A DNA stretch of 64,000 bases from contig NW_025407825.1 of the NCBI RefSeq assembly GCF_003324165.1, forward strand, positions 1 to 64,000. Direction: 5' to 3'. The notes under the pieces were generated by a model, which did not search any database, had not been told where the DNA came from, and saw only the letters and a list, made by a program, of their open reading frames with translations. The stretch is from Naegleria lovaniensis. Its lineage: Eukaryota; Heterolobosea; Eutetramitea; Acrasida; Naegleriidae. Position numbers and translations under genes: made by a program. This document shows positions 1-64,000 of the stretch, piece after piece (position 1 is the first letter of the stretch; each line of letters opens with the position of its first letter).

Positions 1-3000
1 TGGAAAAATCAGCAAATCAAAACAATGAAGAAGCATTACTAATGCTTGGAACCATCTACCATACCGGCCAATACATTCAAAAAGATTTAACAAAAGCTAT
101 TGGCTACTATGAAAAAGCTGCAATGCTAGGCCATTCTAACTCTCAGTTTATACTTGGTTCAATGTATTTAAATGGACAAGAAGGAGTGGTTGAGAAAAAC
201 TTCGAGAAGGCAGCAGAATGGTTTGAAAAATCAGCCAATCAAGGAAATGGTCAGGCCCAAATAAGTCTTGCAGCCCTCTATGAAGCAGGTTTAGGCGTTG
301 AGCAAGACTACTCAAAATCATTGCAACTATTAGAAACAGCTTCTATGAATGGCCTCTTACAAGCTAAACTACTACTGGGCATTATGTATTTAAATGGATC
401 TGCTGTGGTTGGAGGTGACAAGAATGAATATATTGCATTTAATTATTTCGAAGAAGCTGCTGAGCAGGGGCACGCACAAGCTCAGAACAATCTTGCACTA
501 ATGTATCGAGATGGAATAGCGTGCTCACAAGACTTTGCAAAAGCGTTAGAATGGAGTCAAAAAGCAGCTATACAAGGTCATGCGAATGCGCAAGCTGTTC
601 TTGGGCAATTATTTGAAAAGGGTTCCAGCGATGGAACGATTGCTCAAGATTTGGAAAAGGCTTTCGAATGGTATTCCAAATCTGCAGACCAAGGAGACCC
701 AGAAGGTCAGTTTCTGCTGGGGAAAATGTATTTTATTGGTCAGTATGTAACTCAAGACTCAACAAAAGCAAGGGAATACACTGAGAGATCAGCATTGCAA
801 GGATATGCTCTAGCACAGGCATCCATGGGTTATTGGTATTTCAGTGGACAGGGAGTGCAACAAGATCTCACAAAAGCAAGAATATGGTACGAAATGGCAG
901 CAAATCAAGGAAATCTAATGGCTCAAATTAATCTTGCTGTGCTTTATTTAAATGAACAATTCTGTGAACATGATGATTCTAAAGCAAGACAATGGCTTGA
1001 AAAAGCTGCATTACAAGGACACGATCAAAGTCAATTTCTCCTAGGGCAAATGTATGAAAAGGGCCAAGGGTTGCCACAACCAAACTTCTCAACAGCTTTA
1101 GAATGGTATGAAAAAGCAGCTGATCAAGGTTATTCACTTGCAGAATATGCTGTATCTATGCTTTACGAAAAAGGTTCTGACTCCATACCCCAAGATCAAG
1201 TGAAAGCTTTGGAGTTTTGTGAAAAAGCTGCCGAACATGGTCATATTGAAGCTCAATACAATGTTGCCAGGATGTACGAAAGCGGAATTGGAACATCACT
1301 GCCAAACTTGACAAGTGCATTTGAGTGGTATGAAAAAGCAGCAAATCAAGGTCATGCAAATTCTCAATTCAAACTTGCACTCTTGTATGCAAGAGGATAT
1401 GAACTCTATTGTTTGAATTACAAGCAAGATGCAAAGAAAGCAATCGAATGGTTGGAGAAGGCTGCCCTGCAAGAACACTTGGGAGCGCAGTATTGCTTGG
1501 CAAAATTATACTTCTTTGGAAAGTGTAATGAATTGATGGTAGATCCTGATTATGCGAAGGCATTGTTTTGGTTTGAAAAGGCTTCAACAACTCACAATCA
1601 TGAGAAAAGTCAACGAGCTCTCGGTTTCATGTACAGTAATGGGTTAGGTTTGACATGTTGTGATTATTCAAAAGCTTTGGAATTTTATGAAAAATCAGCC
1701 ATTCAAGGAAATATAATTTCACAATATTCCATTGGATTATTGTATGAGTGTGGGCATGTCGGTAGTCAGGATAACAATCAATCAAAAGCCCTAGAATGGT
1801 ATGAAAAAGCAGCCAATCAGGGACACACCAACGCTCAATATCGTATTATTTGCCTATTCATTCAGCATGGTGAAAACGATTTGTATTCTCCATTGAAAGA
1901 CATTGCATTACAGTTTTTAGAAGAAAAGGTCTCTAGGAATGATGAAATAGCTCAATTTATACTTGGCTTTTTATATCAAAATGGTGTTGGTACCAAACCA
2001 CAAGATTATGTGAAATCCATGGAATGGTTTGAAACAGCAGCTCATCATGGAAATGTCATGTCTGCTTATCAAATGGGACTGATGTACCGGTTAGGAATAC
2101 AGAAAAAATACGTCTCAAACAGTGGTAGTATGACAGCCATGAGATGGTTTGAAAAGGCAGATGATTTAAAGAAAAAGCAAACCAATCAAAATCCAGTTTC
2201 AAACACACTTGAAAATGACAAACAACAGTTCGAGTTTGTGAATCCACACAACAACAACACCGACACACCGGCAGTCCTAAGTTGTGACTGCAATTTTTTA
2301 CATTGGTATCAGTATTTTGCTCTCGATGAAAACGACAATATTTTTGCTCAATATCATTTAGCTAACATGTACTATTATGGAATAGCAATTGAAATAGACT
2401 ACACCAAAGCTTTACAGTATTTTGAAAAAGCAGCATCTCATAATCACGAACCCTCATTAAGCACTCTCGGATTGATGTACCAAAATGGGCAAGGAACTTC
2501 AAAAGATAACTTCAAAGCTATTGAATGTTATGAAAAATCTTCTCAACAAGGAAATGCTAATTCACAATTTGCTTTAGGATTTCTGTATGAAGGTTTGTAT
2601 GGACCTCCAAAGGACTTGAAAAAAGCATGTGAATGGTATGAAAAAGCAGCTGAAAATAATATTTCTGGAGCTCAAAACAATCTTGGATTAATCTACCAAA
2701 AAGGAAGCGATGAAATAGTACAAGATTTAGAAAAAGCCTTCCACTATTTTGAAATGGCGGCTCATCAAGGAGAAAAAACTGCTCAGTATCAATTGGCTCT
2801 CTGTTACAAGAACGCACTAGGAACTCGAGAAAAGAATTACGAAAAAGCAATGGAATGGTTCCAAAAATGTGCATTACAATGGCATCCCGATGCATCTTAT
2901 CAACTTGGATTATTGTATTTGCAAGGATTAGGTATCCCTGAAAAAGATGAATTGAAAGCTGTTGAATATTTTGAGAAGGCAGCTCGAGATGGACATGCAG

Positions 3001-3893
3001 ATGCAGCCTACGAACTTGGAAGATTGTATGATCGATCAACACATTCAGACACAATACTAGAAAGAGGAGGGTCTTCAAGTATAATTCCTCATAATCAATA
3101 CAAGGCTTTTGAATGGTATTTGGAGGCAGCTGAATATGGACATGTGAATTCCATGTTTTATGTGGCTCAATTTTATGACAAGGGATTGGAGACACAACTC
3201 GAGAAAGATTTATCAAAGGCTTTTGAATGGTATGTCAAAGGAGCGCAACATGGACATGCTTTGGCTCAGTACCATGTTGGTTTGTTTTATTTACATGGAA
3301 AACATCGCCGAAAACAACAAGAGACGGATCATGTTGAACAAGACAACACCACACAAGTTGAAGGAAATGTTGATAATACATCACAAGAAAGCCAGAATGT
3401 AATAACGGCACTGGAATGGCTCGAAAAGAGTGCATTGCAAGGTAATGATCTTGCAGAATTTACTCTTGGACAAATGTTTGAACACAGACTGACCACAGAA
3501 GAGGGTCAAATCTTGAGTGTGATTGAGAAGGATGAATTGAAGGCAATGGAATGGTACGAAAAATCAGCACAGAAAGGAAATGTCTTGGCTAGTGATCGGC
3601 TGGCATTCTTGAGAGAAAAACATCGAAATATACAAGAATGTGAAAATAACAGCAAGGATACAGCGGATAAGATCCCTCAGGAAGAGACAAAGCTGTCTGA
3701 AATCGTTAGTACGGTCCAAAAAACAGATGTTACTCCAACCATGAAAACAACGAAGCAAGAGTCTCAAGAAATATCTATCATTGTTTCGCCTGAAATTAGT
3801 GAAATAAGGAATAACACAGTGCAAAGTCCAACCGAAAAACAACCAAGACAAGAGCCAAATACTGAATCAACATGTTGTTGCAGCATTTTGTAA
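1..3893 (+). CDS. Giant Sel1-repeat protein with C-terminal CaaX box (5' partial)
   Basis: The reading frame is already open at the left edge (first full codon at position 3, inside a Sel1 repeat), so the ATG at 42 is internal and the true start lies outside the window. The visible 1,296 residues are almost entirely Sel1-like repeats of about 36 residues (pattern A..WYEKAA.QGH..AQ..LG.MY..G), roughly thirty of them, with one non-repeat insert near residues 705-755. Sel1 solenoids act as protein-protein scaffolds. After the last repeat comes a Ser/Thr/Glu/Lys-rich tail of about 90 residues ending CCCSIL. The last four residues, CSIL, fit a CaaX prenylation box (Leu favours geranylgeranyl), and the adjacent cysteines could be acylated. 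I infer a membrane-tethered scaffold. It is convergent with another Sel1 gene 117 bp away. Partners cannot be predicted. Confidence 0.9.
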   Translation, partial: EKSANQNNEEALLMLGTIYHTGQYIQKDLTKAIGYYEKAAMLGHSNSQFILGSMYLNGQEGVVEKNFEKAAEWFEKSANQGNGQAQISLAALYEAGLGVEQDYSKSLQLLETASMNGLLQAKLLLGIMYLNGSAVVGGDKNEYIAFNYFEEAAEQGHAQAQNNLALMYRDGIACSQDFAKALEWSQKAAIQGHANAQAVLGQLFEKGSSDGTIAQDLEKAFEWYSKSADQGDPEGQFLLGKMYFIGQYVTQDSTKAREYTERSALQGYALAQASMGYWYFSGQGVQQDLTKARIWYEMAANQGNLMAQINLAVLYLNEQFCEHDDSKARQWLEKAALQGHDQSQFLLGQMYEKGQGLPQPNFSTALEWYEKAADQGYSLAEYAVSMLYEKGSDSIPQDQVKALEFCEKAAEHGHIEAQYNVARMYESGIGTSLPNLTSAFEWYEKAANQGHANSQFKLALLYARGYELYCLNYKQDAKKAIEWLEKAALQEHLGAQYCLAKLYFFGKCNELMVDPDYAKALFWFEKASTTHNHEKSQRALGFMYSNGLGLTCCDYSKALEFYEKSAIQGNIISQYSIGLLYECGHVGSQDNNQSKALEWYEKAANQGHTNAQYRIICLFIQHGENDLYSPLKDIALQFLEEKVSRNDEIAQFILGFLYQNGVGTKPQDYVKSMEWFETAAHHGNVMSAYQMGLMYRLGIQKKYVSNSGSMTAMRWFEKADDLKKKQTNQNPVSNTLENDKQQFEFVNPHNNNTDTPAVLSCDCNFLHWYQYFALDENDNIFAQYHLANMYYYGIAIEIDYTKALQYFEKAASHNHEPSLSTLGLMYQNGQGTSKDNFKAIECYEKSSQQGNANSQFALGFLYEGLYGPPKDLKKACEWYEKAAENNISGAQNNLGLIYQKGSDEIVQDLEKAFHYFEMAAHQGEKTAQYQLALCYKNALGTREKNYEKAMEWFQKCALQWHPDASYQLGLLYLQGLGIPEKDELKAVEYFEKAARDGHADAAYELGRLYDRSTHSDTILERGGSSSIIPHNQYKAFEWYLEAAEYGHVNSMFYVAQFYDKGLETQLEKDLSKAFEWYVKGAQHGHALAQYHVGLFYLHGKHRRKQQETDHVEQDNTTQVEGNVDNTSQESQNVITALEWLEKSALQGNDLAEFTLGQMFEHRLTTEEGQILSVIEKDELKAMEWYEKSAQKGNVLASDRLAFLREKHRNIQECENNSKDTADKIPQEETKLSEIVSTVQKTDVTPTMKTTKQESQEISIIVSPEISEIRNNTVQSPTEKQPRQEPNTESTCCCSIL

Positions 3894-4010
3894 TACGAGT
3901 TGTGTAATCGATCAGTTGAAGAATCAGGTGTAATGAGGTAATTGAATTAACGAGGATCTAACAATTTCTATCTATTTAAATTTTCTCAATCATATGAAGA
4001 AGTAAACATT

Positions 4011-6728
4011 TTAATTCAAGGGCATTCCAAAATTACCATTAAGCTTCATAAACAGCTGTTGTAAACTTTCATTGGCTGAAAAGTGTCCTTGAAATGCAGC
4101 TTGTTGATACCACTGAAAAGCTTTCATCACATCTGGTTGAACTCCATGTCTTCCATTTTCATAGATAAGTCCTAACATGTATTGCGAATTTGCGTATCCA
4201 GCATTTGCAGCCTTTTCAAACCATTCCAATGTTTTCGAGTCATCTTTTGGAACACCTGCACCAAAACTGTACATGATTCCAAGTTCATGTTGAGCAAGTG
4301 CATGTCCTTGATTAGCTGCCTTTAAAAAGTATTCACAACATTTTGGCAAATCCGCAGGTATCAAATCTCTGTATCCATCTCTATAAATCAATCCAAGAGC
4401 ATACTGAGCGAGAGGATTTTCCGTGGCAGCTTTTTCATACCATTCAACTGCTTTGACCATATCCGGAATGACACCAATACCATTCTGATAAGCAAATCCC
4501 AGTTCATATTGTGATCCATGATTACCTTGAGCAGCTGATTTTTCAAAATATTCTATGGATTTCGAATAATCTTGTGGTACTCCTTCTCCAAATCGATAGG
4601 CCACTCCAAGAAGATGTTGTGCAAGAGAATCGTTTTTCTGAGCTGCTTTCTCAATCCATTCACATCCCATCGCTAAATCTCTTTCACAACCTCTTCCTGA
4701 ATGATACATCATTCCAAGCATGGCTTGTGCAGCAGTATTTCCTTGTTCAGCAGCTTTTTTCATGAACTCAAAGGATTTGTTATAATCTTGTAAAAGACCA
4801 CCCTCTCCAGATGCATAGAGTTGTGCTAAACGTAATTGAGCTTGATCACTCCCATTACTTGCTGCTTGTTCATAATATTCCAATGCCTTGAATGGATTAA
4901 TTTCAACAATCGTTTCTTGATCATGATTTTTAACTCCATATTCATACATATAGGCAAGTTCATATTGTGAAGATGCATGACCTTGTTCAGCTGCTTTTTC
5001 ATACCACGATTTGGCGAGTGAGTAATCTGGAAGCATGACTCTGTCTTTGTAATTGTATAAATCTCCAAGTGCATGTTGTGCAGCAACATATCCTTCATTG
5101 GCTGATTTTGTAAAATATTCCAAAGCTTGGGTTGTGTCTCCCCTTGCAAGACATTGATTTCCATGTTCAAAATCTTGTTCTGCAGTTGACAGACTTAGAA
5201 TTAATATTTTGGTTCCAACTTGCTCGTATTGAGAAATTCGTTCTAAAATTTGTGATACGGTTATTCGTTCGGATGGAGTAAATTTGAGCATGGAAATGAT
5301 CAAGTCTAGAAGAAAGTCGGAATAGGTTGGAGATTGAGAACGGTCTCGAATGAATTGTTGCAATGATTTGTAATTCGTGTTTAGAATATTGGTAGACCAA
5401 ACAGTGGTCATATCAAATGACATTAATTGATAAATGGTCACTCCAAGCGCAAATACATCACTTGCAAATGAAAATGTTTGATTTGAAATAACCTCAGGAG
5501 AAAAGTAGTTGTTGGTTCCACCAAATTGTGTAACATTCACTGATTCAACAGTTCGAGCCAATCCAAAATCTGCCAATGCAACATTAATTTCATTTTCATT
5601 CAAATCGACACTTCTTGTCAAAATGTTTTGAGGTTTGATGTCTCTGTGAACAACATTGTGATTCTTTTCAATCCATTCCAAAGCTTGACAACATTGTTTC
5701 AATATTTTCAACAATACTTTCTCATTCAACACTTGTTTTTTTTGAATGAAATCCATCAAACTTCCACACATCAATTCCATTTCAATTCCAATCGATGACA
5801 ATGCTCCAACAAAAAATGCTCGATAAGTCTTGACAATATGTTCATGATATAATTTCACCATCTTTTCAAACTCTTTCAAAGCACTGTTCGCCAATTTCCA
5901 TTCATTTTCTGTTTTCATTATTTTAATAGCCACTTTTTTTTGATTACCTTTTCGAATGGCAGAGTACACTGTTCCAAATCCACCTGATGCAAGAAAAGTC
6001 AATTGTTCATATTGAGAATCTAACATTTTTTGAACTCGCTCAAGTTCAGATAAGGTAGATGTCGTCGATTCTTCTTGGTCAGACGAAAATGGATTGTGTT
6101 CAACATTTTCCTTATTGGCAGAAGTATTCAACATTTCAAAAGATAGATTGGCAAATCTAGAGTCCAATTTTTCTTCATCGATCTTGATTGGAGCTCTATC
6201 CTTTTTGTCATCATTGATCAAAAAAGAATCAGTTGCCAATCTTGAATCGAAACCCTCATCATCCATTGTTTTCAAAGTGACAACCTTTCTAGCATTGTCA
6301 TCATCTCCTCTGATCACAAACGAATCACTTGCAAGTCGTGAATCATAGGGTTGAACATGGTCAACATTTTCAATCTTGTCATTCCGATCATCATCATCAT
6401 CACTGACCACTCTTTCTTCACGTCTCACTTTGCATGTGAGAATTTTATACTCCTTCTTGTTGACACCATTTGTAGTTTGAGAAATTTGTTGAATAAATTC
6501 CTTGACGTGATCATTATTTTGAATTTGCATGGGTTGATCATCCCGAACATGAAGAAAGGAAATGTCAAATGTTAATGAACGGTTGTTGTTATTTGGAGAG
6601 GTTGCATGCGGGAAGAAGTGTGTTTGTAATTGTTGGGAAAGAGAATCAAAGGTGGTTTCATTGGATAATTTCAAGAGAACTTTTAGCTCTGATTGCTCTG
6701 ATTCGAGTTTGGCCAAGACTTTGAACAT
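4011..6728 (-). CDS. Protein kinase with C-terminal Sel1 repeats
   Basis: This 905-residue single-exon gene encodes a Ser/Thr kinase fused to Sel1 repeats. Residues 1-105 resemble a PB1-like interaction domain, a weak call. Residues 120-200 form an acidic linker carrying the motif DSRxAxxSF three times (near 129, 161 and 189). The kinase domain spans about 242-505: glycine loop ASGGFGTV, ATP lysine K269 in VAIKI, catalytic loop HRDIKPQN (361-368), DFG (387-389) and a PE motif at 411. All key residues are present, so it should be active. About ten Sel1 repeats follow (535-890). Kinase-Sel1 fusions are common in amoebae; the repeats probably recruit substrates or regulators. Unlike its convergent neighbour it has no CaaX box. 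Substrates are unknown. Confidence 0.93.
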   Translation of the reverse strand: MFKVLAKLESEQSELKVLLKLSNETTFDSLSQQLQTHFFPHATSPNNNNRSLTFDISFLHVRDDQPMQIQNNDHVKEFIQQISQTTNGVNKKEYKILTCKVRREERVVSDDDDDRNDKIENVDHVQPYDSRLASDSFVIRGDDDNARKVVTLKTMDDEGFDSRLATDSFLINDDKKDRAPIKIDEEKLDSRFANLSFEMLNTSANKENVEHNPFSSDQEESTTSTLSELERVQKMLDSQYEQLTFLASGGFGTVYSAIRKGNQKKVAIKIMKTENEWKLANSALKEFEKMVKLYHEHIVKTYRAFFVGALSSIGIEMELMCGSLMDFIQKKQVLNEKVLLKILKQCCQALEWIEKNHNVVHRDIKPQNILTRSVDLNENEINVALADFGLARTVESVNVTQFGGTNNYFSPEVISNQTFSFASDVFALGVTIYQLMSFDMTTVWSTNILNTNYKSLQQFIRDRSQSPTYSDFLLDLIISMLKFTPSERITVSQILERISQYEQVGTKILILSLSTAEQDFEHGNQCLARGDTTQALEYFTKSANEGYVAAQHALGDLYNYKDRVMLPDYSLAKSWYEKAAEQGHASSQYELAYMYEYGVKNHDQETIVEINPFKALEYYEQAASNGSDQAQLRLAQLYASGEGGLLQDYNKSFEFMKKAAEQGNTAAQAMLGMMYHSGRGCERDLAMGCEWIEKAAQKNDSLAQHLLGVAYRFGEGVPQDYSKSIEYFEKSAAQGNHGSQYELGFAYQNGIGVIPDMVKAVEWYEKAATENPLAQYALGLIYRDGYRDLIPADLPKCCEYFLKAANQGHALAQHELGIMYSFGAGVPKDDSKTLEWFEKAANAGYANSQYMLGLIYENGRHGVQPDVMKAFQWYQQAAFQGHFSANESLQQLFMKLNGNFGMPLN

Positions 6729-7043
6729 GGCAGAGAGAATGTATTTTTTTTAAAGAACTACTTTACGTGTCAGTTGTTATTATTATGATTCAATATTTAT
6801 TGAAATAACGGTAGAGAACATTGAGATAGTGCTGACAACACTCCGTTAAATCGTTTCAAATAATGCTGATTGTTTTCTGAATGGATTGTTTGTCAATTTT
6901 TTTTAACGTGATCACAACACGTGTTCGCCCCTCAGAAAATAGAACTCGTTTGACATTTTCGTATTTTTCACCAATTAGAATATTCTTAAGAGCATGAGGC
7001 ACTAAAATTAATCTGACAAACACAACAAAAAAAAAACAACAAC
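6729..7043. promoter_or_regulatory. Divergent intergenic region
   Basis: This 315-bp AT-rich stretch separates the divergent kinase/Sel1 gene and the first copy of the tandem pair, so it should carry both promoters. Both starts are preceded by A or T runs (an A-run before 7044 in the plus sense). I see no RNA gene or convincing coding region. Confidence 0.4.
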
Positions 7044-8281
7044 ATGGAGTACTTTGCTTTGACACTTTTTGAAAGCTTGAACTTTGATCAGTTCAAAGAT
7101 TTACATGGAAAATCCCTCTTGGACTGTACCAACGAATCCGAGGCCATCGAATATATTGGCAAGAAGGGAACGGCCACTGACTTGATGGTTCAAATCTTGG
7201 TCGATGATGAATGTACCACTACTCTTCGCAGACGTAAACCAAAAATTCAATTCGCCAAACTCAAAGGCTCACCTACTCAAATACCATCATCCGGAGAGTT
7301 GAAATTACATGCTCTCTATTTGGGAAAGAACAAGGAAATGACAGATTATCATTGGGTAACTTATCGTCCACATTACGAATATGTTACTTCGGAATCCAAT
7401 AACAAGAAACAACAGGAGTTAATTATTGATATTGTGAAACCAGTCCCTGGTCATCCCAAAGGCTTCTCCAAGGGTAACATGTGGCTGATCATTGATTTCC
7501 AAAATGAGAGAGGAGTTGGTGTGATCAATCAACAGTTTACATTCAATGCATCGAAAGCGATCACAAACAAAACCAAACAACAGAGAACACAACAACACTC
7601 GACCAACAAGAGAAAATCATTGGATGATGGAGCTGCTTTAGAAAATCAAGGCGAAAGCGAGATTAATCAAACAGAATCCTCTCACAAGAAACAAAAACAC
7701 TATTCAATCACAGCAATGGCCTCAACCTCATCATCCAACGAACCACCTCAAGTGGAAGAACCAACGCATGGAATACAGAAGCGATCACCAATGGAGCAGC
7801 ACCCTTGCATGTGGATGTGAACGGTGTTACGTATGGCCAATATAATTACATCTCCATGTACACGACATTTCAACAACTCTTTCAAGAACATCAAAAATGG
7901 CTTTTTCATTTCTTTAATAGAATACCACCACAATTGTCATTTCAGCAAACTACATTAGTAACACAACAAGCAACAACAATGGTGGACCAGAACACTGACA
8001 ATCCCAATTCATCAATTCTTACGTCCGACAGTTCACAGGTAGCCAATGAACAGGTAAATCAAATATTGCAACCCCCAGACGGACATGCAAAGAAATCCAA
8101 GGACTCTGATTACGTTCAAGATCGTTTGTTTTCTACAGGAGAGAATTCAAAATCACAACAACAAACGATGCAAGAAGAGAACAAGCTGGATGTTTTCTTT
8201 GGTGATGACAGTTTTAGTTTCCCAAGTGGAACCTTTGGAGGCTCTCCAGGACAGACATATGAGGAGTCCATTTTCCAATAA
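7044..8281 (+). pseudogene. Copy 1 of tandem nuclear-protein pair, frameshifted
   Basis: The first 258 codons (7044-7820) are clearly paralogous to the gene at 8547. They share an N-terminal domain of about 150 residues containing HGKSLLxCT, DDxCTTxLRRRKPKI and a GxPKG motif, then a Lys-rich region with likely nuclear localisation signals (TNKRKS, SHKKQK). That frame stops at 7820, but the next frame is open from before 7742 to 8281 and encodes the matching Gln/Thr-rich C-terminal half, ending in an aromatic/acidic stretch (FGDDSFSFPSGTF). A single missing base (or two extra) somewhere in the 7680-7820 overlap explains this. No GT-AG intron of suitable length was found for the donor sites tried. 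It is either a recent pseudogene, a sequencing indel, or a truncated protein that is still made. The family is unknown to me. Confidence 0.6.
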
Positions 8282-8434
8282 TTCAATGAGTCTTCACACA
8301 CTCGGACGACAAAATGTCAAATTCATACCATTTGCCAGTGACAATGTGAATTCGGTTTGTCATGAAATGTAACAAAATTGTAAATATTTCAACAGTAACT
8401 TTGAAAACTCGTTCAACTTGTTATTTACATGATC
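8279..8434. repeat. Duplicated 3' flank, copy A
   Basis: Directly after copy 1, this stretch matches 9837-9974 closely. The first 53 bases are identical (8279-8331 against 9837-9889), later blocks are nearly identical, and the last 17 bases (ending TTTACATGATC) are identical. The paralogous coding regions next to them are far more diverged. In copy B the final bases encode the stop and the last residues (TIM) of the convergent CK1-like kinase, so copy A probably contains a relic of that gene's 3' end. Confidence 0.85.
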
Positions 8435-8484
8435 ACCAACTGTAAACAAGTGCATTAATTTTTGCAATCTATTTTTTTCAAGTA

Positions 8485-8493
8485 CGCGCCAAA
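8485..8493. promoter_or_regulatory. E2F-like site
   Basis: CGCGCCAAA reads TTTGGCGCG on the other strand, a full match to the E2F/DP consensus TTTSSCGC. It lies 54 bp before the start of the second tandem copy at 8547. Function is inferred from the motif alone. Confidence 0.35.
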
Positions 8494-8546
8494 TGTCATC
8501 TAAAAACAAAAAAAATTAAAAAAAAAACAACAACAACACAAACCAT

Positions 8547-9818
8547 ATGATGGGCTTTACTCTGAGACTCCTTCCTCGCTTCACCGTTGCCAAATTCCAA
8601 GAAGAGCACGGAAAATCCCTCTTGGGCTGTACCGACGCATCCGTTGCCATCGAACAGCTTTGTCAGATCGGATCATCATGGAATGACATTCGTGTGGAAG
8701 TTTTACTTGACGACGACCAATGCACCACTGTGCTTCGTCGTCGAAAACCCAAAATCAAATTCACTCAACTACCACCCACTGAAACCATTACCGAATTTCA
8801 TTTATATTCGCTTCAAGAAGGCGGCAGCACTGGATCAAGCTCTGTCTTTGATTGGGGTGTCTATAAACCAGGAAAGGATGGTGTGTTTAGCATCAATTCG
8901 AAACCTCAGCCAGGATATCCAAAAGGGTCCACGTTTGAAAAGATGTTTTTATTGATGGAGCTTGGAGATGGCAGATTTGCAGTGATCTGTCAAGCGTTTA
9001 CCTACGATGTCAATTCTACAAGAAAAGATCAGTTAGTTGCTTCCCACTGCTCCAAGAAGAAGAAGAAGGTATCTAAAAGATCGACTCACAAAAAGAAACA
9101 ATCACCTTTGGACAACAAGAAGAGAAAATCTCAAGATGAATTTCAGGAAGATGGTGCAACTGAAGATGAAGCCGAAGACATGGAAACAAGTAAGAAACGC
9201 AAACCTTCTCCAGAATGTGTAACTTCAAATGCACCACAACAACCACAACCAGTTGTGAATTCCCAAGTGCCATTTGACAATGTTACAACCACAGCGTATT
9301 CCAATGAAGGAACAATTCCATTAAGCTATGAAGCATCCATAGTAGCAACAACCAATTTGCAAATGACAACACAAGTGCCATCAGCTCAACCTGTTGTATG
9401 GTTTGCACCTGTTCGTACTGATCATGTCACAACTCCATCCTATCAGCAATTGCTCACGGCCCTTCAAACACTTTGGAGTGTTCCAGGAGTTATAGAATGC
9501 GTGAACTATTGGTATTGGTGTGCGTCATTGCAGCTTTTTGGAAGTGCCTTGAGTCAACAACATGCAGAAGTTCAACACTTGACAACTACTCCACAACAAA
9601 GCATTCCAGAACCTGCTACGGACGAGAACATCCCACCTATTGAAAATTCAAATCTTCCAATGCAAGGTCATGTTGACCAACAACAAACAGAAGAAAATAA
9701 GGAGTTTGAGTTGACTCAACACTTGGATGAACTCCTTGGTATCAACAATCCCATGAGCTACAGTCAACACGCGGACGTTCCTGACTTCAGTAGCTTTGAC
9801 AACGAGTGGAATTTGTAG
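8547..9818 (+). CDS. Copy 2 of tandem pair: putative nuclear protein, unknown family
   Basis: This intact 423-residue protein starts at an ATG behind an A/C-rich leader. Residues 1-155 form the domain shared with the upstream copy (KSLLGCT, DDDQCTTVLRRRKPKIKF, PGYPKGS). Residues 160-225 are strongly basic, with several runs of KKKKK/KKRK type interrupted by acidic blocks, typical of nuclear localisation and nucleic-acid contact. The rest is rich in Gln, Thr, Pro and Asn, with a short hydrophobic helix-like segment (residues 290-335) and an acidic/aromatic C-terminus. That arrangement suits a transcription regulator with a novel DNA-binding or protein-binding head and an activation tail, but this is inference and I do not recognise the domain. 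An E2F-like site lies 54 bp upstream. Confidence 0.8.
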   Translation: MMGFTLRLLPRFTVAKFQEEHGKSLLGCTDASVAIEQLCQIGSSWNDIRVEVLLDDDQCTTVLRRRKPKIKFTQLPPTETITEFHLYSLQEGGSTGSSSVFDWGVYKPGKDGVFSINSKPQPGYPKGSTFEKMFLLMELGDGRFAVICQAFTYDVNSTRKDQLVASHCSKKKKKVSKRSTHKKKQSPLDNKKRKSQDEFQEDGATEDEAEDMETSKKRKPSPECVTSNAPQQPQPVVNSQVPFDNVTTTAYSNEGTIPLSYEASIVATTNLQMTTQVPSAQPVVWFAPVRTDHVTTPSYQQLLTALQTLWSVPGVIECVNYWYWCASLQLFGSALSQQHAEVQHLTTTPQQSIPEPATDENIPPIENSNLPMQGHVDQQQTEENKEFELTQHLDELLGINNPMSYSQHADVPDFSSFDNEWNL

Positions 9819-9836
9819 TGGCGAACATGATCGCCA

Positions 9837-9974
9837 TAATTCAATGAGTCTTCACACACTCGGACGACAAAATGTCAAATTCATACCACTCAACATTCAT
9901 TCGGTTTGTCACGAAATGTAAAAAGTTTGTAAATATTTCAACAGCAACTTTGAAAACTTGTTATTTACATGATC
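9837..9974. repeat. Duplicated 3' flank, copy B
   Basis: This is the partner of 8279-8434. It lies after copy 2 and overlaps the last codons of the minus-strand kinase ending at 9965. The 53-bp perfect block and the shared terminal block suggest either recent conversion or a constrained 3' UTR/terminator shared by the convergent genes. Confidence 0.85.
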
Positions 9975-12028
9975 GTGCATTTACAGTGAGGTTGTTTCTC
10001 AGGTCGTAATCCTAACTGTTGATTCGAATTATTGTGTGCTTGATCTTGTTCGTTTCTATTCTTCCTCTTTTTCTTTTGTCTCTTCTTTCCAGGAGCAACG
10101 GCCTCTTCATTCATTTCATGATCTTCATGACCTTTCTTTTTATACATGTCAGGAAGTGATTTTGAAAATTCACCACAATTTCCAATCGCCGCTGCTTGAT
10201 TTCCAATATTACTATTCGCACTGAGATGAGTCGATCCAAAAAAGACAGAGGTCGATAATTTGGTAGTTCTTGATCTTGAATCGGTACGATCTGGATTGGT
10301 TGTAATAATTAATTCCTGAGATAGATTACTACTACTGTCATGAGTGAGATCATTCGATTTGGAAATCCATTCAAATTGACATTCGTCATAGGATCTAGAA
10401 TCGAAGGAATCTTTGTGAGGAGCGAAATAGGATTTACAAATATTCTTCAAATAGTCATAGTCAGGTTCTGATTCAAAGGAAAGTTTTTTGAGATAATTTA
10501 ACATGGTGGTAAATTGTGGAGGTAAGCCACGAAGTAATTCTTCAGTGTTTTGAAACGTGTGAGTTTCTTTCAGTTTTCCAATGGTTGGCTTGTCACGAAT
10601 TCTCCTCCATGGTAAATTGCCTTGTTATGACAAGTCGTTGTTGGAATGATATCACCAGAATTGTAGTATTTGCAACGTCCATTGAATGTTCAATGAAAAA
10701 AAAGCAAAAAATAATCATGTCACACCAACAACATCATTTCACAATTAATTCAAAACTTGTAAAAATCATGACCTACCTCCAACCATTTCAACCATCACAT
10801 AAAATACCGACCACAAATCATCTCGTCGACTCAACTCAATTCCATTGTGTGCATTCACACTTGCATAGCGAGGTGTTCCTCTAAATCCAACATCTTTTCG
10901 TGGTGGTTTCAGATTTCCATCTTCATGTTTATAAGCTCGAGCAAGACCAAAATCAATGAGATAAATTCTTCCTTGAGCATTCTTTGATTTTCCGGTTACA
11001 AAATTGGCTGGTTTGATGTCACGGTGAAGAAATCCAACTTTATGGACCTCTTCGACACATTCAATCATTTGAACTCCACATCGCATTGTGGTTGCAATTG
11101 AAAAAACTCCACTCGAGGTTTTTCTTCTCAATTCTGCAAGATTTTCTCCCAATCGTTCCATCACTAGAAAATTCAGAGCTATTGTCTCAGTTCCATAATT
11201 TACATATTGTCTACCGCTGTGAATATATGTGACAACATATCGGCATGATTGAAGATTTTTCAGTGCACATACTTCGACTTTGAGTGAAGAAGTTTGTGGA
11301 ATGGGCGGAGAAGGTGGCACACCATTGGCATTTGACGTTGATGGTGACAAGCTATTTTTCGTTAATTGAACCTTTTCAACCTTGACAGCCACCTCGTCCG
11401 AAGTCACCAAATCATGCGCTGAATAAATCGATCCAAAACTACCTTGTCCCAACAAACCCTGAATTTTCCATCGATTTTTCAATAACAATCCACTTAAATT
11501 AATACCATTGTTATTATTGTTATTGGTACCATTGATAGGGTTGTTATTGAGAGAATTCACAACTTGAAGATTATTCGATGAGGAACCACTAATGTGAAAT
11601 TGATATGGATTCGAAGACGTCGGCGAGTTCACATTTCCTCCATTCACTCCAGCACCAACAACAGCAATGGATGAATGACCAACTCCATTCATGATAAATG
11701 CACTCGTTGTTGTTGTTGCGGTGGTGGTGGCATTTGTGTTTTGTAGTGGCATGTTAGAAGTAATAGGAGTTGAAAAGGAACGAAAATGTTGATGCGACGA
11801 AGATGGAGTTGTTGTTTGTATCTTGAATGGTTGTTGTTGTTGTTGTTGTTGATGAGTAGTACTACTAGTCGTACAATTTGTATGAATGTTATTGTTAGGA
11901 CTCATCAACAGAGATGAATGAATGGATGAGAGTGTCGTATCGTTATTGACAAAACGTGATGAAGAACAGGTAGCAGTGGTTGTTGTTGTTGTACAGGGAG
12001 GAAGACTTGGGGTAACAAGTGTTGACAT
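9965..12028 (-). CDS. Casein kinase 1 / TTBK-like protein kinase ending in a CaaX box (2 exons)
   Basis: Exon 1 is 12028-10777 and exon 2 is 10620-9965, joined across a 156-nt GTAGGT...AAG intron. The join restores the kinase core through GGNLPWRRIRDKPTIGKLKE, as in tau-tubulin kinases of the CK1 group. The 635-residue protein has a low-complexity N-terminus of about 185 residues, a glycine loop (GQGSFGSIY), catalytic HRDIKPANF, DFG, and the CK1-type RGTPRYASVNAH segment followed by SRRDDLWS. The tail holds a polybasic stretch (GKKRQKKKRKNRN) and ends HCKCTIM. CTIM fits a farnesyl CaaX box and the preceding Cys could be palmitoylated, so the kinase is probably membrane-bound. Yeast Yck1/2 and animal CK1-gamma reach membranes by C-terminal palmitoylation; a CaaX version is unusual. 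The ATG just downstream of the junction in exon 2 is internal, so exon 2 is not a separate gene. Confidence 0.88.
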
Positions 12029-12847
12029 TCACGCAAATCAATTGAAAAAACTCTTTCAATGATGATGTTGTTGTTGTAGTTGTTGTTGTCGTTGTTGTTG
12101 TAGTTTGTAGTCGTTGTTCAGTGATATCCACCAATATTCACAAACGTCTCGAGACAATAATGAGAAGAGGAAGATTCTTCTTCTTCTTTTCAAAAGGAAA
12201 TGCGACGTGACGTTTTTTCTTCAGTGAAGACGATCAATTTTTTTCTTTTTCCGACACTCGATGCCCTTGGTGATTTTGTTTCTAAACGGAAAAGCAACTC
12301 GACTCGATTGGTTACTCGCCCATGTAGATTCTGGAGGGCAATGTTACATATTGAACGAACATGCAGCTTGTTGAAGAAGGTACAGAGAGTCTTTTGACAA
12401 ATTTCAAGTTGTCTTGGTCGTCATGTTTCACGAAATTTGTCAGTTTCAATTTCCTTGTTCGCAATTGGGATCATTTTCGTTGCATGAAATTTACAAGGTA
12501 TTTCATTGAAAAGGTAGGCAAGGTAAAAGCAGGTAGTTTGGTACACTACTGGATTTGGTGCAAGAATATAAAGGTTTATTGTGATTATTTGAAATATATA
12601 CTAAGAATGAGAAATTACATGCAATAGTTTTCAAAGTGACAGTAGCATGGCTTGAACTGCCTTTTGAAACAATTGGAAATTGTTCACTACATGTTTCGAA
12701 AGACGACATGTTCTTCTCTTGTTGTTGTTGATAAAAGGTTGAGGATGGATGGTTAATGAATAATCCTTGCAGGTTTGAATGATTGTCTTCAATGTTAACC
12801 ATGGCATTGATGAACAAAATGATCAGCAAACCAGCAAGGTGAGATCG
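12029..12847. other. Intergenic region, 819 bp
   Basis: This lies between the start of the CK1-like gene and the end of the scramblase-like gene, both on the minus strand. Near 12055-12115 there are GTTGTT-type trinucleotide repeats that would be CAA-rich leader sequence of the kinase mRNA. A minus-strand open frame (12829-12503) lacks family features and shows no splice logic. I see no gene here. Confidence 0.5.
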
Positions 12848-14218
12848 TCATAAATATCGATTCGATTGAGGAAGCAAGTCCCCAACCTTGTTCTGTTGAT
12901 AATCTCCGTTGGCATGAATGGATGATGACTGATTCATTCCATTAGTGGTAAATCCACTATTGAAATCAGCATGATCAAAGGTTGGTGGTACTTGATGACT
13001 GTACTGCTTCTTCTTACAATTCTTGGCAAAGAAGGTTTGGCTTTTTGCATCTTCATAGTAAGTAAAAACAATGAGAATCATGGCAGACAATAAGAGTGCC
13101 TTATCTTCAGGAGTTAAGGAAGGTGGAACATCGAGACGAAATTCTTTACCCTTCTTAACCATCATCATTCCAATCTTTTCCTTTTGCTCATAAATGGAAT
13201 AATTCTCGCTAAAAGCACCAGTTGAGGGAACATTCTTGTCTTGAACAATTTTATAGAGAAGCTTATTATTGGATTTGACGCTAAAGTTTCTCTTGAAAAG
13301 ATCCTTAGTGACATGTCCAATTTCCTCGTTATTGGTTCCTTCACGAACAATAACTTTGGTGCTCAACATGCTATAAGGCTTGGTCAAAGTCAACAAGGTC
13401 ATGGAGTCGACAAGTCCAGAGTAAATTCCGTGAGGTAATTTCTCACTCAAATCATTAATTCTCACTCTGAGTTTGAATGGTCTACAATAACCATCATCAT
13501 AGAAACTATTGAGAAAAGTTGGGTCTTCTTGAACACTCAATGACAATGTAGCAGGATATTCAGCACTACCATTGCTGTTGATGTTGCTTGTTGCAGGTCG
13601 TGTCGGATTATCATTCCCATACAAATTCGTTGCTCCCAAATAAAACACGTTTTGAATGGGTGGGAGAGTACTATAGGAATCAGCACCAATCGTTGAAATG
13701 TTTTGAGTCATGGTAGCAGCATGATGATTGTTATTGCCGTTGCGTTGGATATACAATTGTCCAATACTTGAAGCGGATGCTTCGGATGAAAGTGAAGCCA
13801 TTGATGAATCATCATCATCCTCACCATCCTCTTCATCAAATGTATGACTCAACAATGTAGAACCCATATTCAAGGAGGCAGATTGGGCATCATCGGCACC
13901 AGATCCACCAATCGTTCCAATGGTTGGTGTTGATTTTCCATACATTAGCACAGATGGCATGGGAAGTTTGTATGATGATGATTCTTGCTGCATAGTGGAC
14001 ATGCTCGAACGAGGATTTCTTTTCATGATGAAGGTACGATACGGAGCACAAAGAGAAGTAGTAAAAATATCCTGCTTGACTCTCTGTAAAAGCTCCCTAT
14101 CTTGTTCCAAGAGATGTAAACGAGCGTCTTTGCAGCTAGCTGCTGTTGATGATACAAGTGGTGGTGTGTGTGGCGACAGTTCTGAAGATGAAGAAAAAAT
14201 TTTTGATTGATGTAACAC
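12848..14218 (-). CDS. Scramblase-like protein
   Basis: This is a 456-residue single-exon protein. Residues 1-230 are Ser/Asn-rich and probably disordered, with an acidic run (FDEEDGEDDDDSS). From about 235 to 415 the sequence resembles the phospholipid scramblase / LURP-one fold: CRPFKLRVRI, then MLSTKVIVREG, EEIGHVTKDL, FSVKSNNKLLYKIV, IYEQKEKIGMM, and a final DVPPSLTPEDKALLLSAMIL helix followed by VFTYYED. That ending is the most diagnostic part: scramblases have a matching PPDLDVKMKALLLGA-type block that leads into an FE pair. No clear Ca-binding motif or transmembrane end is visible. Family members bind membranes or act in signalling; lipid flipping by this one is not shown. It is divergent from NASP across 330 bp. 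Confidence 0.62.
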   Translation of the reverse strand: MLHQSKIFSSSSELSPHTPPLVSSTAASCKDARLHLLEQDRELLQRVKQDIFTTSLCAPYRTFIMKRNPRSSMSTMQQESSSYKLPMPSVLMYGKSTPTIGTIGGSGADDAQSASLNMGSTLLSHTFDEEDGEDDDDSSMASLSSEASASSIGQLYIQRNGNNNHHAATMTQNISTIGADSYSTLPPIQNVFYLGATNLYGNDNPTRPATSNINSNGSAEYPATLSLSVQEDPTFLNSFYDDGYCRPFKLRVRINDLSEKLPHGIYSGLVDSMTLLTLTKPYSMLSTKVIVREGTNNEEIGHVTKDLFKRNFSVKSNNKLLYKIVQDKNVPSTGAFSENYSIYEQKEKIGMMMVKKGKEFRLDVPPSLTPEDKALLLSAMILIVFTYYEDAKSQTFFAKNCKKKQYSHQVPPTFDHADFNSGFTTNGMNQSSSIHANGDYQQNKVGDLLPQSNRYL

Positions 14219-14548
14219 TGTTTGAGGTTGTTGTTGTTGTTGAAAAAGACAGCGGTTGATGTGTTTGGGGCTTTTTTTTTTGATTTTTATTAGACGGAGC
14301 CTTTCACGCCCAGCAGTTTTATGGTTTTCACTGAAAACACCGACAAACGTGAAAGTGTGCGCTTTTTCGTGAATGCACGTTTTAACATGAAACTTAATGA
14401 AAATACGTCCTTAGTTCAGTCGGCATTATGCAAAGCTGAAAATTCTAAAGGTGAATTCAATTCTGACCGTTAAAAATTTTCTTCAGATCGCCCGCCAACA
14501 AATTGTGTTAACTTTTTAAAAAAAAAATATTATCGATTAACAACCAGC
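14219..14548. promoter_or_regulatory. Divergent promoter with E2F-like site at NASP
   Basis: This 330-bp region separates the scramblase-like gene (minus) and NASP (plus). At 14490-14499 it carries GCCCGCCAAC, which reads GTTGGCGGGC on the other strand and resembles an E2F/DP site; it sits about 50 bp before the NASP ATG. A long T-run follows the scramblase-like gene's leader region near 14270. No other gene is seen. Confidence 0.45.
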
Positions 14549-15847
14549 ATGGCTGAAGAACACGAAGCAAACCACATTCCCACAGCAGCTGACGATCTTG
14601 CAGAAATTGATGAAGTAGTTGCAGATGCCTTTGAAGAAAATATTGAAGAGGAAGAGGACATCGGAGGAGAAGAGTTACCCAATTCAACAAATGAAATTTC
14701 CCTCCAGGATCATCTCGTGATGAATCAAGATGCTCTCCTCAAGGCATTGGATAACTACTCTGAATATAAGAGAAGAGTCAATGCATCCGAAAAGCAGTTG
14801 GAAGGAGAAGCATTGGAAGAAGCACTCACATTCTTGGATGAAGCCATTGAGATTTTCGGGAATCAAATCGTGCGAGATCGTGAAGAACAATTTGGCGAGA
14901 GCTCGGTGGAGTGTGGAGAAATTCTCATTCCCTATGCAGAAATGTTGATTGCTCGTGGTAAATATCAAGCCGATAATTTGGTGTCCAAACAAGTGACAAG
15001 CGCCATCAAAAAACGAAAAATGAAAGAACAAGGCTACTCTGAAGATGAAGAATTTGAAGAAGAAGAGGAAGAAGATTGTTTTGAAGTTGCTTGGGGAGTA
15101 TTGGAGTTGGCTCGTGTCTCAATGTTGAGATATCTTGTGAGTGGTAATGTCTCATCGCCAAGTGAAATGCAACTCAATTATCGAATGAAACTTGCTCGTG
15201 TTCACTCTTTATTGGGAGAATTGAGCGCTGAAACCGACATGTTTTCACAAGCTGTACTTGAATATAGAAAAGCTTTACAAATTTATGAAAAAGCTTTGGA
15301 AGAATCGGATGACATTGGTTTTAATTTATTTAGACTTGCAGCAAACATTTTCCACAAGAGAGATGATTTTAAGGTTGACTTGTTACAAAAAATCGCTGAG
15401 GCCAATTTAGAGATTGCAAATTGTCTTACAACGGACGGTATTGAGGGCGAAGAGGTGTTGGAATTGTATGAAAAAGCAGAGAAGGCTCTTCAACAATCGG
15501 TGGAATTGCGACAAAAAGCCATTGAAAATGACAAGTCTATTGTGTCAGATTTGAATGAACGAATTGTGGAAATGAGAAATACTATAATTCAAGCCAAACA
15601 AGGAGGAATTCCATCACCAGAGAGAATTGATGCACGCAAGCTCTTCTCAGAGGTCATTACGAATCGAATGGGAAGCACTCAACTAGGTTTTTCGAATAGT
15701 AGGACCAACACTGGAAGCTCCTCATCACACGAAGAACAAAGCGAAGTACACATTTTACAACCAAGAAAGAGAAAACTGGATCAGAGCTCAGTAGTTGAAG
15801 ATTCTACTGCCACCTCTTCTTCGGATACCAAGAAAACTAAGCAATAA
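14549..15847 (+). CDS. NASP: NASP/Sim3/Hif1-type histone chaperone
   Basis: This 432-residue protein has the hallmark architecture of the SHNi-TPR family. An acidic N-terminus is followed by TPR-like helices (SEKQLEGEALEEALTFLDEA; YAEMLIARGKY), a long acidic insert that interrupts TPR2 (FEEEEEEDCFEVAWGVLELA), then TPR3/4 (HSLLGELSAETDMFSQAVLE; ANLEIANCL) and a capping helix. The C-terminus has a basic nuclear signal (PRKRKLDQ and DTKKTKQ). NASP proteins bind H3 and linker histones and deliver them to assembly factors in the nucleus. The E2F-like site in its promoter suits S-phase expression. It is single-exon, the start ATG follows an A-run leader, and length is normal for the family. Confidence 0.93.
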   Translation: MAEEHEANHIPTAADDLAEIDEVVADAFEENIEEEEDIGGEELPNSTNEISLQDHLVMNQDALLKALDNYSEYKRRVNASEKQLEGEALEEALTFLDEAIEIFGNQIVRDREEQFGESSVECGEILIPYAEMLIARGKYQADNLVSKQVTSAIKKRKMKEQGYSEDEEFEEEEEEDCFEVAWGVLELARVSMLRYLVSGNVSSPSEMQLNYRMKLARVHSLLGELSAETDMFSQAVLEYRKALQIYEKALEESDDIGFNLFRLAANIFHKRDDFKVDLLQKIAEANLEIANCLTTDGIEGEEVLELYEKAEKALQQSVELRQKAIENDKSIVSDLNERIVEMRNTIIQAKQGGIPSPERIDARKLFSEVITNRMGSTQLGFSNSRTNTGSSSSHEEQSEVHILQPRKRKLDQSSVVEDSTATSSSDTKKTKQ

Positions 15848-16193
15848 GTAGGTTCAAAATTCTCTCACGTGGATGAGATTGTTTTACAGCAACAGAAAAC
15901 CACAAATGGTGAGAATAATCCTCCTCAACCCTAATTAAAAAACTAATTTATGTTCAGCGCTGAACTAAACTCCTCCGCTGCACACAATAAAAAAGATCAT
16001 CATCGGCACTACACTTTTTCGCCGTCGACTTTGAGGTTCGTTTGGCAAACTCCATCTCACATTGGCTCTCCTCCCGCACCGACTCTAATTTATTTGCATA
16101 TTAACGTTACGTTGATTTCGAATGTTTCAGCTGAATCATCATCAACATGGACACATCAATAAGAATCTACATCCACATTCAAAACCACGGATC
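15848..16193. other. Intergenic region / leader
   Basis: This 346-bp region lies between NASP and the 7TM gene, both on the plus strand. It contains upstream ATGs at 15950 and 16122. The latter is in frame with the 7TM gene, but using it would put a polar segment before the signal peptide. I see no separate gene. Confidence 0.4.
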
Positions 16194-19100
16194 ATGACAT
16201 TGAATTTCATCATCATCATCATGATTCTTACATTTTCAATCCTTGCTTCATGGAATGTACAAGGCGCAACAACTGCCAAGCAGCAGAGCAATGATGATCC
16301 AAACATATCAGATACTTTTGTGTTGGACTTGAATCATCCCTCTTCTTTCTTTTCTCATCATGATGATGATGAAATTCCCAATACTGAAATAGCCTCTTCT
16401 CCTCATTTCACCACTCCTCTCGACAACGATTCCAAACAAGATACTTCTCGACCACTCTTCATGTCCCTTCTCCGCCATCATCCAGCTCCGCATCATGATG
16501 AAAAGCCACTCAGCATCACAAAATCCAAATTATTCATGTCTTTTCAACCATCATCATCAGACTCATCATCAATAACGATGACGGAAAAAGGACAACCATC
16601 ACTTTCACAACAAAACATTGATCCTACAAATAGTATCAACACAACCACATGTCCATATGCCATTTACAGAGGACATTGGGATGAATTCTTGAGAGATCCG
16701 AAAAATCGAAAACAATCTTATTCATCCGAGCTCGATAGAATATTGAATGCAAGAATTCCACTTTATAATCAAACGGAATGGACAACCAAATTTGAGGGTC
16801 AACCTAATGCACTTTCGTGTCCCCAATTTACCATTAACAAATGGAGAAAATATGTTCCAATGACGAATCCATCAGAAGATATCTTATATTATTTAGGAAA
16901 TGAAATGAACATGTGTCAAATTTATGAAAAATTTACATATTCCTACAAAGCTCTAGTGAATGGAACGGTTGTGATGAGGAATGTGACATTTAACTTTGAT
17001 TTCACACAAGTGTGTGATCGATTATTTTGTTTTCCCAATACGACTTTGCAACTAGTCAATGATTTTAAATCACCCTTTGGACTCAACCTCACACAACTTT
17101 TAACCAACACAACCATCTACACAAATTTCTTTCCACAACGTGTAGCTCTCTCATTCTTCCAAAAATGGGCTCAAAGTTTCGAAGATAGTTCTTACAATAT
17201 TGATCCTCAATCATTATTAGTGTCACAATCTTACAATAAGCTCATGCACACTCTAGTTCCTCATTTACCCTTTAATTTCACAACATTACAGCATATTTCA
17301 GATTACTATACTGTTTGCAGAGCTTGTCGTGACTATAGAAAGTACCCAATTTTGCCTGGAAGAGATGTTTGTCTTACGTTAGACTATCCATTCACTTGCA
17401 ATTATGATTCCAATAATAATGGAATTATTGATGAAGCAGATACAGTTGGTTATCCACTGTTGGAGATTGTTCAGAGAAGGGATAACATTTTTAGAAATGT
17501 ATTAAGCATGACTGCTGAGCCATTGTGCTATTGTCCAAGACCTGGAACTGTTGTTCCAAAAAGTAATGGAAAGGATGTCATGATTTTTAATTATACATTT
17601 TTCAAAACCAAAGTTTCTTCTCAGGTATGTTTGTTAGACTTTGTAATATTTATTGAAATGGTAAATTAATATGGCAAAATTTAATATGTGAACCAATGAA
17701 ATTGTGGTGGATGATGAAAATGTGCACGCAACGAAATTATTTCAACATTAGTGTGATGAATATGCCTATTTCTGGTATCCCCTGTACGAAACAAAATTAC
17801 TCAATATTGCACTCATTACCTTGGAAGTCATGTTAAATATTGCCATGTTTTTCTTGGTTCTTCTTCCACTGATAACTCAATTTTGTAAAGAGATCACGAT
17901 GAAAGTCAAAGGAAAGGCATTAAAGGTGCCACAATTCACAGCATTGATTAACACACGTGGAATGATTGAAAAATTTAAAAAGTCGGAACAAATTCGATTC
18001 TATTCCACAACGACGAGTTTGCATCATAACAGAACTTGGAAACGAATACTCTTCGATTTACGGTTATACTCAGCTATTATATTACAAGTAGCATATTTAT
18101 GCTTTTTAACAAGTGACATTTTGGCAGCTGCATCCACGATAGAAAGCCCAACAGAAGCTGTCAAAACAGAGAGTGTCATGTTTTTATCGGGAATTGGACT
18201 ATGTCTTATTGGAATTATTCCAATTTTGGCCATGTGGGTTGATGTTTTGAAAAAGACTTCCAACAATAGTGAACGAATTTCATTGAAGATCTCAATTCCA
18301 CTTTTTTTATTTATGGCTTTGGGCCTTTTAGGAGTTTTTGCTTATGCAGTTTCAGATTATTTTACTCAATTTTTTGCTTCTGCCGCTTTCATGCTTGGTT
18401 TGGTTATTGTATTTGCCATTGTAATTTTTGGATTATTTATTTATGGTTTTCGTATTTATTTAAGTTTGCGACGAGTTTCTAAGGTTAGCTTTTTCCAATT
18501 TAGGGTAAGTGTAATTGTGATGAGAGATCAGCTTAATCGTTTTTCAATATTGGAATCATTTCCACCTGTAGTTCACAAAATTCCTTGGGGCAGCCTGTCT
18601 ACTTGCTCTCTTCCCTGGCTTTTACATGGTCTTTGACATTGCAGGTCGAATCTATCAAAGTCAATATGGTAAATATCCCGTCACACGATTCTACTATTTA
18701 TATGCACCCTTCTTTGCAAGCGTGCTCATCATTGGATTTGGAGGTTCACTCATCTATGTCCTCTTTCCCTCAAATAAGGTCTTTAAAGAAAGTTATGAAT
18801 TAATTTTCTATGGCATGTTCTGTTGTGGAGGAAAATCTCCATTCGCGAAACGTTTTTGGAACCTTCAGAAATCTCTCCTGCATTCCTCCATGGCAGCGAG
18901 ACGTGATCAATTGCATCAACAAGAACACGACCAAGATGGAGGACTGGTGTTAGCCTCGACGCGAATTGATAAAACATTGTTGATGAAAGAAGATGGTCAA
19001 CAATCACAACAAGGCAATCACTATTCTTCATTGATTCGAATTAATCAAAACGATGATGAGGACGATTCTTCCATTCATCAACATGGTGGTGCCAATAGTG

Positions 19101-19465
19101 GCACGAATACTCCTTCACGAGTGGCCCTTAATTTAGGACTTTTCTCTCATGAAGACGGTGCAGTTCAGTTTGCTCATGTATTACCAACTCATCCTTTGCA
19201 TCAATCTCAGAATGGTGGCGGCAGTGGTGAGGAGGAAGGAGTGGAAGTTGAATATCATGTTCGAAAGGGAAGTACTGCTCATCATATTAATCATTTTATG
19301 GGAGGAGGTTTGGTCGATCTCAATGGTGGCGTGCAAAGACTTGAAGACGACGACGATGAAGATGAAATTCGAAATGATGATTCACAATATTATGCAAATC
19401 AAGTGAGTGGTCCTGTTGAACAACGATCAGAAAGACAACGAGAGCTTTCGTTACCCTTCTTGTAA
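16194..19465 (+). CDS. Seven-transmembrane protein with large EF-hand-bearing ectodomain (3 exons)
   Basis: Exons are 16194-17624, 17752-18504 and 18572-19465, with introns GTATGT...TTAG (127 nt) and GTAAGT...GTAG (67 nt). All joins keep frame and give 1,025 residues. I chose the ATG at 16194 because it opens a signal peptide (MTLNFIIIIMILTFSILASW). The ectodomain of about 480 residues is rich in N-glycosylation sites and cysteines and carries one EF-hand/dockerin-type loop, DSNNNGIIDEAD. Seven hydrophobic segments follow: five in exon 2, then LLALFPGFYMVF and ASVLIIGFGGSLIYVLF in exon 3. The cytoplasmic tail of about 220 residues is polar and acidic. This matches a family-B/C-like receptor layout, but I recognise no GPCR family. 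An alternative donor at 18484 (GTTAGC) would delete seven residues. Ligand and signalling partner are unknown. Confidence 0.82.
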
Positions 19466-19535
19466 TTTTTGTATCATTAGAATGATAAAGAGTTTGGGTG
19501 TTTATGAAACGAACGAATTAGAATTTTGATCAATC

Positions 19536-20144
19536 TTAGAACAGCAATAACAATGTGGTTACCGATAAGACCATTCCAACCATCATTCCCATGCCTTGAT
19601 GCTTCCACACTGACATGGCATCACTAAATATGACAAACCATTGCCATCCAACCTTCGTTTCATTGCCATACCGATTCGTGGCTGTTGCCTTGATTGAATA
19701 ATTACCGAACCATGTCGTGTTAGAAAGAGAAAAGGGATCCACTAATTCTTTAACTCTACCCCCACTTAAAGTACCATTCCAAGTTTTGGTCCAAAGGATT
19801 TGACCATTGACAGGAGGCACTTGAGGAGCAAAGATTTCAAGCTTGACATTGGAAACAGTACTTGAATTTGACCACAATTGGTTATCGGTTCCATAGAGTT
19901 CAACAGTAATGTTGAGCTTGTCCAAGTAATAACAACCTCCAAAGGATCGATCTGAAAGGGTGAGAACCACTCGGGACAAATCCACCTTGTCATTAGCATT
20001 CACCGAGAGACAACTAAAAAGAATCAATACAAGAAGAGGAAAGGTCCATACAACACGAGAACTAAATGAGCACATTCCAAAGAGACTGGTCATGCAGTTT
20101 TGTTTTTTTATGAGAGTCGTTGGGAATTTTGAAACAGAATGCAT
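19536..20144 (-). CDS. Small secreted or GPI/membrane-anchored protein
   Basis: This 202-residue protein has a hydrophobic signal segment (WTFPLLVLILFSCLSVNA, residues 33-50), a mature part of about 130 residues with several NxT/NxS glycosylation sites, and a C-terminal hydrophobic stretch (MMVGMVLSVTTLLLLF) ending the protein. That layout fits a GPI-anchor signal or a short membrane tail. The mature region alternates short beta-like stretches (RVVLTLSDRSF; KLNITVELYG; NYSIKATATN), suggesting an Ig-like beta sandwich. An internal ATG at 20093 gives a more typical signal peptide. It converges with the 7TM gene. I do not recognise the family. Confidence 0.7.
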   Translation of the reverse strand: MHSVSKFPTTLIKKQNCMTSLFGMCSFSSRVVWTFPLLVLILFSCLSVNANDKVDLSRVVLTLSDRSFGGCYYLDKLNITVELYGTDNQLWSNSSTVSNVKLEIFAPQVPPVNGQILWTKTWNGTLSGGRVKELVDPFSLSNTTWFGNYSIKATATNRYGNETKVGWQWFVIFSDAMSVWKHQGMGMMVGMVLSVTTLLLLF

Positions 20145-20647
20145 TTAGAATGTTCTACTGGCAGTTGTTTTTTTTTCAACTTTCAGTTAACAACAAGAAA
20201 AAGAGACATTGAGGATCCAGATTTAGTAAATCATGGTGGAATGTTGTAACCCGTGGTTATTTCCAAACTCTGCATTCATGACATCAAGCATTAAACACAA
20301 AATATCAACTGAATTCGTGGGACAAGTAATTTTTGGGTTTTGGTGTTGCTTTGTAATAATTATAAGAAAGAGTTTTTAAGCTATTAAGGTCAATAATAAT
20401 GAATGGATTTCTTCCAATATTTCACTTGGCGCGATACCATTACGAACATGTCAAGTCGACAAAGAAAATCTCCATGAAAATTATTGAGCATGGAACAATG
20501 TTCCTTCCAGGTGAATAACATGAAGATAGAAGGCTTAATAATATGGACGAGATGTAATGTTGTTATGCAACCTGGTTTGACTTGACTCGATTTTCCGTAC
20601 AGGGCTTTTATGGCGTTTAAATTTGGAAATAAATCAATTCGAAAAAA
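20145..20647. other. Intergenic region, 503 bp
   Basis: This is a divergent spacer. A near-consensus E2F-like element (CTTGGCGCG) lies near 20425-20433, about 215 bp before the plus-strand gene. There is no coding or RNA gene that I can support. Confidence 0.4.
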
Positions 20648-21094
20648 ATGTCTTCATCGGAATCAAGGAACATGATGAACGAAGAGGAAGATCCCTTTGC
20701 TCCTCCTCCACCTCCACCTTCTCAACAAAAACAACAAGCACACACCACCAATCAAGACAATATTGAATACGATCAAGTGTTGGTGGAATATAGTTTTCGG
20801 GATTTTGAAAAATTCACCAGTGTTACTCAAAAGGATGTGATTGCCTATCAATCGGGAAGAAAAAGCTTTTTTGATATTTTGTATGATAAAAAGACTCCGT
20901 GTGGAGAGATTTATGAAGATATGATGAATTATGTGCACAAGTTGGCTGTTGAATCGAAAAAGGATATTTCTGTGGATGATATCAAAGATTCGGTGCAGAG
21001 AAAGACGTTTTTGGAGTGTATTGATTTTCATTCTCATTTGTATGAAACTCGGGCAAAGAATATTGTTAGACATGTTGATTCCAATTCTCAGTAA
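20648..21094 (+). CDS. Hypothetical acidic 148-residue protein
   Basis: The ATG sits directly after an A-run, the common start context here. Residues 1-45 are disordered, with a proline run (APPPPPPSQQ) and Gln-rich sequence. Residues 46-140 look like a compact alpha-helical domain (FRDFEKFTSVTQKDVIAYQ; FLECIDFHSHLYETRAKNIV). There is no signal peptide, membrane segment or recognisable motif. It is followed after 250 bp by another plus-strand gene. Function unknown. Confidence 0.6.
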   Translation: MSSSESRNMMNEEEDPFAPPPPPPSQQKQQAHTTNQDNIEYDQVLVEYSFRDFEKFTSVTQKDVIAYQSGRKSFFDILYDKKTPCGEIYEDMMNYVHKLAVESKKDISVDDIKDSVQRKTFLECIDFHSHLYETRAKNIVRHVDSNSQ

Positions 21095-21344
21095 TAATGA
21101 TGATTCCAGTTGTTTGGGTGTTTTATGATCTGTTATTACTTTGAAACAGAATTTAGAATCTATTGGTTATATCATCATGATGGTTCAATCATGAAATTTG
21201 GAGAGAAAAAAAATATTCATGACATTTTCATGGTGTGGATTGTTTGCTTTCAAAATTGACAACTCGTATCGGAATTAAAAAAACATTTTCAAAATTAATA
21301 TTGAAATTTTCATCATTATTGAGAGCCAGCCAACAATTTCGGAA

Positions 21345-22754
21345 ATGACTATGGAAACAGAGCTTGGAAAGAATGGCACTACTTCATTGATTGATGTATT
21401 GCAACAACACGATTCTACATCAGAATCATCATCAACCATTCTCTTCTTCAATATTTGCATCTTGCTCGATATGAAATCAGTTTCCTCTCTCCGACACACT
21501 TGTTCCCGTTGCAATGCATTGTTGGAACACATTTCTGAGCAATTCTTTTCATACCATATCGATCATTTCTTGTTTACACGACATGATTTTCATGCAAGTG
21601 TTCTGAACTCGAAACCATTATCTCAATATTTGCGAGAACAATTTTACACACTGCCTGCACATCATGAGCAAGTGACCACTGAGCTCGAGCCCAACAACTT
21701 GTCGTCATCTCTTCATCAAGATTTAGCTCGATTGAATCAGCAACCATTATTGGAAAATTCAAATTCACCCTTCGAAACGAATGATCACTTTTTTAGAGAC
21801 TTGTTTAAAGAATTTATTTGCACACCTCTGATCGACATGAATTATGAAGAAACAGATGTGAATTTTAAAAAGTATTTGGGATTGGGAGGAGTGGTTCGAG
21901 TGACCCTGTATAAACCATGTCGATTATTAGAGACAGTTCTTTCTCTGGTATTTAAGAATCATGTCTCGAATGAAGAACCATTCCAATGGAATGAACAAAC
22001 ATATACAAAAACCAATCATCACAGAAAGAGAAAGGTTGCCTTTCATAAATTTGCTCTATTAGCTTCCTTATTCCCTCTATTGACAAGTTCATCCATTCAT
22101 ATTAAGGTAGAACCGTGTGAAAACATGGGTCACAATGAACCATTGACAACCCTTCTTAAAACGACACCTGGAGGATTATTGTCATGGATGTATAATGGTC
22201 AGGTGCATCCACATGATGAATGGAGCGAGAGTGAAGACGAAGAAGAAATTTATCAAGAAGGAGAATATCAAACCGAGTCTGATGAGGATGACGCTTCGGA
22301 TGATTTTGGAGAATTCACACAAGTTCCAGAAGGATATTTTCATTCAGAATGTTTCATTCATTTTCAAATACCTCCTCACATTCTTTCCCTTAATCCATAT
22401 ATGGAAAGAGTGTTAAAATACCATCATGTGAGTAATACTCCTCATGAAGAGAGAATTGAGGATTTTAGAAGGTGTGATATTTTCAAGTATTGTGCCCGAC
22501 CTCCCAATAGTTTATACCTTCGAAAAGGACAAGAACAGAAAATGGAACAAGTGCTTGCGAATATTCGTGAATATTTATTTAACACCAATTATGAAGGAAA
22601 TCACATCTTTGATTGGTCTGGAACCATTGAGAGAAGAAAATGTTGGAGTATTTATTGGCAACCTGGATTGGAACATTGGGGATGCTTTTCATTTACTAGT
22701 TTTAATATGAAAAAGGGATTCTTTGTGGTTGCCACGGCAAGCGAATCTGATTAG
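21345..22754 (+). CDS. Hypothetical protein with weak F-box-like N-terminus
   Basis: This is a 469-residue single-exon protein. Residues 26-70 resemble a degenerate F-box (LDMKSVSSLRHTCSRCNAL), consistent with the F-box genes nearby but not decisive. The middle holds an acidic low-complexity stretch (WSESEDEEEIYQEGEY). The C-terminal 120 residues (from about 340) appear folded, with paired Trp-rich strands (RRKCWSIYWQPGLEHWGCF). The stop codon begins a run of six in-frame TAG triplets (22752-22769). If it is an F-box protein it would serve as a substrate adaptor of an SCF ubiquitin ligase. Confidence in that role is low. Confidence 0.6.
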   Translation: MTMETELGKNGTTSLIDVLQQHDSTSESSSTILFFNICILLDMKSVSSLRHTCSRCNALLEHISEQFFSYHIDHFLFTRHDFHASVLNSKPLSQYLREQFYTLPAHHEQVTTELEPNNLSSSLHQDLARLNQQPLLENSNSPFETNDHFFRDLFKEFICTPLIDMNYEETDVNFKKYLGLGGVVRVTLYKPCRLLETVLSLVFKNHVSNEEPFQWNEQTYTKTNHHRKRKVAFHKFALLASLFPLLTSSSIHIKVEPCENMGHNEPLTTLLKTTPGGLLSWMYNGQVHPHDEWSESEDEEEIYQEGEYQTESDEDDASDDFGEFTQVPEGYFHSECFIHFQIPPHILSLNPYMERVLKYHHVSNTPHEERIEDFRRCDIFKYCARPPNSLYLRKGQEQKMEQVLANIREYLFNTNYEGNHIFDWSGTIERRKCWSIYWQPGLEHWGCFSFTSFNMKKGFFVVATASESD

Positions 22755-23026
22755 TAGTAGTAGTAGTAGTCGATCAGTAAGAGTTGTTGTTGTTTTCATT
22801 CCGTACGGCTGTGGAGTGTAAAAGGTCAAAACTAAATTAATCATCGAGCTCAGTTAAAGTATTCAAATATTCTCCGTCTAACATCGAAAGGACATCTTTG
22901 TTACTCAAGTCATGGAGGTTAATCTAAGCGAGGTCAAATTCTTCAAAAGGCTGCTCGAGCCCGTAATCAACTTTACGCCTTCCGAGCTAATCCTATTGGT
23001 ACTCAAATCCAATGACTTTAAATTCT

Positions 23027-24112
23027 TCAATTTTTCACTATTGGAAATACATTTGAAAGCGCGTTACCTGTCAAATCGAGTGATGTTAAATTTTTCCAAT
23101 TGCAACTCGAAGCCATATGAAAAGCACCCAACTCTCCAAGGTAATTGAAAGATAAGTCTAAGTGTGTTAATTGTTTCGAATTTTCACTCAACGAGAGGTA
23201 TCGAATGCCTTCTGAACCTATATGGTTACCATTCAAATTCAACGAAATTAAATTCTTTAAATATTCACTTGTGGCAATATATTTGGCACCTTCACGACCA
23301 ATGAAACACGAGCTCAAGCTCAAGGACGTCAAATGTTTCATATTGCTGCTCCTAGCAAGAGATTCCACACCGAGAGGGCCAATCTTGTTGAAGCTTAAAT
23401 CCAATAATGTCAAATTCTTATTGGCGATGATTTTGGTATCTTCTGGACCAATCACATTGAATCTTAATTTCAACATTGCTAACGTGTTCAAATGTTCACT
23501 ATTCACAATAGTTTCAAGTCCTTCACGTTCAATATTATTTTCTTCCAAATTCAAACAAGTTAAATGATTCAAATGTTCACTGTTCGCAATGTAAAGAGCA
23601 CCTAAATCACCCATTCGGTTGTCACTCAAATTCAAAAACATGATCTTTTGCAAATGTTCACTCTTGGCAATGGAATGGACACCTTCAGAGCCCATACGAC
23701 CACTCAATGTCAAATTCGTTAAATTTTTCAAACATGCACTTTGAACCAACGATTTCACAACTTGCTCGTCCAAGATCTTGTTGTTGTCCATCCAATGAAA
23801 AGAAGTTAAATTTTGAAAATTATTTTCATTTTGTGACATGAATTCGATCAATTTTGGAACGACTTGATGGGAACGAAGGTCGTTACGGAACAGCAAACTC
23901 AATGGAATTTGAAAGGATACTCGTCTCCATTGTTTTGAAATTTTCAAACTCACTCCGAGGATGAATTTAGAATCCAAAAAGTGAAGAATTTCGAAAATCG
24001 TGTCATTACAGAAAGGTCCGTTGAGAACAGGTTCATTTTGATTGCCAATCAGAGATGATCTCTTGTGACCATTGGATGAATATTCTCGTATTGTTTGTTG
24101 GTGTGTAATCAT
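23027..24112 (-). CDS. F-box / leucine-rich-repeat protein with frameshifted tail
   Basis: The 361-residue open frame begins with a polar lead, then an F-box (residues 30-75: FCNDTIFEILHFLDSKFIL, KISKQWRRVS), then about nine LRRs of 24 residues (LxxLxLxxNxIGxEGxxxIAxSEHLxx), the ribonuclease-inhibitor-like type. F-box-LRR proteins select substrates for SCF ubiquitin ligases. The frame stops in mid-repeat at 23027, but LRR sequence continues downstream on the minus strand in two other frames: one to about 22908 (SEKLKNLKSLDLSTNRIS), and another from about 22920 to a stop near 22839 (LSNKDVLSMLDGEYLNTL). Two single-base events would explain this. It could be a real 3' decay or sequencing error. 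It is head-to-head with the F-box/GTPase gene across 124 bp. Confidence 0.82.
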   Translation of the reverse strand: MITHQQTIREYSSNGHKRSSLIGNQNEPVLNGPFCNDTIFEILHFLDSKFILGVSLKISKQWRRVSFQIPLSLLFRNDLRSHQVVPKLIEFMSQNENNFQNLTSFHWMDNNKILDEQVVKSLVQSACLKNLTNLTLSGRMGSEGVHSIAKSEHLQKIMFLNLSDNRMGDLGALYIANSEHLNHLTCLNLEENNIEREGLETIVNSEHLNTLAMLKLRFNVIGPEDTKIIANKNLTLLDLSFNKIGPLGVESLARSSNMKHLTSLSLSSCFIGREGAKYIATSEYLKNLISLNLNGNHIGSEGIRYLSLSENSKQLTHLDLSFNYLGELGAFHMASSCNWKNLTSLDLTGNALSNVFPIVKN

Positions 24113-24236
24113 TTCATTGAGATGAGTTCAGTTGTTCTCTGAATTTTATTTGAGTTGCAAAAGAGTGTGACATCCTTAAAATTTTGCAGTGAGATTGAAT
24201 TTGAGATCATGAAGGAACATCAGTTACAAAAAAAAA

Positions 24237-25310
24237 ATGGGCAATTCAACAACAAAGACTCACGCCCAACCATCAACGAAAGAAAGTACTTGTATGAGTG
24301 ATGGTTCAGACAAAATAATTTGCAATTTGTTTCCGAATTATTTGCTGGTTTTCTCAACACTAAATCATGACGATGAAAAATTGAAAGTTCCCGACAAAGA
24401 AAAAGTATATAATTTCAAGAATTTGAGTATTTTGGAAGAATATTTACCTGATGAAATTATAATTTATATTTTACAATATTTACCAATGAAATGTGTGCTG
24501 AAGCTTGGAAGAGTTTCGAAAAACTTTTATAATTATTGGATCGAGTTTCCACAATTGTGGAACAATAATTCGGATCTGTGTACCATGTTGTACTTACCAC
24601 AGCGATATGAAAACAATCATCGAAAGAATTTGCTGTTTTTTCACAATGAATTTAAACCGAAAATTGTCAATGCATTCCAGTACAAGTCATCCAATAACGG
24701 TGCACCATTTGTGGTAAAATTCGTACTTGTTGGCTCTCAAAAGTGTGGCAAAAGTGTTCTTGCTGACCGAGTTTTCAAAGATATTCCCTATGAAGATAAC
24801 TATGTGAGTACCATTGGAGTTGAGTTTCGAAGTAAATTTTTACAACTCTCAGAGGAAGAACGATATGGTGTACAAGTATGGGATACGGCAGGAGATGTAA
24901 GATTTAGATCCTTCATTATGAGCTTTTTTAAAGGCGCCAAAGGTTTTTACTATTGCTTTGATCTCAGTGATCATTCATCCTTTGAAACTGCCCGTTCGAT
25001 ATTTGAGGATTGGAAGTCACACAATGGGATTGAAAAAGTTTACGAATATTTGGAATCGAATGATGCATGCCTGATACTACTAGGTCTGAAATCTGACCTT
25101 CCACACATGGTCACACAAGATGAAATTTTCAACTTTCTTGAAACCGTTATTGGAATCAGTACTGACAAGTATTTACACCATCACCGAATTCAATATTTTG
25201 AATTGAGCACAAAGAAGGATTCATTACAAGATTTGATATTTCCTTTTGCTTATGCGTGTACAATTTTGAACAAACCCCATTTCTTCTCAACTCCAAAAGT
25301 GTGCCATTGA
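24237..25310 (+). CDS. F-box / Rab-like GTPase fusion, copy 1
   Basis: This 357-residue protein starts right after an A-run. It begins MGNSTTK, which fits an N-myristoylation signal (Gly2, Thr6). The F-box occupies about 64-113 (YLPDEIIIYILQYLPMKCVL). A Ras/Rab-like G domain runs from 157 to 345: P-loop GSQKCGKS (166-173), switch I TIGVEF (192-197), and G3 WDTAGDVRF (215-223), where the catalytic Gln is replaced by Asp. G4 is LKSD (284-287) instead of NKxD and G5 is STK. Nucleotide binding looks possible but hydrolysis is probably impaired. There is no C-terminal prenylation cysteine pair, so membrane contact, if any, would be through the N-terminus. I infer a GTP-dependent SCF ubiquitin-ligase adaptor. 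A second copy lies at 30081. Confidence 0.85.
   Translation: MGNSTTKTHAQPSTKESTCMSDGSDKIICNLFPNYLLVFSTLNHDDEKLKVPDKEKVYNFKNLSILEEYLPDEIIIYILQYLPMKCVLKLGRVSKNFYNYWIEFPQLWNNNSDLCTMLYLPQRYENNHRKNLLFFHNEFKPKIVNAFQYKSSNNGAPFVVKFVLVGSQKCGKSVLADRVFKDIPYEDNYVSTIGVEFRSKFLQLSEEERYGVQVWDTAGDVRFRSFIMSFFKGAKGFYYCFDLSDHSSFETARSIFEDWKSHNGIEKVYEYLESNDACLILLGLKSDLPHMVTQDEIFNFLETVIGISTDKYLHHHRIQYFELSTKKDSLQDLIFPFAYACTILNKPHFFSTPKVCH
24519..24631. repeat. 113-bp identical block shared with 30399-30511
   Basis: Inside the F-box part of both F-box/GTPase genes, 113 consecutive bases are identical, including all synonymous positions over about 37 codons. The G-domain halves of the two genes share only about half of their residues. 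This pattern suggests recent gene conversion. Confidence 0.9.
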
Positions 25311-25564
25311 GACAGGCCTTAAACTGTTGATATTTGAAACATAGGATCGACCTTCTGCTGAAAGTGAACAGCAAATGGAAGTCGACTTGCATGTTATGTC
25401 TGACATTGTACGATTGTAAAAATGAAAATTATTGAATTTGTTTTTTCAATCAATTTGATGATCACTCTCCTTGCACTAATTCCGCTAATCAAAATGATTG
25501 TTGCTGAATGACTTGAAATAGCACTGACCAGTTTTACGAAACACAAGTTGTTGACCTCAAAAAA

Positions 25565-26776
25565 ATGTTCAAACAACTCCTTCTTCTCTCCGCCCTCATT
25601 CCCGGTGTCGGAATTGCATTACAGATTTATTGGAACAGACATCTCACTCTTCCTGTTATGATTTTTAGAAGTTTATTGAATACAATCATTGCTCGGAACA
25701 AGTATTTGGGACGATTGCAAGAAATGACTGTGCAAGAAAAGAAAAGACTCAACTATACGGAGAGTGTACCCATGATGGGAAGCGTGATGAGACCCATCTG
25801 GAAGGATTTGGATCTTGAGGCTAAATCTTTGAACAGTTTAGTGGCTTTTGCTGGACAATCTCAATTAAAATTGGACAAGTATGGGTTGAGAAAATCAATG
25901 GAACATCAAGCCTTGTATCCACCCATCTTGGCCGGAAGAAATTGTGAGAGTATTGAAGAGATTGAAAGCTTGAGAAAATCAATTTTTGTTCAAATGAAAG
26001 ATTTCAACTTGGACAAGAGTAAGGAACCCAAAGTATTGTTTTACATTCATGGAGGTGGAGGTTATGGAGGTTTGGCAGCTGGATTGCAAGCACGTGCTGT
26101 TGTTGAGTTTTTAAACGATGCAAGATATACTCATTCCATCAAGTACATGTTGTCTGTGAATTATCGTTTGCTTGGTTTGGATGAAAATGAAAAGAAGATG
26201 CGAGATGTGTATGCAGCAAATTTTGAGGATCAACTCGAAGACTGCTACAATGCTTATCAGTGGTTATTGAACGAGCGCCAATTTAAACCTCAAAATATTG
26301 TCATCATGGGAGACTCTTTTGGACCAGCGTTAGTGATGAATTTGTTGGCCAAGATTGGAGCCACTGCACAGGGACAACTTCCTCATGCAGTTGCAATGGT
26401 CTCTGGCTACTTTGATTTGAGTGGCAAGACATTGGGAGAAAATTATGATGAAGAAAATACCATTCTAGTGAGCAAGAATAATGTGGAGCTAATTCAAGGA
26501 CTCTATGTAACTGAGAAGCCTTCATTTTCTCCAATTAATTTTGACAGCACTGTCATTTCTTCCTTTAGCCAAACCAAATTACTTGTAGTTTACAGTAATC
26601 ACGAGGAGGGTACAGCTGACAATGTCAAGATGGTACAAACGTTGAAGAACGGTAAACATCCTCACATGCAAGTGATTGCTGAAAATGGCCATATTCATGG
26701 CTATCCATTATTCTTTTATTATTCACCTCAACTTAGAAAAACAATGGAAAAGATCATGGAATTTTTAGATCAATAG
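25565..26776 (+). CDS. Alpha/beta-hydrolase, hormone-sensitive-lipase-like esterase
   Basis: This is a 403-residue protein with an N-terminal hydrophobic anchor (residues 3-23, LLLLSALIPGVGIALQIYW). The oxyanion-hole motif HGGG is at 162-165 (FYIHGGGGYGG) and the nucleophile elbow GDSFG at 249-253 gives Ser251. A C-terminal histidine lies in NGHIHGYPLF. A catalytic Asp/Glu is likely in the segment before it (EEGTADN). HGGG plus GDSxG places it near the HSL / arylacetamide-deacetylase group, which hydrolyses ester bonds of small lipids at ER membranes. The start ATG follows an A-run. Length is normal. Substrate not predictable. Confidence 0.85.
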   Translation: MFKQLLLLSALIPGVGIALQIYWNRHLTLPVMIFRSLLNTIIARNKYLGRLQEMTVQEKKRLNYTESVPMMGSVMRPIWKDLDLEAKSLNSLVAFAGQSQLKLDKYGLRKSMEHQALYPPILAGRNCESIEEIESLRKSIFVQMKDFNLDKSKEPKVLFYIHGGGGYGGLAAGLQARAVVEFLNDARYTHSIKYMLSVNYRLLGLDENEKKMRDVYAANFEDQLEDCYNAYQWLLNERQFKPQNIVIMGDSFGPALVMNLLAKIGATAQGQLPHAVAMVSGYFDLSGKTLGENYDEENTILVSKNNVELIQGLYVTEKPSFSPINFDSTVISSFSQTKLLVVYSNHEEGTADNVKMVQTLKNGKHPHMQVIAENGHIHGYPLFFYYSPQLRKTMEKIMEFLDQ

Positions 26777-27024
26777 CAAATCAGACACAACATGTTGCAA
26801 ACAAAGTAGGGTTGTTAACAGTAAAGTGGGAAAGTATACTTCAAATATTAACAGGTTACCTGCTTGTTTTGAGCAACTGCTGTAAATGGAACGTGTCAAG
26901 TCCATCAATGAACAGATTGCGAAAATAAAGCAAGGATGGTTTATTATTGCTTTTTGAAATATCTATGATTAGTAATATTGGGTTAAATAATATTAATAGG
27001 TCTGACCGTAAGCGCTTATCTAAC

Positions 27025-27371
27025 CTCATCAAAGTCCTGAACAACGTGCTTGCGAAGTTGGTTGTGAGGTTCATCAAGCTGTGTGGGTGCTGTGTACATT
27101 AATCAACCACTTACTTGAAAAATCAATCACCGCTCTTTTATAAAGACCTACCTGAAACAATATCAAGTGATGAAATTAGAAGAGCCAGTGCAACCTCTAC
27201 TGAAAGACCAGGTGAACTTTGAATTTTTGAACACTCCAACATGTCTGCTCTCAGTCGTTCTTTTTCAGTGGAATTTCCTGCCAAAAGGTTATAAATATTC
27301 TGCAGATTATAGAACCGAATGATGTAAGTAAAAAGGTCTGGATTATTGGTTACTGGAAGAGAGATCACAGG
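27025..27371 (-). pseudogene. Remnant or unresolved spliced gene, unknown family
   Basis: Two exon-like blocks join in frame. Block 27371-27152 follows a TTTTTCTGCAG acceptor and ends at a GTAGGT donor. After a 62-nt gap, block 27089-27025 follows ACACAG and ends at GTTAGA. Together they encode 95 residues with protein-like composition (FYNLQNIYNLLAGNSTEKER; LDEPHNQLRKHVVQDFDE). A further tiny block with CAG/GTAACC borders lies near 26875. A possible upstream exon at about 27453-27416 (RDIEQQESTCEKE) ends at GTACTT. No start codon was found, and the next gene begins at 27648 on the other strand. It may be a decayed gene or a short multi-exon gene whose first exon I missed. Confidence 0.35.
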
Positions 27372-27647
27372 CTGCAGAAAAACAAGAGCTTTAAATCATC
27401 ATGTGAGACAGAAGTACCTCCTTCTCACAGGTTGATTCTTGCTGCTCAATGTCCCTTATTCAGAAAGTTGATTGTGGAAAATCTTCGAACAACAAACAGT
27501 GTTAAAGATTCCAATAAATAATAAATATTTGTCTTGCTCACAGTTCATGAAGAGACTCTTGTTTTGCATCTCTTGCAACACACGCCACCTTCACTTGAAC
27601 CAGAATTCGTCAAACGTCATCACACAACAAATCATCACACAAAAAAA

Positions 27648-29544
27648 ATGGCTTCTGGTGCTTTATTGAGATTAGAAACCGATCCTTCTTGTTCGCTTTG
27701 TTTTAATATCAATCAAATTGTGGTTGTGCCTTTGATTGATTTTGCTAATACGTGGAGGATTAGGGCAATCTTTCCGACAAATAATGAGGTGATTGATAGA
27801 TTTGAAATCTCTTTCAGAAAATTGTCTAAAAACAAGACCGAAAAAAGACCAACATGTATCGTTGAATACCCTCCAAAACCACAGCCACAATTCAATTTGT
27901 TCGCAGTTAATAGAATTAAAATTGTTGATCACAAAGTGAACCATCATGAATTCATTGTCGAGAATGAAACCTTTTCATTTACTACATATGAACTAACATT
28001 AGAACCCTCTATGGATATGATGCAAACATCATTCCCTGCTAAAAAACGGAAAATATTTGATGTTTCGTTGAAAACAAACAAGGATAACCGTTTTGTACAG
28101 AAATTAGTTGCTGAATTTTATATTGGTCTTGATGGATTTAATGTAGTAACTTTGCAGAACAAATTCAGAGGCTTTGAAGAAGCTTTGTCCTATTGTTTCA
28201 TACCCACATATGATCCCTTGAAGCGAATAGCCCTCTACTCCAAATTTCTTGAAAAAAAATATTCTCCAGAATGCGAATATATGTCACAGGAAGTGACTCC
28301 TATGAAGGGTTTTAAATGGATAGAAGAAGCCGGTAGTAATCCAAACTTAGAAAGTATGATAGAAATACTGAGCGAAGACCCATTTTTTATTCTATACACG
28401 CTTGGTTTTGATTCTTCTTATACTGATGAAGAAAAACAAGTTACATTAGATTACTTGTCTACAATTGATAGGATTCATCACATCGCTGAATATGGACGGT
28501 CATGGATGCTGGCATTTACATTGGTTCAATCATTACCTTTGTATCCGAAGCTGTTGTTGGCGAGAAAGAAAACTGGTTATGAGGCAATTTTTAGTGCTGC
28601 AAGTCGTATACTTTCAACAGATTTATTTAATCAGGGGGTAACAAAAGATGAGTTTATTAAGGCTTCAGTTTTGTTCTATTTCAAAACCAAATCATTGGAA
28701 ATCATTCCATGGGATTAATGTTATCAACACAATTGGTCACTACCAGCAACAAGATTCATTCTCTGATAGTTATTCTGAAAGATTTTGAAAAGATGGTTTC
28801 AGAATTTAAATTTGAATCCATTCAACAATTACATGAAATGAAATGGAAGAAGGATGAGAAGAAATTGAATGAATTGAAACAACAAATTGAAAAATATGGA
28901 GCACTTGACTTATCCGTGGGTGCTGTAGTATCAAATACCTTACAAGAAAGATCCAATGAATGGTTTTATGATGAGTCCATGACTACAGTTTCTATTCACA
29001 ACACTGCAGTCAAGATCGTCAAAATTAGGGGCGATTTTGATGATCACTTTGTTTTTAATAATACCAAGATGGACAATTGATCGTATCAATGGCAAGTCAA
29101 AATTGACCGTTTGGCTGGTTGCATTGGTGTTGGAGTGTCCACACAAGAACTTGTGTCATCAAGCACAATAAAAAGGAGTCGGGACAATCAAAACCGATAA
29201 AAGTACAAAAATTTCCTTTTTATTGTGCTCTAATAGTGATACATGGAATATGAATGAACAACATGAAGGGAATGGAATTCACAAAGGGTACTGTATTGGA
29301 ATTGGAAATGAATTGTGACACACGACAATTAACTATTCGAAAGGTGCATTGTAATAAATCCCATACAATCAACAACGTTGGGTTACCAGTCTATCCTTCT
29401 GTACTGCTGTCCAATGTCAACGATTCAGTCAGCTTTTGTGAAATGCTGGTTAGGAAGAAACCTTATTCATTTGTAATGGAACAACAAATTGAAATTCGAC
29501 AATGCCACAAATTAATTTATGAAATTTACGCAATGGACAAGTGA
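27648..29544 (+). pseudogene. SPRY-domain gene broken by frameshifts and a stop
   Basis: The start ATG follows an A-run. The first frame runs 27648-28718 and encodes 356 residues of an unrecognised N-terminal region. The sequence then continues in another frame from about 28700 (LQERSNEWFYDE; VKIVKIRGDFDDHFVFNN), meets an in-frame TGA at 29078-29080, and continues (SYQWQVKIDRLAGCIGVGV), which is the core of a SPRY domain. A third frame carries FLLCSNSDTWNMNEQHEG (about 29200-29270) and a fourth segment, 29254-29544, completes the SPRY fold (FTKGTVLELEMN; INNVGLPVYPSVLLSNVND). That is at least three frameshifts and one stop, too many for sequencing noise alone. SPRY domains bind proteins, often in ubiquitin ligases. 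A truncated N-terminal protein could still be made. Confidence 0.7.
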
Positions 29545-29601
29545 CATTAATAATTCACATAAAATTCATAGCAAGTTCTAATTCTATTCACACACACTCA
29601 C

Positions 29602-29963
29602 CTGAATGGTATCCGCAAAGAAATACCAAGAACGTTGACTGGTATAAATCGTAATGACGTTATCTTTTTGATTTTCAGAAAAAGTTTCTTGTGCTGTCAA
29701 GTGTCTAATCATTTGAATTCAAACTGACATAATCATTGAGGATCTACGAAATAATACAAAGAAGTTCCCATCACACAGAAACGTTCTTTCCATGACTTGA
29801 AGGAACCTCCTTGTTTGGTCTACCAACCATACTTGTTGTAATCCAAATTTGTTTGTGAATATGTAGCTTCTTTCAATTCATCGACCCAACAATCTTTTTC
29901 ATCGTCTGAATTGACTGAAATGTAAAATTTTGAAGAATGTAATGAAATTTTGAATGCATAGGG
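29602..29963 (-). pseudogene. Decayed tandem PH-domain gene fragment
   Basis: Reading the minus strand from 29963, one frame gives the end of a PH domain (YAFKISLHSSKFYISVNSDD, then CWVDELKEA), a linker (SQTNLDYNKYGW), an in-frame TAG, and the start of a second PH domain (TKQGGSFKSWKERFCVMGTS, LYYFVDPQ) before a TGA near 29735. A shifted frame at 29711-29602 supplies the end of that domain (NVITIYTSQRSWYFFADTIQ) and stops at a strong GTGAGT donor. PH domains bind phosphoinositides. Two stops and one shift show that this copy is dead, and the donor indicates that the parent gene had an intron there. It lies between the broken SPRY gene and the second F-box/GTPase. Confidence 0.6.
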
Positions 29964-30080
29964 ACAATGCTATTCATGAACAGCACTTGTGACCTGATGT
30001 TAGGAAAAGCTATGGATCGTTGGTGTTGGTCTTACTTGTTGATTATGTGGTAATTGTGGATATTTCATCAACAAAAAAAT

Positions 30081-31205
30081 ATGGGCAATTTTGGATCAGC
30101 CAAGTTGCATCAACCACCTCCACATTCTGCCCCTCTCATAGGAATGTCATATGATACCGCCAACATTCCTCCTCAAACTTCGGCTTCAAAAAAGATAATC
30201 CATGATTTATTTCCGACAGATTATCCATTAGTTTATTCAACGAGTCATGATAATGAAAAATTAAAAGTTCCCGATAAAGAAAAAGTGTATAATTTCAAGA
30301 ATTTGAGCATTTTGGAAGAATATTTACCTGATGAAATTATGATTAATATTTTAAAATTTTTACCAATGAAATGTGTGCTGCAACTTGGAAGAGTTTCAAA
30401 AAACTTTTATAATTATTGGATCGAGTTTCCACAATTGTGGAACAATAATTCGGATCTGTGTACCATGTTGTACTTACCACAGCGATATGAAAACAATCAT
30501 CGAAAGAATTTTCTGTTTTTTCTCAATGAATTTAAACCGAAAATTGTGAATGTATTTCAAAATTTGTCAGAGAAAAGTAAGAAAGGGCCTCCAATTGTTG
30601 TCAAGTGTATGCTTATTGGGCCATCAAGGTGCGGAAAAAGTGCTCTTGTTGACAGGGCTTGCCAAAACATTCCGTTCCGAGATACCTATACCAAAACCAT
30701 TGGTACTGAGCTTCGCATGAAACATCTATCTAATGCCAAAGAGGACGAACAATATACTATACAATTGTGGGATATGGGAGAAGCAAGTTTTAAAAATATC
30801 ATTACCTACCATTTCAGAGAACCTAAAGGTTATTTCTATTGCTTTGATCTCAATGACCATTCATCGTTCAACAATATCATGACAATGTATGAGGATTGGA
30901 AAACACAAAATAGAGTTGAAAATCTGTGTGAATATTTGGAATCAGAGGATTCATGTTTAATACTACTGGGACTGAAATCTGATCTTTCACACAATGTCAC
31001 AAGAGAAGAAATTGTTATCTTCTTGGAAACGATTACATGTAGCACTGAGAAAACTTTGCACACTTGTCGAGTCCAGTATTTTGAATTGAGTAGCAAGACC
31101 TGCTCTGTTCAAGATTTACTATTTCCTTTTGTGTATGCATGTACCATTTTGCCATTAAGCAAACCATTGGGAAATAAAGAAACGTTAATACCCGTTGCCA
31201 AATAG
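30081..31205 (+). CDS. F-box / Rab-like GTPase fusion, copy 2 (degenerate G3)
   Basis: This 374-residue paralogue of the gene at 24237 is read from the ATG at 30081 because it opens MGNFGSAK, a textbook N-myristoylation signal (Gly2, Ser6), and follows an A-rich leader. The F-box (about 76-125) is almost identical to copy 1. In the G domain the P-loop GPSRCGKS (180-187) is intact and switch I reads TIGTEL, but G3 has become WDMGEA (230-235), losing the DxxG glycine. G4 is LKSD, as in copy 1. It probably binds nucleotide weakly or not at all and may act as a pseudo-GTPase. There is no C-terminal prenylation motif (ends LIPVAK). Confidence 0.83.
   Translation: MGNFGSAKLHQPPPHSAPLIGMSYDTANIPPQTSASKKIIHDLFPTDYPLVYSTSHDNEKLKVPDKEKVYNFKNLSILEEYLPDEIMINILKFLPMKCVLQLGRVSKNFYNYWIEFPQLWNNNSDLCTMLYLPQRYENNHRKNFLFFLNEFKPKIVNVFQNLSEKSKKGPPIVVKCMLIGPSRCGKSALVDRACQNIPFRDTYTKTIGTELRMKHLSNAKEDEQYTIQLWDMGEASFKNIITYHFREPKGYFYCFDLNDHSSFNNIMTMYEDWKTQNRVENLCEYLESEDSCLILLGLKSDLSHNVTREEIVIFLETITCSTEKTLHTCRVQYFELSSKTCSVQDLLFPFVYACTILPLSKPLGNKETLIPVAK
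30399..30511. repeat. 113-bp identical block shared with 24519-24631
   Basis: This is the second member of the identical block in the F-box region. Flanking F-box sequence is also about 90% or more identical by eye, from about 30245 to 30550. Confidence 0.9.
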
Positions 31206-31555
31206 AGCTTTTGAAATGACAACCTCTAACAATAGGAAAACGTATGCAACATTTTGGGTGTAAAACAAGCATAGATGGCATTGTTACTGTTTATTCATCA
31301 CTCTAATTGACGTGGCAAAGAATGGGAAGCTGGCTTGTATTGCACAGACTACCTTTTAAAAAGTAATTGAATGAAGTCACATTGTCAATGGTAACGAAAC
31401 TCAAAAAAGAAGTTTCTATCTTATACTTGTTGTTACAAACCATCTGTTACCCAAATGTAAGCAAATGTTTTTCTTATAAAGAAACTTCTAATTTTGACTT
31501 TGTTGAGTTGCACTGTCCAGACATGATCGCATTGGAGCTTGTTACAGAACAAAAA
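31206..31555. other. Intergenic region, 350 bp
   Basis: This lies between the F-box/GTPase copy 2 and the rhomboid gene. An in-frame upstream ATG at 31367 exists, but the encoded 63 residues lack targeting features and precede the much better start at 31556. Nothing else is supported. Confidence 0.4.
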
Positions 31556-33217
31556 ATGCTTCGTTGCCAACACTCTATTTTAGCGTCCTCTTCCTCACTG
31601 CTAAGAACAAGAACAAGATCAACAATCAATTCAACATTGAATGGATTGCTCAGCAGCACCACCGTGATTCGTTCATTCTCAAGTCTACGGTCCAAATTCA
31701 TCGTTGAAAATTCATGGTCAAAACCAAATAATATTCATAAACATTGGAATTCAGTTTCCGATGATCAGCAATATTCTTCCATCCAAAAATTCAATCATTC
31801 TTACCCCATTCATGAAAGAACGATGGAACACACTCAAAAGAGAAATTACAGCATTCACCAGCCCAGGGAATCAAGTGATGATCCTGCTCAAGACTTTTTC
31901 GATGAAATGAGAAGACTGTATCTTCAAGAAGAGATGCATCAAAATTTCTATGAATTTAATTCTCACAAAGGAAGAAGTGAACATCGGAGAAGACTCTTGT
32001 GGATGGCTTTGGCATTTCCAGCTGTTTTTACTTTACTTGTCGCATGCACTATTGGATTTGATAAGAAATTTCATGAACATGTACAAGGTCCCATTAACAT
32101 TCTTGTTCAACAAGCATTATCTCAGTATATGCAATCAATAGAGCAAGAAAAAGCAAAAAAAGGAAATACTCAAAAGGTAAAAGATGTACGAGGTGTAGAA
32201 ACACCACTTCTCAAGAAAGGCCCAATTCTTAATGAACCCAATGACAATGCCTTTGATGAGATTGAGAAGGATGTGAGACGATACCCAATCTTGTATGCAA
32301 TCATTGCAGCGAATGTTGCCACTCACTTTATTTTCAAACAATTGAGATTGAGCCCAGCATTTGCTAGAGTTTATACTAGACACATGACATGCTCTGTGAA
32401 TAATTTATTGAGACGAAGAATTCACACCCTGATAACTTGTACCTTCGTTCATAGTGGACTTGCTCATCTTAGTTTCAACATGCTAGCATTGTATAATATG
32501 GGACATTTATTGTATGAGTCATTGTCACCTGAGGCATTTCTAGCCTTCTATTTTGGAGCTGGTGCTTGTGCAAGTGTTGGTAGTATTTTACTCAAACTTG
32601 TAACCAAAAATTATTATCAAGCAAGTGTTGGAGCCTCTGGTGCCATTTTTGCAGTGATGTTTGCAGGATTGAATATTATTTCATTGGAAAAGGCAAAAAT
32701 CAATTTAATTTTCTTGCCTGACAGCTTTGGAGGATTTAATCCACAATATTTCTTGCCAGCGTATTTCATTGGAGAAATTTTATTCAATATATATTCGAGA
32801 CGTGTAAAATTAGATACTGGAGGTAAGTCATTGAGGTTTGAGATCAGTTGAATGTACAACTGTGATTCATGTTTGAATGGATGACATTCTTTTAACAATT
32901 TTTAATATTATGGAACTCCATCAGCACACTTGACAGGTGCCGCATTCGGCTATGCAGCACTAACAGCACTGCGCAAACAGGAACATCATCGCCAAAGAAG
33001 ATGCGCAGAATTAAGCTCTAGAAAAACCTATTATTTTGGTCAAGTAAGGGAAATGAGGAAGGATGGTTTTGGTTTGTTGATCACACCACAATTCGCTCTC
33101 GTTGCCAACTTTAAGGATGGCTCTGCTGTTGGAGTGGGTACAGCTTTCCATAAGGATCAGAATGGACGTTGGGTAGGAAGTAATGTTATGCTGGATAACG
33201 TTGGCAAGGCACAATAG
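31556..33217 (+). CDS. Mitochondrial rhomboid protease, PARL/Rbd1-like (2 exons)
   Basis: Exon 1 is 31556-32822 and exon 2 is 32925-33217, joined across a 102-nt GTAAGT...TCAG intron, giving 519 residues. The ATG at 31556 follows an A-run and opens an Arg/Ser-rich, acid-free presequence (MLRCQHSILASSSSLLRTRT), typical of mitochondrial import. One membrane helix lies near residues 148-168. The rhomboid core follows: VHSGLAHLSFNM, catalytic Ser in GASGAIFA, and catalytic His in AHLTGAAFG. That histidine is split from the Ser by the intron, so exon 1 alone would be dead. PARL/Rbd1 proteases cleave inner-membrane proteins and process OPA1/PINK1-type substrates in other eukaryotes. An odd C-terminal tail of about 80 residues (YYFGQVREMRKDGFGLL; GSAVGVGTAF) looks MORN-like. 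Confidence 0.88.
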
Positions 33218-33364
33218 GTGAATGTGCATACATCTCACTCATCTCGTTCACCATGAGCGTTAATCATAGTACTTCCTGCAATTTTTCAATCAATTATATA
33301 TTGGACAGCAATTTATTGCTAAAACGTCTTTTTCAACATTGAAACCAACTGGTAGTTACAATTA

Positions 33365-33541
33365 TTATTTTCTTTGTGAACCTCTTGAAGAGTGGTAGGC
33401 AGAATTGTTTGGATTGAGTTGATTGGCTCTGTTATTGTCGTTTGACTGTTTGGATGAAAAATACGAGCTGTCTCCTCTTGATGAGTGGTAAGCAGGGTTA
33501 TTTGGGTTCAATTGGTTGGCTCTATTATTGTCGTTAGGCAT
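33365..33541 (-). CDS. Tiny protein with two NQLNPNN repeats
   Basis: A 58-residue frame from the ATG at 33541 (good A-rich context, CCAAAAACAATG) consists of two near-identical units, NDNNRANQLNPNNxAYHSSRG, joined by a 14-residue Ser-rich linker and ending SQRK. The DNA units (about 33376-33440 and 33475-33540) form an imperfect direct repeat of about 100-bp period. Differences between units are largely silent or conservative, which suggests the peptide is selected. Short DN.ANQLNPNN..Y..SRG peptides occur, as far as I recall, in other protists and plants without an assigned function. An ATG seven codons upstream (33562) is also in frame. Function unknown. Confidence 0.6.
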   Translation of the reverse strand: MPNDNNRANQLNPNNPAYHSSRGDSSYFSSKQSNDNNRANQLNPNNSAYHSSRGSQRK

Positions 33542-33993
33542 TGTTTTTGGCTGTGAATGCATCCATTACCTTTTGATAGCTTCAAAGATTGCCAATGAAC
33601 GATCGTTCAAGTCACAATTTATTGACATCTTGTACTTACAACAACAAGGCCAGTAAGGAGAAAGGACTTATTGGGAGCTATTCCATTCATGGAATGTAAC
33701 GTTTCGAGCTTTCTTTCAAAACGAGACGTATTTTTAAGTAATCAATCAACAGAATTGGCCAAGCACGTACAGTCTATCGTAAACTTCTGTTGTTCTGACG
33801 GCGAAGAGAGCTAGAGATTTCAGACAAGACAAAAGGAACTCGCCCACGAATTCCTTCGAACACTCCAGCACGAGGTGTTTCAATGCGACGCAACATCTTA
33901 CTATTTTCACCAAATGATTGATGACGTGAGCTCTGCAAATTCTAACAAAATGGCAGCCACAAGGTGCCATTCTCAAAAAACAGCAACAACAGC
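33542..33993. other. Intergenic region, 452 bp
   Basis: This is a divergent spacer between the repeat micro-protein and the beta-propeller gene. No coding frame with protein-like features and no RNA gene is seen. Confidence 0.4.
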
Positions 33994-36268
33994 ATGACAC
34001 GCACTACCTTCTCAGTCACTGTTGTCATTCTCCTTCTTCTCCTCTTTACCTCGTCCTCCTCCTTCAATGAATTGAATTTTTCCTTCACACATGCCTATCC
34101 GGTGACTCTTTTGAACGCAACGACTGGTGTCTACGACATGGGCGTTGCTGTCGACAAGGGCAATACGCGTGGAGTGGTTGTAACCGTGTGCGGTCAAGCT
34201 CCTAATCCGCAATACGAATGCATTCTCGCACTCATGATGGAATTTAGCTCTTACATGTTTGCACTTTTGGTTGTGAACTCAGAGAATGGCAACACGACCC
34301 GATTGGATTTTCCCAATCAAGCCATCACTACAGGAGATGCCGTCTATGCTTCATTATTGTCTTTCGACGGTCAATATTATTATTTTCATTTCGGAGGACA
34401 TTTCTTTCAATTTGATGCCAAAACGGTTGCATTTTCATTCATTGGAAAAACCTTGCCTGGAACAGCCATGAGAATGACTTTGGATAATCAAGGAAACGTT
34501 TGGTCAGTCACATATCCCAAGAGCGGTCTCGTTTCATTCAATCCCAATACTCGAGTCTTAACAGATTATGGTTATGTATATAATCAATCATGGCCCATGT
34601 ATCAACGATCATTAGCATTTGACGATCAAGGTTATCTCTATTTTGCTGTTGGTTACACATTGAGTCAAATTATTGCATTCAATCCAAATACTTCAAAAGC
34701 AAATCCACTCATTCCAGAACATGAACGTGTCGATGGAATGCCAGTCTTGTATCGAGATGTGGATGGAGCTGTCTATGCTGCCAATGTTCACGCTACTCCA
34801 GTGTATCGATTGTATAAAGGAAATTCGAGTGTGATTGTTTCTCACCCAAAGGTCGAGATGAAATATATTACAGGAAGTCAGGTAAGTCTTTTTACAATTT
34901 GTTGAAATAATGATTCGAATGATATTGTGAATGATTTGAAATGGTGCTGTGTTTGAAATTGAATTTGGTGTTCATGGAATGAATTTGGGATAGGACTTTT
35001 TCTATCCTTATTTTCCATCATTGAGACGATTAATTACATTTGATGAAGAAAATCGACAATTCACTATTCGAGAAAAGAATAACACCCTCACAACCTTGTC
35101 TTTCCAATACACGTGTCGTGGCGCCAATATTATGGATATTCGAGCAAGTCCAGATTTCAGCACCTTGATCGGTGGTTCCAATTTTCCAATGAACTTTTTC
35201 ACCATGAACTCCAAGAATGGAATTTTCCAAAATTACTATTCAGTAGATCAACCCAATGTCGTTCAGGCGTTTCCATATGACCCATACGTTTGGTTTGGAA
35301 CGTATCCTTATGGTCGTTTACTTCAATATGATCTGAACAAGCCATGGATTGATCCCATTGCAGGAAATGTCAATTCCACCAATCCAGTCATTCTCACTTC
35401 AGCCATGCCTCACATCATTCGTCCAAGTGTTGTCTTGGTTCATCCCAATAAGAAGTTCGTTTTCATGGGTGGCACCCCAGAATACGGTAATACTGGAGGA
35501 GGTCTCCTAATTTGGAATCGACTCACACAAAATTCAACCGTATTAGATCATACTCAATTATTGAAATATCACTCTACTCACAGTATGGCTGTAATACCAA
35601 ACTCTCAAGATTTGATTTTATGTGGAACGACCATTGCTGCTGGAACTGGAGGAGTTCCCATTGCACCCGTTGCTGAATTGTATATTTTCAACACGACTTC
35701 GATGAATGTGACATGGCGTGGAGCTCTAATTTCAAACGTTAGATATTACTATGAATTGTTTAGCGTCAGCTCCACGGGTCTCATCTATGGTTACACCGAT
35801 TCGAGAATGTTCTTTGTGTTTAATCCAGCCAATCGCTCCTTAATTCATTTGAAACCTATGGATCGAGCCTTTGTTGAACAAGGACCTCACTCATTCGCAT
35901 TACATCCGAATGGTCGTGATGTGTACATTACATTATCCACTGGAATTCATTTCATTGATGAAAATACGTTTGCAATGAAACGAATCATGACACCTCCTTC
36001 GAAAGTATTGCCATTCAATGGAGTGATTTTGAAAAATGGATGGTATTACTATCGATCAGAATCGAGAATTCATGGATTTAAATTGTTTAATGTGACTGAG
36101 CCATTGGTTTCAAATTCTGTAAAACCTATTGGACCTTCATCGCGTCCAGAACCTGCAAGAAATGTCTCTGCAGTGATTTCGATGGGGTCAAGCGTGAAAA
36201 TGGGAATGAGAAATGGAATGACTTTGATAAGTTTCATCTCTTTAGTTTTATTTGCATGTTGGTTTTGA
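33994..36268 (+). CDS. Secreted beta-propeller-like surface protein (2 exons)
   Basis: Exons are 33994-34881 and 34994-36268, joined by a 112-nt GTAAGT...ATAG intron at a codon boundary, giving 720 residues. The first true ATG (33994) opens a signal peptide (MTRTTFSVTVVILLLLLFTS). The body consists of repeated blade-like units in which a Y-x-hydrophobic strand follows D-G/N-turns (SLLSFDGQYYYFHFGGH; RMTLDNQGNVWSVTYPKSG; AFDDQGYLYFAVGY; GPHSFALHPNGRDVYITLS), typical of YncE/NHL-type propellers. The end is hydrophobic (MTLISFISLVLFACWF), fitting a GPI-anchor signal or tail anchor. Many NxT/S sites are present. I infer a cell-surface or lysosomal protein; no active site is visible. Confidence 0.8.
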
Positions 36269-36944
36269 AAAGATATTAAATAATTCTTTATTTTGACGAT
36301 ATTGGTTGTCAACAACGTCTATGAATTTGTGACACATTAGTTGTCTAAGGTTTTTTTTCAACGTATCTTCAACTTCCATACATTGAACGCTTGGTTCTGT
36401 TTTGAGATGCTTCAAGTGCTCCTTGTCGCTTCTGCCACTTGTCACTTTCACAAAACCAGATTCCAAAAACAAACTAAGCGAAAACTATTGCCAACAATAT
36501 TTTAAAAACAGTATACCAATCACACTTTTCATTCATTCAACACCCCCTCCTTTTTCTTTCATCATCAAGGAATCCTTTCACAACAACAACAGCCCATTGA
36601 TTGTCCAAAACTGAGTTGCAACTCGGAAGAAAAGAAATAGACCTCCAAATTTGGCATCAATACAACAATTTTATTTTTCATCAGCAAATTGAAAAAACAT
36701 CATCATCCATATAGCTGCCACAACGTATCACTTTTTTTTCAAAGCTGTGTACCCGACCAAAGGAACGACCTGTTGTGTGCCGATCATCATCAGCCTCCAT
36801 CATCATTAGAAGAATTCATTATATAATTTGATATAAATTCCTTTGTTTCAAACGAACGAAAGAACGAAGTACACGGTGAACCATAGACTTTATTCCTACA
36901 ACACACCAATACTAGACTTTTAAATTTAAATACAAGAAGTTAGT
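36269..36944. other. Intergenic region / CK1 leader, 676 bp
   Basis: This is a long AT-rich spacer with C/T-rich tracts near 36540-36560 and ATCATC repeats near 36785. It probably holds the CK1 promoter and 5' UTR. No gene is supported. Confidence 0.4.
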
Positions 36945-38982
36945 ATGGGCAATAATAGTCATAAGCAACAACAGCAGGACAAACATCAACAGGTAACCAA
37001 CACCGCAACGACCAATCCTGCTACATCATCAAATATGAATGTGGGAGGAACAAATCCGAGGCCCGGTTCGTCTGCTGCTTTTCCAATTGTTATTGAGGAT
37101 GGAAATGGGTCAGGTAAGTGGTTGTTGTTGTTTCATCATGATGATGAAATAATGAACGTATATACAAATATACATTTTTATGATGATGATCTTTGAATCC
37201 TTTCAATCACCAAATCACTGAATGATGATATTTATCCATGAATAATGAAATAATTGTTTATGGCCACTATTCATTTATTCATCATGGTTGTCATTCATTG
37301 ATGAATTATTTCAAAATAATTAATATGGACATTTGGCATTGGGGTTCTTTGGGAATTTGTATTGAACCGAAACTTGTTCGAATTCGATGTCATGTTCATG
37401 TCGTCAATGAACCATTTGAATTCATCATGACGATAAATGCTCACATGTACTCACCTCTCATCACGTGTTCACGCCCACACAACATCATCAACATTCCATT
37501 GTCAATGACAACAACAAATCATCCTCGCATTGCTAAATAACTCCTCGCTTCATCCACGAATCATGACCCATCACATATTTGCCGTCTCATTCGCTCATTG
37601 GTACTCTAGGAAATCGCCGAAGCAATGCCCACTCTATAGGCAATGGTAACATGTTAGCAACATCACAGGGTCGATCCCAATCCATCATCAATGCAGGTGC
37701 TGGTAGCTTGGCCAATAATTCGTTTCATCTTCAAATTGCAAACAATGGCCATCATCATGGATCAACAGGTACACCACTTTCACCAACAAATCCGCTCCAC
37801 AGTCCACAAACACTCACTGTTCCTCCACAAACATCTCCATCCAATAACCCAGGAAGTAGCAGTGGACCATATCCGGTTGGACTGGTTATTGGTCAAAAGT
37901 ATAGACTTATGAGCAAGATTGGAAATGGTGCTTTCGGAGAAGTTTTCCTTGCAACCTTTACAACATCCTCGAACACATCTTCATCGTCGTCAACATCATC
38001 TGGAGAGCAACAACAACAACAACAGCAACAAGAATACTTTGCCGTTAAATTAGAATTAATGCCAACAAGAAATCAACAAAACATGGCTGGAAAACAACAA
38101 TTAATTTATGAAGCTAAAGTTATCAATTATCTGTTTGGATCTCATGGCAGCTCGAGCCATTTAACAACAACATCAGCAAATTCAACACCAATTGTAGGAA
38201 TACCGAGAGTTTATTGGTATGGATCTGAGGGCTCTTATAATATCATGGTCATGGATCTATTGGGACCTTCGCTGGAAAGTCTCTTTAAAAAGTGCAATCG
38301 CAAATTCTCTCTCAAAACTGTTCTCATGCTAGCGGATCAAATGATACAACGAATTGAATTTACTCATCGAAGAAACTTTGTACATCGAGACATCAAACCT
38401 GATAACTTTTTAATGGGTAGAAAATCCAACTCGACAAGTTCATCAACATCGCTCTCTAGTGACAACACAGTTTACATGATTGATTTTGGTTTATCCAAAA
38501 TGTACATGAGTGACAAGGGTCACATTCCTTTACGGAAAGATAAACATTTGACAGGAACGGCCCGTTATGCAAGTCTGAACAATCACAAGGGTTATGAACA
38601 ATCACGACGAGATGACTTGGAATCATTGGGTTATGTCTTGTTATATTTTCTAAGAGGAACTTTACCATGGCAAGGATTAACAGGAAAAACGAAAGAAGAC
38701 CACTACAACAATATTTATAACAAGAAGAAAAATATTCGAATTGTTTCGCTCTGCAAAGGTTTACCCATTGAATTTGCCACATATCTCAATTACACTAGGG
38801 GTCTCAAATTTTATCAGGAGCCAGACTACATGTATCTGAGGAACTTATTCCTTAATTTATTTGTGCGAGAAAAGTATGCTTTAGATTATGAATGGGATTG
38901 GGTGGTTATAGAGAAAAAACAACGAGCAGAACAACAACAACAGCAACATCAACTACAACCACCACCATCACAACAAAAGTAA
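36945..38982 (+). CDS. Casein kinase 1 family protein kinase (2 exons)
   Basis: Exon 1 (36945-37113) encodes a polar N-terminus starting MGNNSHKQQQ. A 496-nt intron (GTAAGT...TCTAG), the longest here, leads to exon 2 (37610-38982), giving 513 residues. The CK1 catalytic domain starts near residue 150: GQKYRLMSKIGNGAFGEVF, a Ser/Gln-rich insert before the ATP lysine (YFAVKLE), catalytic HRDIKPDNFLMG, then IDFGLSK, the CK1 signature TGTARYASLNNHKG and QSRRDDLESLGY. The fold ends near LPWQGL...KKKNI. The C-terminus is Gln-rich. All catalytic residues are present. CK1 enzymes phosphorylate primed acidic sites in many pathways. Gly2 may be acylated, but Ser is at position 5, so the myristoylation motif is weak. 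Confidence 0.92.
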
Positions 38983-39306
38983 CCTCAGCTTGGAATGCAT
39001 GTGACCGACTTTTGTAGTGGACTACTTTTGAATATTGTTATCCTTGAAAAACTCCAGTTTTCTTTCCTTCCTCTTTGTCCTTCCCTAATCTTGTGTGTAG
39101 ATTATATATGATTCTTCCAAACATGCTACTGTGAACCCGTCAAACCAACTTTGAATCATCCTTTCATTCCTAATCACCGCTCTTTGTTTCCTTTCTCTCT
39201 TCAGAATGTTCAAATTGTTTCGAAAATATATGTCCATAAAATTGAAATTAATTTGTTGTTATCACTGTTGCATTCGAGAATGAACAAATAAAGCAAACAA
39301 GAAAAA
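38983..39306. other. Intergenic region, 324 bp
   Basis: This holds the CK1 3' UTR and the promoter of the small Tim gene. Nothing else is seen. Confidence 0.4.
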
Positions 39307-39644
39307 ATGTCGGAAGAGCAGAGAAAAGAGCTCGAGTTGGTTTGGAAATCACAAATTACTCGACAGATCATTGATTTGACAAAGAAATGTTTTGAGAGTT
39401 GTGTTCCGAATCCAAATACGAAAGGTCTCAACAAGAGTTAGTATTTAGAGTGATGAAACATGTTGATTGAATTTTGTGTGGAATATTATTTATTTTTCAA
39501 TTTATTCTTCAATAATTTTATGTTTATTTTGAATAATATTTATCTGCAGATGATAAAGTTTGCTTCCAAAATTGTGTCAGCAACTATTTAGACAGTGCAG
39601 CAATTATTTCGGCTTCATTACAAAGTGGACCACAGACAAGATGA
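39307..39644 (+). CDS. Small Tim chaperone, Tim8/Tim13 type (2 exons)
   Basis: Exon 1 (39307-39436, ATG after an A-run) and exon 2 (39550-39644) join across a 113-nt GTTAGT...GCAG intron to give 74 residues. Each exon carries one half of the twin Cx3C motif that defines the family: CFESC in exon 1 and CFQNC in exon 2, separated by the usual spacing (VPNPNTKGLNKNDKV). Length is normal for the family. These proteins form hexamers in the mitochondrial intermembrane space and escort hydrophobic precursors to TIM22 or SAM. The single-Trp, charged N-terminal helix (LELVWKSQITRQIIDLTKK) is typical. Tim8 or Tim13 cannot be separated by eye. The gene is too short and split to appear as a long open frame. 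Confidence 0.88.
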
Positions 39645-39756
39645 TCATGGCTTTTTGAAAAATTGGAAGAAATGCTAATAGTTGATCTAAGCAAAATATT
39701 AAATTATAACGATTGGAATTTTCAACATTGATATTTTTTAAATCATAATAATTTCA

Positions 39757-41664
39757 CTAGACAGTGAGAGATTTCTTTGAACCATTGACGTTATCGTCAC
39801 TATACGTAATAATGTTTGGATTTCCTTGTCCAAAATATTTGATCACAATGAGAACAATTTTTGTGAATTCTTCTTTCTCTTGTGGCGTAAAATGAGAGAA
39901 ATTTTCGAGAATCCAAACCAGTAATTGATTCATGTTCGCTCCAATCGTGTCATTTGGAGGTTTATCAATGGCAAGTAACAAGTGATACAACCAGTCGCAT
40001 CGTAACACATTATTGGATTCCTTACTTTGCACAAGTAAATAATCTGTAATCCATTGTTGCTTTTGTTGTTCGGAAGCAACACCCGTTTCGTGTGTAGGAG
40101 TTTCTTCATGATCTTCATGGGTTTCATCCTCATGTTCATCGGATGGTGTGAAAAGGGAACTAGCCTTAGTTGGAACTCGTCGCAATAAGGAATTATTATG
40201 AAAATTACTCACTGTCCAATGAATCATCTTGTTGAATAGAGCATGTGTAGTGACATAGTCCAAATAGCTGAGAAGCAAATTTTGAGTGGGCCTGTGACCC
40301 TGGTTAGAAGACTGTGAACATTGTGGTGGTGTTGCTGAATCTCCCTGTTGAGTATGTTTCTCCGCTGTTGTTGTTGTTGTTGGCATTGCTCGAGTGCTCT
40401 CCAGTTGTTGTTCTGTAGTCATGTCACTCGTTGAAAGGTCAACTGCTGCTTGTTCTTGGTCGTGTTTTTCATCCACCTCCTCACCCTCACCCGAATCAGA
40501 CATGGTCTCACTTGTGATGGTAGTGACTGTTGCTTCAGTGGTTACCTTATTTGCTTGAGTACCTCCTCGTTTTCTTCCTCTACGATTTTTCTTCTTCTTT
40601 TTGATGGTTTCTGGATTGTTATGTTGTGCCTGTTTGTTGATCATTCGCTCCCATAAAACATAAACATTCTCCTCCCCGAGACAATACGTTTTCCACTCAT
40701 CATAATTTCCATTGAGCCGAGGACATTTGGAGAATTCATTAGACTTTTGAGAGGTACTGGATGATGAGCCCTTTGATCTTAATTTCTTGTCGAGTTCAAG
40801 CTGAACATGTTCTCTCGTCTTGGTAAAATTTGTTAAGAATTGATGTTCCCATTGTTTTGTAATAAGAATTGGAGATTGATTGGTGTCACTGGTTCCCATA
40901 AACGCATCAAATAAATGGAGAGCTCCATACAGTGATGAATCCAAATCTCTAATACTTGTCCGATTTTTCTCAAATTGTTTAGAATCAATATTGGTTGCTA
41001 CTACTGTCTTGGCACAATAATTTTGTGCTTCATATCGAACATTCAATAAATAACGTTGTGCTTCATTGTCCAATTCATCGTCCAAGTTTTCTTCTTCATC
41101 GTGTTGCATGGGATCAGATGATTCTTGAGGAGTAACTTGAGCATTGTCAGAGGTCTTCTTTAAATCATGACTGAAAAATGATTTAAGCCATTCCTTCTCG
41201 GGAGGTTGCCAACCAATTTTCTTTACTGTTTGTTCATCCACAATATAAAATGCTTTTTGATAATGTTGTTCATCATGTTCCTCATTGATATTTGCTTGTT
41301 GATTTGATTGATTAGATTTCTGAGATGGCTTCTTTTTCTTTCGTTTTCTCTTTTTTGAATTTTCAGTTCCTGCAGAGTGTAGTTCCTCATCTTGGTCCGC
41401 AATTATTGTTTGCTGCTCCTGCTGTTCATTGTTGTCCTCACCATCATCGTCATTCATTTCTTGTAATAATTCTATCGGATTTAAATGAATGGGAACAAAC
41501 GTATCATGATCCTCGGGAATGGATTCTTCCATATGATCCTCATAGTTTTCTTGATCCAGTTCCTCATGATTATTTTCATCTTCTAAATCCTCAACATTTT
41601 CTTCTCGTTGTTGCTGAGTTACGACATCTTCTTGCTCCGAAAGCTTGACTCGCTTTTTAGACAT
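39757..41664 (-). CDS. GEMIN2: Gemin2/SIP1 (Brr1-like) snRNP assembly factor
   Basis: This 635-residue protein starts after an A-run. The first 200 residues are acidic and Lys/Gln-rich. The Gemin2 core then appears in order: RYLLNVRYEAQN and TVVATNIDSKQF (the N-terminal helix and strand that contact Sm proteins), WEHQFLTNFTKTREHV, YDEWKTYCLGEENVYVLWER, NLLLSYLDYVTTH, and CDWLYHLLLAIDKPPND with a final helix ending VIKYFGQGNP. Human Gemin2 has the same blocks in 280 residues; here low-complexity inserts (about 350-460 and 500-540) make it longer. Gemin2 binds the Sm pentamer and SMN during spliceosomal snRNP assembly, which fits a genome with introns. Confidence 0.85.
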   Translation of the reverse strand: MSKKRVKLSEQEDVVTQQQREENVEDLEDENNHEELDQENYEDHMEESIPEDHDTFVPIHLNPIELLQEMNDDDGEDNNEQQEQQTIIADQDEELHSAGTENSKKRKRKKKKPSQKSNQSNQQANINEEHDEQHYQKAFYIVDEQTVKKIGWQPPEKEWLKSFFSHDLKKTSDNAQVTPQESSDPMQHDEEENLDDELDNEAQRYLLNVRYEAQNYCAKTVVATNIDSKQFEKNRTSIRDLDSSLYGALHLFDAFMGTSDTNQSPILITKQWEHQFLTNFTKTREHVQLELDKKLRSKGSSSSTSQKSNEFSKCPRLNGNYDEWKTYCLGEENVYVLWERMINKQAQHNNPETIKKKKKNRRGRKRGGTQANKVTTEATVTTITSETMSDSGEGEEVDEKHDQEQAAVDLSTSDMTTEQQLESTRAMPTTTTTAEKHTQQGDSATPPQCSQSSNQGHRPTQNLLLSYLDYVTTHALFNKMIHWTVSNFHNNSLLRRVPTKASSLFTPSDEHEDETHEDHEETPTHETGVASEQQKQQWITDYLLVQSKESNNVLRCDWLYHLLLAIDKPPNDTIGANMNQLLVWILENFSHFTPQEKEEFTKIVLIVIKYFGQGNPNIITYSDDNVNGSKKSLTV

Positions 41665-42140
41665 TTTTTTTTAATTTCTTTCATTTAATTCATCTTCAAT
41701 GAAATCAATTGGGTGTTCGTCGTTGAACATGAATGAATATTTAAATAAGCTAAATGGTTTGATCCTTTGTTTTTGGACTCGAAATGTCACAAGAAAAATG
41801 CCATTTGTTTGTTTTTGAACAATTGTATAGAAACATTTCATTTTCGTATCATTGCCAGAGAGGTCACCCACAATGATTCGAACTCAAATCCAGTCAAATC
41901 GCCAAAATGTGTTTTAAACAGTATTTTGTTCACTTAATTGGATTTTAAAAATTCCATATCAGGTCATCTTTTGTTAACGACCCATTTTTGGACAATTCAT
42001 ATTTTTTTCCTTATTTAATTTTCAAAAAAGCATCTCAGCTCGAGACTTCATGATAACAAAAATTCAGAAGAAACACACGCGCTCTCAAAAAAGAGAAACA
42101 CAACATTCCGATCATCATTGGTTCATTCTAAAAAACCATC
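41665..42140. other. Divergent promoter region with minus-strand small ORF
   Basis: This 476-bp region separates Gemin2 (minus) and the Myb gene (plus). On the minus strand an ORF of 56 codons from an ATG (MKCFYTIVQKQTNGIF) ends at 41671, just six bases before the Gemin2 ATG, so it would be an upstream ORF of that mRNA. Its composition is protein-like but it matches nothing I know. Confidence 0.35.
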
Positions 42141-43148
42141 ATGACTTCCATGCTCATCATGATGAAAAAGCCTCAACATTCGGATCATCGAGAGTATTAC
42201 AATATTCTACTCCAGGATCATACGAATTCCAACCGAATTCATTCATTACACTTGATGGAACCCGTGGTGAGTGTAGAACCTCCAACTCAGAGTTTTCATC
42301 ATGAACTTGATATTCTTCATCATTCAATTCCTTCCTCGACTGGTTTCAATACTTCCTCTCAATCATCATCATGTCCTTTCATGAGAAATGTCATGAATGA
42401 TGAAAGGCTGTTCAAACCTTCTGAAGAACCTGCACGTATTACCCAACCATCCTCTCAACATCAAGGCTTTTCTTTTCAAACTACAAATACATTACACTGT
42501 CATCAAGAATCTTTTGAACCTTCTCAACAAGAGAATTTGAGTCCAAAATCAAAATTTTCATCTTCACTTCCTTATTTTGTTCAACCTTTGAAAAAACGTA
42601 ATCGAGAAAGTTATGAATCTCTTTGCAATCAACAACATGTGAAACATTTGACGCCTCCTCATCATGACGTGTCAGCATTCGGTGCTGTTCTTCCTCCTGT
42701 ACATAAAATTGCCAAACGTCATTCACAATTGATGGGACGAACATCACCTCCAATTACAACGCTGGAACAAGAAGACACTTCTTCTGCCAGCAGCCAACAT
42801 GAAAATGATGTCAGCACAACCACTACTGAATCATCATACTCGTCACAAGACGATCCAAATGATGAACACACTTGTACGACATCCAACATTGAACCATCCC
42901 ATTCCTCTTTCACTGTAGAATATGAACTTCCCAAACGAAAATCAAATCGTGGTAGAAAACCAAAAGCAAGAAAAGTCAATGTGAATGAAGGACCTTGGAC
43001 TGAGGAAGAACATGAACAATTTCTGAAGGGTTATCGAGAGTGTGGCAAGAATTGGAGTAAAATTGCTGATTTGTATGTGCCTTCGAGACGAAGGACGCAA
43101 ATCGCTTCACATGCCCAAAAGTGGTTCAGAAAACAAGATAAAAAGTAA
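42141..43148 (+). CDS. SHAQKYF-class single-Myb transcription factor
   Basis: The protein is 335 residues from the ATG at 42141. The first 270 residues are Ser/His/Gln/Pro-rich and disordered. A basic stretch (KRKSNRGRKPKARK) precedes one Myb/SANT repeat at the C-terminus: GPWTEEEHEQFLKGYRECG, KNWSKIADLYV, RRRTQIASHAQKWF. The SHAQKWF helix is the signature of the SHAQKYF subclass, best known from plants and Dictyostelium, which bind DNA with a single repeat. The start is uncertain: another frame (42050-42304) is also open upstream, and in-frame ATGs occur at several places before the conserved part. Confidence 0.85.
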   Translation: MTSMLIMMKKPQHSDHREYYNILLQDHTNSNRIHSLHLMEPVVSVEPPTQSFHHELDILHHSIPSSTGFNTSSQSSSCPFMRNVMNDERLFKPSEEPARITQPSSQHQGFSFQTTNTLHCHQESFEPSQQENLSPKSKFSSSLPYFVQPLKKRNRESYESLCNQQHVKHLTPPHHDVSAFGAVLPPVHKIAKRHSQLMGRTSPPITTLEQEDTSSASSQHENDVSTTTTESSYSSQDDPNDEHTCTTSNIEPSHSSFTVEYELPKRKSNRGRKPKARKVNVNEGPWTEEEHEQFLKGYRECGKNWSKIADLYVPSRRRTQIASHAQKWFRKQDKK

Positions 43149-43246
43149 AAATTAAAAATTAACTTTTTTAGATCTCAAAAAGCTCAACTTGTCAAACATG
43201 TCAAATGCCAACACTCAGTTAGTGAATAAATAAACCCACATTTCTT

Positions 43247-46200
43247 CTACAATTTTCCATTACTACACTTCTTGATGGACGTCTCCACAATTCCTTTCAC
43301 ATTTTCATAACGTTGTTTCAACTTTTTCTTATTAAATGCTTCTTTCTGTGCATCAATATACGCCATCTTATTCAAATAATCCTTCAACGAGGCAGAGGGA
43401 GTACTCTCTTTCAACAAATCCAAAACTAAATTATTAAACGTCGAGACAACTCCAGAAAAATCATACGAAATTGAAATGGGTTCTCTTCCAGAACGTTTCA
43501 CAGTTGGATTTTCTTCCAAATTGATATACTTTTTCGATTTTGTTTTTTTAGGTTTCAATTCTTCTTCCATATCGAAGGTCACACAAGAAGGATCGACCAC
43601 AAGAGCATATGGCTTTGTGTCATCTCTCGAAATGCTCACATTCTTGAAATGAGTTGGGAATAATTTTTGATAATATTCGACAAGTTCTTCAAATTTTTGT
43701 GAAAATTCTTGACGACTTGAACTCTCGACCATTTCCAATTCCAAAATTAATTCACGTTCAAATGTTTGGTTCAGTTGTTGAATGAAACAATTTAACGTGG
43801 AAGATGTTGCATCTTGTTCTTTTGTTTCGCCACTGGTTGGATAAGTCGAGTTAGAATCTTCTAGAGCATTCTTCAATATTAACATGCAAAGTCGAGGTCT
43901 CTTGGAAGGAATGGTATAAGGCATGAAAATGGAATTTTTAGGTTTTGAGACAATTCCTAAATTGTCAAAATCCATAGAGCCAGCATTGGTTAATTTCCAC
44001 TCGAGAAATTCTTTAAGGAGTGTAATGTCTTGAACGAACATATCGAAGGAGACTTCACGTTCTTGTAAAAATTGGAGCATGAGAGCAACATTGTAAATTT
44101 TGTAATTGACATGTGGCAGGTAGGTTGAAATTGGATCATCAATTTCTTGGACAGCTTGACGAATAATCGATGCTTCTTTTTCAATCATGTCGTAAAATTG
44201 TCGACTAGCTTCCTTTTCATATTTCTTTGATGTTGGCTCAAATTCATCAAAATAGGAAACGTCAACTGTCACATTGGGAGATATTTGTTTAAATGCTCGT
44301 TCCAACATGTGTAAAGTCTCCGATTCAATAAAATGGTGTAAAACCTTTGGTAAATACGCATCGAGTGATCTTGAAATGGTCACATACGCTGGTAACTGTT
44401 CTTGAGCAACAATTAACTTCTCCAACTTGTTCATTTGATCCATAATTTCATCTCGCGTTAAATATTTCGAAGGTAATCCACTTGGACAAACTCCAAACAT
44501 TTGATTCACTTTACAGTATGGTTTCACAGATGGAAAACCATAATTCACATCGAGCAGTGACAAGTAAAAGTAATTCATATTTTCCAAAAAGATAATCACA
44601 AGTTTGGAAAGTTGATACAAGTGTTCGAGAGCATGATGTGAACCTTTGCAAAATAATTCTAAAATTTCTGGGCCAAACACTGAGTCACCAATCAATTTAG
44701 ATTTCTGTACGGGTTGCTTGGAAAAGATACTATTTTCATCGAACATGAGTCCTCTAAAGAACATTTCATGAAGTAAATTAGAAATTTTGTTCCTGTTAAA
44801 TTTTTTCACCTGATCCATGGAAAGTGACATGTTTTTTGTGGGCTCATAAATTCTTCGATCCAAACACAAGATGGTCTCTTCTTGAACCATTTCTTCCAAG
44901 ACCTTAAAAAGTCCTCCATAGGTTTTTCTTGGAACAATATTGAAGAGCATTTCATCGTCTGTTGAAAAGTAATCAAGATCAATATCCAATAAATATGGTG
45001 TGGAATTAAAGAATTTGGCTTTGTCTTCAATCACATTTCCAGATTGAAATAATTCATCCGTATTGTAGACATCCCATTGAATTGGAAATGACTCGTGTGA
45101 TGCATTGTGAAACGCTTCAGTTTCAACACAAACTCCTTCTTTTGCAATTTGAGCCAGAGTATGAATAGGTTTGGTCAAAATCTTTTTTCCATTTCTGTGG
45201 TGAATATTCCATGAGTAACCATCTGGATTTCGATAACATAAAAAGGTCGATTCGACATTTAGAGAATTTGCAGCTTTTGTCAAATCTTGAAGAGTTTGTG
45301 GTGGTAATTTCATGGCATTGGCTCTCACTCCCAACTCGGCATTGTATCGACCTGTGTTAAAATTGTAACCTCCTCCTTCGAAATTACTTTGAAGCCAAAC
45401 CACTCGAGGACCAACTAATTCCAAATATTGAGCGACTGGAATGAAATCTCCAATCGAAGTGACTGCAAGAAGCTCTGTCATTTTCTTATCATTGAAAGGA
45501 TGACGCTTTTTAGTGACATTTTTTGCAGTGACATAATCTTCTTTTGCCCCAAGTGGTGTGTTTTGAATTAAATCTCTAAAAGGTTTAAAATTATAATAAT
45601 GTTGTGGAATTTGTGCATCGGAATGAGAATCAATATGAAGCAATGGAAGACCTTGAAAGTTTAAATTGTAAACATTTTGTTGTTGATCTGCAACAACATT
45701 CGAATAATTCAATCTTGGAATGAGTCCCAATTTGTGAGCTCTCACCCAGAAAAACAATGAAAAATGATGCTCATCAAACACTCCGACATGAACCTTTTTT
45801 CTTTGTGTCAATGTGTTCTTTTGAAGTAATTCCAAATATTTCACATAGGAAGGAGTTGAACTGATAATGGCCGGAAATTTAGAACGAGTATTCACAGTAG
45901 GATATTGAACCGCTACGGTTCTCACTGGCTTTTTAAATAAAGTTGGCATTAATTTTGAAAGTTCCAATTTCAATTCATCATGATGGAATGTGAATAAATA
46001 AATGGAAACAAGTCCGATCGTGATGGGAAGAATGAAGAAGGTCCAGAGAATGAAAGAATGTTTGCAACTTTTGGATTCTGTGTTTGTCAATTTTTGTGAA
46101 TTTCATTCCGTGGATGATGATGACAATTAGTAAATTTTAAAAAAAAACATACTTGGGGGAGTGGTTGTGTTGTCAGATGTCGTTTTAGAGTCATCGGTCT

Positions 46201-46300
46201 TTTTGGTTGTAGGTGTAATTGTTGAAGAAGGAACGGAATTATTGGCAGCAGCATCTTTTGGAGAAGAGGATGACGATACTGCGTGTTTTGATTTTGCCAT
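43247..46300 (-). CDS. UPF0489-domain type II membrane protein (2 exons)
   Basis: Exon 1 (46300-46153) and exon 2 (46077-43247) join across a 75-nt GTATGT...ACAG intron, giving 992 residues. Exon 1 supplies the only good ATG (after an A-run) and a Ser/Thr/Lys-rich cytosolic tail. Exon 2 begins in frame ahead of a single hydrophobic helix (FILWTFFILPITIGLVSIYLF), indicating a type II protein. The next section has UPF0489 hallmarks: VGVFDEHH, LLHIDSHSDAQIP, WLQSNFEGGG and LLDIDLDYFST, whose Asp/His clusters suggest a metal site like the arginase/deacetylase fold. Human C5orf22 belongs to this family; its activity is unknown. The C-terminal 450 residues are largely helical. Expected location is ER/Golgi or surface, inferred from topology. 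Confidence 0.78.
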
Positions 46301-46569
46301 TTTTTTTATTGACACAATTTTTGATCGATCGTTGATGGATGTCGATTGTAATGAAACGGATGACTTCACAATCCAGTGTTATTACATTATGATAGTTGAA
46401 CATGTTGAAAGTATAGAAGGTCTCAATGTTAAAAGTTATTTCATAATATTTTACAAAACACAACTGTCAAATGCCAACTCTAAATTTTAACATTTTCCTT
46501 AATTGTCCATCCACGCATTCCATTTATTCCTCATTTACCACATTAAATACAAATTTAACACACAAAAAA

Positions 46570-46875
46570 ATGGTCAAAACAACCACACGAGGAATTTCTG
46601 AATACGATCTCATCCATTGTCCTCCCACGCACACCTTTCATCCAACCACAAAGAAAGAACTTCGTCACTATCATACTTCTCTCGAAGAATCTCATTCTCC
46701 AAAATATCACTACGTGACACCTGGCAGTTTTGAGCAAATTGAGGAACATTCGAATGCACCTCCGGAACAAATTTCTAGATTGAGATTGGACATGTTGAAG
46801 CAAGAATTTGAGAAGGATAGAGAGGAAGGATTTCCAGGATGGAATTTAGAGGACACTTGGATGAATAAGATTTAA
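46570..46875 (+). CDS. Small hypothetical protein, 101 residues
   Basis: The ATG at 46570 directly follows an A-run and is preferred over the in-frame ATG at 46471. The protein is hydrophilic and His/Pro/Glu-rich (CPPTHTFHPTTKKELRHYH; YVTPGSFEQIEEH) with a helical C-terminal third (ISRLRLDMLKQEFEKDREE) ending GWNLEDTWMNKI. It has no signal peptide or membrane segment. Size and charge would suit a mitochondrial complex subunit, but I cannot identify it. It is divergent from the UPF0489 gene across 269 bp. Confidence 0.6.
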   Translation: MVKTTTRGISEYDLIHCPPTHTFHPTTKKELRHYHTSLEESHSPKYHYVTPGSFEQIEEHSNAPPEQISRLRLDMLKQEFEKDREEGFPGWNLEDTWMNKI

Positions 46876-47211
46876 AAAATGAATTTCACAAATTTAGTAA
46901 TTGATAAAATGTACAATTTCTAATAATGGTCTTTTTATGAAACTGACCTTTGAGCCTTGAAAAAACCAATGAAAATAGTTTAAACACTTTCCGAATCAAG
47001 AGCCAATTTCACTCATAAAACCATTTTATTACTTTCCTCAAATACAACTTGATTGTTGGATCAAAATTGTAAAATCACAAATCCTTACAACCACACATCC
47101 CTCCTTCCATTCTTTTTCATTTGTAAAAAAACTACAACAACAACTTGTCGATTACCACATAATCCAATCTTGTACCCTCATCTCCAAGTTGTAATTATTC
47201 GGTTGTTCAAA
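46876..47211. other. Intergenic region, 336 bp
   Basis: This holds a leader for the SDR-like gene. The frame of that gene is open from 47053 without convincing protein features. Nothing else is seen. Confidence 0.4.
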
Positions 47212-48798
47212 ATGTCAACTACTTCAACAACCTCATCCCCTCCAAGTGCTTCATTCATTTCACAACAAGCCATTCTCAGACCTTTCCAAAGCATTCCCAT
47301 CTTGTTGAGAAACTTCTCAGCCATCATGGGACGAAGTAACTTCTTCCCGATCGACACTCAAACCTTTTTCAAGGAATTATTCGAAGCTTTGGTGGTCACC
47401 TTGTTGTATCCAGTCATTACATTCATTGGATTGTATTTACAATTTTTAAGATGGATTTGGACCATGATCTTTCGTGTGGCTGTTCCAACTCCTCAACAAT
47501 ATTCAGCCCAACAAATTAAATCTGCCATTATTACAGGAGTGGGTTCTCAGTCAGAAATTGCAAAATCATTGGCATTGAGTTTGTGTGAACAGTGGCGACG
47601 AGATGCATCTCAAGATCATAAAATGTTGACACTTGTTGGAAATGACGATCGTCGATTGAATCAAATTCGTGAAGATCTCTTACGTACATTGGGAGAGGAC
47701 TATCCAAAAACTACTGAAATTCGTGTCAAAGTATGTTCCCTAAATGATGAAGAGAAAATTCGACAAGTGGTCACTGAATATGATTATGATTTGGTCATGA
47801 CTTGTCAGGAAGAGAAATATACCAATGCGGTAGAGAGAGGAAGTGTTGTTGGACAACAACCAAATCTTGTGAAGGAAAAGACCTCTCCTCGTTCAACTTC
47901 TCCAAAACGAGATGTGAAAGGTTCTTCCGTAAATGGTAATAGAAAAGGAGAAACCAATGTTCCAAGCAGCAGATCCAATGAAGAAGCATCCAGTAGTAGT
48001 AGTAGTACTATTACTTCTGAAACTTCCTCAACTCTCAATATCAATCCTGAACAAGTGCAATATCCACTGAACGAAGATGAAATTCGCTCCAATTATGAAT
48101 TTAACATTTTTGGCACTTTGAATACGGTTTTACCAGCAATTCGTCAATCTCGTGAAAGAGGTCTTACTGATTCTCCAAAACATGTGGTCGTTGTAGGAAA
48201 TGCTCCTTCTCGTCGAGGTATTGATCAACAAATCTTTGGATCAGGACCTGGATTCAATTCATTGCTTGAACTTTCCAAATTGGTCGAAGGTGAAGTCAGA
48301 AGAAGTTCTTTACGTAGTGGACTCGCAGGACAAAAGGTCGATCCAAATGATTTCCCCAACGCTTCTCAACTCGTTTTCCAAATCGTTACTCCATTGATTT
48401 GTCAAAATTTAACATCAACTTTGGGAATTACTTTCAATGAATGGATTTCTCGAGTTTTTAGTGAATCCTATTCTAGTCGAAGAGTTGAAAAGAGAAGACA
48501 ACGTGAAGGTGTTCAACAAGATGTTACTTCAATTGATGAATCATCCAGAGAAGGAAGAAGAACTTTGAACACAGATGAAAGCGTCAGAAATGAACCACAA
48601 TCTCAACGTGGAAAGGATCAATCATTGAGTGAAATTCCAGTTCAGGTAGCAGACGAAATTATGAGAGGTGTGTACAGAGGTGTGGATGTGATTGATGTCA
48701 ATTCTCCTGTGGTGTATGCTGCTTTGAGATTGTACAATGCAATTCCAATCAGTGTTCAACATATTATTTCGACCTTGCTACAATTCAATAATGAGTAG
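47212..48798 (+). CDS. SDR-like Rossmann protein with membrane anchor, probably non-catalytic
   Basis: The protein is 528 residues from the ATG at 47212. A hydrophobic segment (VVTLLYPVITFIGLYLQFL, about residues 62-82) anchors it. A Rossmann-like start follows: AIITGVGSQSEIAKSLAL, resembling the TGxxxGIG loop of short-chain dehydrogenases, then a strand with adenine-site-like LVGNDDRRL, a VKVCSLNDEEKIRQVV segment and later NIFGTLNTVLPAIRQ with HVVVVGNAPSRRG in place of the catalytic Ser strand. No YxxxK motif is evident, and a Ser-rich insert of about 80 residues interrupts the domain. The C-terminal half has a long charged linker. I infer an SDR relative that may have lost activity. Confidence 0.6.
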   Translation: MSTTSTTSSPPSASFISQQAILRPFQSIPILLRNFSAIMGRSNFFPIDTQTFFKELFEALVVTLLYPVITFIGLYLQFLRWIWTMIFRVAVPTPQQYSAQQIKSAIITGVGSQSEIAKSLALSLCEQWRRDASQDHKMLTLVGNDDRRLNQIREDLLRTLGEDYPKTTEIRVKVCSLNDEEKIRQVVTEYDYDLVMTCQEEKYTNAVERGSVVGQQPNLVKEKTSPRSTSPKRDVKGSSVNGNRKGETNVPSSRSNEEASSSSSSTITSETSSTLNINPEQVQYPLNEDEIRSNYEFNIFGTLNTVLPAIRQSRERGLTDSPKHVVVVGNAPSRRGIDQQIFGSGPGFNSLLELSKLVEGEVRRSSLRSGLAGQKVDPNDFPNASQLVFQIVTPLICQNLTSTLGITFNEWISRVFSESYSSRRVEKRRQREGVQQDVTSIDESSREGRRTLNTDESVRNEPQSQRGKDQSLSEIPVQVADEIMRGVYRGVDVIDVNSPVVYAALRLYNAIPISVQHIISTLLQFNNE

Positions 48799-48950
48799 GA
48801 ATTTTTCTATTCAGAATTAAACATGTTCAATAAATATTACCGTCCTTGATTTTCGCGAACGTGAGTTTTCAACATGAGCGTTATTGAATACCCCAAACAA
48901 CGTTCATTGTAATAATGCGGAGAACCAACCCGGCGAAATTCGAAAAAAAA

Positions 48951-49521
48951 ATGTCTGGTAAGTAAGCCTTAATTTGCTTAATGATTCGCTTACACCGCGC
49001 TACTCTTCTTGTTGGCTCATTATAAAATTCATCATACCTTCCCTTGATGAATAATGGATGCGGCCTTCATTTAGAAATTCCTCAAGGAAACGCTGCAAAG
49101 GGTGAGAAAATCTTCAAGGCCAAGTGTGCTCAATGCCATACCATCAATAAGGGTGGTGCTCACAAGGTTGGACCAAACTTGTGGGGTATTTGGGGTAGAA
49201 AGTCAGGAATGGCTGAAGGATATGCTTTCTCTGCTGCCAATAAGGACAAGGCTGTTGTTTGGAATGAACAATCCCTCTTTGAATACTTGGTAGATCCTAA
49301 GAAGTATATTCCTGGTACAAAGATGGTAAGTAGGGCTTTGTACAAGTGTTGTTGTATTCATCATCATTCGGTGGTGATTTTTCATTATTTTCTTCACTCG
49401 TGTCCTATGGTAATAATTCGGAATGGTCGTTAACACCATGCAACAGGTCTTTGCCGGTATGAAGAAGCCAAACGAACGTGCCGATTTGATTGAATACATG
49501 AAGACTGCTTCCCAAGAATAA
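48951..49521 (+). CDS. CYC: Cytochrome c (3 exons, 7-nt first exon)
   Basis: Exons are 48951-48957 (ATGTCTG), 49075-49325 and 49447-49521, with introns GTAAGT...TTAG (117 nt) and GTAAGT...ACAG (121 nt). The 110-residue product carries haem site CAQCH (20-24), [10 protein letters not shown], and axial Met86 in YIPGTKM, the last codon of exon 2, followed by [18 protein letters not shown]. It shuttles electrons between complexes III and IV in the intermembrane space. The two-cysteine CxxCH differs from the single-cysteine AxxCH of euglenozoans and fits Heterolobosea. The A-run immediately before the ATG and in-frame joins support the micro-exon. An in-frame ATG at 49044 inside intron 1 is a false start. 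Confidence 0.93.
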
Positions 49522-49739
49522 GCTTGAGAATCACATGATCATTTTCAAAACCACGCTTGTCCAATAAACGCTCTTTGGTTTTGTTCAATTACACAAGCAA
49601 CATTATTCGTGCTCCGTTTTGAAAACATCATCAATTCTCCACCGGAAGATTTTCTCAAATTTCCTGTCAATCTCTCTTCCCACTCACGGCTGTGATGTAA
49701 AAACATACAAAAAGAATCAACACAACAACCACACACTCC

Positions 49740-51104
49740 ATGTCATCACCAAGCAAGCCAACACAAGGAGATTCCAAGAGCGTCATCCCACCAGGTACCA
49801 CCTTCCGTCACAGAGTCACGTTGCCAACAAGATGGAGTGATGAAGACAATCAAAAAGTATTGAACAATGCCATTTACTTGACCTTGTTCGAGGAGGCAAG
49901 AACGGACTACTTTGGACCCAATACATTGAATTTATTGGATCCAGAGACATTGACATATCCTTTTGTGTTGTTAAAGGTTTGTATGATGATGATGACACAA
50001 ATCCATCGGTTGGATGATGGATTTCAATTTTTTAAAAAATTTAATTTTATTTTGAAACGATCAAAATATTCGATTATTAATAATATTGCCAAAACATCCT
50101 ATGCAATGTTGATGATTATTTTGACACATTTCAACATACGAATGACAGTGTGATTTGAGATGCATTGCTCCAGGAAAGGGTTTCAAACAATGTGATGTCT
50201 ACATCAAGACCTCTCAAGTCGGAACCTCATCGTTCACACAACTCTATAGAGTTTCATGGGAAGGAACTGTTTGGTGTGAAGCTGAAGCAGGTATGTATTC
50301 GTTCATGCCAACTTTCATATTACTTAGATTGTTAAAATTTTAATCTTTCATCAACACAATGGTCATTCATACCTTAATTGTTTAATGATGAATTTTGACA
50401 TGACCAAAATGTTTCACACTCGAAAACTTAATTCCCGAAATTGTTTCTTGATCCATTCGAATCATTATTTGTCAATTATACTTGTCCATACAGTCATTGT
50501 TTATTACAATTTTGCTAAAAAAACCAAAGAAAATCTTCCCGATCATTGGAGAGAATCCATTACCAAATACGAAAATTATCAATATCATCCAGTAGTGAGC
50601 TCTGTTCAAACCAACAAACAACTTCCTCTTCGTGTTGGAATGTATGCTGAAATTTCCAAGAAATACACACACGAACATGTGAAAAAATTCGCCGAATTGA
50701 GTGAAGATTACAATCCCATTCATTTGAATGCAGAATTTGCATCTAAAACTCGATTCAAGAAACCCATTGTTCATGGTCAATTATTAACCTCTCTCATTAG
50801 CGGTTTATTGGGAGCTCATTTACCAGGAGATGGAACCATTTATATGGAACAAACATATAAATACAAATTACCATTATTGGTTGGAGAGAGAGTGAAAGCT
50901 CGTGTCGAAATTGAACATATTGATCTTCAGAGAAAGATCGTGACACTCAAGACGGATTGTTACAAGTGTGAAGATTTGTCAAGTGTGGGAGGATCCTCAA
51001 TTACGAGCTCGACAGGAAAGGAAACTCTTATCATGCAAGGTCAAGCGAAAGTGATGGTTCCTGCAGAGGTTTTGGAAGAAGGTCACAAGACAAGCAAGTT
51101 GTAA
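49740..51104 (+). CDS. Peroxisomal hot-dog thioesterase / MaoC hydratase fusion (3 exons)
   Basis: Exons are 49740-49976, 50149-50290 and 50494-51104, with introns GTTTGT...ACAG (172 nt) and GTATGT...ACAG (203 nt), giving 329 residues. The N-terminal half is a 4HBT acyl-CoA thioesterase: LPTRWSDEDNQKVLNNAIYL with the catalytic Asp, FVLLKCDLRCIAPGK, and SSFTQLYRVSWEGTVWCEAE across the second junction. The C-terminal half is a MaoC-type (R)-enoyl-CoA hydratase: KKFAELSEDYNPIHLNAEFA with the Asp/His pair, then KKPIVHGQLLTSLISG. The protein ends TSKL, a perfect PTS1 peroxisome signal. I infer a role in peroxisomal fatty-acyl-CoA metabolism, perhaps hydrating and releasing intermediates. The fusion partner order is unusual. 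Confidence 0.83.
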
Positions 51105-51204
51105 TTTGTGAATTTGCTCGTGTTGTAACATTGTCTTTGAGGTTGACGATTTGTAATTTTGTAAATTAAAAATATTTACTCTTGAGTATTATTGTACTTT
51201 TTTC

Positions 51205-51903
51205 TCACTCCTCAATTTCCTCTTGTGAAAGTTCTTCAACTGAGTCGTAAAATGTATCATCTATTAAATTTGTACTTTTTTCCCACTCATCAATTTCCTC
51301 TCGTGAAAGTTCTTGAACTGAGTTTGGTGAAGTAACTTTTACCACAAAAGGTCTCTTGGTTGTCTGCTTGCCAAAAGGTAATACTGGATCTGTTTGCACT
51401 CTACTGCTAGGACTGATTTTTTGATAAAGCCATGTTGTCATGAGACAGTTCCAGAATTGACAATTTGTGAAAGTGCATTGTGAAAAAACCTCATCTCTGA
51501 GATCGGCATTCCTAAAATTGCATTCAGAAAACTCGCATCGAGCAAATGAATTAGCAAGGACATCATTCTTATTCCATTGAATATTTTTGAACTTGCAGTC
51601 TGAAAATGTGCATTTTGAAAAATCTATTTTTTGAAACTTAGATCCTGTCAAGCTTGTCTTCGGTTGGCGTTCAAATTCAAATTTACAATTATCCAATGTG
51701 CATTCTTGTAATTTTCCAGGTATATCTTTAAAATCAACGTTTGTGAAACAAGACTTTTCATATCTTTTTGAGGTAACCAAATACTTATGATGAGATATCA
51801 CACAAGTCGTATTGGAGAGTTTACATGCCTTGACTATTATATCAAGCAAAGCATTCCAAAAACTATCCATACCAGTTGCATCTGAAAAATCACAATCTTC
51901 CAT
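51205..51903 (-). CDS. Pentapeptide-repeat-like protein
   Basis: I place the start at 51903 (MEDCDFSD); the frame stays open upstream but runs through satellite-like DNA. The protein is 232 residues. The centre (about 65-165) is a degenerate pentapeptide-repeat array (ECTLDNCKFEF; KIDFSKCTFSDCKFKNIQW; RCEFSECNFRNADLRDEVF; QCTFTNCQFWNC), which folds as a right-handed beta-helix. The C-terminus contains an internal duplication (SVQELSREEIDEWEK and SVEELSQEEIEE) from a 78-bp tandem repeat (53 bp nearly identical: 51193-51245 and 51271-51323). The TGG of one copy is TGA in the other, which makes the stop codon. Function unknown; it may act as a scaffold. Confidence 0.7.
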   Translation of the reverse strand: MEDCDFSDATGMDSFWNALLDIIVKACKLSNTTCVISHHKYLVTSKRYEKSCFTNVDFKDIPGKLQECTLDNCKFEFERQPKTSLTGSKFQKIDFSKCTFSDCKFKNIQWNKNDVLANSFARCEFSECNFRNADLRDEVFSQCTFTNCQFWNCLMTTWLYQKISPSSRVQTDPVLPFGKQTTKRPFVVKVTSPNSVQELSREEIDEWEKSTNLIDDTFYDSVEELSQEEIEE

Positions 51904-51920
51904 TGAGTTGTTATATTTTG

Positions 51921-52053
51921 GCACCTTACACCTTACACTTAGTGTCAGTGTCGTTTGCATTTGACACTTGAGTGCCAAATGAACGAAGTGTGATTTGTAT
52001 TTGACACTTGAGTGTAAGGTGCTATTTGTATTTGACACTTGAGTGTAAGGTGC
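51921..52053. repeat. Short satellite-like repeats with an 11-bp inverted repeat
   Basis: ATTTGACACTTGAGTG occurs three times (51959, 51999, 52030). GCACCTTACAC at 51921-51931 is the exact reverse complement of GTGTAAGGTGC at 52012-52022 and 52043-52053. The block lies in the divergent spacer between the pentapeptide gene and the gene cut by the gap, so it could be a regulatory array or a simple microsatellite expansion. Confidence 0.85.
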
Positions 52054-52163
52054 GAAATGGATGTTGATTGAAATGGAGGTTCTAGTATGTGAAACTAACC
52101 GTTAAACTTTGTTCTCAATAAAACCAACACTTCGTTCCTTAGTATCAAACAATTGATTAAAAA

Positions 52164-52406
52164 ATGGTCAGATTCAACCCTTGGCAACTTCTTTCAGACA
52201 AATCGATTCACCATGAACATCTTTCTAAAGTTATTCAATATCCGTTGCCCAATATTCTCTACTCATATGAGGGGTCTTCTATTTCTGATAATTCTTTGAA
52301 AACGGGAATTCAATACAGCATCAAGTTTGGAAGCTACACATCCAAAATCATCAATCAACAAAAGCATAACCTTGCTCATGGATTATGTCGAGGCTGTTAT
52401 CAATGT
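52164..52406 (+). CDS. Unknown gene truncated by assembly gap
   Basis: The ATG at 52164 follows an A-run and opens 81 residues (MVRFNPWQLLSDKSIHHEHL onward) that reach the N gap with no stop. The segment ends KHNLAHGLCRGCYQC, with a paired-cysteine feel but no definite motif. Only the N-terminal part is present. The reading after the gap cannot be trusted because the gap length (10 N) is probably arbitrary. Confidence 0.55.
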
Positions 52407-52416
52407 NNNNNNNNNN
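52407..52416. other. Assembly gap (10 N)
   Basis: Ten N bases interrupt two convergent genes. The true gap length is unknown. Confidence 0.99.
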
Positions 52417-52870
52417 TCAACTTGGCCAATTCCACTTTCAATGCTTCGACTCGAGCATAGGCCTCAAGGAGAGGACAATGCTTCTCCTGATGGTCCTTAT
52501 ACTCACCTCGACACACAACATTTTTACACATCGAACAAATGACTTTGAGTTTTTCCAATTGTTTGGAAATAATTTTAGGAGCAGAAGAACATTCGAGTTG
52601 AAAAACATTGGTTTCATCGCCACGACGACAGAATGGACACGATGGACAGGATTGAATGCATGATCGACAAAAGGTGTTCCCACACTCAGAGGATGGAGGA
52701 TTGTGAACAACCGGATCGACGAAGGGAAGACTACAAATGGGACAGATTAATTCATCACTGATGGAATCGAGGTCGACATAGTTGAAGGAAGGAGGAGAAG
52801 GTTTGACAATGATGGAGAGGGGTGAGGTGGAAGTGCTGGATTGGTGTTGGTCTGTGGTTGGTTGACGCAT
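52417..52870 (-). CDS. RING / TRAF-type zinc-finger protein (3' truncated by gap)
   Basis: From the ATG at 52870 (MRQPTTDQ), 151 residues are visible before the gap. Residues 40-95 form a RING finger: CPICSLPF, ECGNTFCRSCIQSCPSCPFC. The next segment (CSMCKNVVCRGEYKDHQEKHC) is a TRAF-type zinc finger. A helical segment (EAYARVEALKVELAK) begins just before the gap and is probably a coiled coil. Such proteins are usually E3 ubiquitin ligases. The Cys between RING ligands and the long PSSEC spacer are acceptable for the family. The C-terminus is missing. Confidence 0.85.
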
Positions 52871-53216
52871 TATATTTTTTTTGTTTATGAAAGTTGAATG
52901 CAAGACGTCAATTGTCATTGGGAATGACCAATAAGAATTCTTTGTTGCGTTGACAACTTCATTGGAAAATCGCTTTCAAGTGTGATTTGAACAACCACTC
53001 ATTGTTATCAAACTGATGAAATATTCTCGAGTTCAGTCGTTGAATCCATTTTGAATGGATGATTTCCTATCAAACATAATTCCATTTTAATTCCTTGTCA
53101 CACCCGTTCAAGCTGCTCACTTCCAACGCTCTCCGCAAGATCTTTGCGTTACAACAAAAAAAAAATTGTCTTCAAAACGCTGTGTGAGACTTGAAATTTT
53201 CCGATTTTCAATCATC
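52871..53216. other. Divergent spacer, 346 bp
   Basis: This lies between the RING gene and the ML-domain gene. It ends with a long A-run (53154-53165) that at other genes directly precedes an ATG; here it precedes ATTG. Confidence 0.4.
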
Positions 53217-53684
53217 ATGATGAAATTATTTGTGTGTGCTGTGGTGGTAGTTTTGATGGCTACTTTAATGATGGAGAGTGTATTCGCTCAAGATCCACTC
53301 ACATGGAGTATTTGTAAGCGATATCCAAAACAAACATTGCAAATTACATCGGTTTCTTTGAATCCGAACCCACCTCAAGCAGGAAATAATTTGCAAGTTA
53401 CAATTCAAGGTGATTTGACTGAACCTATGGCTGCTGGATCTACCGGACAGGTCTCAGTGAATTATGCTGGAACTCCAATGTATACTGGTCCTTTTGATCC
53501 TTGTCAATTCTTGGCTGGCTCTTCTAATCAATGTCCTCTCTCTAAAGGACAACAAACACTTTCAATTACTCAACAAATTACTCCAATGGCTCCTTCAGGT
53601 GGTCCTTATCAAGGAACTATTGTTATTACTGACCAAAACAAGAATATTGTTTCATGCATTGATTTTAATTTCATGATGATGTAA
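53217..53684 (+). CDS. ML-domain (MD-2/NPC2-like) secreted lipid-binding protein
   Basis: The protein is 155 residues from MMKLF at 53217, which opens a signal peptide (MMKLFVCAVVVVLMATLMME) cut near VFAQ. The mature part fits an ML domain: WSICKRYPKQTLQITSVSL, NPPQAGNNLQVTIQGDL, PFDPCQFLAG, NQCPLSKGQQTLSITQQI, PYQGTIVITDQN and C-terminal VSCIDFNF. The four to five cysteines are placed as in NPC2-type proteins. These bind sterols or phospholipids in lysosomes or outside the cell. The A-run start context lies 51 bp upstream at a TTG (53166), in frame, hinting at a lost or alternative start. Confidence 0.75.
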   Translation: MMKLFVCAVVVVLMATLMMESVFAQDPLTWSICKRYPKQTLQITSVSLNPNPPQAGNNLQVTIQGDLTEPMAAGSTGQVSVNYAGTPMYTGPFDPCQFLAGSSNQCPLSKGQQTLSITQQITPMAPSGGPYQGTIVITDQNKNIVSCIDFNFMMM

Positions 53685-53972
53685 TAAAATGTCAGTTTAT
53701 GGATTTTTTGAGACTCCGATATTGCAGTAAGAACAGTTCTAAAGCGGAACTTGTGTCCTTGAGGTCACTCTGAATAATGGGTTTCGATAATTATGGTTTT
53801 TTCATTTAATTAAAGCCAATTTCAAATCTACCGCTCTCTTTCACCTCAAAATTTTCCAATCAAAACCAAAAAACCAAGTTAAGGCAAATGTTCCTTAAAG
53901 CAATTATTTGTGTGTCACACGTTCGTTTTGCTTTTTTGCATTATTCATTCTTCGTGTTAAATTGATATAGAG

Positions 53973-55379
53973 CTACTCGATGTCAATATCTTGTGAAGCC
54001 CTGAGCTGTTCCTTACGCTCTTTTGCACGTTGTATTTGTTCTTGTACTAATGCCGTATTCGGATCGTACGCGTATTTACATGCATGACTCACAGTGCAAT
54101 TCTGACATTTCGATTTAGAAGGATTTGGTTTCCATTCTGTGTCTTCCAAAACTATAATAATTATGAATGATGGATAAATTAATATTATTGGCAAATATTA
54201 ATAATTGTGCACAGTCAATAAATATTTTCAAAAAATCAGGTCGAGCCATGCCCAAGTTCAATAACAATTTTGTCACCTTTCTATACACAACTTACTCTGG
54301 TCAGCACAATCAATAATCATAAATTCAGTATCCATCGAGTCAAATTCAGAATCGTCAAATTCATAGGCAGTTCCACTCTCAATACACGTCAAATAACTCT
54401 TATCTGCAGGAATTCCAAATAACTCCTTAAAAGCATAATGATACATGGCAAGTTGAGTTCTATACAACTCGACATTGTGTGGCTTAATTCTCGTCTTGTA
54501 TTCGACCAAGACATGTTTATCCGTAGGTGCCGACTTGAACGGAGAGAAAAAGCCAACATTTTTCTCCCGTTCCAAATCCACACGATCAAAAATAAAGACC
54601 ATATCAATATCCTCTCGTCCTCCGATATGTTTCAAGACAAAGGGTTCTTCGATGAGAAGGGGTAACCGTGAACCTTCCATTCCGAAGGATTCAGGAGTGT
54701 TTGGTTCATCAATTCTGAAACTTGTTTCAAGAACTTCACGACTCGTATACTCATGTTCCATACGACTCGTCGTCGTTGCGATATTCCCCCATTCCATAGT
54801 CGATACATATTCCAAATGATCTTGAGAAGAAGAGAGCTGCTTCTGAAACATGGAATGAGGTGGAGCCAATATCGTGGTCAGTTCCCTTAATACATGATCT
54901 TGCAACATTTGCTTTCCACTTTCTGTCATTGGTTTTGGAACCCAAACACCCGAGGCTTTACAATTTCCGACGAGTACCTTGTTGTACGTCTTGACAGCAC
55001 GATCCACCAACATTCCACTCCAACTCATCATTCCATCCTCTACATTTCTCTCCTTCAAAATTTCTTGGGCAATGGTTCGTGCCACCTTCATGTTGAAGGC
55101 TGAATTTTCTTCATGCTCATAACGATTACTTGATCGAGGCTTATCGGGCAAGTAGTCTTTAGAGAAGTTTCCAATGGGATTAAGGTAATGAGTGCGTTGA
55201 GCTAAAGGATGAGAAGGAGCATCAATTTGTTGGTATACCAAATTGTAGAGAGTGGAGACGTGAGAGAGAGCTTCATGAATGGCCGTACCTCGTATCATGG
55301 CAGGTGTTGTTTTGGCAATGACATTGGGATCCTTGTAAGAGAGGTAGTATCGATGAGGACACGAAAGGTACGTGTCCAT
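53973..55379 (-). CDS. EXO5/Dem1-like Fe-S nuclease (2 exons)
   Basis: Exon 1 (55379-54296) and exon 2 (54151-53973) join across a 144-nt GTAAGT...ATAG intron, giving 420 residues. The start MDTYLSCPHRYYLSY is typical of RecB-family nucleases, whose first iron-sulphur Cys lies there. RGTAIHEAL is the helix with the conserved Gly/His. The PD-(D/E)XK core is EDIDMVFIFDRVD and HVLVEYKTR, followed by QLAMYHYAF. Exon 2 carries the remaining three cysteines, CQNCTVSHAC. EXO5 is a single-strand exonuclease for nuclear or mitochondrial DNA repair. The frame is open 14 codons upstream (HISK precedes the Met), so the true start could be in a missed exon. An E2F-like site lies about 205 bp upstream. Confidence 0.82.
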
Positions 55380-55794
55380 TTTACTGATGTGTGAGGGTAA
55401 TATTCCCGTGAGTATTGACCATGGTCATTGATAATTTCATTACAATTATTGAATGGTGAGAAATATTGGCATCATCCAAAATAATAATAATTCGAAATCC
55501 ACACCGGAACCAGAAATTCATTATAAATTTAAAATATTTGTAATTGCATCGAAATGTTAAATAAATTCAAATTGAATTTTTAAGCGCCAAAAAAAATGTT
55601 CCGAATATTAGAGACAGGTGGTTTTGAGAATGAATAATAATTCTCTTGTGGTACACTCAGATGACTCACCTAAAACTCATCACTATTCGTTTTCCTGACA
55701 TTTTTTTGATGTTTAAATTTTTTGCCTGTGGGATCTTTGAAGCTTGTGTAAAGTACAAAGCAAAAATTTTGAAGACGTTAGGCAAAAACTTTTG
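55380..55794. promoter_or_regulatory. Spacer with E2F-like site (55584-55593)
   Basis: GCGCCAAAAA at 55584-55593 reads TTTTTGGCGC on the minus strand, a full E2F/DP consensus match, about 205 bp before the EXO5-like start. The rest of this 415-bp AT-rich spacer shows nothing I can support. Confidence 0.4.
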
Positions 55795-55872
55795 AGGATT
55801 GTAGCTCAGCGGGAGAGCAGTGACGGCCCACGGTTGAATTCACGGTCGCTGGATCAAAACCAGCCAGTCCTC
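55795..55872 (+). tRNA. tRNA-like Pol III gene, anticodon not assignable
   Basis: The acceptor stem AGGATTG (55795-55801) pairs with CAGTCCT (55865-55871), with one G-U pair. The D arm is GCTC-AGCGGGA-GAGC and the T arm GCTGG-ATCAAAA-CCAGC. The A box TAGCTCAGCGGG and B box GATCAAAAC match the internal Pol III promoter, and TTTTT follows at 55880-55884. The 28 nt between the D and T arms exceeds the usual 22. A GTGA/TCAC anticodon stem leaves a 14-nt loop, perhaps 7 nt plus a 7-nt intron, but U33 is missing, so no anticodon is safe. T-loop position 54 is A, as in eukaryotic initiator tRNAs. It is either an intron-bearing tRNA or a tRNA-derived pseudogene. Confidence 0.5.
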
Positions 55873-55917
55873 GATCTCATTTTTGCACTGGTCGTAAATA
55901 TCAAATTGTTTACTCTT

Positions 55918-56217
55918 AGTTTTGGTTCCCAAAGTTGTATTTCCTTCCATCTATCAATTCATGCTCCATTATGGATTCTGTACAGATTCCATCATTGGCC
56001 AATTTGTTGTAACTTTTTACAACACAATGTAATTTTTAAAATAATTGTTGCAATCATCACCGCTCGGTTTTCCCCAGCAGCCAGAAATGATTTCACAAAC
56101 ACATGGGAAGAACAACTAATTCTGCCATGGTGCTGTTTACTGCGATAATCATCTTATTTGAAATGTTGAATAGTCATATAAAAAGCGGGTTGATCAACCA
56201 GTCCTCGACATCATTTT
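55918..56217. repeat. Degenerate copies of neighbouring sequence
   Basis: Two duplicated scraps lie here. At 55918-56010 a decayed copy of the DOMON gene (56605-56725) is recognisable, for example TTCCCAAAGT and GATTCTGTAC, then GATTCCATCA. At 56196-56217 the 3' end of the tRNA-like gene recurs (CCAGTCCTCGA, then CATTTTT), with a palindromic GGTTGATCAACC in place of the T arm. There is no intact gene. Confidence 0.6.
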
Positions 56218-56254
56218 TAACTCACATTGAACGACCTTTTTTTATCGCCTAACT

Positions 56255-57470
56255 TTACTGTTCAAAGGCAAAATTTACAATTAACAACGCAAACACATAC
56301 ACGAGACAAAATTTCAAATTCAAGAACGTCCATCCGAAAGCACTATTCATATTCTTATTTTCTGGATGAGAATTTCCAAGTGGGGGTGGTGGAACCTTAC
56401 TCACAATTTTTGAAAACAATGGAGCTGCTACATTCATCGATGGTGAAGCGAGTACCCTCATGCCTGAGGTCGAAGGGTTGCTTGCTGGTGGAGAACGAGA
56501 AACAGGAGGAGTTGTACTGTTATTATTTTGAAGAGTTGTGGAATTAGTTTGCGCAGGAGGAGGCAATCCTTGAGCTGTTGAGGATGAGTTTGAACTTGCC
56601 AACGTATTATTTCCCAAAGTATTATTCCCATTAATCATTGTTTCATTATTCACGCTCCATGATGTAGAATTTGTCATGTTCGATTGATTCTGTACGGATT
56701 CCATCAATGGCCAAAAATTTGGAATCATGGCAAACGAATACACAGAATGAAAGGCAAGAGAATTGTAATCATTGTTGGTGGGATCGGATGCAGAATAAGC
56801 ATACATGGCAATAAGGGTCTTATTTCTCTGAATGGCCACGTCAAATGCATCTCCTGTATTCAATTGTCTCTTAAATTCCAAAATGGTTCTTCCATTACCT
56901 TCAAACGAGGCAACTAATTGAACATTAAGTTTTCCACCTCTACAGTCATCATGACAAACATTCATATAATTCGTTGAACTCATCAGCTTTTGAATTATCA
57001 AATAAGACTTACAATTGAGTATCTTGTAATGGTCTTGAGTTAGCCACTGCATAGGTATCAAAGATAAAGGCATTTCCACTCGTGGCATCCTTCCATCCAA
57101 TAACAATGTCTGCTCGTGCCATACCTTGAGGTTGCGCTTGACTCGATGACATTTCCTGAAAACTGTGAAAACCAAAACCAATCCAACCTAATGTTGATAC
57201 TGAGAGGGCCATATACAATTCTTGAGTCGACTCATCAATGGACCACAGAATATCATAGGTTCCGTCCTGTCTCAACGATTGATTGTATTGATAGGCTCGA
57301 GAGAGAGGAAGAGGGGAAGCACTCGTGGAAATTGTTTGTTGCTGACCATGAATGAATAAAGGTGTTATTGTTGAATGGGAGGAAAGGAGAAGCAAAATGA
57401 ATCCTAATACGAAGATTAGTGCTGAATTCTGTGTCTCGAAAAGTGGTTTCGAACTCGTTCGGGTGGTCAT
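56255..57470 (-). CDS. DOMON-domain surface protein (2 exons)
   Basis: Exon 1 (57470-57013) and exon 2 (56939-56255) join across a 73-nt GTAAGT...GTAG intron, giving 380 residues. An alternative acceptor 39 bases earlier would add residues containing CHDDC but needs a 34-nt intron. The start at 57470 precedes a signal anchor (ALIFVLGFILLLLSSHSTI); an in-frame ATG at 57566 lies upstream. The DOMON beta-sandwich covers about 65-235: YDILWSIDESTQELYMALSV, GWIGFGFH, ARADIVIGWKD, and TILEFKRQLNTGDAFDVAI followed by MYAYSASDP. DOMON domains bind haem or sugars in redox proteins. A Ser/Asn/Thr-rich stalk with many N-glycosylation sites leads to a C-terminal hydrophobic helix. Confidence 0.77.
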
Positions 57471-58047
57471 GTTTGTGATGTTGGTGGTAACTCTTGTGAA
57501 GGCAATCTTTACGATGATGATAATACACGTTGGAGAACATGGAAGAAGAAAACGAACACACTTCATCCTCAAATTGGAGAAGTTGGAGCGTATTTATTGT
57601 GTTTAAAAAGATAATGGAATATGGAGAGAAAATGTGTTAAGATGGATCATGACTTGATTTCACAAATTTCCTTCCAGATCTACAAAGTTGTATTTCCAAG
57701 TTTAGACTTTCAGGGAATTTCCTTTTTGAAGTGTGTTGATTAATAATGATCCGTTCGTCAACTTAAAGCCAATGTTCATCGACCTCAATTTATTCCAATA
57801 GACACTGTGGAGTTGTCAAATTGGAAACAACCTCAAAAAAACAGTATCACTCTCTCACAAAGGCGCCAAAGTTTACCCGCCAAAATTTGAGCATTTTCAT
57901 TACATTAAAAAAAATCCTCCAATCAACAACCTGAACCACATTTTCGGTTGGAGCACCATCCTTCTTCTTGTAACTTTGAAAAAAGCCTCATCAAAGGTGG
58001 TATTAATACAATACATCGGACGATAACCTCCTAGTAAACGAATAACA
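57471..58047. promoter_or_regulatory. Divergent promoter with two E2F-like sites
   Basis: GGCGCCAAA (57862-57870) and CCCGCCAAA (57876-57884) are both full reverse-strand matches to TTTSSCGC, six bases apart, about 165 bp before the coiled-coil gene. Paired E2F sites are typical of cell-cycle promoters in animals and plants. Nothing else is seen. Confidence 0.5.
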
Positions 58048-61000
58048 ATGAATTATTCGGACGAATTTGATGTTACAAGTAGTTCAGATGCTTCAGTTGA
58101 GGACTCTATGGATAAGGAACAATTGGTACGTGAGCTTTTGCCATCGATAAAATAATAATTCATCTTATTGAAATATCATTTGATCCAGAAATTGTATCTT
58201 AGTAGAGGAGAAAAACGATTGGAAGCAACAAACAAATTACTCGGAGAAGCAAGAAATGCCATCTTACAGCTCCAAAGTCAACATTTAGACAGCAGGTATG
58301 TCATTAACTTCAATCGTTAATCACCGTCAACCATTTTTTGATTGTTTTAAAAAATGTCTCAAAACAATCTGCACCCAAAGACCTTCACCCATCCGATCCA
58401 CAAGAACTTTAAATGACAGCTTGGCAAACTCACTGGCCGACTCTACGGTGAGCACGGATAGTATCAGTGCAATACAAAATCAATTACAATTCATCACATC
58501 ACAAATGCAAAACATGCCAGCTAAACAACAAAATCAAATCATTGCACTCAAAGAAAAGAATGCGAAAATGGAGCAAGAATTACAAGAATTGCGAAAATTA
58601 TTAGCGGAAAGAGAAGAAGATCAATCCAATCAACAATTTTCCTCTAAAATCCATAGTATGGATCGAGAGATTCAAGATTTAAAACTCGAAAATAATCAAA
58701 TGAAAGATGAAGTCAAAGAGTATGAACGCAAAATTGATGAACTCACTAGAGAAAATGTAAATTTGTTGTATAGGATTGATGAGAATCAATTGAATGAAGA
58801 GAGAGCTGCTAGAGAGCGATCTACTCTGCACAAAAAAGAGATTGACAAGCTCGTACTACAAAAAAGTGACCTCGAAAACAAAATATCCAATCTCGAAAAT
58901 ACTATTAACAAATTGATGAGAGACCATGAAACTGAAGTGTCCGAGTTGACTACAGATTTTGAGAAAAAACTTGCTCAACAAAAGGCCGAGATCAACAAGA
59001 CCATCAAGCTCATGGAAGAAGAAAAACAAGAGCTAATACAACAACAAAAAGACCTCTCTGAAAAATTCACTCAAGACAAGTTAAACCTCTCTGAAACATT
59101 GAGTTTGGATAAGAAGCAGCTCATCGAACAACTCAATGAAGAAAAGAGATCACAAATTGAAAAATTGGTCAATGAAAAACACGAACTTATTGACCAATTC
59201 AATCACGAAAAGCTCAAATTGATGCAAGAGGCCATTCACGAAAAGAATGAAATGATGGAGCGAAGTAAGAAAGAACGCGATGCCTTGATTGAAAAGAACA
59301 AGCAAGAAGTGGAACTAATTCAAGAAAAGTTGAGATCAGAAAAGGACAAGTTTGACACGGAACGAGCACTTCTCATGGAGAAGCACTCCAAAGAGAAGGA
59401 CGCTCTCGTTGAAAAGTTCACAACAGTCCTCAAAGAGAAGGAAGAAATGGTAAAGGAAAAGGAACGACTTGTCTACAAGTACAATAATGAGATCAATAGC
59501 ACTATTGAGAAGTGTAAAATGGAAGTAGAGGCATTGCAGTCATCAAGCGAAAGGGAGAAGAAGCAGCTCATTCAACAACATGACAATGAAAGAAGCATGC
59601 TCATTGCTCAACACGAAAAGGAGAAGGCAACCATTCGATCTAGGCTCGAGGCAGAAGTAAATGAATTATTGGACAAGCATGCTAATGAAAAGGAGCAATT
59701 ACAAATTGAATTCCAAGAACAAAATCTCTCAACTGTTCAAAGATATGAACAAGAAAAGAAGAGGCTCATAGAGAGTTATGAAATTCAAATTAAATCTCTC
59801 AAAGAAAGAATGGATCATGAAAAGTCAGTGGTACTCGACACGTGTGAAAAGGAAAAGTCCAACGCTGATTCTCAACGAGTATTTTATGAAAATGAAATTC
59901 AAAAGATGTTAGAAAATCACTCGTCTGCCATGAATGAATTGAAACATGCTCACGAAAAGTTGTTGACAGAATCGAAAGAGACTCTCGATCAGGAAAGATC
60001 TACACACAAGTTAGAAAAGCTTAGATTGGAGAATGAAATTGAACGATTGAGAGAACAATTCAATCTCACTCAAAATAACCTTATTGAAAAATATGAAGAT
60101 GAAAAGAAACATTCACTCCAAAGAAGCGAAGAGGAAAAGAATCAATTGAAGAGTCAACACGAATCAGAGAAGAAGACACTCACCGAACATTTGACACTGG
60201 AAAGAAAGCAAAAAGATTTATTACAAACACAATACGAAAAACTCATGGAGGAAAATCAACAATTGACCAAGAAACTTGTGGTTGAGAGCAAACAAGGCAA
60301 GCTTTCAGATAAGCTTGAAGTTAATTTCAAGAAGGAATTGACCAAACTCCATAAGGATCATTTAGTCGCTGTTGAAAATCTGAAAGGTGCTTTACGATTT
60401 TGTGGCGGATCAGATTCCGATGTCAAATTCCTCAAGGAGGTGTTTTTCAAGGAGTTAGAGCGATTGAAGAGTGTCTTGGCACAAATCGAAGAGTCCAATT
60501 ATGTTCATACTGCAGAGGAAATGAAGAGCATGAAGGATTATTGCTTACATTTGGAGAATGAGATTGCAGCTCTCTATGAACAAAATAGAATCCTCAATGG
60601 CAAGATGAGAAATATTACCAAGTCCATTTCGTTAGAGGATGCATCCATTTCCAAGCAGCCTCCTCTCAAAAAAGAAGTTGCATTTAATGATAGTATCTCG
60701 ACCACAAGTGATGAAGTGGGTCTGGATCAATCCATGATTCATCAACAATCGTTTGACGATCAAATGGAACTCTTGAACCAACAAACTTCAGATATTATTC
60801 AAGAAAGCGATCAAAAGATTCATAACTTCCTTCATAACATTACTATCATGTCAGAGAAACACGCCACAATTATTGACACTCTCAAGAAGAAGCACATTCA
60901 AATGAAGAAGATTATTCAAATGGAGTACTGGACTGCACTACGAAAGCTCAGATTGAAACCAGCCAGCTCTGTATCTAAAATTCCAAGAGCTAAGCGAGCC

Positions 61001-62671
61001 TTTACCAACTCGATTGATCGAATTGACGTCTTTTTCATGTCACACATTTCAACTGTTGCCATGGCCAAAGATCCACGAGATGTCAGCTTTAAGGAAGTTG
61101 AGAGATTATATGAAAACGAGGTGGCAAGAGCTAGATCCATTTCAGATTCATCCTCTAGCAGTTCTGAGAGTAGTATTGGTACCAATGGAAATACTCGAGC
61201 TCTCACTCAATACGATGTACTCCTTGAAACCACTAAGGAATATCTCCAAGATCAAGACAAGCAATTGCAAGCTCTCGGAGATGTGATCAAGAAAATCAAT
61301 CTGTCCTCCATGCAACAATACGAACGAAATGTCCTCAAGCAATGTCTCTACCAAATTGAAAATCTTCAGAAAGAAGATAAAATTACCATTCGAGAGAAGA
61401 TGTTCAAAGTCTTGAGCGAATCTAACTCATCCATGGATACAGCCAAGCTTGTGGAATTGATATTGTTGCGAGAGGACCAAGTATCAAAATTCCTTGATCT
61501 CGAATTTACATTATTGTCCGTAGGAATTTCAAACTTGATTTCTTCGAAGGAAGAATCTATTACATCAAAACTTGGAAAGAGGCTGAATGAACTATGTCAC
61601 ATTTTGAATCAGGATACGACCGATCTTCCCACCTCCATCGATGACATGTTACGAAAATTGAAAGACCTTGTGGAAGTGACCAAGTCAACTCTTGTGGACA
61701 ATCGAAGAAGAGCCAAACTTCAACTCAACGATCAAGTACCTCTCTCAGTGCAACGATGGCTCGGAGATTCAGACTCTGAATATGGTGACAATGAAGGAAA
61801 TACAACTCCAAAGAAGAACTCTCAGTATCGTTCTGGTGTCGAAGTTGCAAGTCCTATTAAGGCCTCCAATAATGACATGGACGACCACTCATGGACTCCA
61901 CCCAAAACTAGAGGAAATAATGGTCGAAATAATGTATTATTGGATGATCCAAACTTTTACTTTGTTTCGAACAATGAAGAGAGAATTTCTCTTGATATTG
62001 GAGATAGGGAGGAACAATTTATTAGCTCTCCACTCAAGAGAAAACTCGATCATCGTTACAAGTCCATTCTGACCGCTATTCGAGACGATATTTTACGAGT
62101 GAAGTGTATTAGTGAAATTATTCCAAAACTCAAGAATGTTATGGAACACAACGCCCAAATGTATTCATTTATTTTCTCTCTGATTAATCTTGGAAACTAC
62201 AATGGGGATAAGAAATTTGGATACTTTTTATTGGATGTCGATAAGGTTATTGATTTAGATAATCTTTTTGCAGACATTATTTGGTATCGAAGACTCTATG
62301 AAAAAGTCAAGAAGGAACTTGCCAACGCTGAAGATCGTGACCAAAACACGAGTCTCTATTACAAGTTAAAGGGAGCCATTGTAGAGTTGAAAAAGCAAAC
62401 CACAATCATTGGCAATTCACACGAATCGAATGAAGACAAGGAAGTCATTTTGAAATTGAAACGAATTCTCAATGTACAGTACACACACGAGATTGTCAAC
62501 GAATGTGAAAGTATGGTCTCACAATTGAAACAATATGTCAAGACGTTCCCTAAATTCCAAACACTTATCAATGAATTATGTATTGGCTTGAACGTGAAGA
62601 GAATTGAAGACGTCATTCCAGCTGTGAAGCGACTCGTGAAAGTTTCTAAAAGTGTAAATTTATTACTGTAA
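58048..62671 (+). CDS. Long coiled-coil protein (3 exons)
   Basis: Exons are 58048-58125, 58189-58295 and 58381-62671, with introns GTACGT...CCAG (63 nt) and GTATGT...AAAG (85 nt), giving 1,491 residues. The N-terminus is acidic/Ser-rich (MNYSDEFDVTSSSDASVED). From about residue 95 to 760 it is nearly unbroken heptad coiled coil rich in EK repeats (for example EEKQELIQQQKDLSEKF). The rest is helical with Ser-rich breaks (SISDSSSSSSESS near 980; a Pro/Asn break near 1,210-1,270). It has no motor, kinase or membrane segment. The architecture resembles centrosomal, basal-body or golgin proteins. Tandem E2F-like sites upstream favour a cell-cycle role, but identity is unknown. Confidence 0.85.
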
Positions 62672-62716
62672 CAAGTAAAACATAATGTCTCAAACATGGA
62701 TGAAACATCTAGATCC

Positions 62717-63745
62717 TCACTTGAAAATCAGTACTTGATTTGTCAGATCATCCACAACAAACAATTCTCCAGTCATTTCATTCAAGCATAGGGCTGTTGG
62801 ACAATCTAAATTGTCCCTCGATCGTTCTTCTCTCTGTCCAAATGATGAGATATAGATTAGTCCTTCTAACGAGAAGACAAAAATTTTGCCATTATTATGA
62901 TCACACACAATCAATCGTTTTGCTGCAGAATCCATTACTATTGATTTTGGCCAGTGGAAGAGTTCTTGTTCAAACGAACGAATAGTCCTCCAATTAAGCT
63001 CGGCATCGAGTATTTCAATTCTGTTCACTGTACCTTCGCTGAATAGTACTGCTATTGTGTGATCATTAATAATTGCTAAATCAAACGCTTTCCAATCTAA
63101 ATCCACCACCTCCATCAATTGTCCAGTATCAGAGCTCAGTATTTTAATACAACGTTCATCAACGACATGTATTTTCTTGTTATAAACTTTAACTCCTCTT
63201 GGAAAAGTGAATTGATTCACTTGAAAAATACTTGAAAATTGCTTTCCATTCAGTGAGATCAATGTTTTCAAATCACATTTAAAAAGCACTCTCTCAATAT
63301 CACTCATCATTACAACAATGAATGCATCATTGTACTGTCCATCATAATTTTCTTCAATGCACAATGTCGTTGGATAGGTGATCGGAAGTGGTTTCATTTC
63401 GAATTTATAATGTTTCGTTTGTAAATCATAAACAGATATTCGTTGATTAAAACAATCAGTAATCAAAATGACCGAATGATTGTAAGAGATATCAATATCT
63501 TGTGGATATGATAAATTTGAAAAGGTGTGATGGATATCATTCTTTGAAGGGTGCACACGTTCAAATTTCATTTCGAATGGCAAGGAAGGATTTCTTAGCA
63601 CTCTTCGGCTCATCTTTTCTCTGAATTTTGAAATTCGATGATCACAGGATGTTGATGTTCCATTTAATTCATTCCGTGATGAAGATGGAGCAAAATCAAT
63701 GAGAAGTATCTCAACAAGGTCCAAAGAAGATTCCTCACCAAGCAT
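62717..63745 (-). CDS. NHL-repeat beta-propeller protein
   Basis: The protein is 342 residues from the ATG at 63745, chosen for its A-run context; the frame is open further upstream only from a TTG. After about 60 residues the sequence follows NHL-type blades: PQDIDISYNHSVILITDCFN, QRISVYDL, FPRGVKVYNKKIHVVDERCI, WPKSIVMDSAAKRLIVCDHN and CPTALCLNEMTGELFVVDDL, ending QVLIFK. NHL propellers bind proteins or RNA. It has no RING, B-box or signal peptide. Many paralogues of this kind exist in amoebae. It lies tail-to-tail with the coiled-coil gene, 45 bp apart. Confidence 0.8.
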   Translation of the reverse strand: MLGEESSLDLVEILLIDFAPSSSRNELNGTSTSCDHRISKFREKMSRRVLRNPSLPFEMKFERVHPSKNDIHHTFSNLSYPQDIDISYNHSVILITDCFNQRISVYDLQTKHYKFEMKPLPITYPTTLCIEENYDGQYNDAFIVVMMSDIERVLFKCDLKTLISLNGKQFSSIFQVNQFTFPRGVKVYNKKIHVVDERCIKILSSDTGQLMEVVDLDWKAFDLAIINDHTIAVLFSEGTVNRIEILDAELNWRTIRSFEQELFHWPKSIVMDSAAKRLIVCDHNNGKIFVFSLEGLIYISSFGQREERSRDNLDCPTALCLNEMTGELFVVDDLTNQVLIFK

Positions 63746-63874
63746 TTTTATTTGTGCAGTTGACCCTTGAAGCCAAAAGAACAATTACAGCAAATTCTTT
63801 CAAAAACCATCACTAAAACACAGTCCTGATGTATCTTCACACAACAGGCCAGCAAAAAAGTGTAAAAATTATTT

Positions 63875-63947
63875 CGCCCACCGTGGGGCTCGAACCCACG
63901 ACCACAAGATTAAGAGTCTTGCGCTCTACCGACTGAGCTAGACGGGC
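63875..63947 (-). tRNA. trnK-CUU: tRNA-Lys (CUU)
   Basis: This 73-nt gene has a canonical cloverleaf: acceptor GCCCGTC / GGTGGGC, D arm GCTC-AGTCGGTA-GAGC, anticodon arm CAAGA-CTCTTAA-TCTTG with anticodon CTT, and T arm GTGGG-TTCGAGC-CCCAC. Discriminator is G. A T-run follows downstream (TTTTT at 63864-63868 on the minus strand) as Pol III terminator. There is no intron and no encoded CCA, as expected in a nuclear genome. Confidence 0.97.
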
Positions 63948-64000
63948 AGACATTCATTTAAATATTATTTCCAATATCATGACTATCGAACATTTGGAAG

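Follow-up and report, generated by a model that had tools for sequence, protein, structure and literature searches.

The TbFRP/FRP family of Euglenozoa combines FYVE, F-box, and Ras-like GTPase domains and lacks prenylation (PMC3593210). The GTPase part of TbFRP was reported to be Rab18/Ypt6-like, and the authors of that study did not find an FRP orthologue in Naegleria gruberi (PMC3593210). Rab40 is described, in the part of the account that was available, as a protein of bilaterian origin derived from Rab18 (PMC10509765). For the RhoBTB proteins, the accessible portion of the source reports that nucleotide is still bound, namely GTP by RhoBTB2 and ATP by RhoBTB3 (PMC4931677). Reviews of F-box, BTB, and RhoBTB proteins are cited in the reference block of the small-GTPase supplement of the N. 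fowleri genome paper, of which a portion was available, and such fusions may therefore already have been noted for Naegleria in that paper.

We analyzed positions 1 to 64,000 of the forward strand of contig NW_025407825.1 of Naegleria lovaniensis (GCF_003324165.1); this whole stretch is referred to as the window. Two genes, designated copy 1 and copy 2, lie in the interval 24237-31205, in which unrelated open frames are also present between them (Table 1). The original prediction had proposed that both genes join an F-box to a Ras/Rab-type G domain, and the Pfam search upheld this, with both domains above the curated cut-offs in single frames. The F-box (PF00646) was matched with E values of 3.8e-7 and 7.6e-7 in copies 1 and 2, respectively (30.2 and 29.2 bits; cut-off, 20.5), and the Ras domain (PF00071) was matched with E values of 9.8e-24 and 1.7e-18 (84.2 and 67.1 bits; cut-off, 21.6). 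The same search gave no FYVE or SOCS box match in either copy at E values up to 1, and no BTB match was listed for them. The top matches among solved structures were Rab proteins (copy 1, E value of 4.8e-19; copy 2, E value of 6.5e-11); Rab1-type proteins came first for both copies in single-sequence searches, and Ypt6 was the best solved-structure match of a profile built from the clade of the window genes. In the tree, both copies fell outside the Rho clade. Structure prediction from two-sequence alignments reached mean pLDDT values of only 38.3 and 35.8 for copies 1 and 2, which say nothing for or against a G fold.

Table 1. Coordinates of the features at the locus, numbered from the first letter of the window
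Feature	Position	Strand	Details
Copy 1, F-box and Rab-like GTPase gene	24237..25310	+	357 aa, single open frame; Pfam, PDB Rab match
Copy 2, F-box and Rab-like GTPase gene	30081..31205	+	374 aa, single open frame; Pfam, PDB Rab match
Copy 1 predicted N-myristoylation segment, MGNSTTKT	24237..24260	+	Pattern test
Copy 2 predicted N-myristoylation segment, MGNFGSAK	30081..30104	+	Pattern test
Copy 1 F-box	24444..24539	+	PF00646
Copy 2 F-box	30324..30419	+	PF00646
Copy 1 stretch near-identical to copy 2, aa 48-147 (F-box and following part)	24378..24677	+	Nucleotide identity 0.947, dS 0.16
Copy 1 G domain (GSQKCGKS, STIGVEF, WDTAGDVRF, GLKSD)	24717..25223	+	PF00071, motif table
Copy 2 G domain (GPSRCGKS, TIGTEL, WDMGEASF, GLKSD)	30603..31103	+	PF00071, motif table
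LRR gene, divergently oriented	23027..24127	-	F-box-like N-terminus by eye only; Pfam F-box: no match

The two proteins are 66% identical over 328 columns, and the divergence is unevenly distributed. Between copies 1 and 2, the G domain showed a nucleotide identity of 0.695 and a dS of 0.87, in contrast to the near-identical F-box stretch listed in Table 1, which was recently homogenized. A third copy in the same genome has a reading frame broken upstream of its F-box, and its start is 97% identical to positions 24230-24261 at the start of copy 1. The dN/dS values among copies 1, 2, and 3 were 0.20 to 0.36 for the F-box and the G domain alike, and both domains of copies 1 and 2 are under purifying selection. 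The strong domain E values, the retention of both domains in both genes, and these dN/dS values indicate that the fusion is not due to chance. The pairing of an LRR gene with an F-box-GTPase neighbor recurs at copy 3, about 130 kb away.

The protein ends were as the original prediction had described them. The start ATG of each copy is the first in frame downstream of a stop, so MGN is the predicted N-terminus of both proteins. Of the 107 closed frames in the DNA examined that begin at the first ATG and reach at least 150 aa, only three fit the myristoylation pattern, namely copy 1, copy 2, and the family member C40, all of which belong to the F-box-GTPase family. Copy 3 keeps the MGNSTTKT segment in a separate short frame. 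Neither a Rab-type nor a CAAX prenylation end was present in copy 1 or copy 2, whose C-termini are TPKVCH and LIPVAK, respectively. Two other members of the window-gene clade, C6 and C8, do not start with MG, thereby indicating that a myristoyl anchor is not general in this clade. N-myristoyltransferase, Skp1, and cullins are encoded in the same genome.

Neither copy conforms to the canonical G3 (DTAGQ) or G4 (NKxD) motif, and the predicted motif changes were all recovered in the motif table. In copy 1, Asp replaces the catalytic Gln, and in copy 2 DxxG is lost through a one-residue deletion; the LKSD sequence at G4 of both copies retains the Asp and lacks the Asn. At least 17 candidate F-box-GTPase fusions were found in the same genome, of which seven belong to the window-gene clade, five to another Rab-like clade, and five to the Rho type. 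The P-loop (read across an inferred intron in five cases) and the G4 Asp were intact in all 17, while the G4 Asn and DxxGQ were present in none. One candidate, C36, has a Gln aligned at the catalytic column, yet without a preceding DxxG. The DxxG Gly was missing or displaced in five proteins (copy 2, C6, C8, C36, and C39). A single fusion event for all of these proteins was rejected (AU P = 4e-6), whereas a clade uniting groups I, II, and III (P = 0.17) and a clade formed by group IV (P = 0.18) were not. At least two separate origins of the fusion, or swaps of domains into it, are thus required.

The original prediction had also contrasted copy 1 as a GTP-locked form with copy 2 as a pseudo-GTPase form, and this pairing was not supported as proposed. 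DxxGQ was kept in 21 of the 23 other, mostly canonical, GTPases of the comparison set, but, by our own reading of the sequences, in only one of 11 further long GTPases for which no F-box is listed. The fusions therefore differed from the former group (Fisher P = 2e-9, or 4e-8 with C36 counted as a keeper) and not from the latter (P = 0.39, or 1.0 with C36 counted). Independent pairs taken from the tree were too few in information to give a test with any power. We accordingly rejected the loss of the catalytic Gln as a special mark of F-box fusion, as long GTPases outside the F-box set show the same pattern. The loss of DxxGQ is common to long GTPases here rather than F-box specific, and an altered Gln does not set copies 1 and 2 apart as a special pair. 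The pseudo-GTPase label for copy 2 is likewise unproven, because its P-loop and G4 Asp are kept and the domain is under purifying selection.

The reading that we prefer, and to which we give an even chance, is that copies 1 and 2 are membrane-tethered SCF adaptors in which an atypical Rab-like G domain serves as the substrate- or effector-binding part. Judging from the motif, the N-terminal Gly would be myristoylated in place of the ordinary Rab prenyl anchor. The F-box would bind Skp1, and hence a cullin ligase, as expected from the domain family and the presence of the machinery genes. F-box proteins can also act outside SCF. The G domain is probably non-cycling and nucleotide bound: the retained P-loop and G4 Asp suggest that guanine nucleotide is still bound, and the absence of the catalytic Gln suggests that hydrolysis is poor or nil, so that the domain would offer a fixed rather than a cycling interaction surface. 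Nucleotide binding by copies 1 and 2 may, however, be weak or absent, given the DxxG residue lost from copy 2 and the G4 Asn lost from both. Binders of this Rab-like surface on the membrane would then be ubiquitylated, by analogy with Rab40/CRL5 and its effectors. The ligase end would be common to the copies, and the G-domain end would vary.

It is rather unlikely that the F-box instead acts in cis, with SCF ubiquitylating the fused GTPase itself, so that degradation, not hydrolysis, would turn off a non-hydrolyzing G protein, which would be substrate rather than adaptor. The authors of the TbFRP study suggested that the F-box may couple TbFRP to rapid proteolysis (PMC3593210), and autoinhibition together with auto-ubiquitination is proposed as a control of RhoBTB proteins in the available part of that source (PMC4931677). 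Another off-switch would be useful to proteins that all lack DxxGQ; however, the motif has also gone from 10 of the 11 long GTPases in which no F-box is listed, so its loss does not require an off-switch of this kind. The combination of near-identical F-boxes with diverged G domains in copies 1 and 2 is explained no less well by a common ligase end that serves different targets.

It also appears unlikely that the G domains are degenerating relics within an F-box family whose genes turn over quickly, retaining a protein-binding fold and no nucleotide binding. The uniform absence of DxxGQ and the G4 Asn, the five altered DxxG glycines, and the broken frame of copy 3 are consistent with decay. 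The intact P-loop and G4 Asp in all 17 candidates argue against decay, as do the G-domain dN/dS values of 0.25 to 0.35 in all three pairs of copies 1 to 3 and the binding of GTP by RhoBTB2 despite its G-motif changes, as stated in the accessible part of the source (PMC4931677). It is highly improbable that adjoining F-box and GTPase genes were merely read as one frame, since both domains share one open frame in nine of the 17 candidates, on six contigs, and the junction is uninterrupted in copies 1 and 2.

Relatives were also sought outside the genome. Two pattern scans of viral contigs matched 4 and 81 stretches, none of which was confirmed, and a scan of genome contigs gave 154 pattern matches with one confirmed, a Lokiarchaeota locus. 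This locus showed 26% identity over the G domain only and was taken as an ordinary small GTPase. With these outcomes, viral or bacterial transfer has no support here.

The original prediction knew of no described system that matched its regulatory idea, but TbFRP, Rab40/CRL5, and RhoBTB/CRL3 are precedents, and the idea is not wholly new. As in TbFRP, an F-box lies N-terminal to a C-terminal Rab-like GTPase without a prenylation end, and the anchor is shifted to the N-terminus; unlike TbFRP, copies 1 and 2 have a predicted myristoyl anchor instead of FYVE, a comparison based on the published description of TbFRP. In the parts of the sources that were available, Rab40 is likewise a Rab GTPase with a cullin-ligase recruiting module and ubiquitylates its effectors, but this module is a C-terminal SOCS box working with Cul5 rather than an F-box working with Skp1 and a cullin (PMC10509765). 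RhoBTB proteins similarly fuse an atypical G domain with altered G motifs to a cullin-adaptor domain, but are of the Rho type with BTB domains, Cul3, and, in the portion available, no F-box (PMC4931677). ARF-family proteins with an F-box or BTB are, in the excerpt at hand, also lineage-specific combinations of a Ras-superfamily G domain and a ubiquitin-ligase domain, of ARF rather than Rab type (PMC8358228). Plasmodium falciparum Rab5B has N-terminal myristoylation, which in copies 1 and 2 is a prediction, and no C-terminal geranylgeranylation motif; unlike in copies 1 and 2, an F-box is not mentioned for it in the accessible part of the source (PMC3912013).

Copies 1 and 2 provide a natural test, with nearly the same F-box and different G domains, and they bear on the question of whether euglenozoan FRP has any relatives in Heterolobosea, none having been found in the FRP study (PMC3593210). 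As a tentative possibility, SCF ligases guided by GTPases may form a wide class in this amoeba, numbering at least 17 proteins and derived from two or more separate fusions, one Rab-like and one Rho. In these proteins a switch would have become a fixed, non-hydrolyzing targeting surface with a myristate or prenyl anchor. The Rab-like branch may then share a Discoba ancestor with trypanosome FRP, FYVE serving as the anchor in one lineage and myristoyl in the other. These comparisons suggest that G domains without the catalytic Gln may repeatedly have become ubiquitin-ligase targeting modules, and that the family would be a large-scale F-box (SCF) counterpart of Rab40 (Cul5) and RhoBTB (Cul3), both of which link a GTPase to a ubiquitin ligase.

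Copies 1 and 2 each consist of a single open frame in which Pfam detected an F-box (residues 70-101 in copy 1 and 82-113 in copy 2) joined to a Ras-family domain (residues 161-329 and 175-341, respectively), in agreement with the original prediction. Reading of the C termini of both copies likewise bore out the predicted absence of prenylation motifs, and the G-domain alignment confirmed the predicted motif readings (WDTAGDVRF in copy 1, WDMGEA in copy 2, and LKSD in both). The two proteins were 66% identical over 328 columns, and in each the methionine of MGN was the first in-frame Met after a stop. Rab1-type proteins were the top solved-structure matches for both copies, and yeast Ypt6 ranked first with a profile built from five clade members (E 5.9e-20). 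A 397-aa open frame lies between the two copies at window positions 27525-28718, and a Pfam scan of this frame gave no match at E values up to 0.05. AT skew was marked relative to the remaining window at 40001-42000 (-0.233) and 58001-60000 (+0.316).

Features of copies 1 to 3 and the adjacent LRR genes (L003, a locus fetched from the same genome, G000)
Feature	Position	Strand	Description
Copy 1	window 24237-25310	+	357 aa, single frame
Copy 2	window 30081-31205	+	374 aa, single frame
Copy 3, frame change	L003 (G000:C4:151967-155917), around 1543-1560	reverse	
LRR gene beside copy 1	window 23027-24127	-	head to head with 24237-25310 (+)
LRR gene beside copy 3	L003 2839-3951		head to head with L003 1492-2590

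Contig C4, whose first 64 kb form the window, belongs to an assembly of 30.69 Mb and 97 contigs. Searches that used copy 1, Ras, and F-box as queries, together with reading of the fetched loci, gave at least 17 candidate F-box-GTPase fusions in the genome, a lower bound because only the best candidates were scored. Named by contig, they comprise group I (copies 1 to 3), group II (C40, C4 at 115 kb, C6, and C8), group III (C19a, C19b, C2, C36, and C41), and the Rho-type group IV (C39, C22, C14, C51, and C10). One open frame spans both domains in nine candidates (copies 1 to 3, C4 at 115 kb, C6, C8, C36, C41, and C51); in the other eight, of which C10 is the least certain, the domains lie in adjacent exons joined via inferred introns. 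The F-box or F-box-like score passed the curated Pfam cutoff in 14 of the 17, and C8, C51, and C19b fell slightly under it, although C19b passed in the genome-wide F-box scan. In addition, several matches were paired, identically or nearly so, between a large contig and a small one (C13/C68, C11/C69, C27/C77, and C64/C75); these pairs suggest duplicated or haplotype contigs that could inflate gene counts.

Maximum-likelihood analysis of 31 G domains recovered groups I and II as one clade (support 95/87) and group III as another (100/99), and it placed group IV in a Rho clade (99/98) beside one plain Rho and two long GTPases, which have long open frames and no listed F-box. A single clade of all 17 fusions was rejected (AU p 4e-6), whereas a clade of groups I, II, and III was not (p 0.17), with long branches on some rows as a caveat to these topology tests. 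The rejection and the tree placement together indicate two or more events in which the F-box fusion either originated or was swapped in. The F-box-Rho fusions are a separate fusion lineage within the Rho family. All four group IV C termini seen, among five members, were CAAX-like (e.g., KKCYLQ, KKCLFQ, and KNKCSIQ), at loci L068, L069, L070, and L051; a Kelch match preceded the F-box in C39 and was listed for L068.

The P-loop GxxxxGK[ST] was kept in all 17 fusions, being read over an inferred intron in C40, C19a, C19b, C2, and C10. The G4 Asp was also kept in 17/17 and the G4 Lys in 16/17. The G4 Asn was kept in none: L, M, or A replaced it in groups I and II, and T did so in groups III and IV; T is usual at this position in Rho proteins. 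DxxGQ was likewise absent from all 17: the Gln column held D, E, G, V, T, S, or P except in C36, where Gln aligned with the two preceding residues, Gly included, missing. Gln was present in 21 of the 23 GTPases showing G3 among 30 distinct fetched GTPases without a listed F-box nearby, a control read by eye and biased toward canonical proteins because top scorers alone were fetched. In a second control of 11 stretches, picked because they have a long open frame and no F-box listed close by (L073 to L083), Gln occurred in one, and the ten without DxxGQ included L081, which had no identifiable G3; in Rho-like L078, with a CAAX-like end, an F-box is possible upstream of the kilobase read. The fusions differed in Gln from the first control (Fisher p 2e-9) but not from the second (p 0.39), and the values with C36 scored as a Gln keeper were 4e-8 and 1.0. 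Gln loss is thus associated with long, divergent GTPases generally.

Between copies 1 and 2, residues 48-147 were 94.7% identical in DNA (dN 0.033, dS 0.16), and the G domains were 69.5% identical (dN 0.31, dS 0.87). In the F-box part, copy 3 was about 0.6 dS from either copy. Because the F-box part pairs copies 1 and 2 while the G-domain tree pairs copies 1 and 3 (support 95/87), the pattern suggests that gene conversion between the neighboring copies has affected the F-box part. The dN/dS was 0.20 to 0.36 for every pair of copies 1 to 3 in both domains, including for copy 3 the time preceding its frame break, and therefore neither domain is drifting freely. Copies 1 and 3 are each in head-to-head orientation with a neighboring LRR gene; thus, a divergent two-gene unit was duplicated, its pairs now about 130 kb apart on C4 with LRR genes about 70% identical in DNA.

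Of the 107 closed frames that begin at a first ATG and run for at least 150 aa (window and fetched loci, both strands, chance frames counted), four started with MG and three fit a PROSITE-type myristoylation pattern. All three (copy 1, copy 2, and the C40 member) belong to the F-box-GTPase family, the independent cases being fewer than three since copies 1 and 2 are duplicates. The MG start was absent in clade members C6 and C8, and the sequence read did not cover the start of the C4 115-kb member. In copy 3, MGNSTTKT sits in a short frame that stops before the F-box, and the F-box and G domain occupy another, overlapping frame; copy 3 is therefore truncated or damaged. Over the start-codon region, 32 bases of copies 1 and 3 were 97% identical by blastn, which listed nothing between the two copies from that stretch up to position 24390.

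The analysis establishes the fusion, the motif states, selection, homogenization, and the family structure. As the best-supported reading, the copies are putative membrane-tethered SCF adaptors in which the G domain would serve as a recognition surface that does not cycle; Skp1-like proteins, several cullins, and an N-myristoyltransferase are encoded in the genome. One main rival is a decayed G domain, which the missing DxxGQ would favor and the dN/dS values speak against. The other is self-turnover of the GTPase, as suggested for TbFRP of trypanosomes and euglenids, a Rab18/Ypt6-related FYVE-F-box-GTPase without a CAAX end, whose authors proposed that the F-box may be linked to turnover of the protein itself; no N. 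gruberi orthologue was found by them (PMC3593210).

Related arrangements are described in other papers. Rab40 couples a Rab with a SOCS box and Cul5 (PMC10509765). RhoBTB combines an atypical Rho domain with BTB and Cul3, and RhoBTB2 bound GTP despite motif changes, apparently with a two-residue deletion near phosphate/magnesium region 3 among them (PMC4931677). ARF proteins fused to F-box or BTB are also mentioned (PMC8358228), and PfRab5B is an N-myristoylated Rab without prenylation (PMC3912013). Because the small-GTPase supplement references of the N. fowleri genome paper include F-box, BTB, and RhoBTB reviews (PMC8296547), Naegleria F-box-GTPase fusions may already be on record. The general kind is already known, and the interest of the N. 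lovaniensis fusions lies in their scale, repeated origin, and predicted myristoyl anchor.
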